From Deltaproteobacteria bacterium (GTDB lineage Bacteria > Desulfobacterota > Deferrimicrobia > Deferrimicrobiales > Deferrimicrobiaceae), in contig JAKAHC010000005.1 in NCBI GenBank assembly GCA_021815305.1, positions 62,001 through 126,000 on the forward strand: DNA of 64,000 nt, in the 5' to 3' direction. Under the pieces are notes generated by a model. The model had not been told where the DNA came from. It saw only the letters and a program-made list of their open reading frames with translations, and did not search any database. Below, piece by piece: positions 1 to 64,000 of the stretch (positions within the stretch are counted from its first letter, which is position 1; each line of letters starts with the position of its first letter). The position numbers and the translations under genes are program-made.

Positions 1-533
1 GGCAGGAGATCTCCGAGGAGCCGGGCGGCCGCCCCTTCCATCTTCCCGAAGAGGGAAAGGGCCGTGTCCCCGAAGTCGATCGGGACCGCGACCTGCCCGA
101 CGATGTCCCCCGCGTCGGGTTTCACCGTCATGAAATGGAGGGTCACCCCCGTCTCCCTTTCCCCTTTCACGAGGACCCAGTTCACCGGCGCCCGCCCCCG
201 GTACTTCGGCAAAAGCGATCCGTGGAGGTTCATCGCTCCCAGCCGCGGGATGCCGAGGACTTCTTCCTTCAGCATGGAGCGGTAGTAGAAGGAGAAGAGG
301 AGGTCGGGCCGCAGCCCGCGGATCCGTTCCGGCCAGGGCGCGGCGTTGACGTCCTTCGGGTGGACGACGGGGATCCCCCGCTCGCGGCAGAAGTCCGTCA
401 CGGAGGCGAACCACCGGTTCTCCTTCGGGTCGTCCTCGTGGGACAGGACCATCGGAACTTCGAAGCCGTGGAAAAGAAGCGCGCGCAGGCCGACGATCCC
501 CATGTTGTGGTATGCGAAAACGACCGCCCTCAT
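1..533 (-). CDS. arnA: ArnA-like formyltransferase domain (partial, 3' end outside window)
   Basis: The visible 177 residues form a methionyl-tRNA-formyltransferase-fold domain. It is predicted to transfer a formyl group from N10-formyl-THF to UDP-4-amino-4-deoxy-L-arabinose in the cytoplasm, as part of lipid A Ara4N modification. The motif [12 protein letters not shown] is present, and N102, H104 and D140 sit at the same numbers as the catalytic triad of E. coli ArnA. The gene starts at ATG 531-533, six bases after the arnC stop, so it is co-transcribed downstream of arnT-B-C. The C-terminal half lies beyond the window, so it cannot be told whether the oxidative decarboxylase domain is fused, as in E. 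coli, or absent. The family assignment is firm; the exact substrate rests on the operon context. Confidence 0.85.
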
Positions 534-539
534 GGTCCC

Positions 540-1463
540 TCACCGCTCGTGGAGCTTGCGGATGGTGAAGCGAGGGCGCTTGCGGACCTCGTGGTAGATG
601 CGGCCGAGGTACTGCCCCATGATCCCCAGGGCGAAGAAGAGGGCTCCCACGAAGAAGAACAGGACGGCGAAGAGGGTGAAGATGCCGTTCTCCGCCCACG
701 CGGCGCCGTAGAAGACGCGCATCACGGCGAGGAGGATGCCGAAGGCCACGCCCAGGAACGCCATCCCCGTCCCCGTGTACAGCAGCACGCGCAGGGGAAA
801 CTCGGAAAAGGAGGTGAGCAGGTCGAACTGGAGGTTCAGGAGTTTCCACAGATTGTAGTTGGAGGCCCCGGCGTGCCGTTCCTCGTGCCCCACCGGGATC
901 TCCGACATCCGCTTGGCGTACAGGGTCGCGAGGGCCGGGATGAAGGTGGAGTATTCCTGGCTCTCCACCATGCGGTCCACCACCTCGCGCCGGTACCCCC
1001 GGAGCATGCACCCCCAGTCGCTCATGCGGATTCCCGTGATGCGTCGGGTCATCGCGTTCACGACCCGGGAGGGAACCTTCCGGAACACGGAGTCCTTCCG
1101 CGTCTCCCGCACCGTCCCGACGACCTCGTAGTTCCCGTCCTCCATGGCGCGGACGATGGAGGGGATCTCCTCCGGCGGGTTCTGAAGGTCCGCGTCGATC
1201 GTGACGACGATATCCCCCCGGACCACGGAGAACCCCGACATGATCGCCGCGTGCTGCCCGTAGTTGCGCGTGAGCTCGAGGACCCGCACCCCTTCCCGGC
1301 CGACGAACCCCTTGAGGACCTCGAGGGAATCGTCCCTGCTGCCGTCGTCGACGTACACGATCTCGTACGGCCGTCCCACCTTCCCCAGCGCGGCCTCGAG
1401 GCGGTCCATCAGCAGCGGCAGGTTCGGCTCCTCGTTGTAGACGGGGACCACGACGGAAATCAT
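540..1463 (-). CDS. arnC: ArnC-like glycosyltransferase family 2 (undecaprenyl-phosphate Ara4FN transferase)
   Basis: This 307-residue GT2 enzyme is predicted to move 4-formamido-arabinose from UDP to undecaprenyl phosphate at the inner membrane. The N-terminus has the GT-A pattern VVVPVYNEEPNLPLL, then YVDDGSRD and TIDADLQNPPEEIP (DxD-type metal site). Two C-terminal hydrophobic helices follow (residues about 230-250 and 265-290), ending in the MGQYLGRIYHEV pattern typical of ArnC/DPM-like enzymes. A much longer reading frame exists upstream, but the GT2 domain begins exactly at ATG 1461-1463. That codon overlaps the arnB TGA by one base, so this start was chosen. Other polyisoprenyl-phosphate glycosyltransferases look alike; the neighbours decide for ArnC. 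Confidence 0.85.
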   Translation of the reverse strand: MISVVVPVYNEEPNLPLLMDRLEAALGKVGRPYEIVYVDDGSRDDSLEVLKGFVGREGVRVLELTRNYGQHAAIMSGFSVVRGDIVVTIDADLQNPPEEIPSIVRAMEDGNYEVVGTVRETRKDSVFRKVPSRVVNAMTRRITGIRMSDWGCMLRGYRREVVDRMVESQEYSTFIPALATLYAKRMSEIPVGHEERHAGASNYNLWKLLNLQFDLLTSFSEFPLRVLLYTGTGMAFLGVAFGILLAVMRVFYGAAWAENGIFTLFAVLFFFVGALFFALGIMGQYLGRIYHEVRKRPRFTIRKLHER

Positions 1464-2632
1464 CACCCGCGCTCCGCGAGGATTTCCCTCACCGCCTCGC
1501 AGACGTATTCCACGTCCTCGTCCGCCATCCCCGGGAACAGGGGAAGTGAAACGATCCGGCCTCCCGCCCGTTCGGTCTCCGGCAGGTTCCCGTATCCCGT
1601 CCCGTACCGGCCCATAACGTAGGAGAGAAGGTGGCAGGGAGGGAAGTGCAGCCCCACGCCCACGTTGCGCGCCGCAAGTTCCCCGATGAAAAGGTCGCGG
1701 TCCATGCCCGTGACCTTGACGATGAACAGGTGCCAGGAGTGGGCGTGGGGGTACGGCACCTCCTGGGGGAGGTCGATCCCCTGCACGCCGTGCAGGCACC
1801 CGAGGTATCTCCCCGCAAGTTCCGCGCGCCGGAGGTTCAGGTCGGCGACCCTCCGCATCTGCACGACCCCGATGGCCGCCTGGATGTCGGTGAGGTTGTA
1901 CTTGTACCCCGGCTCCCGGATGTCGTAGTGGGGCGTTCCGCCCTTCCCGTACCTCTTCCAGGCGTCGCGCTCGATCCCGTGGAAGCGCAGCAGGCGCAGC
2001 CGCGCCGCAAGGGCGTCATCGTGGCAGGTGACCATCCCCCCTTCCGCCGTGGTGATGTTCTTGATGGGGTGGAAGGAGAAGACGGCGATGTTTCCCGGCA
2101 TGCCCCGGTGCGCCCCCCCGGCGGGAACGCCCTTGTAGGACGTCCCCACGGCGTGGGCCGCGTCCTCGATGACGGGAATCCCGGACCGGTCGGCGGCGGC
2201 CCGGATCGGATCGAGATCGGCGGGCGCCCCCGCGAAATGCACGGGGATGACCGCCTTCGTCCCGGGAGAGATCCTGGAGGCAAGGTCGGAGGGGAGCACC
2301 TGGAGCGTTCCGTAGTCGCAGTCGGCGAACACGGGGGTCGCACCGCGCAGCGCGACCTGGTTGACGGTGGAAGCGAACGTCATCGAGGGGGTGACGACCT
2401 CGTCGCCCGGCCCGATCCCCAGCGCCGTGAGCACGATGTGGAGACCGGCGGTGGCGGAAGCCACCGCGACGGCGTGCGGCGCCCCGGTGAGCCCGCGAAA
2501 GGCTTCCTCGAGCTCCGCCACCCGCGGGCCGCTGGTGATCCAGCCCGACCGGAGGGACGCAACCACCGCGGCCGCCTCCTCCTCGCCCAGAGCGGGCCGG
2601 GACAGCGGCAGGAAATCGTCACGGATCTTCAC
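1463..2632 (-). CDS. arnB: ArnB-like DegT/DnrJ/EryC1 PLP aminotransferase
   Basis: This 389-residue sugar aminotransferase is predicted to convert UDP-4-ketopentose to UDP-4-amino-4-deoxy-L-arabinose with glutamate. Fold-type I landmarks are visible: GPRVAELEEAF near residue 36, the IEDAAHAVG segment near 155-163, and FSFHPIKNITTAEGG, where K191 would form the PLP Schiff base. The start is GTG (2630-2632), preceded by a GAGGGA-like site about 11 bases away. The gene sits 37 bases after arnT and overlaps arnC by one base, giving a tight operon. The length matches E. coli ArnB (about 380). Confidence 0.88.
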   Translation of the reverse strand: MKIRDDFLPLSRPALGEEEAAAVVASLRSGWITSGPRVAELEEAFRGLTGAPHAVAVASATAGLHIVLTALGIGPGDEVVTPSMTFASTVNQVALRGATPVFADCDYGTLQVLPSDLASRISPGTKAVIPVHFAGAPADLDPIRAAADRSGIPVIEDAAHAVGTSYKGVPAGGAHRGMPGNIAVFSFHPIKNITTAEGGMVTCHDDALAARLRLLRFHGIERDAWKRYGKGGTPHYDIREPGYKYNLTDIQAAIGVVQMRRVADLNLRRAELAGRYLGCLHGVQGIDLPQEVPYPHAHSWHLFIVKVTGMDRDLFIGELAARNVGVGLHFPPCHLLSYVMGRYGTGYGNLPETERAGGRIVSLPLFPGMADEDVEYVCEAVREILAERG

Positions 2633-2669
2633 GGGTGCGCCGGTCCCTCGCGGATTCGTGGTTGGGGAT

Positions 2670-4298
2670 CTAAAGCCGGTTCACGATGAGGATACCTTCA
2701 TCGGAGCGGTAGAGCAACCGATGAACGGGGAACTTCTCCCGGATCGCCTGCATGCCGTCCCGGGGGAACACGCAGAAAACGCGCTTCCCCGAGTTCCAGA
2801 GCGCCGCGAACTCCTTGTCGTCCAGGAACCAGCGGCTTCGGTCCGCCGCCCGGTCCGCTCCGAACGCGAGTTCCCCCACCTCGTCCACGAGGACGCAACG
2901 CCGCTTCGTGTAGAAGGGGATCGCCTGGCGGTAGGTATGGTACTGCGCGATGACGTCCCCTTCCCGCAGCGAGGAGTTCAGCACCGCGGCGAGCTGCTTC
3001 ACGGACTTGTAGTTTTCCAGGTACGCCGCCGCGGGGCGGTTCAGGGAGATGAGGAACAGGGCGAGGAAGAGAAAGGAAAGGTGGACGACGCGCTCCGCCG
3101 AAAGCCTCCGGAGGAACAGGGGGACCGCGCCCCAGAGCAGGATCAGGGACGCGGGAAGGAGGGCCATCGGGACCCACAGGGAAAGCTCGACCTTGTGGCG
3201 GGTGAAAGGGGGGAAGAACAGGACCCCCGCGGCCAGGACCGCCGCGAGCGCAAGCGGGGTGCGGCACCGGACGCTCCCGTCCTCCCGGTCCACCCACATC
3301 TCCAGCGCGCGCCCGAACAGGATCGCCATCGGCGGAAAGACCGGCGCGACGTAGGTCACGAGCTTGGAGTCGGAGAAGGAGAAGAACAGCAGGATGAACA
3401 GGATCCAGCAGAGGAGGAACGTCCGGTCGTCCCTTGCGAACCATTCCTCCGCGGATTGCCGCGCCGCGAGGACCGCGCGGCGGACGAAGGCCAGCCAGGG
3501 AAGCATCCCCCCCGCGAGGACCGGCAGGAAGAACCAGAACGGCTGATACCGGTGGTGGATCTTCGTCGCGTACCGGAGGAACTGTTCATGGATGAAGAAG
3601 AACCAGAGGAAATCCGGGTTGGCCCGCTGGACCAGGATCACCCAGGGGAGAGCGATGGCGAGGAACAGGGCGAATCCGACGGGCGAAAGCGCCCTGGGGA
3701 TCTCCCGCCATCGCCGGGAGAACAGCGACCACAGCAGGAGGATTCCCGCCGGGAAGACGCATCCGATCAGCCCCTTTGCGAGGAAGGCGAGGGCGGAGCC
3801 CGCGTAGGAAAGGTACAGGAACCCCCTGCCCGCCCGCCTCCCCGAAAGGTGGAGATAGGCGGGAAAGATGGCGAGGAGGAGCGTCACGGCGAGGGTCATG
3901 TCCAGCGTGTTGATCCGGCCGATGACGTAGTAGTACAGCGACGTGGAGAGGATCATCGCGGAGAACAGGCCGGTTCGCGGACCGGCGAGGATCGCCCCCA
4001 TCCAGTACGTGAGCAACACCCCCGCGATGGAAACGGTGGCGGTGAAAAAGCGTGCGGCGAACTCGGTCTGCCCGAACACGGAGAAGGAAAGGGCGTTGCC
4101 CCAGTAGAAGAGCGGAGGTTTTTCCAGGTAGACGACGCCGTTCAGGTGCGGGGTGACGAAGTCTCCGCCGGCGAGCATCTCGCGGGGGATCTCCGCGTAC
4201 CGCCCCTCGTCGGGCTCCAGCAGCGGGATGACCCCCAGCGCCGCATAGTACAGGATCGCGACGGCGAGGAAGAATGGGAGAAGGAGGCGGCGGCTCAT
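2670..4298 (-). CDS. arnT: ArnT-like lipid A aminoarabinosyltransferase (GT83/GT39 family)
   Basis: A 542-residue polytopic membrane glycosyltransferase, close to the 550 residues of E. coli ArnT. It is predicted to transfer Ara4N from undecaprenyl phosphate to lipid A on the periplasmic face. After a first membrane helix it has LLEPDEGRYAEIPREML, the acidic loop conserved in the PMT-like superfamily, and VYLEKPPLFYW. About a dozen hydrophobic helices follow, then a soluble C-terminal domain. The first of the four arn genes here, it starts at ATG 4296-4298. A TATAAT box on the same strand lies about 40 bases upstream. The reading frame remains open far upstream, but only as antisense to the P460 gene, so that extension was rejected. 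Confidence 0.88.
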   Translation of the reverse strand: MSRRLLLPFFLAVAILYYAALGVIPLLEPDEGRYAEIPREMLAGGDFVTPHLNGVVYLEKPPLFYWGNALSFSVFGQTEFAARFFTATVSIAGVLLTYWMGAILAGPRTGLFSAMILSTSLYYYVIGRINTLDMTLAVTLLLAIFPAYLHLSGRRAGRGFLYLSYAGSALAFLAKGLIGCVFPAGILLLWSLFSRRWREIPRALSPVGFALFLAIALPWVILVQRANPDFLWFFFIHEQFLRYATKIHHRYQPFWFFLPVLAGGMLPWLAFVRRAVLAARQSAEEWFARDDRTFLLCWILFILLFFSFSDSKLVTYVAPVFPPMAILFGRALEMWVDREDGSVRCRTPLALAAVLAAGVLFFPPFTRHKVELSLWVPMALLPASLILLWGAVPLFLRRLSAERVVHLSFLFLALFLISLNRPAAAYLENYKSVKQLAAVLNSSLREGDVIAQYHTYRQAIPFYTKRRCVLVDEVGELAFGADRAADRSRWFLDDKEFAALWNSGKRVFCVFPRDGMQAIREKFPVHRLLYRSDEGILIVNRL

Positions 4299-4337
4299 GC
4301 GGCGATCCCGTGCGGTCTCGGCGGCGTCATGGGCGCG

Positions 4338-4343
4338 ATTATA
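4338..4343 (-). promoter_or_regulatory. Candidate -10 box for the arn operon
   Basis: A perfect TATAAT on the minus strand lies 40 bases before the arnT ATG. No good -35 element is seen at 16-18 bases. It is divergent to the plus-strand TATAAT at 4405-4410, so both flanking genes appear to be driven from this 150-bp gap. Confidence 0.45.
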
Positions 4344-4404
4344 CCCCGTCACGGTCGCTTTGCGCTCCGACCAACCTCGAACCATCGGGGCCGGTCCGGT
4401 CTGG

Positions 4405-4410
4405 TATAAT
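4405..4410 (+). promoter_or_regulatory. Candidate -10 box for the cytochrome P460-like gene
   Basis: A perfect TATAAT lies 42 bases before the ATG at 4452. A strong GGAGGAGG ribosome site follows at 4439-4446. No consensus -35 is visible. Confidence 0.45.
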
Positions 4411-4451
4411 GGGCGCGGTTGTCCAACCCATTCCATTCGGAGGAGGATGCC

Positions 4452-4955
4452 ATGCGCCGAACCGCCGCAACGGTCGTCGTTCTGCTCGCGTCCATGGGGA
4501 TCCTGAATGCCGTCGTCCCATCGGGCATGGCCGCCGAAAACGGGCTTGCCTCGCCCATGGGGGTGACCATCCCGAAGGGGTACCGCGACTGGCAGGTCGT
4601 CGCGCCGTCCCAGCGGGACGACACGGACGAGATCCGGGTGATCCTGGGCAACGACATCGCCATGAAGGCCTTCCGGGCGAATACGCTCCCCTTCCCGGAC
4701 GGCACGATCCTCGCCAAACTGGCGTGGAAGCGCGTGAAATCGCCGGAGTTTCCCAAGACCTTCATCCCGGGAGTTGCGCCCCGGATCGAGTTCATGGTGA
4801 AGGATTCGAAGAAATATCCCTCCACCGGCGGATGGGGGTTCGGCCGGTTCATCGACGGCAAACCCGCGGACGCGAAGGTGCACGCCACCTGTTTTCCGTG
4901 CCACAAGGCAAACGTCAGGAACCACGACTTCGTCTTCACGCGGTACGCGCCGTAA
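4452..4955 (+). CDS. Cytochrome P460-like periplasmic monoheme protein
   Basis: A 167-residue exported protein with a signal peptide (residues about 1-30, ending near GMAA). A single CxxCH heme site, CFPCH, lies close to the C-terminus, in the layout of the cytochrome P460 family: PKGYRDWQVV near the mature N-terminus and a C-terminal CxxCHKAN..DFVFTRY. P460 proteins in nitrifiers oxidise hydroxylamine and carry a heme-lysine crosslink. Many homologues in other bacteria have unknown substrates, so only a c-heme redox or detoxification role is inferred. The start was set at ATG 4452 because GGAGGAGG sits six bases before it and the signal peptide begins there. It is probably monocistronic or co-transcribed with the following hydrolase. 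Confidence 0.8.
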   Translation: MRRTAATVVVLLASMGILNAVVPSGMAAENGLASPMGVTIPKGYRDWQVVAPSQRDDTDEIRVILGNDIAMKAFRANTLPFPDGTILAKLAWKRVKSPEFPKTFIPGVAPRIEFMVKDSKKYPSTGGWGFGRFIDGKPADAKVHATCFPCHKANVRNHDFVFTRYAP

Positions 4956-4981
4956 CGGGCCGGGCGACGGAACCGTCTCCC

Positions 4982-5797
4982 TTGGATTTCCACGTAACGC
5001 CGCTGCGCAGCGGCAGTTCGGGGAACCTGACGATCGTGTCCCATTCCGGGACGACGCTTCTGGTCGACGCCGGGCTGTCGTCCCAGCGGGGGCTCGCCGC
5101 CGCGCTCGCGCAGGCCGGGTGCGGGTGGGATGACGTGGACGCGGTCCTGGTGTCCCACCTGCACAGCGACCACGTCAACCCGTCGGCGGTGGCATGCTGC
5201 GCCAGGCACGAGGTCCCCATCCACCTGCACCGGAAGAACCTGGAGGGGTTCTCCAGGAAGGTCCTCTCGCGGGCCCTGGTTTCCGGGCCCGTCCGGACGT
5301 TCCTGGACGGGGAGACGTTCGCCATCGGAAAGGTCACGGTCCGCCCGTTCCGGGTTCCGCACGACGCGCACGGGGTCACCTGCGGTTTCGCGTTCACATC
5401 CGCCCGCGGCGGGAGGGACGTGCAGGTGTCGATGGCCACGGATCTCGGCCAGAACGAGAACGGGCTGTTCGAGGAATTCGTGGACAGCGACCTGATCCTG
5501 ATCGAGGCGAACTACGACGAGGGGATGCTCCACCGCAGTCCCAGGCGCGACCGGGAGCGGGTGGGGTCCGCGGTGGGGCACTTCTCCAACGCGCAGGCCG
5601 GCAAATTCCTGGTGCGGGTCCTCCAGGAAAGCCGGAAAATCCCGAAGGCCGTCGTCCTGTGCCACCTGAGCGCGGACCACAACACTCCGGAACTCGCCCG
5701 CGGTACGGTCCGGGAGATCCTCGATGCCCACCGCTTCGACGGAATCCCGGTCCACGCGGCCCGGCGGGACGGCCTTTCGAAAAGATTCACCGTTTGA
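4982..5797 (+). CDS. Metallo-beta-lactamase-fold hydrolase (YycJ/WalJ-PhnP-like)
   Basis: A 271-residue cytoplasmic metallohydrolase. The dinuclear metal motif HLHSDH is present, followed by later ligands in TDLGQNENG, GHFSNAQAG and CHLSADHNT. This set resembles YycJ/WalJ and other COG1235 phosphodiesterases. Family members act on nucleic acid or cyclic phosphodiester substrates; the substrate here is unknown. No ATG precedes the conserved N-terminal strand (PLRSGSSGNL). The start is taken as TTG 4982, the nearest start codon in frame; its ribosome site is weak, so the start is uncertain. It lies 26 bases after the P460-like gene on the same strand. Confidence 0.8.
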   Translation: MDFHVTPLRSGSSGNLTIVSHSGTTLLVDAGLSSQRGLAAALAQAGCGWDDVDAVLVSHLHSDHVNPSAVACCARHEVPIHLHRKNLEGFSRKVLSRALVSGPVRTFLDGETFAIGKVTVRPFRVPHDAHGVTCGFAFTSARGGRDVQVSMATDLGQNENGLFEEFVDSDLILIEANYDEGMLHRSPRRDRERVGSAVGHFSNAQAGKFLVRVLQESRKIPKAVVLCHLSADHNTPELARGTVREILDAHRFDGIPVHAARRDGLSKRFTV

Positions 5798-5868
5798 CCC
5801 GCGCCGCGCCTGAATACCGCGGGCGGCAGGACCGTCGAAAGCTATCGAGATCCGTTTGGAGGGGCGCC

Positions 5869-6486
5869 ATGCGAAAGATCGTAAGCCTCGCGGTGATCGC
5901 CGCCTTGTGCGTTTGGACCCTGTCGGGCTGCGCCGCGAACCAGGGGATCCGGGAGCACCAGGGAGCCGCCATAGGAGCCGGCGCGGGCGCCGTGGGAGGA
6001 GCGGTCCTCGGCGGGCTCGTGGGCGGCAGGCGCGGCGCGCTGGTCGGTGGGTTGCTCGGCGCCCTTACCGGCGGCATCGTCGGCAACTACTACGACCAGA
6101 AGGAAAAGGACCTCGCCGAAACCCGCAAGGCCTACGCGGGTTACAGCGCGGCGAAGGGGACGCGGCTCAAGATCGAGCGGGTGCGCGCCACCCCGGCGGC
6201 GACCCGCCCCGGCGAGACCGTGGACATCCGGATGACGTACGCAGTGCTCACTCCGCGGGAGGATGTGATGGTGCCCGTCCGGGAAACCCGCGAGATTCTC
6301 TTCAACGGCATCCGGGTCGGGGAAACCTCGATCGACATCGAGCGCGAGGGCGGCACGTGGCGCTCCGTCGTCCCCATCACCCTGCCGCAGGACGCCCGTC
6401 CCGGGCACTACCGTGTCATCGCCACCGTGGAGAGCCGCAACGGCGGAAAGGACGTCGAGGAGACCACGTTCCGCGTGCACCGGTGA
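5869..6486 (+). CDS. Glycine-zipper outer-membrane lipoprotein
   Basis: A 205-residue lipoprotein. The signal peptide ends in the lipobox LSGC (C21). It is followed by a glycine-zipper segment (residues about 32-70: repeated GAxxGGA and [10 protein letters not shown]) like those of SlyB/YMGG-type proteins, which insert or pack in membranes. The C-terminal half (about 95-205) is predicted as a beta-rich soluble domain. It contains the repeated pattern of a surface-adhesion or envelope-stress protein but no catalytic motif. The start ATG 5869 has a GGAGGGG site just upstream. Function beyond envelope integrity is not supported. Confidence 0.75.
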
Positions 6487-6544
6487 TACGGAACCCCCCG
6501 CGTCAAGCCTCACCATGTCGTTTTCCCGCTACAATCGAGGGGGC

Positions 6545-8764
6545 ATGAAGACCACCCTCCGGAAGCGCGACATCGATCTCCTCGTCGGAGCCCGCCACTG
6601 GGACCCCTTTTCCGTGCTGGGACCCCACGTCGCGGGGGAGAAGGGGAACCGGTTCCTCTCCATCCGGGTGATCCATCCCCGGGCGACGGCAGTCCACGTG
6701 TTGCGGGACACGGGGGACGGCGGGCGTCGGACTGCGATGGCCCGCGTTCACCCGGACGGGGTGTTCGAAGCCCGCTTCCCCGGGGATGCGGAGATCTTCC
6801 CCTACCGGCTGGAGTTCCTCGCGCACGACGGGTACCGCTGGACCCAGGCCGACCCCTACGCCTTCGGGCTGGTCCTGTCCGACTTCGACATCCACCTGCT
6901 GGCGGAGGGAAGCCACCTGGACTCGTACGGGAAGATGGGGAGCCACCTCCTCGACCTGGGGGGAACGAGGGGCGCGTCATTCGCGGTGTGGGCCCCCAAC
7001 GCGGAGCGGGTGTCGGTGGTGTGCAACGCGAACCACTGGGACGGACGCGTCCACCCGATGCGCAACCGCGGCGAGTCCGGCATCTGGGAGATCTTCCTCC
7101 CCGGGATCGGGGACGGGGAGGTGTACAAGTACGAGATCCGCGCCCGCGGCACGGGGGAACTGTTCCTCAAGTCGGACCCCTTCGGCTTCCGCTTCGAGCG
7201 CCCGCCCCGCACGGGTTCGATCGTCTGCGACATCGACGGGTACGCATGGAAAGACGCGGCCTGGATGGAGGAGCGGTCGAAACGGAACCTCCTGGACGAA
7301 GCCCTTGCCGTCTACGAGGTGCACCTGGGCTCCTGGAAGCGGAGGGAAGGTGAGGGCGGCCCCTATCTCACCTACGGGGAATTGGCGGACCAGCTCGTTC
7401 CGTACGTCCGCGAGCTTGGATACACCCACGTCGAGCTGCTCCCGGTTGCGGAGCACCCCTTCGACGGGTCCTGGGGATACCAGGTCCTCGGGTATTACGC
7501 GCCGACATCCCGCTTCGGCCTCCCCGGGGAGTTCATGGAGTTCGTGGACCGATGCCACCAGGCGGGGATCGGCGTGATCCTCGACTGGGTGCCCGCCCAC
7601 TTCCCGCGCGACGCCCACGGCCTGGCGCTCTTCGACGGAACCCACCTCTACGAGCACTCGGACCCGCGGCTGGGGGAGCACCGCGAGTGGGGCACCCTTG
7701 CGTTCAACTTCGGGCGGAGGGAGGTCGCGGACTTCCTCCTCGCGAACGCGCTCTTCTGGCTGGACAAGTACCACATCGACGGGCTGCGGGTGGACGCGGT
7801 GGCGTCGATGCTCTACCTGGATTACTCGCGGAAGGACGGCGAGTGGATCCCGAACGTCCACGGGGGGAACGAGAACCTCGATGCGATCGCTTTCCTCAAG
7901 CGGATGAACGAACTGGTGCACGGGCGCCATCCCGGCGCGATCACCGTGGCGGAGGAGTCCACCGCCTGGCCCGCCGTCTCGCGGCCCACGTATCTCGGGG
8001 GCCTGGGGTTCACCCTCAAGTGGAACATGGGGTGGATGCACGACATGCTGGCGTTCATCGAGAAGGAGCCGGTCCACCGGAAGTTCCACTTCGGCCAGCT
8101 CACCTTCGCGCTCCTGTACGCCTTCCACGAGAACTTCGTCCTGCCGTTCTCCCACGACGAGGTCGTGCACCTGAAACGGTCGATGCTCGACAAGATGCCC
8201 CCCGGCGACCTCCGGTGGAAGTTCGGCAACCTTCGCCTCCTCTACGCCTACATGTACGCACATCCGGGGAAGAAGCTCCTCTTCATGGGCGGGGAGTTCG
8301 GACAGTGGGAGGAGTGGAACCACGACCGGTCGCTGCAGTGGGACCTGCTTCAGTGGGACACCCACCGCGGCCTCCAGCGATTCGTGCGGGACCTGAACCG
8401 GCTCTACAGGGACATCCCCTCGCTCCACGAGGTCGACTTCCGCCCCGAGGGGTTCGAGTGGATCGACTTCCGGGACGTGGACAACAGCGTCGTCTCCTTC
8501 CTCCGCCGCGGGAAGGACCCGGGCGATGCCGTCGTGTGCGTCTTCAACTTCACCCCGGTGCCCCGGGAAGCGTACCGCCTGGGGGTCCCATTCGGCGGCA
8601 GCTACCGGGAGGTCCTGAACAGCGACGCCGGGGCCTACGGGGGCGGCAACACGGGCAACGGCGGGTCCGTGGTCTCCGAGGAACGGCCGTGGATGGGCCG
8701 CCCGCACTCCGTCTCCCTGACCCTGCCCCCGCTGGGCGCCCTGTACCTACGCCCGGAAAGGTAG
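6545..8764 (+). CDS. glgB: 1,4-alpha-glucan branching enzyme
   Basis: A 739-residue GH13 enzyme that forms alpha-1,6 branches in glycogen. Domains in order: an N-terminal CBM48-like module ([10 protein letters not shown]), a second CBM48 (residues about 140-240, [14 protein letters not shown]), the GH13 barrel, and a C-terminal beta domain. The nucleophile is D417 in DGLRVDAV, the acid/base is E470 in TVAEES, and the transition-state stabiliser lies in [10 protein letters not shown]. The 53-residue spacing of the two catalytic residues equals that in E. coli GlgB. ATG 6545 was chosen because GAGGGGG lies directly upstream; an earlier in-frame ATG (6514) has no ribosome site. The following MFS gene begins at the next base after the stop. 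Confidence 0.95.
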
Positions 8765-9994
8765 ATGATCCCTCGGGCCGCCGACACCGCCTCGACGTTC
8801 GGGGCGATGCGACACCGCAACTTCCGGCTCTGGTTCTTCGGCCAGCTCACCTCCCTGGTGGGCACCTGGATGCAGGTCATCGCCCAGAACTGGCTGGTGT
8901 ACCAGCTCACCGGCTCCGCGGGCGATCTCGGGCTCGTCAACTTCGTCGGGGCGATCCCCCTGGTCCCTCTCACGCTCTACGCCGGCGCCATCGCGGACCG
9001 CTTCGAGAAGCGGAGGGTGATCTTCCTGTGCCAGGCGTCGATGATGGTCCTCGCGTTCCTGCTCGCGGCCCTGTGCTATACCGGGGTGGTGCGCCTGTGG
9101 CACGTGATGTTCCTCGCGTTCCTCCTCGGGGCGGCGCAGGCGCTGGACACGCCGGCGAGACAGGCCTTCGTCGTGGAGCTGGTGGGGCGGGAGGACCTCT
9201 CCAACGCCATCGCCCTCAATTCGGGGATGTTCCAGGCGGCTCGCGTCCTGGGCCCCGCGGCGGCGGGGGTGCTCGTGGCGACATCGGGTGTGGCGGGAGC
9301 GTTCTTCGTCAACGGGGCGAGCTTCCTGGCCGTCCTCTTCGCGCTGTTCCTCATGGACGCGGCGCTCCTGCGGAAAACCGGCGGTGACCGCAAATCCACA
9401 AGGGACCTCCTGGGCGGGGTGCGGTACCTCCGGGAACACCGCCTCTCCGGCGCCGTGGTGCTCCTGATCTCGCTTTCCGCCCTCCTCGCCATGCCGTACT
9501 ACGTTCTCATCCCCATCTTCGCGAAGGAGGTGCTGGGGCGGGGCGCGGAGGGGTACGGCATGCTCATGTCCGCCGCGGGGGCGGGGGCGGTCATCGGTTC
9601 CCTCTTCTCCGCCTCCGCCTACGTGCGGAACCGGAAAGGAGCGACGGTCACCGCGGGAAGCCTGGGGTTCCCCATCTTCCTCCTGGCATTCGCCTTCTCC
9701 CGCGGCTACGTCGCGGCCTCCCTCCTCCTCGTCGCGGTGGGGTTCGCCTTCGTCCTGCAGAACGCCCCGGCGAACTCCCTGCTCCAGGAGCAGGTTCCCG
9801 ACCACCTCCGGGGCAGGGTCATGGCGATCTACGTCTCACTGTTCCTGGGGATGATGCGGGTGGGGAGCCTCCTTGTCGGCGGGTTGGCCTCGGTGACCTC
9901 CGCGCCGGCCTCCCTCGCGATCCTGGCGGCCGCCAGCCTGCTGGTCGGCCTTTGGGTCCGCCACCGGTACCCCGAATTGCAGCGCTCCCCATAG
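8765..9994 (+). CDS. MFS transporter, DHA3/EntS-like
   Basis: A 409-residue major facilitator with about 10-12 hydrophobic helices. It opens with the pattern AMRHRNFRLWFFGQLTSLVGTWMQ, split here as RNFRLWFFG and SLVGTWMQ. This and the motif ADRFEKRRV in the 2-3 loop are typical of the DHA3 branch (enterobactin and macrolide exporters). A drug, siderophore or metabolite efflux role is likely, but the substrate is unknown. The ATG immediately follows the glgB TAG with no intervening base, so translation is probably coupled. It is convergent with the NrfD gene downstream; the 93-bp gap holds no convincing terminator. Confidence 0.85.
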   Translation: MIPRAADTASTFGAMRHRNFRLWFFGQLTSLVGTWMQVIAQNWLVYQLTGSAGDLGLVNFVGAIPLVPLTLYAGAIADRFEKRRVIFLCQASMMVLAFLLAALCYTGVVRLWHVMFLAFLLGAAQALDTPARQAFVVELVGREDLSNAIALNSGMFQAARVLGPAAAGVLVATSGVAGAFFVNGASFLAVLFALFLMDAALLRKTGGDRKSTRDLLGGVRYLREHRLSGAVVLLISLSALLAMPYYVLIPIFAKEVLGRGAEGYGMLMSAAGAGAVIGSLFSASAYVRNRKGATVTAGSLGFPIFLLAFAFSRGYVAASLLLVAVGFAFVLQNAPANSLLQEQVPDHLRGRVMAIYVSLFLGMMRVGSLLVGGLASVTSAPASLAILAAASLLVGLWVRHRYPELQRSP

Positions 9995-10087
9995 CCGGGG
10001 GGAGATAGAATATCCCATGCTCCGGAAACCGCTTCCCCTCGCGATCCGACCCTCACTGGAAGAGAGCCGTCCCCGGGGTCGACCGGC

Positions 10088-11338
10088 TCAGGAACCCGCC
10101 GTCTCCAGCCCCCCTCCCGCCGCACCGCCCCTCAACTCTTTCATCTCCTTCCACGGCGGAAGGATCTTGAGGAGCACCGTCAGGATGACCAGCGGCAGGA
10201 TCAACAGCCCGAGGGCGTAGAGCAGCCCCTCGAGGCCCCCGAACTCCATCTTGTACGTGGTGAGCCCGCGGAAGCTCTTGGAGAACATCTGCCCGCCGAT
10301 GACGACGTTCCAGCGGGTGGCGAAGATCCCGAACTGGATGAGCAGCACGGAGAGGAAGTAGACCATCTTCCGCAGGTCCTCGCTCGCTCCAAAGCGTTTC
10401 CGGAAGATCTTCGTGATCGAGATCAGGGTCAGGGGGAGCAGCATCCCCAGCAGGACCTGGATGACGACGAGGCTCAGGAACAGCTTGTTCATCACCATCT
10501 CGGAGAGGATCTTGATCTCCTCTTCGCTCTGGTAGACGCGGTGGATGAAGTCGACCATCTCGAGCGAGAAGTCGACGATCACCGCGTAGAACAGGAAGTC
10601 GACCGCCTTGTCGACGCACTTCATGTTGATCTTCCCCCCCGCCAGGGGGTTGATGATCATGTAGAGGAGGATGACGAGCGCGATCCCGGACACGATGGCG
10701 GAAAAGAGGAAGACGATGGGGATCAGGACGCTGCTCCACCACGGGTTCGCCTTGACCGAGCCGAAGATGAACCCCACGTAGCCGTGGAGGAGGAAGGCGG
10801 ACGGGATCCCGACGATGGTGATGACCTTGAGCGCCGAGTGGTCGAACGCGACCGCCCGTTCGCTCGTGTCCCGGGAATAGAGGGAGAGCGCCCTGTAGAC
10901 GAACCGCATCGCTCCCCTGTGCTGCTCCGCAAGGGCGATCATGTCCATCCGGTGGACGAACCAGATCTCCAGCAGGAGAACGGCCATGAGGTACCAGGCG
11001 TAGACGAAACCGAACATCGCCATCGCGGAGGACGTGTTCGGCGTCAGGAGGATCTCGTAGAACCGCTCGGGGTGCCCGAGGTGGGACACGAGGGCCATCG
11101 GCGCCACGAGAAGGTAGGCCAGCGCGGTGAGAAGGGAGAGCCGGTAGAGGGGCTGGACCTCCTTCACGTTGAACACCTTCACCAGGGACGCGAGGATGAA
11201 CGCCCCGGCGACGACCCCGGTGATGTAGGGGTACACGACGATCAGCATGCCCCAGTGGATCTCGATCTCGTTGGGGTAGATGAACCCCTGGATCCGGGGC
11301 AGGATCTCCGCAAGCTGCCGCATCAGGTCGTGGTTCAT
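10088..11338 (-). CDS. NrfD/PsrC-like integral membrane quinone-interacting subunit (module 1)
   Basis: A 416-residue polytopic protein with about 9-10 membrane helices, belonging to the NrfD/PsrC superfamily. It is predicted to bind menaquinone and exchange electrons with the FeS protein encoded upstream. Visible features include the N-terminal IHWGMLIVVYPYITGVVAG and the helix pair with SHLGHPERFYEIL, where a His-Gly-His/Glu pattern is typical of quinone-site helices. It is the last gene of an operon: octaheme cytochrome, ferredoxin, NrfD. The ATG overlaps the FeS stop by four bases. The gene set resembles Geobacter CbcSTU-type complexes; this is inference from gene order. Confidence 0.85.
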   Translation of the reverse strand: MNHDLMRQLAEILPRIQGFIYPNEIEIHWGMLIVVYPYITGVVAGAFILASLVKVFNVKEVQPLYRLSLLTALAYLLVAPMALVSHLGHPERFYEILLTPNTSSAMAMFGFVYAWYLMAVLLLEIWFVHRMDMIALAEQHRGAMRFVYRALSLYSRDTSERAVAFDHSALKVITIVGIPSAFLLHGYVGFIFGSVKANPWWSSVLIPIVFLFSAIVSGIALVILLYMIINPLAGGKINMKCVDKAVDFLFYAVIVDFSLEMVDFIHRVYQSEEEIKILSEMVMNKLFLSLVVIQVLLGMLLPLTLISITKIFRKRFGASEDLRKMVYFLSVLLIQFGIFATRWNVVIGGQMFSKSFRGLTTYKMEFGGLEGLLYALGLLILPLVILTVLLKILPPWKEMKELRGGAAGGGLETAGS

Positions 11339-12084
11339 CGGACTTCTCCGTCGAGGCCGGCATAGTAGACCTTCGGCTCGGTGTTCAACGCGGGCTTCAG
11401 GACGTGGATCTTGTTCATCCGCTGGAAGCGGGACATGGGGCTCGCCTGGGCGTTCAGGTCGCCGAAGACGCGGGCCTGGGTCGGGCAGACCTCCACGCAC
11501 GCGGGGAGCAGCCCCTTCGAGATCCTGTGGTAGCAGAAGGTGCATTTGTCCGCGGTGCGCGTTACGGGGTGCAGGTACCTCGCGCCGTACGGACACGCCT
11601 GGATGCAGTACCGGCACCCGATGCACGTCTTCACGTTGACCAGGACGACGCCGTCGTCCGTCTGGAAGGTCGCGCCGACGGGACAGACCTGGACGCAGGG
11701 GGGGTTCGCGCACTGGTTGCACAGCTTCGGGACGAAGAAGCTGCGCAGGATCGACTTGTCGAAATCGGCCTCGGGCGGCGCCTCGGCCGCCGGGTCGATG
11801 GTCTTGACGGTCGTCGCGCCATGCTTTCGGAGGATGTACCGCTCGACCCAGGTCCGGAAGAAGAACGGTTCCCTGGGCACATCGTTCTCGGTCTTGCACG
11901 CGTCCATGCACCGCCCGCAGCCGATGCATTTGTCCACCGATACGCCGTACCCGTACCACTTCCCCTTGTCGGGAGCTTCCCGGGCGAGGGCTCCGGCGGG
12001 CAGGATGTTGAGCATCCCCTCGATGAGCCCCCCGGAGAAGAGGAACGCGAAGAGACCCTTGAGGAACGTCCTTCTGCCGTTCAA
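11335..12084 (-). CDS. Tat-exported four-cluster ferredoxin subunit (module 1)
   Basis: A 249-residue iron-sulfur protein of the HybA/NrfC/DmsB type. The N-terminus has a twin-arginine motif (GRRTFLKG) and a hydrophobic stretch, so it is predicted periplasmic or periplasm-facing. Four [4Fe-4S] motifs follow: CIGCGRCMDAC, CNQCANPPCVQVCP, CIGCRYCIQACP and CTFC...CVEVCP. It would relay electrons between the cytochrome c and the NrfD subunit. The start is TTG 12082-12084, supported by GGAGG eight bases upstream and a TTGA overlap with the cytochrome stop. The longer upstream frame runs antisense-like through the cytochrome gene and was rejected. Confidence 0.9.
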   Translation of the reverse strand: MNGRRTFLKGLFAFLFSGGLIEGMLNILPAGALAREAPDKGKWYGYGVSVDKCIGCGRCMDACKTENDVPREPFFFRTWVERYILRKHGATTVKTIDPAAEAPPEADFDKSILRSFFVPKLCNQCANPPCVQVCPVGATFQTDDGVVLVNVKTCIGCRYCIQACPYGARYLHPVTRTADKCTFCYHRISKGLLPACVEVCPTQARVFGDLNAQASPMSRFQRMNKIHVLKPALNTEPKVYYAGLDGEVR

Positions 12085-12839
12085 TTTTCGACCTCCGGCG
12101 AATGGGGATAATGGCATTGCCAGCACACGTACTTCTCTCCGTGCTCCGACAGGTCGACCCGGGGAGCGTCCTTCGCCATCTTGTCCCTGGCGTCCTTGGC
12201 GTGGCACTTCCCGCAGAACTCCCGGGTCTGCGGCTTCGACGGTTTGACGCTGCGGGGCGAGATCTTGTGCTGCCGGGGCACTTCGTGGCAGGTGGTGCAC
12301 GCGAGCATGACGTGGTGGGACACCGCCTTCGTCCGGGCGATCTCCCCGTGGCACGCGGAGCAATCCTTCGGCGTGGTGGGCGGTTTCGGGTCGTGCGGGT
12401 TGTGACAGCTCGCGCACGCCTTGAGCGGGTTGTGGACCACCGGGTTGATCTGCGGGAATCCTCTCGGGCGGGACGGGTTGTAGGCGTGGCACAGGGGGCA
12501 GAACGCGCGCTGGGCCGGAATGACCGGCTTGACCTTGTCGGGGTCTTCCGTGTGCGCCTTGGCGGGTCCGTGGCATGTCTCGCAGGAGAGATCCCTGTGA
12601 TATCCCTTCTTCTTCATCTCGTAGATCTCGCCGTGACACTCCACGCAGACGTGGAACCCGGCGTACCGGACCGGCTTGGCCTGTTCCCTCTTGATGTCGT
12701 CCGCCCACTGGAGACGGACGTCCTTCATGGGCCTGGGGATGACCACGAGCACGACGAACGCCCCCGCGGCGACCAGCGCCAGGAAGACGACGAGCAGCCT
12801 GGCCAGGGAGTCCGGGATTTTCTCTGGGAATTTGACCAT
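12081..12839 (-). CDS. Membrane-anchored octaheme c-type cytochrome (module 1)
   Basis: A 252-residue protein with one N-terminal membrane helix (residues about 12-35) and eight CxxCH sites: CVECH, CETCH, CPLCH, CASCH, CSACH, CTTCH, CGKCH and CWQCH. Predicted to be periplasmic and held by its anchor. It should act as the electron exit or entry of a quinone:cytochrome c module with the two downstream genes. No catalytic nitrite or hydroxylamine reductase signature (a CxxCK heme or large active-site domain) is seen, so an electron-transfer role is preferred. A near-consensus sigma-70 promoter lies 42-70 bases upstream. Confidence 0.9.
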   Translation of the reverse strand: MVKFPEKIPDSLARLLVVFLALVAAGAFVVLVVIPRPMKDVRLQWADDIKREQAKPVRYAGFHVCVECHGEIYEMKKKGYHRDLSCETCHGPAKAHTEDPDKVKPVIPAQRAFCPLCHAYNPSRPRGFPQINPVVHNPLKACASCHNPHDPKPPTTPKDCSACHGEIARTKAVSHHVMLACTTCHEVPRQHKISPRSVKPSKPQTREFCGKCHAKDARDKMAKDAPRVDLSEHGEKYVCWQCHYPHSPEVEN

Positions 12840-12880
12840 CGCGCGCGCATCCTCCCGATAACGTTTCCGAAATTCAAACG

Positions 12881-12909
12881 AAGATATACAGATTCGGGTG
12901 GACTGTCAA
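12881..12909 (-). promoter_or_regulatory. Sigma-70-type promoter of the octaheme cytochrome operon
   Basis: On the minus strand TTGACA (12904-12909) and TATCTT (12881-12886) are separated by exactly 17 bases. The region is markedly AT-richer than its surroundings and lies directly before the cytochrome ATG at 12839. Confidence 0.7.
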
Positions 12910-12912
12910 CCG

Positions 12913-12953
12913 AAACGGTGTTTGTAGAAAGGCAAGGATGCAACAAACCGTTT
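12913..12953. promoter_or_regulatory. Imperfect inverted repeat upstream of the octaheme operon promoter
   Basis: AAACGGTGTTTGT (12913-12925) is repeated inverted as AACAAACCGTTT (12942-12953) with one bulged base. It sits four bases upstream of the -35 box. It could be an operator or activator site for the cytochrome operon. It could instead be a terminator for plus-strand transcripts, since a T run follows on that strand, but no plus-strand gene ends here. Confidence 0.4.
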
Positions 12954-13089
12954 TTGTTTGACAAATCCGTATTGGACGGAAAGATCCGGGAAGACAGCGT
13001 ATAAATATATGCCGATATGAAACGTCTTTACCGGATACGCTCCGGGTTCCGCTTCCGAAGGAGCGGGAAACGGACCGCCCGCCGCCCGG

Positions 13090-14376
13090 TCAGTCCCGGT
13101 ACGAACTCTCCGCCAGTTGGTCCGCCCGCCGGATGAACTCGGTGTCCACAATCACCGGCTTGAAACCGTCCTCGCCGACGAAGAACTCCCCCGTCAGGAT
13201 GGGGACCGCCACCCGCAGGAGCATCGTGTAGACGAACAGCCCGGTGGCCCAGATGCCCATGGTCAGCAGGATCTCGATCCCCGTGGGGGAATATTCGTAG
13301 ATCTCGCCCAGCGTGTCGGGGACCAGCCCCGGGATGACCAGTCCCATCCCCTTCTCGATGTAGACGCCGATGAAGATGAGGACGCACCCGATGTTCAGCG
13401 TCACGAAGTTCTCCCGGGTCTGGGGGATGAGGAACAGGAAGAACGCGGTGACGTTGAAAAGCATCGCCGTCCAGATGTAGGGGACGAGATCGGAGTGCCC
13501 TTTCAGCCCCTCCAGCAGGTACTGCAGCGGGGCGACGTGGACGGTGTTCGAGTAGAACTCCTTGAACACCTCGGCGCCCAGCAGGAACAGGTTGATGAAC
13601 ATGGAGTAGGCGATGAGCTCGGCGACCTTGAAGATCGCCTCGTTCCGGATCTCGATCCGGGTGTATTTCCGGATCAGCTGGAACAGGATGATCATGAACG
13701 CCGGGCCGGAGCAGAACGCGGAGGCGAGGAACCGGGGCGCCAGGATCGACGCGTTCCAGAAGGGGCGCGCGGCCAGCCCGTTGTAGAGGAACGCCGTCAC
13801 GGTGTGGATGGAGACCGCCGCCGGGATGGAGAACAGCAGGAGCGGCGTCGTGAACGACTTGTTCGGCTCCCGCTTGTGGTAGAGGTTGTACAGGATGTAC
13901 ACGGAGATGGTCAGGTTCAGGACCAGGTAGACGTTCAGCACCACCACGTCCCAGGCGAGGAGGGACTGCGGAAAATTGAGGATCCCGATCTTCGGGATCA
14001 GGTGCCAGAAACGGTCGGGACGCCCGATGTCCACGGTGACGAAGAGAAGGCACATGACCATGGCGGAGACCGCCAGCATCTCCCCTAAGACCGCCACTTC
14101 CTTGAGCGGCTTCCAGTGGTACACGTAGGCGGGGATGACCAGGAGCACGGCGGCGGCGGCCACCCCGACAAGGAAGGTGAAGTTGGAGATGTAAAAGCCC
14201 CACGACACCTGGTCCCGCATCGCGGTGACGATCAGCCCGTGCTGCAGCTGGTAGAGGTAGGCGAGGAACCCGATCCCCATGAAGACGAGGAGGGTCAGCA
14301 CCCAGGCGTAGTACGCCTTGCTCCCCCTGGCGACAAGGGCCAGCGTCCCCTTGAAGAACTCCCAGACTTTCCTCAT
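13090..14376 (-). CDS. NrfD/DsrP/HmcC-like membrane subunit (module 2)
   Basis: A 428-residue protein with about ten membrane helices, paralogous in role to the 10088-11338 protein but clearly diverged from it. Landmarks include SWGFYISNFTFLVGVAAAAV in the second helix and VTVDIGRPDRFWHLIP, the NrfD-family loop near the quinone site. It is predicted to exchange electrons with menaquinol. Its closest look is DsrP/HmcC or ActC/F-type subunits. It ends the operon tetraheme cytochrome, ferredoxin, NrfD, with 16 bases between the FeS stop and its ATG. The 250-bp gap downstream separates it from module 1. Confidence 0.85.
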   Translation of the reverse strand: MRKVWEFFKGTLALVARGSKAYYAWVLTLLVFMGIGFLAYLYQLQHGLIVTAMRDQVSWGFYISNFTFLVGVAAAAVLLVIPAYVYHWKPLKEVAVLGEMLAVSAMVMCLLFVTVDIGRPDRFWHLIPKIGILNFPQSLLAWDVVVLNVYLVLNLTISVYILYNLYHKREPNKSFTTPLLLFSIPAAVSIHTVTAFLYNGLAARPFWNASILAPRFLASAFCSGPAFMIILFQLIRKYTRIEIRNEAIFKVAELIAYSMFINLFLLGAEVFKEFYSNTVHVAPLQYLLEGLKGHSDLVPYIWTAMLFNVTAFFLFLIPQTRENFVTLNIGCVLIFIGVYIEKGMGLVIPGLVPDTLGEIYEYSPTGIEILLTMGIWATGLFVYTMLLRVAVPILTGEFFVGEDGFKPVIVDTEFIRRADQLAESSYRD

Positions 14377-14392
14377 CGGTTCGCCCCTCGCG

Positions 14393-15319
14393 TCACGTGG
14401 CGTAGAAATAGAAGAACCTGGGCCGCGTGTTCAGGTCTTCCTTGAGGATGAACACCCGCTTGTTCTCGATGATGTACCGGATCTCGCTGTCGGGGTCGAG
14501 CAGGTTCCCGAACTTGCGCGCACCCACGGGGCAGATCTCGACGCAGGCGGTGTAGCGGCCGGGCGTGTTCCGCACCCGCTGGATGCAGAAGGTGCATTTC
14601 TCCACCACCCCCACCGGCCGGGGCCGGTTCCCGAGGTAGTGCGTCTCGGGGTTCATCTCGGCGGGGGGCAGCCCCGGCTTCTTCCAGTTGAAATGGCGCG
14701 CGCCGTAGGGACACGCCGCCATGCAGTACCTGCAGCCGATGCACCAGTTGTAGTCGACGACGGTGATCCCGTCCCGCTCCTTCCAGGTCGCCTGCACGGG
14801 GCACACCTTGACGCACGGGGGGTTCTCGCACTGCTGGCACTGGACGGGCATGTAGAAGTGCCCCGGCTCGGGGACCCTCGCCGGGTTGTAGTACGGTTCC
14901 GCGTCCTCGAGGTCGACGCCGCGCTCCTTGTTCAGCTGCAGCACGCGGATCCATTGGATCTGCGGGTTCCGGGACTGGTTGTTCTCTCCGACGCAGGCGT
15001 ACACGCACCGCCGGCAGCCGATGCAGCGCGACAGGTCCAGGCCGTACGCGAAGCGGACCCCTTCGAGAGGAGGATTGACCCCTACCCTGACCTGCTTCCC
15101 GTACTTCGCGCCGTACTCCTTCTCCAGCCGGGCGACCACCGCCTTCAGTTCCTCCGGGGACATCTCCCGGAAATTCTTCTGGAAGAAGGTTTCCCACACG
15201 GAGGCGGGGGCGTCCTTCGCGGGGAGCGCCATGGCCCCCAGGACGGCCGCGACTCCCTTCAGCATCTTTCGCCGCGACATCCGGAAGGCGTGGCCGTCGC
15301 GGTCTCTGTCGTTCGGCAT
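14393..15319 (-). CDS. Tat-exported four-cluster ferredoxin subunit (module 2)
   Basis: A 308-residue iron-sulfur protein. A twin-arginine motif (SRRKMLKG) lies about 14 residues from the start and is followed by a hydrophobic stretch. Four [4Fe-4S] motifs are visible: CIGCRRCVYAC, CQQCENPPCVKVCP, CIGCRYCMAACP and CTFC...CVEICP. Compared with module 1 it carries an extra segment of about 60 residues between the Tat signal and the first cluster. ATG 15317-15319 is preceded by GGAGAGGAACGC. A much longer upstream frame exists but overlaps the cytochrome gene and has no ribosome site. It should connect the cytochrome to NrfD. Confidence 0.9.
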   Translation of the reverse strand: MPNDRDRDGHAFRMSRRKMLKGVAAVLGAMALPAKDAPASVWETFFQKNFREMSPEELKAVVARLEKEYGAKYGKQVRVGVNPPLEGVRFAYGLDLSRCIGCRRCVYACVGENNQSRNPQIQWIRVLQLNKERGVDLEDAEPYYNPARVPEPGHFYMPVQCQQCENPPCVKVCPVQATWKERDGITVVDYNWCIGCRYCMAACPYGARHFNWKKPGLPPAEMNPETHYLGNRPRPVGVVEKCTFCIQRVRNTPGRYTACVEICPVGARKFGNLLDPDSEIRYIIENKRVFILKEDLNTRPRFFYFYAT

Positions 15320-15357
15320 GCGTTCCTCTCCGTAAGGCCCCACCGCCTTCCCGCGGG

Positions 15358-15942
15358 TCACCGGATGTCTCCCGGCCGCACCGGCGGCGGCATGGGTTTC
15401 AGCGGTTTGAACCGGGGATCGTGCGGGTTGTGGCAGTTGACGCACAGCAGGTACTGCTTCTCCCCGTTCCACATCCCCGTGCGCTTCCCGTGGACGCCCA
15501 CCTTCCAGTCGCGGTACTTGTCCCCGTGGCACTGCCCGCACAGCCGGTACGATTCCTCGAAGCGGATCCGCTGTCCGTTCACCAGGTGCAGCCGGTCCCG
15601 GTCGTAGGTGTCGTGGCAGTCCAGGCACCACCGCTCTCCCTGCGCGTGGTTGAGGACGATGTTCGTGTGCTCCTCGGTGAGGACGCGCCGCTTGGTGTTG
15701 GGCTTCATGCCCTTGTGGCATTCGGAGCAGGGGAAGATCCCGGGGGTGAACGGCGGGCTCGGCACGGGGTACTGCCTGGCCGCCGGCTCGGGGAACAGCT
15801 TGTCCCCCCGGGCGGGCGGGAGCGCCCCCACCGCGCTTTGATCCTTCGTCCGGGCAGGCGCCTGGGCCCAGGCGGCCCCGGCGGCAAGGCACGCGATGAC
15901 CGCGGCCGCCAGGCGCAGGTAACGCAAACGTTCCCGTTGCAT
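15358..15942 (-). CDS. Periplasmic tetraheme c-type cytochrome (module 2)
   Basis: A 194-residue secreted protein with a signal peptide (residues about 1-27, ending AWAQ) and four CxxCH motifs: CSECH, CLDCH, CGQCH and CVNCH. The heme region resembles NrfH/NapC-like and doubled-CxxCH cytochromes but lacks a membrane anchor. It is predicted to be the soluble or complex-bound electron carrier of the second NrfD module. ATG 15940-15942 has a strong GGAGGAG site; a start 14 codons earlier has none. The FeS gene begins 38 bases after its stop. Confidence 0.88.
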   Translation of the reverse strand: MQRERLRYLRLAAAVIACLAAGAAWAQAPARTKDQSAVGALPPARGDKLFPEPAARQYPVPSPPFTPGIFPCSECHKGMKPNTKRRVLTEEHTNIVLNHAQGERWCLDCHDTYDRDRLHLVNGQRIRFEESYRLCGQCHGDKYRDWKVGVHGKRTGMWNGEKQYLLCVNCHNPHDPRFKPLKPMPPPVRPGDIR

Positions 15943-15999
15943 CACGGCTCCTCCGGTGCGAACGGCTGTGGGACGGAACGTCATCGCGGGGGGATACCG

Positions 16000-16515
16000 C
16001 TACTCCCGCATCCGCAGCCCAGAGTCCTCGAGGAAGTCGAGGTACTCGTAGATGATCTCGAAATGCTTCTGCTCCTCGCCGGAGAGGATCCTGAAGAACT
16101 TCCTCTCCCGCGCGTCCGTCGCGCTCGCGGCCATCCGGAGATACATCTCGCGCCCCTCCGCCTCGAAACCCAGCGCTTTGCGCATCGCCGCGGCCGCGTC
16201 GCCGGAAATCGTCTTCTCCCGCTTGATCCGCGCATATTCCCGCTTGAACAGCCGCATCCGCCCCTCGCCGGGAACGGTGGACACCGGAGGGAATTTCCCC
16301 TTCTCCTCGAGCTTCTTCGCGATCGCCCGGATGTCCTCGAAGTGCTGCTTCTCCATCTCCGCGAGGAGCAGGAACACGTTCTTCGCGAACGCGTCGGAGG
16401 CTTTCCCCGCGGAAAGGGTGAAGTAGCGCATCCCGGACTTCTCGAACCGCAATGCGCGCGCCAGGGCATGGGTCGCGTTGGCCTTCTTCGGGCCGGGCTT
16501 GGCCGATTTCGGCAT
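16000..16515 (-). CDS. Ferritin-like/rubrerythrin-type diiron protein
   Basis: A 171-residue all-helical protein with two repeats carrying the carboxylate-His patterns of the rubrerythrin/ferritin-like superfamily (EMEKQHFE near residue 55-65 and EEQKHFE near 145-155). Such proteins bind a diiron centre and serve peroxide detoxification or iron handling. No rubredoxin CxxC domain is present. The N-terminus (PKSAKPGPKKA) is basic. ATG 16515 has AAGGAG seven bases upstream; the longer frame (to 16578) lacks support. It lies just upstream of the tetraheme module and may be co-expressed, protecting it under oxygen stress. That link is inference. Confidence 0.75.
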   Translation of the reverse strand: MPKSAKPGPKKANATHALARALRFEKSGMRYFTLSAGKASDAFAKNVFLLLAEMEKQHFEDIRAIAKKLEEKGKFPPVSTVPGEGRMRLFKREYARIKREKTISGDAAAAMRKALGFEAEGREMYLRMAASATDARERKFFRILSGEEQKHFEIIYEYLDFLEDSGLRMRE

Positions 16516-16609
16516 CTTGGCGCTCCTTTTCGGTGTTCTTCCCATGTTCGGCATTCCCCCCATGATAACCGTTCTCAAAACGGGATTTGAACTTTTTTCC
16601 CCCGCCTTC

Positions 16610-18421
16610 CTACTCCTTCTTCCTGGGACGGCGGTTGGCCTCCAGGATCTTCTTTCTCATGCGGATCGAGGAAGGGGTGACCTCCACCAGCTCGTCCTCG
16701 TTGATGAACTCGAGGGCGGCCTCCAGGGAGAGGATCCGGGGAGGCACCAGCCGCAGCGCCTCGTCGGCCCCCGCGGCCCGGATGTTGGTGAGCTTCTTCT
16801 CCTTGGTGATGTTCACGTCGATGTCCACGGGCCGGGAGTTCTCGCCCACGATCATCCCCTCGTACACCTGCTCCCCCTCGCCGAGGAAGAAGGTCCCCCG
16901 CGACTGCAGGTGGAAGATGGCGTACGCCGTCGTCCGCCCGGTGCGGTCCGCCGCCAGGACGCCGTTGACCCGTTCGGGGATCGGGCCGCCCCACGGTTCG
17001 TGGCCGTCGAAGAGGTGATTCAGCAGCCCCGTGCCGCGCGTGAGGGTCAGGAACTCCGACCGGAAGCCGATGAGCCCCCGCGACGGGATGCGGTACTCCA
17101 GGCGGACGCGTCCCTGCCCCGGGTTCACCATCTTCGTCATCTTCGCGCGCCGCGCCCCCAGGGCCTGGGTCACCGCGCCGAGATACGCATCGGGGACGTC
17201 CACGAACAGCGCCTCGACCGGTTCGAGCACCACCCCGTTCTCCTTCTTCGTGACCACTTCCGGACGCGAGACGGAGAGCTCGAACCCCTCCCGGCGCATC
17301 ATCTCGATGAGGATCGCCAGCTGGAGCTCCCCGCGCCCCATCACGACGAAGGAGTCCACACCCGAGAAGTCGATCCGCAGGGACACGTTCCCCAGGAGCT
17401 CCTTTTCGAGGCGGGCGCGCAGCTGCCGGGACGTGACGAACTTTCCCTCCTTCCCGGCGAACGGCGACGTGTTGATCGAGAAGACCATCGACACCGTCGG
17501 CTCGTCCACGGCGATCCGGGGCAGGGGCGAAGGGCGCTCCGCATCCGAGATCGTGTCGCCGATCGTCACGTCCGCGATCCCCGCCAGCGCGGCGATGTCG
17601 CCCGCGAAGGCCTCCCGGATCTCCGTCCGGGTGAGCCCCTCGAACCCGTACAGCTGCACCACCTTCACCTTCTCCGCCGCCCCGTCCTTCCCGCAGAGGG
17701 AGACGATCTCCGCGGCGCGCAGCGTTCCCTCGAAGACCCGTCCGATGGCGAGCCGTCCCACGTAGTCGCTGTAGTCGAGATTGGTCACGAGGAACTGCAG
17801 CGTGCCCGAAGGGTCCCCCGCGGGGGGCGGGACGTGGGAGAGGATCGCGTCGAACAGGGGGCGCAGGTCCCGCCCCGCGGCCTCCCCGCGGAGGGCCGCC
17901 GTCCCGGCCCGCGCATTCGTCAACAGGATCGGAAAATCGAGCTGGTCCTCGGAGGCGTCCAGATCGATGAACAGGTCGTACACTTCGTCGATCACCTCGT
18001 CGATCCTTGCATCGGGACGGTCGATCTTGTTGACGACGAGGATGACGGGGAGCTCGCGCTCGAGCGCTTTCTTGAGCACGAAGCGGGTCTGCGGGAGAGG
18101 CCCCTCGGAGGCGTCCACCAGGAGCAGCACCCCGTCCACCATCAACAGCGTCCGCTCCACCTCGCCGCCGAAGTCGGCGTGCCCGGGAGTGTCCACGATG
18201 TTGATCTTCACGCCCCGGTAGACCACGGCGGTGTTCTTCGCCATGATCGTGATCCCCTTTTCCCGCTCCAGGTCGATCGAGTCCATCACCCGCTCGATGA
18301 CCACCTGGTGCTCGCGATAGATGCCGCTCTGCTGGAGCATCGCGTCGACCAGGGTGGTCTTCCCGTGGTCGACGTGCGCGATGATCGCGATGTTGCGGAT
18401 GGCGGCGGAGGTCGGATTCAA
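16610..18421 (-). CDS. typA: Translational GTPase TypA/BipA
   Basis: A 603-residue ribosome-binding GTPase of the EF-G/LepA group, needed for ribosome assembly and stress growth. The P-loop [13 protein letters not shown] is at residues 14-26 and the G3 motif [14 protein letters not shown] follows. NKIDRPDAR supplies G4. The C-terminal BipA-specific domain ends with [13 protein letters not shown]. The only in-frame start after the upstream stop is TTG (18419-18421); no strong ribosome site precedes it. The gene lies nine bases after the SLOG-like gene, so the two are likely co-transcribed. Confidence 0.95.
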
Positions 18422-18430
18422 CGGGGGAAA

Positions 18431-18991
18431 TTACGCGAAGGAGCGGTCGAACAGCTCCCGGATCGCCCTCCGTCCGTTCTCTTCGAGGAAACGGGTCCCC
18501 GTACCCGTAAAGCTGGGGTTGCCGATCCGGATCCCCTGCCCGCCGGAGGGTCCGACCCACTTCTCTTCCTTCCAGGTGAACCAGGCGTCCTTCCCCTGGT
18601 CGAACACGAAGATCGGCTTGTTGCAGAGCTTGGCGAACTCCGCTCCCCAGCCGGTCCCGCCCTTGACCGTCCCGTCGGGCAGCACCGCCCCGATGACGTA
18701 GATCTCCCGGCCGGAGTTGACCTGGTACCAGATGCTCTGGAGCACCTTCCGGATGGTCGGAGCGTCCGTATAGGTCCGGTTCAGAAGCCGGGACACGTAG
18801 GAAAGGCTCACGTCTCCCTTCGCCAGCTCTTCCCGCGACAGGACGCGGACACCGCGGGTGCGGGCCAGGGCGCGGCCCTCGAAGGTGAAGTTGACCTCCT
18901 CGATCCCGTGCTTCTCCGCGTTGGCGCCGAACTCCGCCTCGGCGCCGGCGGCCCCGCCGCTGTACAGGACGCACTCTTCCCGGTTCGGCAT
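18431..18991 (-). CDS. SLOG/LOG-like Rossmann-fold protein, function unknown
   Basis: A 186-residue soluble protein. The opening CVLYSGGAAGAE and the later GGTGWGAEFAKLCNKPIFVF fit the nucleotide-binding loops of the SLOG (Smf/DprA-LOG-TIR) superfamily. These bind nucleotides or nucleotide-derived ligands. No catalytic PGGxGT motif of LOG cytokinin enzymes is present, so enzymatic activity is not implied. ATG 18991 was chosen because AAGGAG lies six bases upstream; another ATG six bases earlier abuts the ribosome site. It precedes typA in the same transcription unit, which could hint at a stress or ligand-sensing role. This is speculative. Confidence 0.6.
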   Translation of the reverse strand: MPNREECVLYSGGAAGAEAEFGANAEKHGIEEVNFTFEGRALARTRGVRVLSREELAKGDVSLSYVSRLLNRTYTDAPTIRKVLQSIWYQVNSGREIYVIGAVLPDGTVKGGTGWGAEFAKLCNKPIFVFDQGKDAWFTWKEEKWVGPSGGQGIRIGNPSFTGTGTRFLEENGRRAIRELFDRSFA

Positions 18992-19047
18992 CTTCATCTC
19001 CTTGGAATCATTGGGCGCCGCAGCCGACACTATACCACGACGGTTCG

Positions 19048-20895
19048 CTACTTCGGCAGGAGAGCCGTCGTCAGCGCCGGGATGTAGGTGATGGCGAGGA
19101 CACCCGCGAGCAGGAGCAGCAGGAACGGCAGGACGGAACGGCACACCTGGCCGAAGGGCTTCTTGAACCGGTAGGCGGAGAGGAAAAGATTCATCCCGAC
19201 CGGCGGGGTGAGGTACCCCAACTGCAGATTGGCGAGGAAGATGACCCCCAGGTGCACGGGGTGGACGTCGAACGCCTCGGCCATGGGGGCGATGATCGGG
19301 ACGACCACCACGATCGCGGAGAAGATGTCCATGAGGCAGCCGACGATCAGGAGGAAAAAGTTCAGCGAGACGAGGAACACCACCTTCGAGTGGATCGCCG
19401 ACCGGACGAATCTTAGCAGGAGCGCCGGCACGTCCGCGTCCACCATGTAGTTGGTGAGCCCCATCGCGGCCGCCAGGATGATGAGCACCCCTCCGATCAG
19501 GGATCCGGACTCGACGCCGACCCGCAGGAGGTCGCGGCGCATGGAGACCCCGCGGTGGACGAACTTCTCCGCGAGGAACGCGTACAGGACCGTGACGGCG
19601 GCGGCCTCTACGATCGTGGTCAGGCCGCTGAAGATCCCCGCGAGGACGATGACGGGCAGGAGAATGTCCCACTTCGCCTCCCGGAGGGCGCACCGCAGTT
19701 CCGCGGAATCGAACGGCGTGCGGCGCGCTCCGGAGGCCATGCCGGTCCGGACGGCGTATGCGGAAAGGATCGCCATCAGCAGGAACCCCGGAAGGATCCC
19801 TCCAAGGAACATCCTGTCCACCGCGATCCCCGCCACCACGGCGTACAGGATCACGGGAAGGCAGGGAGGGAACAGGAGCCCCAGCGATCCCGAGGCGGTC
19901 AGGAGCCCGAGGGAGAATTTCTCGGGATACGCTTCCGCGAGCAGCGCGGGGTAGAGGATCCCGCCGAGCGCGAGGATGGTCACCCCCGACGCCCCCGTGA
20001 ACGTCGTGAAGAACACCGACACGAGGACGGCCACCACGGCCACGGCTCCGGGCATCCATCCTACCAGGGCGCGGAAAAGGCGCACCAGGCGCTGCGAGGC
20101 GAACCCCGCCGTCATCAGGTATCCCGCGAAGGTGAACAGGGGAAGCGTGGGAAGGGTGGGCGAGGTGACCATCCGGTACACCTCGACGGGGATGGAGGCC
20201 AGCGGCACCCCGGCATGGCGGAAGAGGAGAACGGCAACGCCTCCCAGCACGGCGAACAAGGGAGCGCCGCACACGAGCGCCGCGAACAGCGCCGCCAGCA
20301 CCGCCGCGAGCACGGGACCGCTCGCCATCGCGGAGGAGGAGGAAAGGATGGCGACGCCGGCGGCGATGCCTGCGGCGGCGACCCGCCCCCCCCGGTAGGC
20401 GGAGGCCCCGCGCACCAGCCGCCAGGCCACGAGCGCGAATCCCAGCGGCATGACGGCTTCCGCGGCCCACACCGGGAAATGGGGAACGACCATGGCGCCG
20501 TCCCCGTATTCCACGCGGACCAGGGAGAGGGAAGCGGCGCAAAGGAGGGCCGACACCGCCGCGGAAATTCCGCCGGCGAACACGGAGAGGGGGGCGCGCA
20601 TCCCCCGGGGAAAAGGCTGCACGGACCCCACGGCGAGGAGTCTCCCGTCGCGCGCCGCGATCGCGCCCCCCAGGAGTCCCACCCACAGGGTCCCGTGACG
20701 CACGAGGGTCGAGGACCCCGGGATGCCGCCGCCCCACAGCCGGCGGCCCGCCATCTCGAGGAGGGGGAGGATCGCCATGGCGCACAGGATCGCGACCGTC
20801 GCCGCGTCTTCCGCGCGCCGGAGCGGTCCGGCGCGCCTGCCGGGCGGCGGCGCAGGGGCATCTTCCCCGCTGCCGGACCGCCGTCCGGTCTTCAT
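19048..20895 (-). CDS. Fused TRAP transporter permease (DctQ-DctM)
   Basis: A 615-residue integral membrane protein joining the small TRAP subunit (residues about 30-180, four helices) to the large 12-helix DctM subunit (about 190-615). DctM landmarks include LPLFTFAGYLM, TASGSLGLLFPPCLPVI and LGYLTPPVGMNLF. With DctP and TatT it would import an organic acid using an ion gradient. The ATG overlaps the dctP stop (ATGA), so translation is coupled. Natural Q-M fusions are common. The substrate cannot be read from the sequence. Confidence 0.88.
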   Translation of the reverse strand: MKTGRRSGSGEDAPAPPPGRRAGPLRRAEDAATVAILCAMAILPLLEMAGRRLWGGGIPGSSTLVRHGTLWVGLLGGAIAARDGRLLAVGSVQPFPRGMRAPLSVFAGGISAAVSALLCAASLSLVRVEYGDGAMVVPHFPVWAAEAVMPLGFALVAWRLVRGASAYRGGRVAAAGIAAGVAILSSSSAMASGPVLAAVLAALFAALVCGAPLFAVLGGVAVLLFRHAGVPLASIPVEVYRMVTSPTLPTLPLFTFAGYLMTAGFASQRLVRLFRALVGWMPGAVAVVAVLVSVFFTTFTGASGVTILALGGILYPALLAEAYPEKFSLGLLTASGSLGLLFPPCLPVILYAVVAGIAVDRMFLGGILPGFLLMAILSAYAVRTGMASGARRTPFDSAELRCALREAKWDILLPVIVLAGIFSGLTTIVEAAAVTVLYAFLAEKFVHRGVSMRRDLLRVGVESGSLIGGVLIILAAAMGLTNYMVDADVPALLLRFVRSAIHSKVVFLVSLNFFLLIVGCLMDIFSAIVVVVPIIAPMAEAFDVHPVHLGVIFLANLQLGYLTPPVGMNLFLSAYRFKKPFGQVCRSVLPFLLLLLAGVLAITYIPALTTALLPK

Positions 20896-21935
20896 CGCGG
20901 CTTCGCCTTCCCCGACGGCCGGGAGGCCCGGAACGCGTCGCGGTACCGCCTTACCATGTCGAACGCCTCGGCCGGGATGATCTTCCCGCGAACCTCGGGG
21001 TAGACGTCCTCGACCGTCTTCCGCCACTGGGCCTCCACCGCCGGGGAAACCTTGTGGATCTTCAGGCCGTTTTTCACCATCACGGCGATCGCTTCCCGGT
21101 TCAGGCGCCGGATCTCGGATCTGAGGCGCAGCCCCGCCGCGCGCGACGCGTCGAGAAGTTTCGGGCGCAGCTCCGGCGGGATTTTCTCCCACGCGGACCG
21201 GCTGATCACCGTCGCCCCGGTCAGCGGCGCGTACCGCAGGTCCGCCATGTTCGGCGCAAGCCCGAACCACTGGAACGCAAGCGCCGCCAGCGGCGTGCTG
21301 GAGAAGGAGTTCACCATCCCCGTCTCGAGCCCCGGCAGAAGATCCGCCGTGGAGAGCGGAACCGGGTGGAATCCCGTCTTCTTGTAGAGCTGCACGAGGT
21401 TGGTGTCCCCCGCCCACAGGAACAGCTTGAGGGACTTGACCTCGGCGGGCGTGGTCACCGGCGTTTTCGAAAAGAAGTGGACCCACCCCGCATCGCCCCA
21501 GTTGAGGACGATGAACCCCCTCTCCTCCATCCTCTTCTCGAGGTAAGGCGCGAACCGGTCGCGGACGAAGTCGAACTCCTCGTCGGAGGCGTACATCATC
21601 GGGATGTGCAGGGCGTAGAAGGCCTTGTCGAGGTAGGCGAGCCCGATCCCGGTGATGGCGGAGGCCTGGATCTGTCCGACCCGCATCTTGCGGATCATCG
21701 CGTCCTCGTCCCCGGCGACCCCTCCCGGGTAGATGCGCAGCGTGACCGCTCCGCCGGAAATCCTTTGCCAGTCCTCCCCCATCTCCTGCAGGACCCGGTA
21801 CCAGGACGACCCCTCCGGCGCCAGGGTCGCCATCTTCACGATCATCGCCGCCCGCGCGGGGACCGCGAGCGCCAGGAACAGCGTCAACGCCAGGAGGGCG
21901 ACCCCCCCCGGCAGCCTATTCGATGAACAGCGCAT
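20892..21935 (-). CDS. dctP: TRAP transporter substrate-binding protein (DctP family)
   Basis: A 347-residue periplasmic binding protein with a signal peptide (residues about 1-29, PARAA). The mature start MATLAPEGSSWYRVLQEM and the GVAGDEDAMIRKMRVGQIQ segment are characteristic of the DctP family. The ligand-anchoring arginine region is present within the mid-section. It is encoded between tatT (20-base overlap) and the fused DctQM gene, which points to a TatT-dependent TRAP system. Ligand unknown; C4-dicarboxylates, ectoine, keto acids or hydrophobic ligands are all possible in this family. Confidence 0.88.
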   Translation of the reverse strand: MRCSSNRLPGGVALLALTLFLALAVPARAAMIVKMATLAPEGSSWYRVLQEMGEDWQRISGGAVTLRIYPGGVAGDEDAMIRKMRVGQIQASAITGIGLAYLDKAFYALHIPMMYASDEEFDFVRDRFAPYLEKRMEERGFIVLNWGDAGWVHFFSKTPVTTPAEVKSLKLFLWAGDTNLVQLYKKTGFHPVPLSTADLLPGLETGMVNSFSSTPLAALAFQWFGLAPNMADLRYAPLTGATVISRSAWEKIPPELRPKLLDASRAAGLRLRSEIRRLNREAIAVMVKNGLKIHKVSPAVEAQWRKTVEDVYPEVRGKIIPAEAFDMVRRYRDAFRASRPSGKAKPR

Positions 21936-22821
21936 CCGCCTTCCCCTTCAGCCAGCGCGCCCGGCGCTGTGCGACAAGGTTGCTCAACCGGTATTCCGGC
22001 GCCCCTCCCCGCGCGTCGAAGGCAAGCGCCCGGTCGAGGAGATCGAGGTACTCCTTCCGGTTCTGGGTCCGAACGGAAACGGTCTCCGCGAAGGTCACCA
22101 GGGGCGAAACCTTCCTCCCGCGGGAGAGTTCCATCGCACGCTCGAAGTGCCGGCGCGCCTTCGCGACCGACCCTCCCATCGCCTCGGGGCGGCTCCCCTC
22201 GAAGGCGACGAAATATTCGTGGATCGCGCCGTCGCCGAACCGCTCGTCCAGCGCGAGGGCCCGGCGCATCAGCGCCTCGCAGCGGGGAAGGTCCGCCAGC
22301 AGGGCGGGGTCTCCCGGGGAGGAGGCCACGGCCGCGCTCCAGGCGGCGGAGGTCCAATACAACAGGGGGACATCCTCCATGCCGACCGTCGCCGCGGCTC
22401 CGGCCGGATCCGTCCGGAGCCGCTCCGCGAACCCCTCGCGGCCCACCGCCAGTCCGCGGACACCGTACGCCTTCGCCCGGAGGAGGAGGCGGACAACACG
22501 CTCCATCCCCCCCCTCCGCATCGCGGGATCCCGCGCCTCCTCGGCGTCCTGGCGGACGAAGGCGACCGCGTACTGCGTGAATCCGCCGCACAGTGCGGTC
22601 AGCAGCCCCTTGTGCTCCGGCCGTTCCGAAAGGAGCGACTCCATCGCCTTCAGGCCGAAAGGGGTCGCGTCGCGCACCAGGTCCGGATCGTCGTCCCGCG
22701 CGAACACCTCTCCTCCCGAGGAGACGGCGTCGGCAACCCGCGACACCACGTATGCTTTCGGGGAGCAGGCGGAAAGAAGAACCGCCGGGAGGAGGATCGG
22801 GAGCAGGCGCAGGCGGCCCAT
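21916..22821 (-). CDS. tatT: TRAP transporter T-component lipoprotein TatT
   Basis: A 301-residue lipoprotein with lipobox LLSAC (C19). The remainder is helical with TPR-like repeats: the C-terminal part, FERAMELSRGRKVSPLVTFAETVSV (quoted here as FERAMELS and TFAETVSV), matches the conserved end of the TatT family. In Treponema pallidum TatT forms a trimer that docks the periplasmic TRAP receptor, and hydrophobic ligands were proposed. Its co-location with dctP and fused DctQM gives the full four-part set. Its stop overlaps the beginning of dctP by 20 bases, and it begins four bases after the histidine kinase stop. Confidence 0.82.
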   Translation of the reverse strand: MGRLRLLPILLPAVLLSACSPKAYVVSRVADAVSSGGEVFARDDDPDLVRDATPFGLKAMESLLSERPEHKGLLTALCGGFTQYAVAFVRQDAEEARDPAMRRGGMERVVRLLLRAKAYGVRGLAVGREGFAERLRTDPAGAAATVGMEDVPLLYWTSAAWSAAVASSPGDPALLADLPRCEALMRRALALDERFGDGAIHEYFVAFEGSRPEAMGGSVAKARRHFERAMELSRGRKVSPLVTFAETVSVRTQNRKEYLDLLDRALAFDARGGAPEYRLSNLVAQRRARWLKGKADALFIE

Positions 22822-22824
22822 GCC

Positions 22825-24873
22825 TCACCCGGTCCCCGGGCCGCCGGAGGTGCCGAGGACCTTGCTCACCTTCTCGCCGAGATCCTGCCGGCGGAAAGGT
22901 TTCTGGAGGAAACCGCCGAAACCCCCTTCGACGATGTCGCAGATCCGGCCGCTCTCGTCGTACCCGCTGGCGAGGATGGCCCGAACCGCCGGGGCGATCC
23001 TTCGCATCTCCGCGAGGGCCGCTTCCCCGGTCAGGCGGGGCATCACCAGATCCAGCAGAACCAGGTCGATCTCCTCGTGGCGTTCCCGGAACAGTTCGAC
23101 CGCCTCCCGCCCGTCCCGCGCCTCGATCACCGAGTACCCGAGGGATTCCAGCATGGCCCGGACCACGGTGCGCACGTCGGGCTCGTCGTCGGCCAGCAGC
23201 ACGCTTCCGGCGCCCGGACGCGGGGCGGACGCGGGGCGCCTCTCCTCCCGAGGAACGGGGCTCTCCGGGAGGAGGACGGTGAAGGTCGTCCCGGCCCCCC
23301 GGCGGGAGTCGACCCGGATCTCCCCTCCGTGGTTCTCCACGATGCCGCGGATCGCCGCCAGTCCCATCCCCCGGCCGGCCCCCTTCGTGGTGTAGAAAGG
23401 CTCGAAGATGCGGTCCATCACCCGGTCGTCCATTCCCCCGCCCGTGTCCGACACCTCGAGGGCGATCCGCCCGGCGCCGGGCCTGGCCAGGACGGCGACC
23501 GAAAGCTTCCCGCCGTCGTTCATCGCCTCGGCGGCGTTCATGCACAACCCCATCACGACCTGCTTCATCTGGGCCACGTCGGCGTGCACCGGAGGGAGCG
23601 CATCCTCGCAGGACACGGAGATTTCGACACATGCCGGGAGGGAGGCCCGGAGCGCCGGGAGCGTCTCCTCCACGATCTGCCGCAGGGAAACCGACTCGGG
23701 GGCGTATTTTCCCTGCCGGGCGTATGCGAGGAGCTGGTGGGTGAGCTCCGCCGCCCGGGCCTGCATCCGGTGCACCACGTCCAGGTATGCGCGGACCTGC
23801 GGGTCCTGGCCGACGAGCATGGAGAGCATCTCCACCGCCCCCTGGATCCCCGCCAGGAGATTGTTGTATTCGTGGGCGATGCCGCCCGCGAGCATGCCGA
23901 TCGTCGAGAGCGCCTGGCTCTCGGCGATGCGTTCCTCCATTCTCCTGCGCTCGGAGACGTCGCGCGTCAACCGGAGGATTCCCCCTTCCGGTTCGGCGGT
24001 CCCCCGCACGGGGATGGCGACCGACTCCACCTCGAGGTATTCCCCGGAAGCGCGCCGCATGCGGTACCGGTGGGTTGCCGGCTCCGCTCCGCCGGACACC
24101 ACGCGACGGTTTTCCTCGAAGAACCTCCCGATGTCGTCCGGGTGGAGGAACCCCTCGGTCGGCGAACCCTCCATCTGCTCCGGCCGGATCCCGAGCATGG
24201 TCCGCGAGGCGGGGCTTGCGTACAGGATGCGACCGGAAGGGGCGTGGAGCGAGATGAGATCCGGCGAATTCTCGGCGAGAAACCGGTACCTCGCCTCGGA
24301 GACGCGCAGCCGGTCCTCCGCGCGGCGTCGCTCGAGGGCGGCGGAGAGGATCGCCGCCACCAGTTCCATCGCCCGCACCACGTCGTCGTCCCATGCTTTC
24401 GGAGCGGCGGACGCGTGGAGGGCGACGAACCCCAGGAGGCGCGTGCCGAACTTGAGGGCGACAAGGAGCGCGGACCGGACCGGGTGATCGCCGAGCAGCA
24501 CTTTCAGGGGATCCGGGTCCGGCAGGAGGGAAAGGTCGTCCACGACGACCATGCCCTCCGAACGCAGGCGGTCGAGCAGCCGGTCCATCGCCGGGCCGCC
24601 GCGGTACGCCTCCCGGACTCCGGGGAGCGCGCCGGCTCCCGCCACAGGCCGGGGGGATCCGGGAGCCTCCTCTCCCGACGTGAAGTAGAGGCAACCGCCA
24701 TCCGCACCGCTCAGGGAAAGGATTTCCCGGCATACCTCGTCGAGGAGTTCGTCGAAGGCAAGCCCCAGCGCGCAAATCCTCGCGATGCGCGGCACGGACA
24801 ACAACGGGTAGTTCCGCGGAGGATGCGGAATCCCCCTCCGGACACCTTCGGGAAACGGGATCGCGTTGCCCAC
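22825..24873 (-). CDS. Hybrid sensor histidine kinase (GAF-PAS-HisKA-HATPase-receiver)
   Basis: A 682-residue cytoplasmic two-component protein with no membrane helix. Domains: GAF (about 25-180), PAS/PAC (about 190-310), HisKA with phospho-acceptor H334 in GIAHEYNN, HATPase with LCMNAAEAMNDGG and SDTGGGMDD, and a C-terminal receiver with phospho-acceptor D608 in VLLDLVMP. The receiver is attached to the kinase rather than to an output domain, so a separate regulator is expected outside this window. The GTG start (24871-24873) has GGAGG six bases upstream. The gene is followed after four bases by tatT, so it may control or be co-expressed with the TRAP transporter. Confidence 0.88.
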   Translation of the reverse strand: MGNAIPFPEGVRRGIPHPPRNYPLLSVPRIARICALGLAFDELLDEVCREILSLSGADGGCLYFTSGEEAPGSPRPVAGAGALPGVREAYRGGPAMDRLLDRLRSEGMVVVDDLSLLPDPDPLKVLLGDHPVRSALLVALKFGTRLLGFVALHASAAPKAWDDDVVRAMELVAAILSAALERRRAEDRLRVSEARYRFLAENSPDLISLHAPSGRILYASPASRTMLGIRPEQMEGSPTEGFLHPDDIGRFFEENRRVVSGGAEPATHRYRMRRASGEYLEVESVAIPVRGTAEPEGGILRLTRDVSERRRMEERIAESQALSTIGMLAGGIAHEYNNLLAGIQGAVEMLSMLVGQDPQVRAYLDVVHRMQARAAELTHQLLAYARQGKYAPESVSLRQIVEETLPALRASLPACVEISVSCEDALPPVHADVAQMKQVVMGLCMNAAEAMNDGGKLSVAVLARPGAGRIALEVSDTGGGMDDRVMDRIFEPFYTTKGAGRGMGLAAIRGIVENHGGEIRVDSRRGAGTTFTVLLPESPVPREERRPASAPRPGAGSVLLADDEPDVRTVVRAMLESLGYSVIEARDGREAVELFRERHEEIDLVLLDLVMPRLTGEAALAEMRRIAPAVRAILASGYDESGRICDIVEGGFGGFLQKPFRRQDLGEKVSKVLGTSGGPGTG

Positions 24874-24904
24874 CCGCAGCCTCCTTCAAAGAAATAAAAT
24901 TATG

Positions 24905-24910
24905 ATTATA
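24905..24910 (-). promoter_or_regulatory. Candidate -10 box for the histidine kinase/TRAP operon
   Basis: A perfect TATAAT on the minus strand lies in the AT-rich 67-bp gap between glk and the kinase. The predicted leader is about 25 bases. No clear -35 is visible. Confidence 0.5.
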
Positions 24911-24940
24911 TCCCCGGACACGGAGGCGGTTCGACTGAAA

Positions 24941-25936
24941 TCACGCGCCCTTGCGCCCCGGAACGGAAAGCCACCCTCCTCCCGCGGCATACTCCGCCGC
25001 TCCCAGAAGCGGCGCCGTAGGATCGAGGATCACGCTTACCGGCACGCGGGAGAGCAGGTCCGCCATCCGCCCCTTGCCGGTGAACGCGGCGAGGAACTCC
25101 CCCCTCCGCAGGGCCGGAAGGATCGCGGGGGCGATGCCGCCGCCGAGGCAGACCCCCCCCGTCGCGAGGTACTGCAACGCGAGGTTCCCCGCCACGGCGC
25201 CGTAGATGGAGGAAAACATGCGCAGCGCCTCCGCGCAGGCGCCGCCGCCGGAGAGCCCGTGCCGGACGATCGCGTGCTGCGGGTCCTCCCCCGCCGCCTC
25301 CGGGTCGGCTTCCGGCGCAATTCCCTCCTCTTCCCGCACGAACCGGTAGATGTCGCGCAAGCCGGGCCCGGAAAGAACGCGCTCCATGCTCACGCGCCCG
25401 TAGACCCGCCGCAGAAACGCGTGGAGGCGCACCTCCCTGTCGTCCCGGGGCGCGAAATCCGCATGCCCGCCCTCGGATGCCATGGGGACATACCTGTCGC
25501 CGACAGCGATGAGAAATCCCTCCCCAAGCCCCGTGCCGGCGGCAAGGACCGCCACGCTCCCCCCCGCCCCGGCATCGCCCTCCTGAACGGCTCCCCGGTC
25601 TTGCGGCGGAAGGAACGGGACCGCGGAGGCCATCGCCTGGAGGTCGTTCAGGAGGTACGACTCCCGGGCGCCCGAAAAACGCCGGAGGGATGCTTCGTCC
25701 ACCTCCCAGTCGAGATTCGTGAGTCGGCACCTGCCGCCGACGACGGGTCCGGCCACCCCGACGCATGCCCGCCCGACGGCGGGGGCTCCTTTCAGGAAAT
25801 CGCGTACTATCGGCTCGAGGCCGGGGAAATCCCGGCTCGGGTAGGTCGCCATCGTTTGGCGGGAAAGGATCGCCCCCTCGCGCCGGTAAAGCGCCAGGTT
25901 CGTCTTCGTTCCGCCGACATCTCCCGCAAGGATCAT
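24941..25936 (-). CDS. glk: Glucokinase (ROK-independent Glk family)
   Basis: A 331-residue hexokinase-fold enzyme phosphorylating glucose with ATP. It opens with ILAGDVGGTKTNLALY (phosphate-1 motif), then has NDLQAMASAVPF, AAGTGLGEGFLI (phosphate-2) and SEGGHADFAPRD, whose Glu and His are substrate-binding residues in E. coli Glk. GGVCLGGGIAP near the end is the adenosine motif. The length matches the Glk family (about 320). It is the last gene of the tkt-tal-zwf-pgl-glk operon and overlaps the pgl stop by four bases. It channels glucose into the oxidative branch encoded upstream. Confidence 0.9.
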   Translation of the reverse strand: MILAGDVGGTKTNLALYRREGAILSRQTMATYPSRDFPGLEPIVRDFLKGAPAVGRACVGVAGPVVGGRCRLTNLDWEVDEASLRRFSGARESYLLNDLQAMASAVPFLPPQDRGAVQEGDAGAGGSVAVLAAGTGLGEGFLIAVGDRYVPMASEGGHADFAPRDDREVRLHAFLRRVYGRVSMERVLSGPGLRDIYRFVREEEGIAPEADPEAAGEDPQHAIVRHGLSGGGACAEALRMFSSIYGAVAGNLALQYLATGGVCLGGGIAPAILPALRRGEFLAAFTGKGRMADLLSRVPVSVILDPTAPLLGAAEYAAGGGWLSVPGRKGA

Positions 25937-26745
25937 CCCGCGGTCCTCCATTCCGGCGGCAGCAGCCTGGCCGCTTCCGCATCGGCCAGGAACAGCGCCG
26001 ATCCCCTGCGCGGCGCGACCAGCGAGGCGGGAAGGGCGGGGGACCGCAGGGCGGGATCCCGTGCCGCCGCGATCACGTCGTGCAGCACCCGGGCCTTCCC
26101 TCCTCCCTGGACGAGGAACACGATGCGGGAGGCGGCGTTCAGCAGGGAGAGCGTCATCGTCACCCGGGAGACGGGAGGGTCGCCCCCCGTCGACGTGCCG
26201 ACCAGCTCCCGTGCGGAAGACAATGCTCCGCTCCCCGGGAAAAGGGAGGCGGTGTGGCCGTCCTTCCCGACCCCGAGCACCACGGCGTCGAACCGCGGAA
26301 TCCCCCCGGGGGCGTCGGGAAACGCCCTCCTGAGCACCGCCTCGTACTCCCTCGCCGCCTCGTCCGGACCGGGAAGGGCGGTGTCGACGCCCCGGAAACC
26401 CTCTTCCGGCACCGGCGCGCGGGAGAGGAGCGTCTCCTCGATCATCCTCCGGTTGCTGCGCGGGTCGCCGGGCGGAACGAACCGCTCGTCCACCTGCCAG
26501 AAGCGGACTCTCCCCCAGGGGAAGCGCGCGCGGTACGGATCCGCCGCGAGTGTCCCGTAGGCCCGGCGGGGCGTCTCCCCGCCGGAAAGGGCGATGTGCA
26601 CCGTCCTGCCCTCCGGCATCTCTTTCGCGATCCCCCACAGCCGGCCCGCCGCCGCGCGGGCAAGCTCCCCGGGAGAGGAGAGGACGAAGACGCGCACGGG
26701 GTCGCCTTCGCCCCGGGAGCCGCTCCCCTTCACGGCGTGCGCCAT
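25933..26745 (-). CDS. pgl: 6-phosphogluconolactonase (DevB type)
   Basis: A 270-residue NagB-superfamily hydrolase converting 6-phosphoglucono-lactone to 6-phosphogluconate. Conserved segments are ALSGGETPRRAYGTL, WQVDERFVPPGDPRSN and GVGKDGHTASLFPG, whose His is catalytic in the family. The ATG 26745 lies 16 bases inside the zwf 3' end with a GGGAGA-like site; a GTG at 26697 is a possible alternative without a good ribosome site. It follows zwf and precedes glk with overlaps at both ends. Confidence 0.9.
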   Translation of the reverse strand: MAHAVKGSGSRGEGDPVRVFVLSSPGELARAAAGRLWGIAKEMPEGRTVHIALSGGETPRRAYGTLAADPYRARFPWGRVRFWQVDERFVPPGDPRSNRRMIEETLLSRAPVPEEGFRGVDTALPGPDEAAREYEAVLRRAFPDAPGGIPRFDAVVLGVGKDGHTASLFPGSGALSSARELVGTSTGGDPPVSRVTMTLSLLNAASRIVFLVQGGGKARVLHDVIAAARDPALRSPALPASLVAPRRGSALFLADAEAARLLPPEWRTAG

Positions 26746-28280
26746 GCCCGCTTCTCCCGCGCGAGGAGGGCGTCCGCCTCCGCGGGTCCCCAGGATCCCG
26801 CGGGATAGAAGTAGAGGTCCCGGCCGGGGTTCTCCTTCCACCTTGCCAGGAACGGATCGAGGAGGGACCACGACACCTCGACGATGTCCTCCCGCGGGAA
26901 GAGGGTGGCGTCTCCCAGCATGGCATCGAGCAGGAGTCTCCCGTACGCGGGCTGGCTCTTCGCGCCGAAGGACTGCTCGTAAGAAAAGCGGAACCGCACC
27001 GGCTGGACGCGGATCGAAGGGCCGGGAAACTTCGCATCGAACTGCAGGAAGATCCCCTCGTCGGGCTGGATGTTGAGCGCCAGCAGGTTCGATCCCGGCT
27101 GCCCGCACGCCGAATGCTCGAAGAGCCTGTACGGGGCGGGGCGGAAGAAGATGGCGATCTCGGAGGTCCTCCCCGCGAGCCGTTTCCCGGACCGCAGGTA
27201 GAACGGGACGCCTCCCCACCTCCAGTTGTCGATGGTGAAGCGCGCCGCCACGTACGTCTCCGTCAGCGACCCGGGGGCGACGTTCTTCTCCTTGCGGTAG
27301 GGTTCGACCGCATGCCCCCGGATCGTTCCCGCCGTGTATTGTCCGCGGACGCAGGCCTCCCCCGCGCGTTCCGAAGGGATGGGCTCGATGGACCGCAGCA
27401 GCTTCAGCTTCTCGTCGCGCACGTCGTCGGCCGACAGCGAGATCGGCGGCTCCATCCCGACGACCGCCAGGAGCTGTAAAAGGTGGTTCTGGAGCATGTC
27501 GCGCACCGCACCCGCCCCGTCGTAGTAATCGCCGCGGCTCCCGACGCCGATGTCTTCCGCCGCCGTAATCTGGACGTGATCGATGTAGTTCCGGTTCCAG
27601 AGGGGCTCGAAGATCCCGTTGCCGAACCGGAACACGAGCAGGTTCTGGACCGTCTCCTTCCCGAGGTAATGGTCGATGCGGAAGACCTGCGCCTCGCGGA
27701 AAACCGACGACACGCCGGCGGAAAGGGCCTTTGCGCTCTCGAGGTCGTTTCCGAACGGCTTTTCGATGACCACGCGCCGGAACCCGGGCAACTTCTCCGA
27801 CGGACCGGAGAGGCCGGATTCGCCGATCCCGAGGACGGCGGCCCCGTAATGCTTCGGAGCGAGGGCCAGGTAGAAGAGGAGGTTCCCGGGAATCCCCCGC
27901 TCCGCGCAAAGCGCGCGCAGGCGGCCCCGCAGGGCAGGGTAGCCTTCCCTGTCCAGAACGTCGCCCGGATGGTAGAAGAGCCGCGGGGCGAAGGATTCCC
28001 ACGCCGCCGGGTCGAACGCCGCCCCGAGCTCCGCCCGCGCCTCCTCCGCGAGGCGGGCGCGGAACACGTCGTCGGTGTAAGGAGTGCGCGATACGCCCAG
28101 CACGGAGAATCCTTCGGGGAGGAGCTTCTCCCGCTGAAGCGCGAACAGGGCGGGGACGAGCTTGCGCCGGGTCAGGTCCCCCGAGGCGCCGAAGATCACC
28201 AGGAGGCAGGGATCGGGAACGGCAACGGACATCTCCGTGGACACCCCCGCGACGGATTCGGCTTCCGGCGACACGCCCAT
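26730..28280 (-). CDS. zwf: Glucose-6-phosphate 1-dehydrogenase
   Basis: A 516-residue enzyme oxidising glucose-6-phosphate to the lactone with NADP+ or NAD+. The Rossmann motif FGASGDLTRRKL is at residues about 30-41. The catalytic signature RIDHYLGKE follows near residue 200, and VIEKPFG and NRNYIDHVQ are in place. ATG 28280 has an AGGAGGG ribosome site. It sits 31 bases after the tal stop in the pentose-phosphate operon. No 6-phosphogluconate dehydrogenase gene is in the operon, so 6-phosphogluconate may feed an enzyme encoded elsewhere, either gnd or the Entner-Doudoroff edd/eda pair. Confidence 0.95.
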   Translation of the reverse strand: MGVSPEAESVAGVSTEMSVAVPDPCLLVIFGASGDLTRRKLVPALFALQREKLLPEGFSVLGVSRTPYTDDVFRARLAEEARAELGAAFDPAAWESFAPRLFYHPGDVLDREGYPALRGRLRALCAERGIPGNLLFYLALAPKHYGAAVLGIGESGLSGPSEKLPGFRRVVIEKPFGNDLESAKALSAGVSSVFREAQVFRIDHYLGKETVQNLLVFRFGNGIFEPLWNRNYIDHVQITAAEDIGVGSRGDYYDGAGAVRDMLQNHLLQLLAVVGMEPPISLSADDVRDEKLKLLRSIEPIPSERAGEACVRGQYTAGTIRGHAVEPYRKEKNVAPGSLTETYVAARFTIDNWRWGGVPFYLRSGKRLAGRTSEIAIFFRPAPYRLFEHSACGQPGSNLLALNIQPDEGIFLQFDAKFPGPSIRVQPVRFRFSYEQSFGAKSQPAYGRLLLDAMLGDATLFPREDIVEVSWSLLDPFLARWKENPGRDLYFYPAGSWGPAEADALLAREKRAWRTP

Positions 28281-28311
28281 GGCGGCCCTCCTGGTCCCTG
28301 AAAGCGGGCGC

Positions 28312-29451
28312 CTACTTTCCCGCGCCGGCGCCCCGCAGCCGTCCCTCGACGGCAGAAAGGAGTTTCCGGTAGGAATCGAGGAAGCTTTTCACCCCCTCCG
28401 CCTCGAGGCGCTCGCAGACTTCCTCGATCCCGGTCTCCATCAACGCGTAGTCGTCCAGGACCGCACGGGCGGCGTCCGCGCCGCCCTTCATCGCGTCCGC
28501 CACGACACCGTGGTCCCGAAAGGCGTCCATCGTCTGCGGGGGCATCGTGTTGACGGTGTCCCTTCCGATCAGTTCCTCGACGTATTTCACGTCCCGGTAT
28601 TTCGGGTCCTTCGTCCCCGTGCTCGCCCACAGGGGGCGCTGCTTCCGCGCGCCGAGATCCTCGAGATGCCTCCAACGCTCCCGGGAGAAGATCCGGAGGA
28701 ACTCCGCGTAGGCGACCCGCGCGTTGGCAACCGCCACCTTGCCGAGGAGGGACAGGGCGGTCTGCGCCTTGGGGGAGCCCGGCCACCGTTCCACCGCGGA
28801 GAGAAGAAGGGCGTCCACCGCGGTGTCGACCCGCGAGACGAAGAACGACGCGACGGAGGCGACGGCCCGCGGGTCGCCGCCGCGCGAAAGAAGCCGCTCC
28901 AGGCCGCGGAGATACGCCTCGGCGACCTCCCCGTACCGCTTCACGGAGAAGATCAGCGTCACGTTCACCGGGACTCCGGAGGCGATCGTCGCCTCCACCG
29001 CGGGCAGCCCCTCGCGCGTGCCGGGGATCTTGATCATCACGTTGGGCCGGCCCACGGCGTCGTAGAGCTCCCGCGCCCGGGAGACCGTCCCTTCCGTATC
29101 GTGCGCCAGGTCCGGATCCACCTCGAGCGACACGTAGCCGTCGTCTCCCGCCGTCGCGTCGTACACGGGCCGCAGCACGTCCGCGGCGGCGCGGATGTCG
29201 TCCGTCACGATCCGCTTGTACGCCTCGAGCGGCGGGATTCCGGCCCGCGCCAGCGCGCCGATCTGCTCGTCGTAGTCGCGCCCGGAGGAAACCGCCTTCT
29301 CGAAGATCGTCGGGTTGGAGGTCACTCCCCTGATGCCGTCCTCCGCGATCCTCCGGGCGAGTTCGCCGGACGAAATCATCCCCCGGTGGATGTAGTCGAG
29401 CCAGGGGCTCTGCCCCGCATCTCCCAGCGAGATCAGCGGGTTCTTCTTCAT
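28312..29451 (-). CDS. tal: Transaldolase (long, ~380-residue type)
   Basis: A 379-residue class I aldolase-like enzyme exchanging dihydroxyacetone units between sugar phosphates. The substrate pocket begins with [13 protein letters not shown] and the Schiff-base lysine is in [10 protein letters not shown]. Further landmarks are VNVTLIFS and [12 protein letters not shown]. The length corresponds to the long transaldolase subfamily of cyanobacteria, actinobacteria and deltaproteobacteria, not the 220-residue MipB type. The ATG overlaps the tkt stop by four bases. Confidence 0.94.
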
Positions 29452-31490
29452 GATCCTTGCCCTCCCTTCACCACATCCAGAACGGACTTCGCCCGGTCGC
29501 GCACCGCCTCCGGAGTGATCCCGAGCTCGCGGAAGATCCGTTCGGCGGGCGCCGACGCGCCGAAGCGATCGATGCCGATCGAGGCCCCCCGCCTTCCCGC
29601 GTACCGCTCCCACCCGAAGGTGGAGCCCGCCTCCACGGAAACGCGGGCGGCGACTTGGGGCGGCAGAACCGACTCCCGGTACGCCGCATCCTGCTCCTCG
29701 AACCGCTCCCAGCACGGCATGCTCACCACCCGGGCGGCGACGCCCTCGCCGGCCAGAAGCTCTTTCGCCGCCAGCGCCACGGCCACCTCGGACCCCGACG
29801 CGAGCAGGAGCACATCCGGCGCGCCGCCGGGAGCTTCGGAAAGAACGTAGGCGCCCCGGAAGACGCCGCCGTCGCGGAAGACCCGTTCCGGCGGCAGGAC
29901 CGGGATCTTCTGCCGCGTCAGGACGATGGCGGTCGGCCCCTCCGTCCGCTCCAGCGCCATGCGCCACGCGGCCGCCGTCTCGTTCGCATCGGCAGGCCGA
30001 ACCACGTGGAGGTTCGGCATCGCACGCAACGACGCCAGGTGCTCCACGGGCTGATGCGTCGGCCCGTCCTCCCCCAACCCCACGGAGTCGTGCGTCAGCA
30101 CGTATACCACGCGGCACCGCATCAACGCGGCCAGCCGCATCGAAGGACGCATGTAGTCCGTGAAGATGAAGAAGGTGGCGCCGTACGGGATCACCCCGCC
30201 GTGGCGGGCCATCCCGTTGAGGACCGCCCCCATCCCGTGCTCCCGCACGCCGAAGTGGAAGTTCCTTCCGCCCGGCGGCGCATCGGGCAGAAACTCCCCT
30301 CCGGAGCCGATGTGCGTTTCCGTCGAGGGGGCGAGGTCCGCCGAGCCCCCCGCCAGCTCCGGTATCTTCGCCGCGATCGCGTTCAACACCTTATGGGATG
30401 CGCTCCGTGTGGCCGCCGCACCGGCTTCGGGCGAAAAGGTCGGGATCGCCTCCGCCCACCCCTCCGGCAGATCCCCCCACATCCTCCGCTCCCACTCCAT
30501 CGCGAGATCCGGATACTTCCCGGCGTACTCCGCAAAGGCGAGCCGCCACTCCCTCTCCAGCCGCTCCCCGCGGGGGAGCGCCTCGCGGAAGTGGGCCAGC
30601 ACGTCGTCGGGAACGAGGAAGCCGGGGGATGCGGGCCACCCGAGCCGCTCCTTCGCCAGGGCGACCTCCGCCTCCCCCAGCGGGGAGCCGTGGGCGTCGG
30701 CCGTGTTCTGCTTGTTCGGGCTGCCGTACCCGATGGCGGTCCGCACGACCACCAGCGTAGGGCGCTCCTTTTGCGCGAACGCCGCTTCGATCGCCGCCGA
30801 CATCCCCTCCAGGTCGGTGTTCCCGTTCCGGACCGTCAGCACGTCCCAGCCGTAGGCGCGGAACCGCGCCGCGGTGTCGTCGCGGAAGGCGAGGTCCGTG
30901 GACCCTTCGATGGTGATCCGGTTGTCGTCGTAGAAAGCCGTGAGGTTTCCGAGCCGGTGGAATCCCGCGAGCGAGGCCGCCTCCGCGGCGACCCCCTCCA
31001 TCAGGTCGCCGTCGGAGCAGAGCGCCACTACCCGGTGCGCGACGACCTCGTGCCCCGGGCGGTTGAAACGCTGCGCGAGGAGCCTCGAAGCCATCGCCAT
31101 CCCGACGGCGTTCCCCAGCCCCTGCCCCAATGGCCCCGTCGTCACCTCCACGCCGGGGGTGTGCCCGGCCTCGGGGTGGCCTGGGGTCCTGCTCCCCCAC
31201 TGGCGGAATTGCCTCAGGTCCTCGAGCGACACCTCGAACCCCGTAAGATGGAGCAGGGCGTAGAGAAGCATGGAGGCGTGTCCGCAGGAAAGGACGAACC
31301 GGTCGCGCCCGGGCCAGTCCGGGTTCGCGGGGTTGTACCGCAGGTACCTCGTCCACAACAGGTAGGAAAGCGGCGCCAGCCCCATCGGCGTGCCGGGGTG
31401 TCCCGACTTCGCCTTCTGCACCGCATCGACCGCAAGAAACCGGATGGTGTTGATGGCGCGAAGTTCCAGACCGTCGTTTTCCACGGTCAC
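29448..31490 (-). CDS. tkt: Transketolase
   Basis: A 680-residue thiamine-diphosphate enzyme of the non-oxidative pentose phosphate pathway. It has [11 protein letters not shown] near the N-terminus, the TPP motif [14 protein letters not shown], the catalytic-domain loop [20 protein letters not shown] (given here as [15 protein letters not shown]) and [14 protein letters not shown]. The GTG start (31488-31490) is preceded by AAGGGGGGA. It is the first gene of the five-gene sugar operon. The 222-bp gap upstream holds no promoter I could define with both boxes. Confidence 0.95.
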
Positions 31491-31713
31491 TCCCCCCTTT
31501 CGGCATGGCGGAATGCGGGTTCCGCCCGTCCGCGCGCGATCCGGTCCGGAGCCCGCCTCGATATGGATGGTTCCCGGGATTTCGGGGGTTCATCTTATCA
31601 TCCCGCCGGTGTTTTGGGATCGGAAGCCGCGGAACGGCGGAGACTCCCGTCGCGCGCGGGTCCTGCCGGGGGGAGAATCCCCGGTGGCCAATCCGGGCAC
31701 CTCCCCGGTTTTC

Positions 31714-32322
31714 CTATCCCCGGTAATGGAGAAGGAGGATCTTCACCCCGATGGCGATGAGGATCACCCCCCCGGCAAGTTCCATCCGCCTCCCGAAAAC
31801 GTTGCCGAGGCGCTTCCCCAGGTGCAGCCCCGCCGCGGTGAAGACGCTCGCCACGATCCCGATGACGACGCCGGGGTAGACGATCCCCTTGTCGCCGAGC
31901 ACCCCGAGCCCCACGCCCACCGCGAACGCGTCGATGCTCGTCGCCACGGAAAGGACGACAAGGGAAACCCCCCGCGTCGGGTCCTTCCCTCCGCTCTTCC
32001 CTACCCCGTCGCGGAAGCTCTCGAACACCATCTTCCCCCCGACGAACGAGAGCAGGGAAAAGGCGATCCACCGGTCGTAGCTCTCGATCCACGGCCCCGC
32101 CGCCCTCCCCGCAAGGTATCCGATGACCGGCATCAGGAACTGGAAGAGGCCGAAATGGAAGGCGAGGCGGAACGTCTGGCGGGCGGACACCGTCCCGAGA
32201 ACGATCCCCGCGGCGATCGACACGGCGAGGGCGTCCATGGCCAACCCCACCGAGATGCCGAGAAGCGTGAGCGCGTCGATCGGTGACCTCCCGGGCGTGG
32301 TACCATTCCGAGTATCATCCAA
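31714..32322 (-). CDS. mntP: Manganese efflux pump MntP
   Basis: A protein of up to 202 residues with six predicted membrane helices in two repeats, each holding the acidic motif of the MntP family: [13 protein letters not shown] in the first and [12 protein letters not shown] in the second. The family exports Mn2+ from the cytoplasm. The annotated start is TTG 32320-32322, which has no ribosome site. A GGGAGG sequence lies inside the frame (32287-32292), six bases before an ATC codon (32278-32280). That ATC aligns with residue 1 of E. coli MntP. The true start may therefore be this ATC or a GTG further in. Divergent from aconitase. Confidence 0.82.
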
Positions 32323-32342
32323 GATACCGCGCGGGAGGTCAC
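32283..32342. repeat. Inverted repeat holding both Shine-Dalgarno sites of the mntP/acnA divergon
   Basis: GTGACCTCCCG (32283-32293) and its exact inverse CGGGAGGTCAC (32332-32342) flank a 38-bp spacer that contains TATCAT (32313-32318), a candidate -10 for acnA. Each arm supplies a GGGAGG ribosome site, one for each divergent gene. This partly explains the symmetry, but the match extends to 11 bases. Confidence 0.6.
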
Positions 32343-32348
32343 GGCGCC

Positions 32349-35123
<2,775 letters not shown>

Positions 35124-35139
35124 ACCGTCGGGTGGTTCC

Positions 35140-36306
35140 TCAGGAAAGATAGCTTCGGAAATCCGCAACGATTTCCTGTAATTTTCCATCGTTGTTGTAG
35201 ACGATCCCGGCGGAGTATTGATAGTCGCTTTTCATTCGACCGCAGACCGCCCGCATCCACGCCGTGTGCATCGTCGAGGAGAGTACGCCGAGATGAAAAA
35301 GCGTGGCCTCTTGAATCGTCAAGAGACTGCCACTTGCAATCCATGATGGATCAAGATGGCACATCGGGATATAGCGGAGACAGGGGGCGTCCCCTTTTCC
35401 GGAGCCGTACACGATGTTGGGAGAGGTCCGAAGCGGGAGGCGGTGGTAGTAGCTCCCGAACTCTTCGGATATGCGCAGGTTCATCTGGTGATCGGTCATC
35501 CAGAGGGCGACCTGCGCGATCCGGGCGGGAAACTCCTCGATCTCGATCCCGTGGAACCGGTCCACGTCGAGCCAAACGACGGTGGAGACGTCGAGGACCC
35601 TGCTCCCGTTGGCGGCGGTTCCGCTTGACCCGCTCGAACTCGGCGCGCAGGGCATCGAGGAACAGCGGCCGGATGAGCTTCAGGATGTTCTCTTCCCTCG
35701 TGTAGTGCGCCCCGAGGTTGCGGCGGACCGCCGGATCCATGACCGACTGGAAGAGGGAACCGAAGATCGCAGGGCTGATCCGGCTCCAGTCGAGGCCGCA
35801 GCGGTCCAGAAGCGCCTGGCGCATGCCTGCGTCGAAGGCGGCCGGCGGAAGGGGCTCTTCGAAGAGGCGCCCGTTCACGTAGGAAAAGGCGGCGATGTCC
35901 TCGTCGAGGGTCGTGAGTCGGCCGTCGTCCGGCGTGTTCAGGACATGGAAGAGCGTCGTCAGGCGGTCCCCCAGGTCGGAACCGTCCTCCGAAGTTTTCC
36001 GCTCGATGAATTCCCGGAACTGCTGCTTCTCGAAGATCCCCGTGTCTTCCGCGAACAGGCAGAACAGGAGCGGGATTTTTGCTCGACAAGGAGGATCCCC
36101 TTCCACAGGAGATCGATATACCCGTCTTTCCCGTCGATCCTTTTCACCTTCGTTTCGAAGGACGCGACGCGGCGGCGGGTAATTCCGAAGACATCGAAGA
36201 ATCCGTCGCAGAAGGACTTCCCTTCGGCATCCTCGGAAGACTCGTCCGCCCACTCCCTCGAAAACGTCAGGGCACGGGACCGGATTTCGTTCCAACTCAG
36301 CGGCAT
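35140..36306 (-). pseudogene. Decayed MmeI-type (type IIL) restriction-methylation gene
   Basis: Collinear fragments of an MmeI-family fused nuclease/methyltransferase lie in two frames. Fragment 1 (36306 to about 36072) carries the N-terminal domain (PLSWNEIRSRALTFSREWAD, then DGYIDLLWKGILLVEQKS). Fragment 2 (about 36085 to 35610, shifted frame) begins FCLFAEDTGIFEKQQF and continues through the helical spacer to SLFQSVMDPAVRRNLGAHYT. Fragment 3 (about 35620-35140, back in the first frame) has GIEIEEFPARIAQVALW and the target-recognition end STMHTAWMRAVCGRMKSDYQYS. Methylase motif I (DPACGxGNF) and the NPPY/F motif are missing, so large internal deletions occurred. About 390 codons remain of some 900. 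It cannot be functional. Confidence 0.82.
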
Positions 36307-36523
36307 CGGAGGACGTCGCCGTCGTTTCGGAAGGATGTCGCCATCGGCCCCATTGTCATACGCCTTGACCTCCCGGGCAATGGCCGAATGCGATGCAATG
36401 GGCCTGCCGCGGAAACAGGGCGGCTCAGGCATGGGGACGGAGGCGACAGGAGAGTTGACGGATCCCCGGGCAAACGATCCTGCCGGCGGCAGACACGCTG
36501 TGCGCAGGGGACGAATCGGTCGG

Positions 36524-37153
36524 TCAGAGCGTCGAGACGGGGTCGGCGATCTCGAAGCCGCGTTTCCGGAGCGCCCGTCGCACCGCGGGCCCGTCGATCG
36601 TATCGACCCGCAGGTGGGCGTTCAACGCGCCGATCTCCCCCTGGGGGGCGATGATGCAGCTGCGGATCCTGATCCCCATCTCCCCGAAGATCCGGATCAA
36701 CTCCTCGAAGCGGGACAGGCTGCGGGGAAACGCGACGTCCACGCAGAAGCAGACCTCGTCGACGTCGAGAATGTCGACGAAGGCGTTCAGCAGGTCCATT
36801 TTCGTGAGGATGCCGACGAGCCGGTCGCCTTCGAGCACCGGAAGCGCTCCGAATTTCCTTTGGGAGATGATGAGGAGCGCGTCCTCCAGGGAGTCCTCGG
36901 GGGTGAGGGACCACACCTGGGTGCGCATGATCTCGCGGACCGGGCGGCTTCCCCCGGCGGCCTCCCCGCCCTCGCCGGACTCCAGGGAAGCGTTGCGCAG
37001 GTCGGTGTCGGAGAGGATCCCCACCAGGCGCTCTCCCTCCACCACCGGGAGATGGTTGAACCGGTGCTCCCGCATGGTCCTCGCCGCGACCGACAGCGGG
37101 TCGTCCGGGGACACCGTCTTCGGGTTCCGGGTCATCCGCTTCCCGACGAACAT
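36524..37153 (-). CDS. Two-CBS-domain protein with C-terminal ACT-like domain (AcuB-like)
   Basis: A 209-residue soluble protein. Two CBS units are visible (residues about 1-60, MTRNPKTVSPDDPLSVAART...HLPVVEG, and about 75-130, VWSLTPEDSLEDAL...ALPVLEG). An ACT-like tail follows (about 145-209). CBS pairs bind adenine nucleotides and ACT domains bind amino acids, so this is a likely small-molecule-sensing regulator, similar in layout to AcuB. ATG 37153 has GGGAGGG eight bases upstream. It lies 150 bases downstream of gdhA on the same strand, which would suit nitrogen or energy sensing. That link is inference. Confidence 0.8.
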   Translation of the reverse strand: MFVGKRMTRNPKTVSPDDPLSVAARTMREHRFNHLPVVEGERLVGILSDTDLRNASLESGEGGEAAGGSRPVREIMRTQVWSLTPEDSLEDALLIISQRKFGALPVLEGDRLVGILTKMDLLNAFVDILDVDEVCFCVDVAFPRSLSRFEELIRIFGEMGIRIRSCIIAPQGEIGALNAHLRVDTIDGPAVRRALRKRGFEIADPVSTL

Positions 37154-37303
37154 CTTCGGGGCCCTCCCGAAAACCAATGTACCGCATCGCCGGGGAGATG
37201 TCCAAGCGCCCCCGGCGCGAGGAATCGACGGCGGGGAACCGGCCGGAGGGCGGGGGGAGGGCGCCCCTCCCCCCGCCACGGGATGCGTCGCCCGCGCCTC
37301 GGG

Positions 37304-39804
<2,501 letters not shown>

Positions 39805-42444
39805 CTACCCGGGGGTTTTTCGCGGCGCGAGGTGGCAGACGACCCTCTGCCGGAAGGAGTTGGCGTTGATGCAGAGGGGGCGCCCGTCTTCGGGAACGGG
39901 GAAGTCGATGACGCGGACGACACCCGCCCACACCCCGTCCTCCGGGAGCAGGTCGGAAAGCCTGTTGGGCGCGGCCGAGAGAAATTTCATGTTCAGGACG
40001 TCCCCCTTCCGGGACGGGCGCACCGCGAGGTACAGCATGTTCGACTCCACCAGGTCGTTGAAGAAGTGCGTCCCCAGGGAGACGTCGGGGGCAACGCTCA
40101 TCCCCACGCCGATGATCTCGCAGACCACGGACACGGTGTCGATCTCCGCGAACGACACCGGCACGCCCAGCGAAGGCGTGCTCGTCCCCCATCGCCCCGG
40201 CCCCAGGAGAAGGAGGTTCGGCGGCCCCTGCTCCCGGTCGAGGTGGACGATCCGCCCGATCAGCCGGGCGACGGAGGGACGGTCGCGGACCGGGAGCGCC
40301 CCGTAGGCCGCGGGGTCCACGAACACCACCCTGTCGATCCGCGACTGGGAACTCCGGCCGATGACCGGTCCGTTCGACGAGAGCACCAGGGCGGAGGGCG
40401 CGATCCGCCCCGGAGGGTCGACGATGTTCCCCCCCTCCTTGACCTGGAGAGGGCGGCACTGCACGAGATTGATCCGGCACTTCTCCTGCGGCAGGAAGTT
40501 CGCCGTGAACTCCGTGTCCACCGGGTACTCGTACGCCTTCTTCAGGATCCCCAGCATCTCCCGCAACTCCCCGACGAAAGGGGTCGCGGAGAGGAGCCGG
40601 TCGAAGGTGAGCACCCAGCCGTCCGCCGGGACGGCGCGGACCCCGTCCTCCCCCCCGAGGAGGGCGCTGCGCTTCGTCGCGTAGAGGTCGATGGGCAGGC
40701 GCGAGGAGACGCCCGCCACGTCGTCGATGGTCTCCGAGGCGAACCGGTTCGCCCTAAGGTCGAGGACGTCCACCCTGCGCTGGGCATGGCCGGGCCCTTT
40801 CCTCCCCTTCCTGTCCGGTTCCGGGCGCCGCAGCGGGGCGTTCAGCGCCACCACCCGGGTGTAGTCGTCGTCGGCCCGCTCCACGGCCCTCGTGCCCAGG
40901 CCGAACACCAGCCGCACCACTCCCGCGTCGGGGTCGATCTCCTCGTTCCACACGTACGGGTTGTACGACAGGGCCACTCCGGCGACCTGCGGGTAGAACA
41001 GGTGGCCGTGGACGGCTCCCGACACGCGCTGCACCAGGATCGCCATCTGCTCGTCCCGGTCGATCAGCCCCCGATGGGACCGGTACAGGAGCGCCTCGGC
41101 GCTCATCGTGCTGGCGTAGACGGTCCGCACGGCCGTGAGGAACGCGGACAAGCGCTCCTGCGGCGACCCCTGGTTCGGGCAGAAGACGCTCTCGTACTTC
41201 CCCGTGAAGGCGTTGCCGAAGCTGTCCTCGAGGAGCGAGCTGGAACGCACGATGATCGGAGACTGGCCGAAATACTCCAGCATCGCCACGAACTGCTCGA
41301 GAATGAAGCCGGGGAACGTGCCGGAGAGGATCCGGTCCCTCGCCTCTTCCGCGCCGTCCAGGAACGTGGCGGCGTTCCTCTGCCCGCGACGGGCCCGCCA
41401 GCACCCGTTGCGCACGAGGAAGGTATAGAAGACGTCCGAGCCGATGTAGAAGGAGTCGTGCCTCTCCAGCCGCTCCTTCCAGCGCGGGTCCGTCTTGCAC
41501 AGGATGGAACGGGCGAGGAGCATCCCCACGGATTTGCCCCCGATCAGCCCCGTACCGATCATCCGCTTCCGGATGGCCTGCAGGTCGTCCATGTCGAACC
41601 ACCGCGATGCCAGGGAGACCAGGCGCTCGTCGCGGGTCACCATCATCCGCAGGAGCCGGCCGAAGACTTCCTCCGCCTCCTTTTCCGGGCGCTGGCCGAG
41701 GCGGACCTCCTCGAGGACCCCGCGGGCCTGGAGGAGCTTGCGGTCCCACATGTCGAGGGTCCGGGACACGGCGTCCACGCGGCGCCGGCCCTGGTTCACG
41801 AGGACCTCCGAAAGCACGGCGCTCTCCGTGAGGGGCTGGAACTCCGAGCCTTCCCGCACGTGGGGCAGGTACATCGTGGGGGAGTGGCGCTGGTCGACCT
41901 TCAGCGGGTGGACGTAAAGCCGGCCGCCGTGCCGGAAGACGTCGATCAGGAGCTGCGTCGTTCCGCGGATGGCGGAGACCGCGTCGAAGGAGTGGTAATC
42001 CCGCAGCAGCGCGAAATAGGTCACCGTCTCCAGGTCGTACAGGTACGGGCAGGTGACCATGAAGAAATTGCCCAGCATGAGGTCGCTGTACCAGTCGGCC
42101 GCCAGGTCCGACAGGCTGTCGAAGACGTAATAGGCCCCCCGTCCCGCCTCCTCGATCACCTTGTGGATCCGGGCGGTGAACGTCTCGAAACCCACTTCGG
42201 GGTGGAGAGCGTGGATCTCCGCGCCGGCCTCCCGGGGGACGAGTTCCGGGTGCCGGGCGAAGCGGAAGTAGACCAGCCTCTTCCCCTTCGCGAGGGCGTC
42301 CGCGACGAAAGGGCCGACGAAGGGCAGGTAGTCGTCGACGGAGTCCACCTGCCAGACGATGTTGTCGCCCGGCAGCAGTCCCGTGAAGACCCGGTCGAGG
42401 CCGGGAAGCCCGGTGCTGGGGACATCCGATACGGGTTTCGCCAA
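39805..42444 (-). CDS. KaiC-like (P-loop-less) domain fused to PEP-synthase/PPDK N-terminal-like ATP-grasp domain
   Basis: An 879-residue cytoplasmic protein. The N-terminal region (about 1-220) resembles a RecA/KaiC domain: STGLPGLDRVFTGLLPGD, then KGKRLVYFRF. Where the Walker A GxxGxGKT should be, it reads IVWQVDSVDDY, so ATP binding there is doubtful. The rest (about 300-800) resembles the PPDK/PEP-synthase ATP-grasp domain (IIVRSSSLLEDSFGNAFTGKYES, given as IVRSSSLLEDSFG and FTGKYES, and CRPLQVKEGG). No phospho-histidine or PEP-binding domain is fused. TTG 42444 follows GGGGGAAG at proper spacing; a GTG at 42486 is an alternative. Similar proteins have no assigned role. Confidence 0.72.
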   Translation of the reverse strand: MAKPVSDVPSTGLPGLDRVFTGLLPGDNIVWQVDSVDDYLPFVGPFVADALAKGKRLVYFRFARHPELVPREAGAEIHALHPEVGFETFTARIHKVIEEAGRGAYYVFDSLSDLAADWYSDLMLGNFFMVTCPYLYDLETVTYFALLRDYHSFDAVSAIRGTTQLLIDVFRHGGRLYVHPLKVDQRHSPTMYLPHVREGSEFQPLTESAVLSEVLVNQGRRRVDAVSRTLDMWDRKLLQARGVLEEVRLGQRPEKEAEEVFGRLLRMMVTRDERLVSLASRWFDMDDLQAIRKRMIGTGLIGGKSVGMLLARSILCKTDPRWKERLERHDSFYIGSDVFYTFLVRNGCWRARRGQRNAATFLDGAEEARDRILSGTFPGFILEQFVAMLEYFGQSPIIVRSSSLLEDSFGNAFTGKYESVFCPNQGSPQERLSAFLTAVRTVYASTMSAEALLYRSHRGLIDRDEQMAILVQRVSGAVHGHLFYPQVAGVALSYNPYVWNEEIDPDAGVVRLVFGLGTRAVERADDDYTRVVALNAPLRRPEPDRKGRKGPGHAQRRVDVLDLRANRFASETIDDVAGVSSRLPIDLYATKRSALLGGEDGVRAVPADGWVLTFDRLLSATPFVGELREMLGILKKAYEYPVDTEFTANFLPQEKCRINLVQCRPLQVKEGGNIVDPPGRIAPSALVLSSNGPVIGRSSQSRIDRVVFVDPAAYGALPVRDRPSVARLIGRIVHLDREQGPPNLLLLGPGRWGTSTPSLGVPVSFAEIDTVSVVCEIIGVGMSVAPDVSLGTHFFNDLVESNMLYLAVRPSRKGDVLNMKFLSAAPNRLSDLLPEDGVWAGVVRVIDFPVPEDGRPLCINANSFRQRVVCHLAPRKTPG

Positions 42445-42565
42445 AACGCTTCCCCCGCGGTAAAATCGTGTCGACCGGACGGGCACTCCACGTTACCACG
42501 AGAAAGGGGGAGAGGGCGCGCCGTTCGGCAAGTCCCCCGGAATCCGGGCTACAGGTCCGGATCGG

Positions 42566-43171
42566 CTAACTTCCCGCCTTGTCGGCCGCCTCCCGGAAAT
42601 AGTACCCGTCCACCATCGCCTTCACGAGCCGGGCATCCTCGGTGAAGACGAGATAGACGTGCACCGCCGTGAAGGAGAGGAACAACCACATGACGGTGGT
42701 GTGCCAGATGCGCACGTGCACCGCGCCTCCGAAAAACGCGGTCATCGCGGCGAACCGGGCGGGCCAGTAGAGGGCGAACCCGAGGACCGACTGAAGGAAG
42801 GAGACGGCGAACAGGGCCGCGTAGGAGAACTTCTGCAGGGCGTTGTACTTGGCGTAGTCCGGTTTCCGCCCGCCGAGCACGAGGTAGTGGGAAAGGACCG
42901 GCCCGATCCCCCTGAGATCCTCGACGTGGGGCATGGCGATCTTCCACTTCCCCAGGGCGAAGAAGAAATATACGTGAAGGGCCCCGAGGAAGAAGAAAAA
43001 GTACCCCGAGACGATGTGGAGGAAGCGGGCGGTCTGCATCGTGCCGAAGACGGCAAACCCCGGGTAGTGGATCTGCAGGCCGGACAGGATCAGGACGACC
43101 GTGTCCGCCATGTGCGCCCAGTGGGTGAACCGCTCGATGCGGTCGTGCTTGTAATACCTCTCTTCGGCCAT
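42566..43171 (-). CDS. Ni/Fe-hydrogenase b-type cytochrome subunit
   Basis: A 201-residue membrane protein with four to five helices, of the HyaC/HydC family. The first helix opens with RIERFTHWAHMADTVVLILSG. His residues in helices 1, 2 (ARFLHIVSGY) and the later HVRIWHTTVMW and FTAVHVYLVF would bind two b hemes. It passes hydrogenase electrons to menaquinone. It is encoded 16 bases after the large-subunit stop and is the last gene of the hydrogenase operon. Confidence 0.9.
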   Translation of the reverse strand: MAEERYYKHDRIERFTHWAHMADTVVLILSGLQIHYPGFAVFGTMQTARFLHIVSGYFFFFLGALHVYFFFALGKWKIAMPHVEDLRGIGPVLSHYLVLGGRKPDYAKYNALQKFSYAALFAVSFLQSVLGFALYWPARFAAMTAFFGGAVHVRIWHTTVMWLFLSFTAVHVYLVFTEDARLVKAMVDGYYFREAADKAGS

Positions 43172-43187
43172 GGGGCTCCTCCTCCGG

Positions 43188-44780
43188 TCAAACGACCCGG
43201 AACGCCTTCACCTCGTTGGTGACCGGGTGGATGATGTGGACGGCGCAGGCGATGCACGGGTCGAAGGAGTGGACCACGCGCAACACCTCGAGCGGCTTGT
43301 CGGGGTTCGCCACCGGCGTGCCGACCAGCGCCTCCTCGATCGGCCCGCGGACTCCCCTGTTGTCCCGCGGGGAAGCGTTCCAGGTGGTCGGCACCACGCA
43401 CTGGTAGTTCTTGAGGCGTTTCCCCTCGATGACATTGTAGTGGGCGAGCGCCCCGCGCGGAGCCTCCCACAGCCCCATCCCCCGCCCCTTCTCGGGAACC
43501 TCGTTCAGGGCGTACGTCTGCGTCTTCCCCGCCTTCAGGTTTCCCAGGAGCTCGCCGCACCAGTCGATCATCGCATCGACGACGAGTTTGGTCTCCAGGA
43601 CGCGCGCCGCAATGCGGCCCAGCACCGACAGGAGCACCTCCGGGTGCCCGCCCTGTCCCAGCGCCCGGAGCGTCCCGTCCACCATCGTCCTGACCTTGGC
43701 GTTCCCCGAGACGTACGCGACAAGGATCCGGGAGAGGGCGCCCACCTCCATCGGCTGTTCCCTGATCCTCGGAGCCTTGAGCCACGAGTATTTCGTGTCT
43801 CCCGGCCCGGTGAACTTCGGCTCCGTCTTTCCCTCCATCGGGGTCTTGTTCCCGCACTCCGCGGTGAACCACGAGTGGTCGACGTACTCCGTCACGTCCT
43901 TGCCGTCCACGCCGGCGACCTGGAGCTTTCCGCCAAAGATCGCCCCCCGCGGCAGCAACCGCTTCTTCGGATCGAAGGACGGGTCCTCGAAGACGCCCCA
44001 CGCCAGGTAATTCCCCACTCCCTTTCCGATTCCGGCGTACGTGAGATAGTACGGCGCGATCGCCAGCACGTCCGGGAGGAACGTCGTGTCCACCCAGTGC
44101 CGGATCTTCTTCAGGCGCCACAGGACGTTGTCGAGCACCTCGACGGTGGGGGTGAAGGTCGTTCCCCCGGGAGGCGTGCTCATGTGCATCGGCATCTTCC
44201 CGCCGAGCTGGGCGACCACCGTGGAGGCATCCTTCTGCATCTCGAGCGCCTCGAGGTAGTGCGCCACCGCGAGCAGGTTGAGGTCGGGCGGCAGCTTGTA
44301 CCCGGGGTGCCCCCAGTAGCCGTTGGCGAACGGCCCCAGCTGGCCGCTTTCCACGAACTTCCTCAGTTTCCCCTGCACGTCCTGGAGGTACTTCTCCCCG
44401 GGCTTCGCCCGGAGGGCGGAGACGACATCGACGTAGTCCAGCGCGTTCAGCTGGTAGAACCAGAGGATGTGGGAGTGGACGAACTGGCCGCCCTCGATCA
44501 GGTTCCGGACGATCCGCGCGTTGTCCGGAGGCGTCACGTCGAACGCCTGTTCCAGCCCGAGGGTGCTCGTGTGCCCGTGGGAGACCGGGCAGACGCCGCA
44601 GATCCGCTGGGTGATGAACCAGGCGTCCCGCGGATCCCGCCCCTGAAGGATGATCTCGAAGCCGCGGAACAGGGTCCCGGAGCTCCAGGCGTCCTTGACC
44701 TTGCCGTTCTCCACCTCCACCTCGATGCGAAGGTGCCCTTCGATGCGGGGGATCGGATCGATCACGACTCGCTTTGCCAT
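43188..44780 (-). CDS. [NiFe] hydrogenase large subunit
   Basis: A 530-residue catalytic subunit. The Ni-binding L1 motif RICGVCPVSHG is near residue 59 and the C-terminal L2 motif DPCIACAVH is followed by a 15-residue extension. Maturation proteases cut after that His. RIEGHLRIEVEVENG near the start is also typical. It belongs with the group 1 membrane-bound uptake enzymes by its operon (small, large, cytochrome b). All four Ni ligands are Cys, so it is not a [NiFeSe] enzyme. Start ATG 44778-44780, 33 bases after the small subunit stop. Confidence 0.95.
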   Translation of the reverse strand: MAKRVVIDPIPRIEGHLRIEVEVENGKVKDAWSSGTLFRGFEIILQGRDPRDAWFITQRICGVCPVSHGHTSTLGLEQAFDVTPPDNARIVRNLIEGGQFVHSHILWFYQLNALDYVDVVSALRAKPGEKYLQDVQGKLRKFVESGQLGPFANGYWGHPGYKLPPDLNLLAVAHYLEALEMQKDASTVVAQLGGKMPMHMSTPPGGTTFTPTVEVLDNVLWRLKKIRHWVDTTFLPDVLAIAPYYLTYAGIGKGVGNYLAWGVFEDPSFDPKKRLLPRGAIFGGKLQVAGVDGKDVTEYVDHSWFTAECGNKTPMEGKTEPKFTGPGDTKYSWLKAPRIREQPMEVGALSRILVAYVSGNAKVRTMVDGTLRALGQGGHPEVLLSVLGRIAARVLETKLVVDAMIDWCGELLGNLKAGKTQTYALNEVPEKGRGMGLWEAPRGALAHYNVIEGKRLKNYQCVVPTTWNASPRDNRGVRGPIEEALVGTPVANPDKPLEVLRVVHSFDPCIACAVHIIHPVTNEVKAFRVV

Positions 44781-44813
44781 GGGCTCTCCCTCTCGTCTTC
44801 GTGAAACGTCGGC

Positions 44814-45866
44814 CTATTCCTTCCTGTCGTCGTCCGGGGCCTTCCCGCGCGCCGCTTTCACCACCGCGTGCGCCGCGATGGCCGCGCCGGTGGCGACGGC
44901 GATGCCGACGCCGATCTTGTCCGCGGTGAGGTCGCCGTACGGCAGGGCGACATCGGCGAGCTTTCCGTAGAAGGGGGAGAAGTTGTCCGTCCACCGGTTC
45001 TCCGCGCACCCGAGGCACGGCGAGCCGATCTCGATGCACCACGACTCCTTCGAGTTCCAGCGCGTCCTGGGACACTCGGACCACGTCTCGGGCCCCTTGC
45101 AACCCATCTTGTACAGGCAGTACCCGGCGGCCTCTTCCTTCGAACCGAACCGCTCCACGAATCGCCCGCCGTCGAAGTGGGTCCGGCGCGGGCAGTTGTC
45201 GTGGATCTTCCGGCCGTAGAACATCTTCGGGCGCCCCTTGTCGTCGAGCTCGGGGACCTTGCCCATCGTGAGGACGTACACCACCGTCCCGACGAGCCAC
45301 TCCGGGTTCACCGGGCAGCACGGGAGGTTCACCACCTTCCTCCCGAGGGCATCCCCCACGCCCATGATCCGGCTGGGGTTGGGCGCAGCCGCCGGAACAC
45401 CGCCGTCCACGGCGCAGGAGCCGATGGCGACCACGGCCGTCGCGTTGCCGCACACCTCCTTCGCGATGTCCAGCATCTCCCGGCCGCCGATCCTCCCGTG
45501 GCCGGGGACGGTGGGGATTCCGCCTTCCACGATGCAGAGGTAATCCTTCCCCGCCACCGCCCTGGCGAGGACTTCCCCGGCCTGCTTCCCGGCGGCCGCC
45601 ATGATCGACTCGTGGTAGTCGACGCTCAGGATGTCGAGCACAAGTTCCGCGGCGTCCGGGCTGTCCGACTTGATGAACGACTCCGTGCACCCGGTGTCGC
45701 TTGCGAAGTGAAGCCAGACGACCCTGGGCCTTCCCGCCGCGGCTTTTTCCAGGGCGCGGGCCAGTTTCGGCGCCAACGCGCCGGACATCCCCAACGACGC
45801 GAGGGTCCCCCCCGCAAGCCGCAGGAAATCCCGCCGACTGAGACCGTTCCCCCGCTTCGTGAGCAT
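44814..45866 (-). CDS. [NiFe] hydrogenase small subunit with Asp at a proximal-cluster position
   Basis: A 350-residue FeS subunit exported by the Tat path (LSRRDFLRLAGG). Distal and medial cluster ligands are present: HDNCPRR, YCLYKMGCKG, WCIEIGSPCLGC. The proximal cluster motif, usually ECTGCTES, reads SDTGCTES here: D57 replaces the first Cys. C60 and later Cys in IGSCAVDGG and LPCCPVNPEW are kept. Asp ligation is known in the oxygen-insensitive group 1h enzyme. A C-terminal hydrophobic helix (about 318-338) anchors it. The ATG at 45866 has CAGGAGG upstream; the GTG five codons earlier overlaps that site. Confidence 0.92.
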   Translation of the reverse strand: MLTKRGNGLSRRDFLRLAGGTLASLGMSGALAPKLARALEKAAAGRPRVVWLHFASDTGCTESFIKSDSPDAAELVLDILSVDYHESIMAAAGKQAGEVLARAVAGKDYLCIVEGGIPTVPGHGRIGGREMLDIAKEVCGNATAVVAIGSCAVDGGVPAAAPNPSRIMGVGDALGRKVVNLPCCPVNPEWLVGTVVYVLTMGKVPELDDKGRPKMFYGRKIHDNCPRRTHFDGGRFVERFGSKEEAAGYCLYKMGCKGPETWSECPRTRWNSKESWCIEIGSPCLGCAENRWTDNFSPFYGKLADVALPYGDLTADKIGVGIAVATGAAIAAHAVVKAARGKAPDDDRKE

Positions 45867-45905
45867 CTGCGCCTCCTGCACGGGTAAACCTGGAGTGTTC
45901 GAACG

Positions 45906-45934
45906 AATTTAAAAAATGGTTCTATTGATGTCAA
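45906..45934 (-). promoter_or_regulatory. Sigma-70-type promoter of the hydrogenase operon
   Basis: On the minus strand TTGACA (45929-45934) and TAAATT (45906-45911) are 17 bases apart. The predicted start near 45899 leaves a leader of about 33 bases before the small-subunit ATG. Confidence 0.6.
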
Positions 45935-45943
45935 GGAAAATAA

Positions 45944-45980
45944 ATCCCTATGAATCAACGATTTATAGATTCATTGGGAT
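45944..45980. promoter_or_regulatory. Long imperfect palindrome upstream of the hydrogenase promoter
   Basis: Arms of 13 bases (45944-45956 and 45968-45980; inner part ATGAATC / GATTCAT, outer part ATCCC / GGGAT) pair at 12 of 13 positions around an 11-bp AT-rich centre. The centre lies about 63 bases before the predicted transcription start, a usual place for an activator site. Confidence 0.6.
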
Positions 45981-46093
45981 AAATATGCTTCCAGTCACAA
46001 ATACATAACGAAATATCGTTTCATTATTTACGAAACAAGGGGAACTCCCGCCGGGGACGAAGACGGCATTTGTCCCAACCATCGGAACGGGTA

Positions 46094-46435
46094 TTAGATA
46101 TCTATTTCAATCGACAGGATGGAGAGGGAGTCGCCCCCGCTCGCGGTGACGGGGGTCCCCTTGCACCGGGGGCACACCGAAGTGAAGGAGTCCGCTTCCA
46201 TGTCTCCGCAGGCGGGACAGGCGACGCGGATCGCCTCCTCTTCGATGTCGAGGCGGGCACCTTCCGCAAGCGTCCCCCTGGCCAGATGTTCGAAGAGGAA
46301 GGACAGGTTCCCGGGTTCGACGGCGCGCAGCACTCCCACGCATAACCGGATCGCCGTCACCTTTTTCGCCGCGTGCCGGTGCGCCTCGGAAAGGGCGACG
46401 TCCAGGGTCTCGTTGGCGATCCCGAGTTCGTGCAT
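46094..46435 (-). CDS. hypA: Hydrogenase nickel incorporation protein HypA
   Basis: A 113-residue nickel metallochaperone. The N-terminal MHELGIA supplies the Ni ligands (Met1, His2). The structural Zn site is formed by CPACGD and CPRCKG. HypA and HypB insert Ni into the large subunit. The ATG follows the hypB stop directly, so they form a unit upstream of the hydrogenase operon on the same strand. A 227-bp AT-rich gap with its own promoter separates them from the structural genes. Confidence 0.92.
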   Translation of the reverse strand: MHELGIANETLDVALSEAHRHAAKKVTAIRLCVGVLRAVEPGNLSFLFEHLARGTLAEGARLDIEEEAIRVACPACGDMEADSFTSVCPRCKGTPVTASGGDSLSILSIEIDI

Positions 46436-47092
46436 TCAGCCGTTCTTCGCCGCCCGCAGCGACTCGATCCGGTCGAGGAGGGCGGGCAGCCCCGCCCCGG
46501 TGACGGCGGAAACCTCGAAGATCTCGACGGCGGGATTGGCGGTGCGCGCGGCGCGGCGGACGCGCTCCACGTCGAACCGGACGTACGGCAACAGGTCGGT
46601 CTTCGTGATGACGAGGAGGTCGGAGGTCTTGAAGACGAGGGGGTACTTGAGAGGCTTCTCATCCCCTTCCGTCACGCTCAACAACACCACCCGCGTGTCC
46701 TCCCCAAGCGGGATCTCCGCCGGGCAGACGAGATTTCCCACGTTTTCCACGATGAGGAGCCGCGTCTGTTCGAGGTCCATCCCCCGCAGGACGGAGAGGA
46801 GCTGGGACGGCTGGATGTGGCAGGAGGAGCGGGTGTTGATCTGACGCACCTGGACGCCGTGCCTCCGGATCCGCCCGGCGTCGATGTCGGTCTCGATGTC
46901 CCCCTCCACCACCGCCACCCGGCTCTTCGCCGCGTACCGCCCCAGCAGGGCCTCGATCAGCGAGGTTTTTCCGGAACCCGGAGAGGAGATCAGGTTGAGC
47001 GCGTAGATCTTCCGCCCGGAAAGGAGCGCGCGGATTTCCCGCGCCGACGCCTCGGCGGACTGTCCGAGAGAACGCTCCACCTCGATCCGCAT
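46436..47092 (-). CDS. hypB: Hydrogenase nickel incorporation GTPase HypB
   Basis: A 218-residue SIMIBI-class GTPase. P-loop SSPGSGKT is at residues 36-43; switch and metal-site features include EGDIETDIDAGRI and the C/H pair in SSCHIQP. G4 is TKTDLLPY. The N-terminus lacks the CxxGCGC and His-rich nickel-storage stretches of some HypB proteins. ATG 47092 is preceded by GGAAAAGGG. The frame is open far upstream, but that part is antisense to the protease gene. It is divergent from the hydrogenase protease. Confidence 0.92.
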   Translation of the reverse strand: MRIEVERSLGQSAEASAREIRALLSGRKIYALNLISSPGSGKTSLIEALLGRYAAKSRVAVVEGDIETDIDAGRIRRHGVQVRQINTRSSCHIQPSQLLSVLRGMDLEQTRLLIVENVGNLVCPAEIPLGEDTRVVLLSVTEGDEKPLKYPLVFKTSDLLVITKTDLLPYVRFDVERVRRAARTANPAVEIFEVSAVTGAGLPALLDRIESLRAAKNG

Positions 47093-47197
47093 CCCTTTTC
47101 CGCCCCCCACCACGCGGGTCTGCGGGTTTAAGAATACCACACCGTCCCCCGGCTTCGCCCTTCTGCTACACTGGGATTTTCCGCAAGGAGGCTTCGG

Positions 47198-47662
47198 ATG
47201 CGCGTCATCGGCGTCGGGAATGTTCTTCTCTGCGACGAAGGGGTCGGAGTGCACGTCGTCCGCGAGCTCTCCCGCCGGGGAGAGCCGCCGGGGACGGAGT
47301 TCCTGGACGGCGGCGTCGCGGGCGCCACCCTCCTCAACCTGATCGAGGGGGAAGAACGCGTGGTGCTGATCGACGCGGCGGACGCTCCCCTCCCGCCGGG
47401 CACGGTCGTTCGCCTCTTGGCCGACGACCTCTCCTCCGGCGGCGCGCCCCGGTGGTCGCTCCACGATCTGAACCTCGCGGGGGTCCTCGGGATGATGCGG
47501 TTGCGCGAGACCCTTCCGGAACTTCTCGTCCTCGGGATCGTACCCGCCGACATCGGGACGTACAGCCTCGATCTCTCGGCGCAACTCTCGCGGCGTTTCG
47601 AGGAGATCCTGGGAAAGGTGCGGGAGGAAATCGCTTCGTTCGCAATCTCCCCGCGGGGATAG
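47198..47662 (+). CDS. Hydrogenase maturation protease (HyaD/HoxM/HycI family)
   Basis: A 154-residue endopeptidase that removes the C-terminal tail of the large subunit after Ni insertion. Conserved: GVGNVLLCDEGVGVHVV (with the Ni-recognition acidic residue in the DEGVG element), FLDGGVAG and VLIDAADAP. AAGGAGG lies before ATG 47198. A TACACT element at 47167-47172 is a weak -10. It heads the plus-strand operon with hypF, hypC, hypD and hypE, divergent from hypB-hypA. Confidence 0.92.
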   Translation: MRVIGVGNVLLCDEGVGVHVVRELSRRGEPPGTEFLDGGVAGATLLNLIEGEERVVLIDAADAPLPPGTVVRLLADDLSSGGAPRWSLHDLNLAGVLGMMRLRETLPELLVLGIVPADIGTYSLDLSAQLSRRFEEILGKVREEIASFAISPRG

Positions 47663-47669
47663 CGGCGCC

Positions 47670-49952
47670 GTGGGAAGGTCCGCGCTCGAGATCACGGCCC
47701 GCGGCGTGGTGCAGGGCGTGGGGTTCCGCCCTTTCGTCCACCGGATCGCCGTGCGATGCGGTCTGGCAGGGTGGGTGGCCAACACCCCGGGCACCGTCGT
47801 CCTCCACGTCGAGGGTCCCGCGGCGGCGCTTTCCCGCTTTCGCGCCCTCTTCTCCTCGGAACTCCCCCCCGCGGCCCGCGTGACCCGCTTTCGGGTCCGG
47901 AAGGTGCGGCCCACCGGGGAAAAGGGTTTCGCGATTCGGCCGAGCCTCCGGGAAGGGATCGCCCTTTCCACCATCCCGCCGGACATCGCCACCTGCCAGG
48001 AATGCCTTGCGGAACTCGCCGAACCGGAGAACCGCCGCCACCGTTACCCCTTCACGAACTGCACGAACTGCGGTCCCCGCTTCACCATCGTCGCCTCCCT
48101 CCCCTACGACCGGGATCGCACATCCATGGCCCCGTTCCCGATGTGCCGCACCTGCCGGAAGGAGTACGAGGACCCTCTCGACCGCCGGTTTCACGCGGAA
48201 CCCGTCGCTTGCCCGGCGTGCGGTCCAAGACTTTTCGTGAGGGCGCCGGACGGGGCGCGGGTGGCTGCCCCCGACCCCGTGGAAACGGCCGCGGCGGCGC
48301 TCCTCTCCGGGACGATCGTGGCGATACGGGGGCTGGGAGGGTTCCAGCTCGCCTGCGACGCGACGAACGAGGACGCGGTGCGCTTGTTGAGGGACCGGAA
48401 GCGCCGCGAGGAGAAGCCGTTCGCCGTGATGTTCCCGGACCTCGAAAGCGTGCGCGCCGCCGCGAGGATCACGAAGGCCGACGAGGCGATCCTGCTCGCC
48501 CCGGAAGCCCCCATTCTCCTGGCGCCGTCCCGCCCGTCCTCCGCCCTCGCCCCCGCGGTATCGATGGGACTGCGGACGGTCGGGGCCTTCCTCCCGTACA
48601 CCCCGCTGCACCGGCTCCTGGCGGAGCGCGCCGGCCGGCCGCTGGTCATGACGAGCGGCAACGTGACCGACGAGCCCATCGCCATCGGCAACGAAGAGGC
48701 ATTGTCGCGCCTTCGGGAGATCGCGGACCTCTTCCTCCTCCACGACCGCGAGGTCTTGCAGCGGTCGGACGACTCCGTGGTGCGACGCGTGGGCAGCCGC
48801 ATCTACCCGCTCCGCCGCGCGCGGGGATTCGTCCCCGCCCCCGTCGCGCTGCCCCGCGCCTTCCCGGACGTCGTGGGGCTGGGAGGGGAACTCAAGGCCA
48901 CGTTCTGCTTCGTCAAGGGGGACGCGTCGTACCTTTCCCAGCACCTGGGCGACCTCGAGCAACCCCCGGTGCGGGAGTTCTACGAGGAGGCGTACCGCTT
49001 CTTCCGCGAATTCCTCGACGCGCGGCTTTCCGCCGCCTGCCGCGACCTGCACCCCGCCTACTTCACCACGACGTTCGCCGAACGCTCGGGGGCGGACCGG
49101 ATCTTCGCCCTGCAGCACCACAAGGCCCACGTGTACTCCGTCCTGGCGGAAACGGGGTTTTCCGGAAAGGCCGTCGCGGTCGCATTCGACGGCACGGGGT
49201 ACGGCGAGGACGGAGCGATCTGGGGGGGAGAATTCTTCACCGTGGAAGGAATGGAAGTGACGCGCGCGGGACACCTCGTCTACTTCCCCCTCCCGGGCGG
49301 GGACGCCGCGGTGCGGGAACCGTGGCGGACCGCCCTCTCCCTGCTGCGGGAAACCTTCGGGCGGGAGGAAGCGGAGGGCATGGCGGGGAGGCTGTTCCCC
49401 GGGATTCCCCCGGGATCGGTGCGCCTGCTGCTCGATGGGCTGGAGAAACAGATCAACGTGGTTCCGACCTCCAGCGCCGGGCGTCTCTTCGACGCCGCCT
49501 CGGCGATCAGCGGACTTTGCCCGCGCGCAAGCTTCGAGGGGCAGGCGCCGATGCGCCTCGAGGGAGCCGTCTCCCGAACGTCCCGCGGGACGTACCCGTT
49601 CACACTGTCCGGGGAAAACGGGGAACTTACGGTACACTGGAAAGAGATCGTCGCGGGTCTTGCCTCCGACGCGATGCGCCGCGTACCGGCAGGTACGATC
49701 GCCCGCCGCTTCCACGACACGCTCGGAGAGGCGATCCTGTCGGCGGCTTCGCGGTTGGCGGAGACTTCCGGCGCACGGCACGCGATCCTCTCCGGGGGCG
49801 TGTTCCAGAACGCGACGCTGCTCTCCTCGGTCCTTTCCGGACTGCGGAAGAGGAGGCTCACGCCGCTGATCCATCGCCTCGTGCCGGCGAACGACGGGGG
49901 AATCTCCCTCGGACAGGCGTACTACGCGGCGCTGCGCGTCGCAGGGGGGTAG
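47670..49952 (+). CDS. hypF: Carbamoyltransferase HypF
   Basis: A 760-residue multidomain enzyme making the carbamoyl group for the Fe cyanide ligands. Domains: acylphosphatase (about 1-90, GVVQGVGFRPFVHRIA), two CxxC-x18-CxxC zinc fingers (CQECLAELAE...CTNCGPRF and CRTCRKEYED...CPACGPRL), YrdC-like (about 195-380, IAIRGLGGFQLACDA) and a Kae1-like C-terminal domain (HHKAHVYSVL, FDGTGYGEDGAIWGGE). GTG start 47670, seven bases after the protease stop. Confidence 0.95.
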   Translation: MGRSALEITARGVVQGVGFRPFVHRIAVRCGLAGWVANTPGTVVLHVEGPAAALSRFRALFSSELPPAARVTRFRVRKVRPTGEKGFAIRPSLREGIALSTIPPDIATCQECLAELAEPENRRHRYPFTNCTNCGPRFTIVASLPYDRDRTSMAPFPMCRTCRKEYEDPLDRRFHAEPVACPACGPRLFVRAPDGARVAAPDPVETAAAALLSGTIVAIRGLGGFQLACDATNEDAVRLLRDRKRREEKPFAVMFPDLESVRAAARITKADEAILLAPEAPILLAPSRPSSALAPAVSMGLRTVGAFLPYTPLHRLLAERAGRPLVMTSGNVTDEPIAIGNEEALSRLREIADLFLLHDREVLQRSDDSVVRRVGSRIYPLRRARGFVPAPVALPRAFPDVVGLGGELKATFCFVKGDASYLSQHLGDLEQPPVREFYEEAYRFFREFLDARLSAACRDLHPAYFTTTFAERSGADRIFALQHHKAHVYSVLAETGFSGKAVAVAFDGTGYGEDGAIWGGEFFTVEGMEVTRAGHLVYFPLPGGDAAVREPWRTALSLLRETFGREEAEGMAGRLFPGIPPGSVRLLLDGLEKQINVVPTSSAGRLFDAASAISGLCPRASFEGQAPMRLEGAVSRTSRGTYPFTLSGENGELTVHWKEIVAGLASDAMRRVPAGTIARRFHDTLGEAILSAASRLAETSGARHAILSGGVFQNATLLSSVLSGLRKRRLTPLIHRLVPANDGGISLGQAYYAALRVAGG

Positions 49953-49957
49953 GAACG

Positions 49958-50185
49958 ATGTGCCTCGCGGTTCCCGCACGGGTCCTGGAAATTTCGGGCG
50001 ATGCCGCCGTCGTGGAGCTGGGGGGCGTACGCAGGGAGATCTCCGTCATGCTCCTCGAGAGCGTTTCCGCGGGGGACTGGGTGATCGTCCACGCCGGCTT
50101 CGCCATCGAGAAGCTCTCGGAGGAGGAGGCGGAGCGGACGTTGGCGCTGTTCCGGGAGATCGCGGGTACGAATGAGATACATTGA
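49958..50185 (+). CDS. hypC: Hydrogenase assembly chaperone HypC
   Basis: A 75-residue chaperone that carries Fe(CN)2CO with HypD and delivers it to the large subunit. It opens MCLAVPARV, in which Cys2 is the essential iron ligand. The length is usual for HypC/HybG. It begins five bases after hypF and overlaps hypD by 14 bases. Confidence 0.93.
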   Translation: MCLAVPARVLEISGDAAVVELGGVRREISVMLLESVSAGDWVIVHAGFAIEKLSEEEAERTLALFREIAGTNEIH

Positions 50186-51260
50186 CGACTTCCGCGACCC
50201 GTCCGCCGCGAAAGGGCTGGTCGTCCGGATCCGCCGCGATGCGGCGGAGGTCCCCGTCCGCCTGATGGAGGTATGCGGGACGCACACCGTGGCCATCGCC
50301 CGCAGCGGCATCCGATCGCTTCTTTCGGGCGCCGTGACGATGCTCTCCGGCCCGGGCTGCCCCGTGTGCGTCACCCCGGACGGGTACATCGACGCGGCGA
50401 TCGCGCTGGGGAAGGAGCGGGGCGCGCTGCTGGCCTCCTTCGGCGACATGCTCCGCGTCCCCGGGAGATCGTCCTCCCTGGAGAAGGAGAAAGGGAAAGG
50501 GGTCGATGTCCGCGTCGTGTATTCCCCGCTCGACGCGGTGGCGCTCGCCGCGGCATCGCCGGACCGGGAGGTCGTGTTCCTGGGGGTGGGGTTCGAGACG
50601 ACCGCGCCCGCCATCGGCGGGGCCATCCGGACGGCGGCCGCGCGCGGCGTGCGGAATTTCTCGGTGCTGCCGTCCGTGCGCACGATCCCGGAAGCGATGG
50701 GCGCGCTGGCGGCCGACCCCGAAGTGCGCATCGAGGGGTTCCTCTGCCCCGCCCACGTATCCGCCGTCATCGGATCGGACGCCTACCGTGCGGTGGCGGA
50801 AAAACACGACATTCCCTGCGTGGTGGCCGGCTTCGAACCGCTGGACATCTTGATGGGAATCTCGATGCTGGTGCGGCAGAGGAAGGAAGGCGCTGCCCGC
50901 GTGGAGAACGAATACACACGCGTTGCGACCGCCTCGGGGAACCGGAAGGCGCAGGAGATGCTGCGCGAGACCTTCGTCCCGTGCGACACGGGATGGCGCG
51001 GCATCGGCGTCATCCCGGGGTCGGGCCTGAGAATCGCCGAACGGTACTCCGCCTTCGACGCGGAGAGGAAGTTCGGCATCCCCGTCGTCTTCGGGCAGGA
51101 GAAGTCCGCGTGCCGCTGCGGAGACGTCCTCAAGGGAAAGATCCTCCCCGCCGACTGCTCCCTCTTCGGGAAAACGTGCGTTCCGGAGGAGCCGTACGGC
51201 CCCTGCATGGTCAGCGGCGAGGGGACCTGCGCCGCCCATTTCAGGTACGGGGCGCCCTGA
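50172..51260 (+). CDS. hypD: Hydrogenase formation protein HypD
   Basis: A 362-residue scaffold for the Fe(CN)2CO group. Motifs typical of HypD: MEVCGTHT, GPGCPVCVTP (redox/iron Cys), GVGFETTAP, PAHVSAVIG and the C-terminal [4Fe-4S] cluster Cys in CRCGDVLKG, DCSLFGKTC and GPCMVSGEGTC. ATG 50172 lies within the 3' end of hypC, so translation is coupled. Confidence 0.95.
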   Translation: MRYIDDFRDPSAAKGLVVRIRRDAAEVPVRLMEVCGTHTVAIARSGIRSLLSGAVTMLSGPGCPVCVTPDGYIDAAIALGKERGALLASFGDMLRVPGRSSSLEKEKGKGVDVRVVYSPLDAVALAAASPDREVVFLGVGFETTAPAIGGAIRTAAARGVRNFSVLPSVRTIPEAMGALAADPEVRIEGFLCPAHVSAVIGSDAYRAVAEKHDIPCVVAGFEPLDILMGISMLVRQRKEGAARVENEYTRVATASGNRKAQEMLRETFVPCDTGWRGIGVIPGSGLRIAERYSAFDAERKFGIPVVFGQEKSACRCGDVLKGKILPADCSLFGKTCVPEEPYGPCMVSGEGTCAAHFRYGAP

Positions 51261-51263
51261 CCC

Positions 51264-52274
51264 GTGAGGAACGACAGGATCCTTCTCTCCCACGGCGAGG
51301 GCGGCAAGCGGACCCGCGATCTCATCGCGGAGGTGATCGCCCGCCACTTCGACAACCCCGTCCTGTCGCCCTTCCTCGACGCCGGGCTGCTGGGCCGGAT
51401 CGAGGGGGAGATCGCCTTCACCACCGACGGATACGTGGTGACGCCGCCCTTCTTCCCGGGCGGGGACATCGGGCGGCTCGCCGTCTGCGGCACCGTCAAC
51501 GACCTCGCCGTGTGCGGGGCGAAGGCGGTGGCGATCTCGTGCGGCCTGATCCTCGAGGAGGGGCTGCCGGCGGACACGCTCACGAGGGCGCTTTCGTCGA
51601 TGCGCGAAGCCGCGGCCGAGGCGGGGGTATTCGTCGCCTGCGGCGACACCAAGGTCGTAGAAACGGGGAAGGGGGACGGGATCTTCATCACCACCGCCGG
51701 CGTGGGAGTGCTTGCGGCGGGCTGGAAACCCGCCCCGGGGAAGGTCCGGCCCGGGGACCGGATCCTCCTCACCGGGACGATGGGGGACCATCAGATCGCG
51801 GTGCTCATCGCAAGGAAAGGGCTTTCCATCGAGGCGCCGGTGCGGTCGGACGTGGCGCCCCTCTCCGGGCTCCTCCTCCCGCTCGTCGGGCGGTTCGGCG
51901 GAAAGGTGCGCTTCATGCGCGACCCCACGCGGGGCGGGGTCGGGGTGACGCTGAACGAAATGGCCGCCGCCGCCGGGGCCCGCTTCGTTCTCGAGGAGGC
52001 GCGGCTGCCGGTACGGGAGCCGGTGCGCGGCGTGTGCGAGATCCTGGGGTTCGACCCGCTGTATCTCGCCAACGAGGGGAAGGCGGTCCTGATCGTGGAC
52101 GGCGACGCGGCGGAAGAGATCCTGGCCGCCCTGCGCGAACACATTTGCGGAAAAGAAGCCGCGGTCATCGGCGAGGTGACGGAAGGCGCCCCCGGCGTGC
52201 GGATGCGCACCGCCGTGGGCGGCCTGCGCGCCGTCGACTATCCCGTAGGGGACCAGCTCCCGCGGATCTGCTGA
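51264..52274 (+). CDS. hypE: Hydrogenase expression/formation protein HypE
   Basis: A 336-residue AIR-synthase-fold enzyme converting thiocarbamoyl to thiocyanate on its C-terminal Cys. LLSHGEGGKRTRDLI opens the protein, FTTDGYVVTPPFFPGGDIGRLAV is the ATP-binding region (given as FTTDGYVV and PGGDIGRLAV) and the last four residues are PRIC, the cyanide carrier. GTG start 51264, three bases after hypD. It ends the maturation operon. Confidence 0.95.
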   Translation: MRNDRILLSHGEGGKRTRDLIAEVIARHFDNPVLSPFLDAGLLGRIEGEIAFTTDGYVVTPPFFPGGDIGRLAVCGTVNDLAVCGAKAVAISCGLILEEGLPADTLTRALSSMREAAAEAGVFVACGDTKVVETGKGDGIFITTAGVGVLAAGWKPAPGKVRPGDRILLTGTMGDHQIAVLIARKGLSIEAPVRSDVAPLSGLLLPLVGRFGGKVRFMRDPTRGGVGVTLNEMAAAAGARFVLEEARLPVREPVRGVCEILGFDPLYLANEGKAVLIVDGDAAEEILAALREHICGKEAAVIGEVTEGAPGVRMRTAVGGLRAVDYPVGDQLPRIC

Positions 52275-52278
52275 GACG

Positions 52279-52301
52279 GGGGGCGGCCTCCAGGCCTCCC
52301 C
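52279..52301. terminator. GC-rich hairpin after hypE, possible terminator
   Basis: GGCCT and AGGCC around a two-base loop extend outward into a G-run and C-run. It lies five bases after the hypE stop. There is no T tract, so intrinsic termination is uncertain. Confidence 0.3.
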
Positions 52302-52383
52302 TTCGGACCCGACCCCGCCCCGCCGGGAGCCCGGGAGATCCGCCCTGCGATCGCGGGGCAGGCGTGCGGCGTACAATGGAAGG

Positions 52384-52752
52384 GTGGAAGCTTCGGCGGC
52401 CGTCCTGATCTACGATGCGGAGTGCCCCGTGTGCCGCGGGGCCGTCGACTGGGTGCGCAGGAACGCCGCCGGACCGGGAAGTTTCGAGTTCCTGCCATGC
52501 CGGTCGGAGGAGACGCGGAGACGGTTCCCCGCGATCGGGGAGGCCGCGTGCCTCCAGGCGATGCACCTCGTCCTGGGAGACGGCGCCGTGCTTGCCGGCG
52601 ACCGCGCGCTGCCGGAGGTGCTGCGCCGCACGCGCCGCTACCGCCGCGCCGCCGCTCTCTTCTCCCTTCCCGGCGCGAGGCTCCTCTCGCGGTTCCTGTA
52701 CCGCGCCATCGCCCGTCACCGCCACCGGATCTCCAGGCGGCTCCTTTCCTGA
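52384..52752 (+). CDS. DCC-family thiol-disulfide oxidoreductase-like protein (DUF393)
   Basis: A 122-residue protein with the DxxCxxC motif (YDAECPVCRGAVDWV) near residue 10, the mark of the DCC family (DUF393, thioredoxin-like). The C-terminal part is basic and helical (RYRRAAALF, FLYRAIARHRHR). Function is unproven; a redox role is assumed from the CxxC. GTG 52384 is used. A TACAAT box ends only seven bases before it, so the transcript may be leaderless or start near the first codon. Confidence 0.75.
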   Translation: MEASAAVLIYDAECPVCRGAVDWVRRNAAGPGSFEFLPCRSEETRRRFPAIGEAACLQAMHLVLGDGAVLAGDRALPEVLRRTRRYRRAAALFSLPGARLLSRFLYRAIARHRHRISRRLLS

Positions 52753-52843
52753 TGCCGCAAGCCCGGAATGCGCCGGCCATGGGCGGTATCGTTCGCGGTT
52801 CCGGCCTGGCCGCCGGGAAATCCCGGGCGCCAACCGCAAACCG

Positions 52844-54238
52844 TCACTCCAGGAGCCGGACGAGATCGGCAACGGAGATCCGGTCCAACCGGTCGACGGC
52901 GTCCCGGATCGCATCCCGCCGGCCGTCTTCGATGACGGGAGCGGCCAGGACATCGAACTTCTCCGCGGCCCGCTCCCAGGTCATCGGGCGGGTCGCGAAC
53001 CCCTCGTAATCCCTTTTCTCCTTCCGGAAGATCGTTCCGTCCCGAAGCGTCACCGTGACGAGGCAGGCGTGCTCGGCGGGGAACCGCTTCGAATACTCCG
53101 GATCGGGCACGACGGTGACGGCGCGGAGGAGCGACTGGACGTCCTCGCGCCGGATCCGCTCCGGGGCGAACTGCTCCGGCATCACCTGCCCGTCGATCGC
53201 CGCGACGGCCGCCAGGTACGGGAGGCTGTGGTCGGCCTCTTCCTTCGTTCGCACCACCGTCTTGTCCCCTTCGGCGCCGCCGCCGATGATGAGGTGCGCC
53301 ACCTCGAAGACGTCGATGCGGATCCGGTCCACTTGCGACCCCTGGAACCCGTGCTCCCGCTTGAGATCCACGATCGCCTCGATGGCCGACTGGGAGTGGA
53401 TCTCGGCGTTGTATTTTTTCAGGATCGTACGCGTCACCCGCTCCAGGTCCTCATCGGACCAGTCGATGGCGAACTCCCCGGCCACCGCCTGCATCCATCC
53501 CTTGGTTCCCTCGAAGACCTCCCGGGGACCCGTGATCCCGCGCATTGCGAGGAACGCGGCGTGCAGTCCGGCGAAGCCGGTGTTGGGGTACGCCAGCCCC
53601 TTCCAGTGGGAGAGCTCCCCCGTCCGCGTCACGCGGAGGGCGTTGTTCGCCGTGCCGGAGATCCCGAGCGCGGAGACGATCTGCGGCGAGGGGAGCCGCA
53701 GCGCCTTCGCGACCCCTGCCGACACGGCGAACGCCCCCTGCGTAACGTGGTCGAAGCCCCTGGAACGTACCGGCGCAACGTCGGAAAGCCGGCACTGCAC
53801 CTGGTACGCCACCGCCAGCGCCGCGAGGAACTCCCGCCCCGACGCGTTGGCATACTCCGCCGCCGCCAGGACCGCCCCCAGGTTGTCGCTGGGATGGCAT
53901 GTCTCCCCGGGGGCAAGGTAGCTGTCGTTGAAATCCAGGTACCGGACGAGCGCCCCGTTGTAGAGTGCCGCCCGGTCGGGAGAGGTCTTCCCTCCGCCGA
54001 TCAGCGTGCACAAGGGAGATCCGCCGAACTCGGAGACGTGCTCGCGCAGCATCCGGACCGGCTCCGCGCCCAGGGCGCCGACGGCGCACCCCAGCGCGTC
54101 GAGGACCCGGATCTTGAGCGTCTGCCGGGCCGCCCGGGAGAGATCCTCGTACGACGCCCCTTCCACGAAGGCGGCCAGCCCCTCCGACATCGTCCCCGCG
54201 GCGGACAGGGATTCCGCGGCGCTCTCGCCCCTTTTCAT
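52844..54238 (-). CDS. MmgE/PrpD-family protein (2-methylcitrate dehydratase-like)
   Basis: A 464-residue protein of the MmgE/PrpD fold. It shows RVLDALGCAVGAL near residue 45, LYNGALVRYLDFNDSYLAPGETCHPSDN (here LDFNDSYL and ETCHPSDN), which includes family active-site Asp and His, and KKYNAEIHSQSAIEA. Members dehydrate methylcitrate or aconitate-like acids. No other methylcitrate-cycle gene is near. It overlaps by four bases the ComA-like gene upstream, so it likely acts on a product related to sulfolactate or another hydroxy acid. This is inference. Confidence 0.82.
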   Translation of the reverse strand: MKRGESAAESLSAAGTMSEGLAAFVEGASYEDLSRAARQTLKIRVLDALGCAVGALGAEPVRMLREHVSEFGGSPLCTLIGGGKTSPDRAALYNGALVRYLDFNDSYLAPGETCHPSDNLGAVLAAAEYANASGREFLAALAVAYQVQCRLSDVAPVRSRGFDHVTQGAFAVSAGVAKALRLPSPQIVSALGISGTANNALRVTRTGELSHWKGLAYPNTGFAGLHAAFLAMRGITGPREVFEGTKGWMQAVAGEFAIDWSDEDLERVTRTILKKYNAEIHSQSAIEAIVDLKREHGFQGSQVDRIRIDVFEVAHLIIGGGAEGDKTVVRTKEEADHSLPYLAAVAAIDGQVMPEQFAPERIRREDVQSLLRAVTVVPDPEYSKRFPAEHACLVTVTLRDGTIFRKEKRDYEGFATRPMTWERAAEKFDVLAAPVIEDGRRDAIRDAVDRLDRISVADLVRLLE

Positions 54239-55140
54239 GCGGCGCCCCGCTTCGCCGCCGGATGCCGCTCTGCGACCCCGCCGATCTCCCCGGCCTGCGG
54301 CTTCGGAGCCCCCCTGTACGCCACCACGCGCCCCCAGGTGCTCTTCGTGCCCCAGATTCCCGTGCGAAGGCAGGTGAGCTGCACCACCTGCGAGTGGTCC
54401 ACGAACAGGTTGACCTCCGGGCCGAAGCTCTTCACGTACCAGGAGAACACTTCGGGATCGGCGGCCTCGAACATCACCTTCTCGATACCCAGCTCGTTCG
54501 CGATCCTGGAGACCACGTCCGTGCGCCACGTCCGCACGCTCTCCGTGATCCCCTCCGATTCGATCATGATCAGGTGCGCCCCCGCGTCGAGGTACCGGCG
54601 GGCCAGGCGGATCGCGCGCGACGGATCGTGCGTCCCCTCCGCCTCGAGCTCCTCGACGGACGTGGCGCCGCCCGCTCCGAACTGGATCCCCACTTCCGGT
54701 TTGGGCTTCATCCCCAGCTCCCGCACCCTTTCCACCAGCCGAAGCAGGTCGTCGTCCGGGATCGCGATGAACCCGCTGGAGATTTCCACGATGTCGAATC
54801 CCAGCCTGCGGCATTCCGCGAGATACCGGTCCGTGAGCTCCGGACCATGGGCCAGGACCCTTTCGATGAAACCCCCGGTCGAGACCAGGACATCATGCCT
54901 GTGGCACATCCCGATCAGGTCCCGGACGGCCTCCTCGGGCATCAGCGAAAACGAGCCTCCGCTGAACTTGAAGATATCGACATACGCACCCATGGTCTCG
55001 AGGATGTCCTCGAGGTACCGCTTCCCCACCGGCGCGTAATAGGGTCCGCGCATCTCCGTGATCCCGCGGGAACGGGGTTTCCCTTCCCGCTCGTTGATGG
55101 GCAGAAAATCGAAACTGCGACGCGTGCTGTGACTTGCCAT
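54235..55140 (-). CDS. ComA-like phosphosulfolactate synthase family protein
   Basis: A 301-residue TIM-barrel protein of the ComA family. Archaeal ComA adds sulfite to PEP to give phosphosulfolactate, the first step of coenzyme M synthesis. Visible landmarks include KPRSRGITEMRGPYY, DIFKFSGGSFSL, EISSGFIAIPDDD, KPEVGIQFGAGG and HLIMIESEGITE. Bacterial relatives occur in Xanthobacter coenzyme M clusters and in Bacillus (YitD). No comB/comC-type phosphatase or dehydrogenase is adjacent. ATG 55140; the frame overlaps the MmgE/PrpD start. Reaction inferred from family only. Confidence 0.78.
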   Translation of the reverse strand: MASHSTRRSFDFLPINEREGKPRSRGITEMRGPYYAPVGKRYLEDILETMGAYVDIFKFSGGSFSLMPEEAVRDLIGMCHRHDVLVSTGGFIERVLAHGPELTDRYLAECRRLGFDIVEISSGFIAIPDDDLLRLVERVRELGMKPKPEVGIQFGAGGATSVEELEAEGTHDPSRAIRLARRYLDAGAHLIMIESEGITESVRTWRTDVVSRIANELGIEKVMFEAADPEVFSWYVKSFGPEVNLFVDHSQVVQLTCLRTGIWGTKSTWGRVVAYRGAPKPQAGEIGGVAERHPAAKRGAA

Positions 55141-55172
55141 GGCTTCTCCCCTCCCCGGCGACCGCGTTTCGC

Positions 55173-55189
55173 CGTCCGGTCTCCGGACG
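55173..55189. other. Perfect short hairpin between HD-GYP and ComA-like genes
   Basis: CGTCCGG and CCGGACG form a 7-bp stem with a three-base loop. It lies 33 bases upstream of the ComA-like ATG and 85 bases after the HD-GYP stop. It could end the upstream transcript or lie in the ComA leader; no T run follows on either strand. Confidence 0.35.
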
Positions 55190-55273
55190 CACCGTGCGTG
55201 GAACCCATCGAAACCGCCTCGTTGTTCTCGTTGTTTTGGATGAATCCCGCTCTTGAACGGTTGCGGGGTACCT

Positions 55274-56389
55274 TCAGGAAACCAGCGCGAGGAAATTGTC
55301 GAAAAAGCAGGGGTCGAACTCGGTCCCGCGCCCTTCCCGGAGGATCGCAAGGGACGTTTCCTTGTCCAGGCTGGGGCGGTAGGGCCGGTACGTCCGCAGG
55401 GCATCGTACACGTCCGCGACCTGGGTCATCAGGGAGGCGGGATGCAGCGTTTCCGGAAACCGGAGCTTGGGGTATCCCGACCCGTTGTACCGGATGTGGT
55501 GCTCGAAACAGACGATCATCGGCAGGTCGGTCCCGAGGGGAAGCTTCCGCAGGTGCCCCGCGCCGAGGACCGGGTGCAGGGCGATCTTGGAGAACTCTTC
55601 GGCGTCGAGCCGCCCCGGCTTGTTCAGGATCTCCGCCGGGACGAGCTCCTTCCCGATGTCGTGGAGCAGGGCGGCAAGACCGATTTCGTGGATCGCCGCC
55701 TCGGAAAGACGCAGCCGGTTGGCCTGCGCGACCACCATCACGCAGACGTTGAGGGAGTGGGTGACCGTGTAGTCGTCATGGGACTGGAGCCGGATCATCC
55801 GGTCGATGAGGAACTCCTCCTCCCGAAGCCCCTTCATCACGGCGGCCACGATGTTCCTGCCCTCCTCCAGGTCGCCCCCCGTCCTCCCCGACGCGAGGGA
55901 CCGGAGAAGGTCTTTCAGCACATCCGCCGCCCCCGCGAGGACCATGGGTGCGGACAGCATCTCCTCCGTGGGAGGGGCAAGGTCCGGCGCCTGCGCCGCC
56001 CCCTCGATCCTGCCGAAAACGATGTCCTTCCACGGTCCTTCCGCCGCGCCCGCGCCGATCCCGGTCACCAAGTAAACGAACCGCTTGAGCTCCTGGAGGG
56101 TGATCGCCTCCCCGATGGCGATCTTCTCGATCCCGCGGGCGGCCATCTTGGCGGCAAGACGCGCAAAGCCCGGCGTGGAGGCAAGAAAGGGGAACTGGTC
56201 GATCACCACCTGCCCCCCGAAGAACCCGATGTTCAACCCCCCCAGCCGGCGTGCCTCCGCCCGGATGCTCCTGTGGAGGCGCGCCAGGGGTTCCTGCACC
56301 CGGAAGTGCGTTTCCGGGTAGATCCCCACCGCCTGCACCGCCCGGACGAAATCCAGCAGGATCGAGTATTGGGTGTCCAGCGCCTTCAT
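55274..56389 (-). CDS. HD-GYP domain phosphohydrolase (probable cyclic-di-GMP phosphodiesterase)
   Basis: A 371-residue protein. The N-terminal half (about 10-125) is a helical-and-strand domain that resembles the N-terminus of the HEAT-repeat protein just upstream. The C-terminal half is an HD-GYP domain: HD pair in ALLHDIGKELV, HPVLGAGHL, FEHHIRYNGSGYP (GYP) and QVADVYDALRTYRPYR. HD-GYP enzymes hydrolyse c-di-GMP. The ATG overlaps the HEAT gene stop by one base, so the two are translated together. No receiver or membrane segment is present. Confidence 0.88.
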   Translation of the reverse strand: MKALDTQYSILLDFVRAVQAVGIYPETHFRVQEPLARLHRSIRAEARRLGGLNIGFFGGQVVIDQFPFLASTPGFARLAAKMAARGIEKIAIGEAITLQELKRFVYLVTGIGAGAAEGPWKDIVFGRIEGAAQAPDLAPPTEEMLSAPMVLAGAADVLKDLLRSLASGRTGGDLEEGRNIVAAVMKGLREEEFLIDRMIRLQSHDDYTVTHSLNVCVMVVAQANRLRLSEAAIHEIGLAALLHDIGKELVPAEILNKPGRLDAEEFSKIALHPVLGAGHLRKLPLGTDLPMIVCFEHHIRYNGSGYPKLRFPETLHPASLMTQVADVYDALRTYRPYRPSLDKETSLAILREGRGTEFDPCFFDNFLALVS

Positions 56390-58533
56390 CAGGCCCTCCG
56401 GGCGCTCAACAGCGCTTCGCAGTGGTCGCGGACCGCCTTCCTGCGGGACATCTTTCCCCGGTGGAGGCAGGAGACCGCCTCCGTCCCGCCGATGCGGGAC
56501 AGCGCGCTGGCGGCATCGATCCGGACCGGTTCCTCGCGGGAGGAGAAGAAGAACGGCTCGTAGAGGAGCACCTTCTCCAGGGCGGAGACCGCCTCCCGCG
56601 TGTAGGTCTTGAGTTTCCCGAGGGACTGCACCGCCTCGCGCCGGACTTTCAGCTCCTTGTGCGTGAGCATCCGCGCCAGCGCGGGAACGCCCGAGGGAGA
56701 GCCGATTTCGCCCAGGAGGTAGCAGAGATTCCTTGTGAAGTACCACCTGCGGTCCCCCATGCGCGCGAGGATCGCGGGGACCGCCGGCTCCCCAAGACGC
56801 ACCGTCAGGGCCAGGAGGGCCTTTCTGCGTCCCGCGTCCTCCTCCGTCAGGAGCCGGTCCAGAATCGGCGGTGCGGAGACCGTGGCGAACTTCACCAGGA
56901 GCTCCACGCCGTACTTCCTCTCCTTCAGGGCGACGGGATCCGCGAGGTACATCTCGATCAGGCGGTGGAAATCCAGGCCGTCGAGCGCCTTGCGCGCCGC
57001 CTCCCGGCGCTCCGCGGAAGCCGCTTCGCAGGAGGCGGACAGCGCTTCGAGCAACCGGTCCAGGAGTTCGAAATCCTTCTTCCGCACGAGTTCCGGAACC
57101 GCATCCTGGACGCCGGCGAGAAGGACGAGGAAATCGGGGTCCCGCTTCTCCGAGAGGAGCAGCTCCACCAGCACACCGAAGCCCTTCCGCCGGATGGCCT
57201 CCTCTCCGAACCGTGCCGCCACCCCGGGCCCGGGACCGGCTTCCGCTCCCTGCGCATCGTCGCGGGGTTTCTCTCCCCCGGCGGTCGAAAGCTCTTCGAG
57301 GAACCTTGCGTGATCTTCCTCGTTATAGGCCCCCTCCGCGCGCAGGAGCAGCAGGCGCTCGATCGTCTCCCAGGTCTTGACGGCAAAATAGTTCTTCGCC
57401 CGAAGGCTCTCCTGCGCCCAGTTCTGCAGCAGGGGGACGAGGGATCCCTGCACGTCCCGCTCGGAGGCGATGATCTCGAAGATCCGCAGGAGACGCTTTC
57501 CCCCCTTTTCCTCCAGGGAGAGAAGGGCGGACAGCAGTTCAAGGAACTCCGCGTCGGAATATCCGTCCGTCAGGGACCGGGTCAGGGACCGGACCAGGGA
57601 AACGGGCTCGTCGTCCGCGAGCCCCCCGCCGCGCCCGCCTCCCAGGGGAACGATCCCCTCCTCCAGGAACCCGAGGATCTCCCGCCTTCGAGCCTCCGGG
57701 AGGACGCGCAGGGACTGGCCGAGACGGCGAAACATCCTCCGCAGAACTTCCGGCGAAACAAACCCCGGGATCGGGCCGGTGGCGGGTCCCTCGACGGCCT
57801 TGCGCAGGATGACGGGGAGGAGGTCCGGGAAATCCGCGAGTTCCTCGACGATCTTCCGCTCGTCCTCCTCGCTCACGATGTGGGCCGCGAGGAGCATCCG
57901 CAGGAGTGTCTCTTTCCGTTCCTTCCCGGGCTGCGCACCTTCGGGGGCTAGGACCCCGCGCGAAAGCACCTGCTTGTAATTGACGGGCGAGAGGTGAATC
58001 CCGCGGACCCCTTCGCGGAGCAGCAACCCCTCCGGGGGTTCGTCGATCTTCCCCGCCTGCAGGTCCCGGAGACAGCGGAAAAACGTCGTGAGCCCTTCCG
58101 CCGTGACGTCCGCGCCGATCGCCAGGGTGGCGACGTGCTGCCGGAAGAGGGTCTCCGTGAAACCGGTGAAGAGGGGATTGCCGGCGAGAAACCGGTCATG
58201 GTAGAGAATCCGGTCCCGGGTGATGCCCAGCACGAGCAGGGCGGACGGCTCCCGCGAGACCTGCGCGACGAGGGTGGCGTGGAGGGTCGCGATGCGCTCG
58301 GAGAGGAAGGGATGCCCGGGAGTGTAGAGCCCGCTCCAATGGTGCACGCGGGAGAGATCCACGAGAAGCTGTGCGACCCGCTCGGATTCGGCGTCGTGCA
58401 GCTCAACCTCCAATTCCGGGCGCACCTCCGGTAGATTTGCGGTCCCTGTTCCCACATATCGGAATCCGGCCGGAGAATCTTCGCGGAAAAATGACGGCGC
58501 AGGCATAACCCATCGAACGGGCGATGGAATCAT
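56389..58533 (-). CDS. HEAT-repeat protein, partner of the HD-GYP protein
   Basis: A 714-residue protein. Residues about 35-150 resemble the N-domain of the downstream HD-GYP protein (TPGHPF..., LVLGITRDRILYHDRF, HVATLAIGADVTAEGLTTFF). A long all-helical middle follows. The C-terminal third has HEAT-like repeats (AVPAILARMGDRRW, GVPALARMLTHKELKVRREAVQSLG in part, AVSALEKVLL). Such repeats bind proteins. ATG 58533 has a GGAAGGA site; ATG 58506 is an alternative. It is probably a scaffold or adaptor regulated with the phosphodiesterase. Confidence 0.75.
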   Translation of the reverse strand: MIPSPVRWVMPAPSFFREDSPAGFRYVGTGTANLPEVRPELEVELHDAESERVAQLLVDLSRVHHWSGLYTPGHPFLSERIATLHATLVAQVSREPSALLVLGITRDRILYHDRFLAGNPLFTGFTETLFRQHVATLAIGADVTAEGLTTFFRCLRDLQAGKIDEPPEGLLLREGVRGIHLSPVNYKQVLSRGVLAPEGAQPGKERKETLLRMLLAAHIVSEEDERKIVEELADFPDLLPVILRKAVEGPATGPIPGFVSPEVLRRMFRRLGQSLRVLPEARRREILGFLEEGIVPLGGGRGGGLADDEPVSLVRSLTRSLTDGYSDAEFLELLSALLSLEEKGGKRLLRIFEIIASERDVQGSLVPLLQNWAQESLRAKNYFAVKTWETIERLLLLRAEGAYNEEDHARFLEELSTAGGEKPRDDAQGAEAGPGPGVAARFGEEAIRRKGFGVLVELLLSEKRDPDFLVLLAGVQDAVPELVRKKDFELLDRLLEALSASCEAASAERREAARKALDGLDFHRLIEMYLADPVALKERKYGVELLVKFATVSAPPILDRLLTEEDAGRRKALLALTVRLGEPAVPAILARMGDRRWYFTRNLCYLLGEIGSPSGVPALARMLTHKELKVRREAVQSLGKLKTYTREAVSALEKVLLYEPFFFSSREEPVRIDAASALSRIGGTEAVSCLHRGKMSRRKAVRDHCEALLSARRA

Positions 58534-58556
58534 CCATGGGATCCTTCCCTCCCGAG

Positions 58557-58964
58557 CTACCGTTTTTCCACGGGGTAGTTCCTCCGGACCCACTCGTTCC
58601 AGCCGCCTCTCAGCGCGTATACCTTGCCGTACCCCATTTCGATCAGTCGGAGCGCCACCCGGGCGCTCGTGGCCTCCTGGAGTCAGGAACAGTACAGGAC
58701 GAGGTTCTTCCCCTTCGGGTACTTTCCCGCCCACGCGGAGACGTTCCGCGGATCTTCGACCACCGCGCCGGGGATCCCGGCGTCCCCCGCATCCGGCCGG
58801 ACGTCGATGACGGCCACATCGGCACGCCCGAGGAAGGATCTGAGCGTCTCGGGCTCCATCCTCGGCACCTCCGCCGCGCAGGCGGAAACCGACCAGGCCG
58901 CCGCCGCGAGAAACGCGGCCACCGCAAGAAAACAGCGCGGCGCATCGCCCATGCCCCTGTTCAT
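58557..58964 (-). CDS. Rhodanese-like lipoprotein, predicted selenoprotein (in-frame UGA at codon 94)
   Basis: The frame from ATG 58964 (GGGAGGG site upstream) encodes a signal peptide with lipobox-like VSAC (C29) and a rhodanese fold (DVAVIDVRPDAGDAG). It then reaches NLVLYCS followed by UGA (58683-58685). Reading through continues in frame with LQEATSARVALRLIEMGY, KVYALRGGWNEWV, to a TAG at 58557. Homologous single-domain rhodaneses have YCSCP-EATSARVA at this place, so UGA stands where Cys is usual. A hairpin lies 14 bases after the UGA. Total 135 residues including Sec94. The sulfurtransferase would act in the periplasm. A normal stop, giving a truncated pseudogene, is the alternative. 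Confidence 0.8.
58650..58668 (-). promoter_or_regulatory. Candidate bacterial SECIS hairpin
   Basis: In the minus-strand RNA, GAGCGCC and GGCGCUC form a perfect 7-bp stem with loop CGGGU, beginning 15 bases after the UGA. The loop lies 22-26 bases downstream and carries G residues, within the range for bacterial SECIS elements. Confidence 0.6.
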
Positions 58965-59106
58965 CGCCGGCCCTCCCACCCATTGGTCGGCGGATGCCTT
59001 TCCGGACCCGCCGTACCTCAAAGAAGGATGATACCCGAAGACGGCGGGCAAGAGACACAGGTTCCCGTCCCTTTTCATGGGGGCTCCTCTTCCGCGCCAA
59101 GTCGTG

Positions 59107-59112
59107 TATACT
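59107..59112 (+). promoter_or_regulatory. Candidate -10 box for the amino-acid ABC transporter operon
   Basis: TATACT lies 62 bases before the ATP-binding-subunit ATG. A short inverted repeat (CAAAG / CTTTG, 59115-59132) follows near the expected start of transcription. No convincing -35 is seen. Confidence 0.4.
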
Positions 59113-59173
59113 TTCAAAGTTCGAGCGCTTTGGGCGCATTCCGCGCCTTGTGTGCAACCCCAGGGAGCCTTGA

Positions 59174-59908
59174 ATGATCCGGTTCGAGGGCGTCCACAAG
59201 TGGTTCGGCCCGCTCCACGTGCTGAACAACATCAACCTGCGCGTGAAACCGGGCGAAGTCGTCGTGGTGTGCGGACCGTCGGGCTCGGGGAAGTCGACCC
59301 TCATCCGCACCATCAACGACCTGGAGCCGATCAACGAGGGGAAGCTCGTCGTCGCCGGCATGGACCTCTCGGACAGGAAGACGGACATCAACAAGCTGCG
59401 GGCCGAGATCGGGTTCGTCTTCCAGCAGTTCAACCTCTACCCCCACCTGACGGTCCTGAAGAACATCACGCTGGCGCCGATCAAGATCCGCAAACTGGAC
59501 CGGAAGACCGCGGAGGAGCAGGCGATGGCGCTCCTCGAGCGCGTCGGGCTCGCGGAGAAGCGGAACGCCCACCCGTCCCAGCTTTCGGGGGGGCAACAGC
59601 AGCGGGTCGCCATCGCCCGGGGACTCGCGATGAAACCGAAGATCATGCTCTTCGACGAACCCACCTCCGCCCTGGACCCGGAGATGATCGGAGAGGTGCT
59701 CCAGGTCATGAAGGATCTCGCGGTATCCGGCATGACGATGATGGTGGTCACCCACGAGATGGGCTTCGCGCGCGAGGTTTCCCACCGGGTCGTTTTCATG
59801 GACCACGGCACGGTACTCGAAGAGGCGGAACCGGAAGAGTTCTTCAAGAACCCCCAGCATGATCGGGCGCAGCAGTTCCTCAAGCAGATCCTGTCGCCCA
59901 TGCACTGA
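59174..59908 (+). CDS. Polar amino-acid ABC transporter ATP-binding subunit (GlnQ/GltL-like)
   Basis: A 244-residue ABC ATPase. Walker [10 protein letters not shown] is near residue 35, the signature [16 protein letters not shown] follows, and Walker B is [26 protein letters not shown] holds the switch His, in the pattern typical of the GlnQ/HisP family. With the three downstream genes it forms an importer for glutamate/aspartate, glutamine or related amino acids. Confidence 0.95.
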
Positions 59909-59936
59909 AACCCAACAGAAACGGAGGGAAGAGAAG

Positions 59937-60785
59937 ATGGCGCGAAAAGTCGGGTTCCTGATCGTTGCGCTGGCGCTGGTCGTCGCGGTGTTCGGGTCGG
60001 GCGCGCTTGCCGCCGACACCCTGGCCGCGGTGAAGGCGAAGGGAGTCCTGGTGGCGGGCGTGAAGGACTCCCTGCCCCCGTTCGGGTCCGTGGACCCGAA
60101 CACCAAGGAGTTCGTCGGGTACGACATCGACTTCGTCAAGTACATCGCCCACAAGCTGGGAGTCAAGGTCGAGTACAAGCCGGTGACCTCCGCGAACCGG
60201 ATCCCGATGCTGATGGAGGGGCGGGTCGACATCGATGCCTGCACGATGACGAAGACCCCCGATCGGGCCAAGCAGATCGGCTTCAGCTACACGTATTTCC
60301 TCACGGGGCAGAAGTTCCTCACGAAGAAGGGGACGGTGAAGAGCCTGAAGGACCTCGAGGGGAAGAAGATCGGAACGGCGAAGGGCTCCACCTCGGAGCA
60401 GAACGTGAAGAAGGCGGTCCCCTCCGCCACCATCCTCTCCTTCGACGACTACCCGCAGGGGGTCCTTGCGCTGGAGCAGGGGAAGGTCATCGCCGTCACC
60501 ACCGACGAGTCGATCCTGGCGGGCCAGCTCGGCAAGCTCCAGAAGAACCCCGCCACCCGCGGGAAGTACGAGATCCCGGACATCCAGATCTCCAACGAGC
60601 CGTACGGCCTCGGGGTCCGGAAGGGCGATACGAAATTCCTGGACTTCGTGAACGCCACGTTGCTCGAGATGGAGAAGAACGGCGAGGCGAAGAAGATATG
60701 GAACCGCTGGTTCGGGCCGAATACGGACAGCCCGATCAACCGCGGAAAGTTCAGGATCACCGCGGACAGGATGGGCCTGGAGTAG
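59937..60785 (+). CDS. Amino-acid ABC transporter substrate-binding protein (family 3)
   Basis: A 282-residue periplasmic protein with a signal peptide (residues about 1-26, GALAAD). The family 3 binding signature GYDIDFVKYIAHKLG is near residue 63. ANRIPMLMEGRVDIDACTMTKTPDR is the ligand-site region (here RIPMLMEGRVD and MTKTPDR). It is most like GltI/PEB1-type Glu/Asp binding proteins, inferred from the two-permease operon. ATG 59937 has a GGAGGGAAG site. Confidence 0.9.
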   Translation: MARKVGFLIVALALVVAVFGSGALAADTLAAVKAKGVLVAGVKDSLPPFGSVDPNTKEFVGYDIDFVKYIAHKLGVKVEYKPVTSANRIPMLMEGRVDIDACTMTKTPDRAKQIGFSYTYFLTGQKFLTKKGTVKSLKDLEGKKIGTAKGSTSEQNVKKAVPSATILSFDDYPQGVLALEQGKVIAVTTDESILAGQLGKLQKNPATRGKYEIPDIQISNEPYGLGVRKGDTKFLDFVNATLLEMEKNGEAKKIWNRWFGPNTDSPINRGKFRITADRMGLE

Positions 60786-60810
60786 GCTGCGGGGCGGGAA
60801 CCGTTTCCCG

Positions 60811-61515
60811 ATGCACTACCATTTCGACTGGGCGGTCGTCACCGGCGGGAAGTATTACGAGTGGCTCGTTTCCGGGGTCTACGTAACCGTCAAGCTCTCG
60901 CTGGTGTCGATCGCCCTTTCGTTCCTCCTTGGCCTCGTCATCGCGGTCATGCGGATGAGCCGCTTCGGGCCCGTCCGCTGGTTCGCCCACGGGTACCTGG
61001 AGTTCTTCCGCAACACGCCGCTGCTGGTGCAGATGTTCTTCTGGTACTTCGGTTCGTACAAGATCCTCCCCCAGTCGGTCAACGACTGGCTCGTCAAGGG
61101 GGACTTCGAGTTCGCGGCGGCCGTCATCGCGCTCACGATCTACACCTCCGCCTTCATCGCCGAGGACATCCGCTCGGGTGTGCGCTCCATCCCGAAGGAG
61201 CAGATGGAGGCCGCGCGCAGCTCCGGGTTCTCCTACATCCGGTCGATGCGATACATCATCCTGCCGCAGGCGGTGCGCCTCACCATTCCGCCGCTCATCA
61301 ACCAGTTCCTGAACCTGATGAAGAACTCTTCCCTGGCGATGACGATCGGCGTGGCGGAACTGATGTACCAGGCGCGGCAGGTGGAGAGCTACACGTTCAA
61401 GGGGTTCGAGGCGTTCAGCGCGGCCACGCTGGTATACCTGGCGATGTCCTTCGTCATCACGGGGCTGATGACGCTGTACGACAGGATGGTCCTCCAGCCC
61501 ATCAAGGGGCGCTGA
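60811..61515 (+). CDS. Amino-acid ABC transporter permease 1 (GltJ-like)
   Basis: A 234-residue membrane protein with five helices. VTVKLSLVSIALSFLLGL opens the HisM-type domain. The EAA loop EAARSSGFSYIRSMRYIILPQAVR (here EAARSSGFSY and YIILPQAVR) contacts the ATPase. LEFFRNTPLLVQMFFWYF is a family signature. It is followed after one base by the second permease. Confidence 0.93.
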   Translation: MHYHFDWAVVTGGKYYEWLVSGVYVTVKLSLVSIALSFLLGLVIAVMRMSRFGPVRWFAHGYLEFFRNTPLLVQMFFWYFGSYKILPQSVNDWLVKGDFEFAAAVIALTIYTSAFIAEDIRSGVRSIPKEQMEAARSSGFSYIRSMRYIILPQAVRLTIPPLINQFLNLMKNSSLAMTIGVAELMYQARQVESYTFKGFEAFSAATLVYLAMSFVITGLMTLYDRMVLQPIKGR

Positions 61516-61516
61516 G

Positions 61517-62218
61517 ATGATCGGCGGGCTCGACTTCACCGTCGTCTGGAAGGACCTGCCCTACTTTTTCCTCGGCCGGTACCCCAAGGGGCCGCTCGGC
61601 GGGGTGGGGCTCACCCTCTATCTCGCCGTGGTGTCCCTTTTCCTCTCCTTCATCGGCGGGTTGATCCTGGGGCTCCTGAGCGTCTCCCGGAACCGTCTGA
61701 TCAAGTGGGGGTCCTCGGCGGTCATCCAGACGATCCGCGGGATGCCGCTCCTGATGGTCATCTTCTGGATGTTCTTCCTTCTTCCGTCCCTGCTGGGGGG
61801 AGGGATGCCGGCGTCGTGGACCGTCATCACGGCGCTGACGCTGTTCACCTCCTCCTACATGTCCGAGATCGTGCGTGCCGGGATCCTCGGGATCCCGAAA
61901 GGGCAGACGGAGGCGGCCATATCGACCGGGCTGTCGCACCGGCAGGCGATGCTCCACATCATCCTGCCGCAGGCGCTTCGGAACATGATCCCCTCGTTCG
62001 TGAACCAGTTCGTCTCGATGATCAAGGACACGTCGCTGGCCTTCATCGTGGGCGTGTCGGAACTGACCCAGGTCGCAACGCAGATGAACAACCGGACGAT
62101 GCTCTACCCCACGGAGATCTTCCTGTTCATCGCCGTGATCTACTTCATCCTGTGCTTCGCCTTCACGGAGCTGTCCCGCTGGCTCGAACGCCGGCTCGCG
62201 TACCAGAAAGCGATCTGA
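61517..62218 (+). CDS. Amino-acid ABC transporter permease 2 (GltK-like)
   Basis: A 233-residue membrane protein, the heterodimer partner of the previous permease. It has IQTIRGMPLLMVIFWMFF and the EAA loop TEAAISTGLSHRQAMLHIILPQALR (given as EAAISTGLSH and HIILPQALR). It ends the four-gene transporter operon; a FadR-type gene begins 125 bases later. Confidence 0.93.
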   Translation: MIGGLDFTVVWKDLPYFFLGRYPKGPLGGVGLTLYLAVVSLFLSFIGGLILGLLSVSRNRLIKWGSSAVIQTIRGMPLLMVIFWMFFLLPSLLGGGMPASWTVITALTLFTSSYMSEIVRAGILGIPKGQTEAAISTGLSHRQAMLHIILPQALRNMIPSFVNQFVSMIKDTSLAFIVGVSELTQVATQMNNRTMLYPTEIFLFIAVIYFILCFAFTELSRWLERRLAYQKAI

Positions 62219-62283
62219 TCCGCAACCGCTCGAAACGATAGGGGTTCCCGTTCCCCCCGGGGGACGGCGGGCGCGCCTTTCCC

Positions 62284-62313
62284 TTGACACCTCCCCACCA
62301 AACATCGAATGAT
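62284..62313 (+). promoter_or_regulatory. Promoter of the FadR-type regulator gene
   Basis: TTGACA (62284-62289) and AATGAT (62308-62313) are 18 bases apart. The -10 overlaps the palindrome that follows. Confidence 0.55.
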
Positions 62314-62326
62314 ATGGTCACCATAT
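62312..62326. promoter_or_regulatory. Palindromic operator, GntR/FadR type
   Basis: ATATGGT-C-ACCATAT is a perfect 15-bp palindrome with core TGGTCACCA, like known FadR-subfamily sites (TGGTnnnACCA). It overlaps the -10 and start region of the regulator promoter, 18 bases before its GTG, so autorepression is likely. Confidence 0.75.
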
Positions 62327-62343
62327 GACTTCCGGGAGTCAGA

Positions 62344-63078
62344 GTGCCAAGGAAGCTCCGCGACAGCCTCGCCCGCATCATCCTCGACAGGATCTTCCGG
62401 GGGGACTTTGCGGCCGGGGACCGCCTTCCGTCCATCGAGGAGCTGGGGCGGGAGTACGGGATGAGCGTCGTCTCCGTGCGGGAGGCGATCCAGAAGCTCT
62501 CCATCATGGGGCTGGTGCACATCCGCCAGGGGGGTGGAACCTTCCTGGACAAGAACATCCCCTCCATCCTCGAGATCCTCGATGCCCGGAAATACGTGGA
62601 GATGGCCACCTGCCTGCTCGCCGCCAGGAACGCGACCGGGGAAGAACACGCCCTGCTCGGCCGTCTCATCGAGCGGATGGAGGAAGACTTCGCCCGGAAG
62701 GATTTCGTCGCCTACACCCAGAAAGACCTCGAGTTCCATCTCGCCATCGGGAGGATGTCGAAGAACGTCCTCCTGTCGGCATTCCTCGAAAACATCCAGG
62801 AGCTGCTCTTTTACCTCCAACAGCGCACCCACATGTTGCAGGGGACGATCGAGAAGGCGTACCGCTTCCACCCGGAGATCGCCGAGGCCATCCGGAAACG
62901 GGACGGCTGCGCCGCCCAGGTGCTGATCATGGAGCACATCGAGGCGGTCAAGCGCGCCTGGAGCGAATACGATCGCCGGGAAGACGGAGGACCGAAGGGC
63001 GGGAAGCCCCGGCGCAAGTTCCCCGGGCGGGCAACGGCGGGTGCGGGAAGGAACGCGGCGGGAAGGAGGTCCCGGTAG
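62344..63078 (+). CDS. FadR/GntR-family transcriptional regulator
   Basis: A 244-residue regulator. The N-terminal winged helix (about 5-68) contains RLPSIEELGREYGMSVVSVREAIQKL (here PSIEELGREYGMS and VSVREAIQKL) and QGGGTFL. The FCD-type ligand domain (about 80-205) has FHLAIGRMSKN and FHPEIAEAI with acid/metal-site residues. The C-terminal 30 residues are basic and likely disordered. GTG 62344. A perfect palindrome overlaps its promoter. It precedes a branched-chain amino-acid binding protein by 86 bases and may regulate it or the ABC operon upstream. The ligand is unknown. Confidence 0.9.
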   Translation: MPRKLRDSLARIILDRIFRGDFAAGDRLPSIEELGREYGMSVVSVREAIQKLSIMGLVHIRQGGGTFLDKNIPSILEILDARKYVEMATCLLAARNATGEEHALLGRLIERMEEDFARKDFVAYTQKDLEFHLAIGRMSKNVLLSAFLENIQELLFYLQQRTHMLQGTIEKAYRFHPEIAEAIRKRDGCAAQVLIMEHIEAVKRAWSEYDRREDGGPKGGKPRRKFPGRATAGAGRNAAGRRSR

Positions 63079-63164
63079 GGCGCACGGCATGCGGGAATCG
63101 CGGGCGCCGGGATGCCCGCGCCGGCGCAACTCGCATCAAAACCCCCAAGCAAGGAGGAGGAACC

Positions 63165-64000
63165 ATGCAAGGGAAAAAAACCCGATGGCTGACGTACGCA
63201 ATGGCACTCGTTTTTTCGCTGTCGATGGTTTCCGCAGGTGTGGCGGCGGACAAGGAGATCCGGATCGGCGCCGTCTACCCGCTGACGGGGAACCTGGCAT
63301 CCACGGGCCTCGACTGCCTGCACGGCGCCGAGCTTGCGGTGGACATCATCAACGGGAAATATCCGGACCTGAGTCTTCCCCTCGCGAAGACGGCGGGGCT
63401 TCCCAACCTGGGCGGGGCGAAGATCAAGCTCATCACCGCCGACACGAAGGGCGAACCCAGGAACGGGCAGGCCGAGGCGGAACGCCTGGTCACCCAGGAA
63501 AAGGTCGTCGGGATGATCGGGGCGTACCAGAGCGCCGTGACGAAGACCGCGAGCCAGGCCACCGAACGGCTCCGGATCCCCTACGTCTGCTCCGACTCCT
63601 CCTCCCCCACCCTCACGGAGCGCGGCCTCAAGTATTTCTTCCGGGTCAGCCCCCACGACGCCGGCTTCGCCCGGGACCAGCTGCAGTTCCTGAAGGACAT
63701 CGAGAAGGCCAGGGGCGTGAAGATCCGGACGATCGCCGTCCTCTACGAGAACACCGAGTTCGGGTCCAACGTCGGGAAACAGGTCCTCGCGCTCGCCCCC
63801 GAGTACGGGTTCAAGGTCGTCGCCGACATCTCCTACACCGCGAACGCGACGGACGTGACGAGCGAGGTGGGCCGGCTCATCCGCGCCAATCCCGACGTGC
63901 TTATGCACGCCTCCTACATCACCGACGCGATCCTGTTCACGAAGACGTTCAAGGAGATGGGCTTTCACCCGAAGGGGCTCCTGACGTTCGCCGGGTACAT
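63165..64000 (+). CDS. LivK-like ABC transporter substrate-binding protein (partial, 3' end outside window)
   Basis: The visible 278 residues begin with a signal peptide (about 1-28, GVAADK). IRIGAVYPLTGNLASTGLD is the LivJ/LivK-family opening (here GAVYPLTGNL), and IGAYQSAVTKTASQATER, VCSDSSSPTLTERG and FFRVSPHDAGFA fit ligand-site regions of type I periplasmic binding proteins for branched-chain or related amino acids, ureas or amides. AAGGAGGAGG lies four bases before ATG 63165. Permease genes would be expected beyond the window. Confidence 0.9.
   Translation, partial: MQGKKTRWLTYAMALVFSLSMVSAGVAADKEIRIGAVYPLTGNLASTGLDCLHGAELAVDIINGKYPDLSLPLAKTAGLPNLGGAKIKLITADTKGEPRNGQAEAERLVTQEKVVGMIGAYQSAVTKTASQATERLRIPYVCSDSSSPTLTERGLKYFFRVSPHDAGFARDQLQFLKDIEKARGVKIRTIAVLYENTEFGSNVGKQVLALAPEYGFKVVADISYTANATDVTSEVGRLIRANPDVLMHASYITDAILFTKTFKEMGFHPKGLLTFAGY

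Follow-up and report, generated by a model that had tools for sequence, protein, structure and literature searches.

Rhodaneses with a predicted Cys-x-Sec (CxU) motif have already been catalogued. In the catalogue table of PMC13188914, the entry for NF041203 reads 'Rhodanese-like domain-containing protein form 3, CxU, 1 Sec', and in PMC9312934 the same example accession appears as COG0607 form 2, CxU. In both papers, CxU rhodaneses are placed among the predicted selenoproteins of unclear function. The locus analysed here lies in a stretch of 64,000 nucleotides, hereafter the window. Its protein scores 135.7 bits against NF041203, for a cut-off of 115 (128.2 bits in a six-frame search), and 44.5 bits against the Pfam Rhodanese profile PF00581, for a gathering threshold of 22.2. 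On these profile scores, the window protein is a member of the already catalogued CxU rhodanese selenoprotein family NF041203.

The rhodanese gene, its UGA codon and the selenocysteine machinery

The gene occupies positions 58557..58964 of the window on the minus strand, from an ATG (58964-58962) to a TAG (58559-58557), and would encode 135 residues if the UGA is decoded as Sec; its annotation is based on the translation, the two profile matches and the UGA orthologues. A plus-strand reading of the same interval gave no sensible protein, and the gene was therefore assigned to the minus strand. The sequence-only reading had the coordinates right and left the strand unstated. The minus-strand translation is MNRGMGD...KNLVLYCS-U-LQEATSARVALRLIEMGYGKVYALRGGWNEWVRRNYPVEKR, followed by the stop. 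Codon 94 (58683..58685, minus strand) is the sole in-frame interruption, within the motif LYCS-U-LQEATSARVA, and corresponds to the predicted Sec of Cys92-Ser-Sec94, the relatives having UGA at the same aligned residue. Between this UGA and the TAG, 41 codons encode normal rhodanese sequence (...EATSARVALRLIEMGYGKVYALRGGWNEW...). Both the in-frame UGA at codon 94 and the 41 further rhodanese codons had been claimed beforehand, and the translation returned the former at 58685-58683 and the latter with the same count. Automatic gene callers tend to end such genes early, at the UGA.

A search of 395 genomes of the phylum gave 83 matches over the NF041203 cut-off. A hand count gave an in-frame TGA in 74 of these 83, no stop in eight and only a TAA in one. 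Of the 24 genomes in the family to which the window's genome belongs, 16 have UGA at this site in a rhodanese of the type, broadly taken. Twenty-one of the 24 encode SelA, and the three genomes devoid of it have no UGA rhodanese, which is consistent, the sample being small. In the loci that were fetched and read, belonging to many genera and families, the UGA falls at the identical aligned residue. The alignment at codon 94 suggested by the sequence-only reading thus has UGA in most relatives and Cys in the CxC homologues, with Ser or Ala in some divergent paralogues. CxS or SxS paralogues without the hairpin (L120-L124) occur alongside UGA copies in the same genomes, and are likely divergent or degenerate copies.

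The codons following the UGA have a dN of 0.10 and a dS of 0.72 relative to the nearest relative, and a pN/pS of 0.31-0.87 in more distant pairs, where 37 codons give little power. These rates indicate purifying selection on the part of the gene that follows the UGA. A frame lost beyond the UGA, with neutral drift, was also looked for; the downstream frame is intact and conserved in the homologues. A genuine stop, or a loss-of-function mutation leaving a decaying pseudogene or a truncated protein, has only the standard reading of UGA in its favour, and is made extremely improbable by the recurrence of the same UGA at the same codon in many genera and families, by the selection on a conserved downstream frame and by a hairpin that covaries at silent sites (see below).

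As to the decoding machinery, SelA (538.7 bits) and SelB (301.9 bits) are matched in the window's own genome, which measures 2.77 Mb and is 97% complete; it also has a tRNA-Sec scoring 74.1 bits, over the Rfam cut-off, with anticodon UCA (TCA in DNA). Its SelD gene (G000:C5:107630-108625, plus strand, locus L049) is itself a predicted selenoprotein gene, its in-frame UGA lying within SSCAG-U-ASKLG (SSCAG-U-ASKLGQG in its longer form). All the components that the sequence-only reading had proposed to search for (selA, selB, selC and selD) are thus present. Since SelD carries its own in-frame UGA, this genome is expected to decode UGA as Sec. A formate dehydrogenase, as classical selenoprotein, was sought in the genome and none was found over the cut-off; SelD fills that role. 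Reading of the UGA as another amino acid, by a reassigned code or by ordinary suppression, is scarcely credible against the presence of this Sec machinery, the Cys found at the UGA position of CxC homologues and a SECIS specific to the UGA members.

The SECIS-type hairpin and the N-terminal signal

A SECIS-type hairpin, GAGCGCC/CGGGU/GGCGCUC, lies inside the coding sequence (58650..58668, minus strand) and was analysed by folding, conservation, covariation and codon shuffling. Its first base is the 15th past the UGA, with 14 nt between them, and folding confirmed the perfect 7-bp stem, the G-rich loop and the position, 15 bases downstream, that had been read from the sequence. The bSECIS model, as given in PMC13188914, has a loop of 3-9 nt, a stem of 4-16 bp, a G in the first two loop positions, a distance of 16-37 nt from the UGA and an energy of at most -7.5 kcal/mol. 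The window hairpin falls within all these bounds, with a 5-nt loop (CGGGU), a 7-bp stem, a distance of 21 nt from the UGA to the apical loop and an energy of -12.4 kcal/mol. A search of the whole window with Rfam at gathering thresholds returned no match, which is no argument against a SECIS.

For comparison, 48 non-redundant UGA genes with a gap-free region after the UGA were retained. Each of the five inner stem pairs is formed in 47 or 48 of these genes, while the two outer pairs are variable (34/48 and 16/48), and a G is present in the first two loop positions of all 48. Positions 21 and 33, silent third positions of a Ser and an Ala codon, form C-G in 24 genes and U-A in 22, and have the highest mutual information among 946 column pairs, with the caveat for covariation that the GC content differs between the genomes of the two groups. 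Agreement with position 21 was found in 96% of the genes for its partner and in 52-69% for the other third positions. In the Cys, Ser or Ala homologues that were read, the hairpin is missing, only 1-4 of the seven stem pairs remaining.

GC-rich genes do form some hairpins, and in neighbouring genes an equal stability occurs in 12 of 6418 20-nt windows, so that the structure might be a by-product of protein and codon constraints in GC-rich DNA rather than a SECIS. This is nevertheless very unlikely: 46 of the 48 genes have either C-G or U-A at the two silent positions, which switch jointly, the homologues without UGA retain no more than four of the seven pairs, and, among 5000 samples drawn with the synonymous codons of neighbouring genes, an equal local stability was reached in 0.26% and all seven pairs in 1.6%.

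A SECIS thus remains the preferred reading of the hairpin. The identity of the gene is supported by the recurrence of the UGA in relatives, the preserved frame beyond it, a hairpin that covaries at silent sites and a full set of Sec machinery. The gene very probably encodes an exported single-domain rhodanese selenoprotein with UGA 94 decoded as Sec under the direction of the SECIS. It had been argued from the sequence that the replacement of Cys by UGA, the conserved flanks and the SECIS-like fold are hard to explain as a mutation; the conserved UGA, the purifying selection and the covariation uphold this view. The window gene is, in this respect, one more well-supported example of a rhodanese that contains Sec.

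The hydrophobic N-terminus of the window protein and of its relatives points to an export signal of about 30 residues (58866..58964, minus strand), and export of the window rhodanese is likely. The earlier designation as a lipoprotein fared less well. By eye, VSAC29 does fit a lipobox, but its Cys is absent from the aligned relatives and unique to the window protein, a lipobox-like Cys being found in a few distant members of the family. Lipidation is therefore possible, not predicted, and doubtful, export being the better supported part.

Relatives with two UGA codons and other UGA rhodaneses

The window gene itself is of the CxU type. Twelve relatives, from six families of the phylum (L087, L093, L096, L107 and L142-L149), have a UGA at both positions 92 and 94 (YUxU). 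They possess one hairpin, the same as in the CxU genes, located after the second UGA. A quick tree suggested about eight changes between CxU and UxU, this tree being poorly resolved and including some spurious rows.

A second UGA rhodanese of the window's genome carries an N-terminal VTT/DedA-type membrane domain (G000:C13:17927-18271, minus strand; L039, L075, L116). It has the motif FYCSUPGEATSAS, a score under the NF041203 cut-off and its own conserved hairpin, and further genomes of the family likewise have VTT/DedA-rhodaneses with UGA, for example at loci L026, L028, L037 and L040. We regard it as probable that, within the family of the window protein, a second Sec has taken the place of Cys92 on several occasions, producing a UxU (potentially diselenide) rhodanese in which one SECIS is shared by two UGAs, one codon apart, and that the second Sec rhodanese of the window's genome is tethered to a VTT/DedA membrane domain.

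For NF041203, the table of PMC13188914 (2026) gives only CxU with one Sec. Neither the UxU variant nor the VTT-rhodanese fusion was found in that catalogue table or in the open-licence literature, which is weak evidence of novelty, and no open-licence literature joining selenoprotein, DedA and rhodanese was found. The UxU version of the site is thus apparently unlisted, and both it and the VTT fusion may be less known. The recurring change from CxU to UxU represents a natural experiment on the use of selenium in sulfane-sulfur chemistry, and the UxU relatives also bear on how a single SECIS can serve two closely spaced UGAs.

A third type was observed as well: a short, apparently non-exported UGA rhodanese with the motif FYCAUPTEATSAG (L030, L036, L041, L044, L071 and L077), whose stem is different from the window hairpin, yet SECIS-like.

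Active-site loop, proposed chemistry and described rhodaneses

An AlphaFold2 model, built from two sequences (mean pLDDT 76), has a rhodanese fold in which strand 87-91 is joined to helix 97-109 by a loop of residues 92-96. Foldseek matched solved rhodaneses, the closest being of the sulfurtransferase type. In an ungapped alignment to 6mxv, position 94 falls on its loop Cys; the alignment to EanB disagrees, and puts Cys92 on the equivalent Cys. In the model, the CxU pair would thus sit in the catalytic loop, with a nucleophile (92 or 94) that differs by alignment. The 12 relatives with UGA at both positions support residues 92 and 94 being both redox-active.

In the mechanism that we propose, the SelA/SelB/SelC/SelD system would decode UGA 94 as Sec, guided by the SECIS hairpin just downstream, and Cys92 and Sec94 would act together in the active-site loop as a redox/sulfane-sulfur pair. 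One residue would accept sulfane sulfur (from polysulfide, thiosulfate or persulfide) or become oxidised, the other would resolve it via a Cys92-Sec94 selenenyl-sulfide bond, and sulfide would be released, or the sulfur handed on, outside the cytoplasm. Taken alone, this sulfane-sulfur chemistry has, in our estimation, about an even chance of being correct. A purely redox function competes seriously with it and is, in our view, quite possible, if a little short of even: the selenoprotein would act in thiol/peroxide redox or in metal/oxyanion binding, and not in sulfur transfer or persulfide reduction. The CxU motif is indeed similar to redox pairs known from other selenoproteins, the CxxGxR signature of many sulfurtransferases is absent from the loop CSULQEATS, and there is a weak, below-cut-off similarity to the chromate-resistance ChrE rhodaneses. 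Against it, the nearest solved structures are sulfurtransferase-type rhodaneses.

Comparison of the family genomes for a conserved operon partner near the window gene revealed none, and no selenium or sulfur partner was recognised. The region is partly syntenic within the family, with HEAT-repeat and HD-domain proteins and an amino-acid-type ABC transporter. In three other genomes of the phylum, a gene for an amino-acid-permease-like membrane protein is found directly upstream of the UGA rhodanese (L132:2433-3758, L133:2031-3314 and L134:3694-4941, with a Pfam match for the L134 copy only); no such gene was seen beside the window gene.

Among the described systems, the closest is NF041203 itself (rhodanese_LYCAU, 'rhodanese-related (seleno)protein'), with which the window protein has in common the CxU motif, the single Sec and the short exported rhodanese. 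The window protein has LYCSULQEATS where the family name has LYCAU, and otherwise differs in nothing of substance. TsoB (NF045694, form 5), a rhodanese/DsbD fusion-like selenoprotein, likewise has Sec in a rhodanese domain and gives a weak match of 23.9 bits. Its cut-off of 805 bits is far above this score, however, and it differs by its UxxxxU motif and its fused DsbD-like part. Finally, the solved rhodaneses 6mxv, 3nhv (BH2092) and Alr3790 (3ilm, 3k9r) match the window protein in fold (E of about 5e-7 to 2e-6, TM 0.64-0.68), and 6mxv in sequence too. None of these three is a selenoprotein, and the aligned loop of 6mxv holds a single Cys (CGGGFRS), whereas that of the window protein holds the CxU pair.
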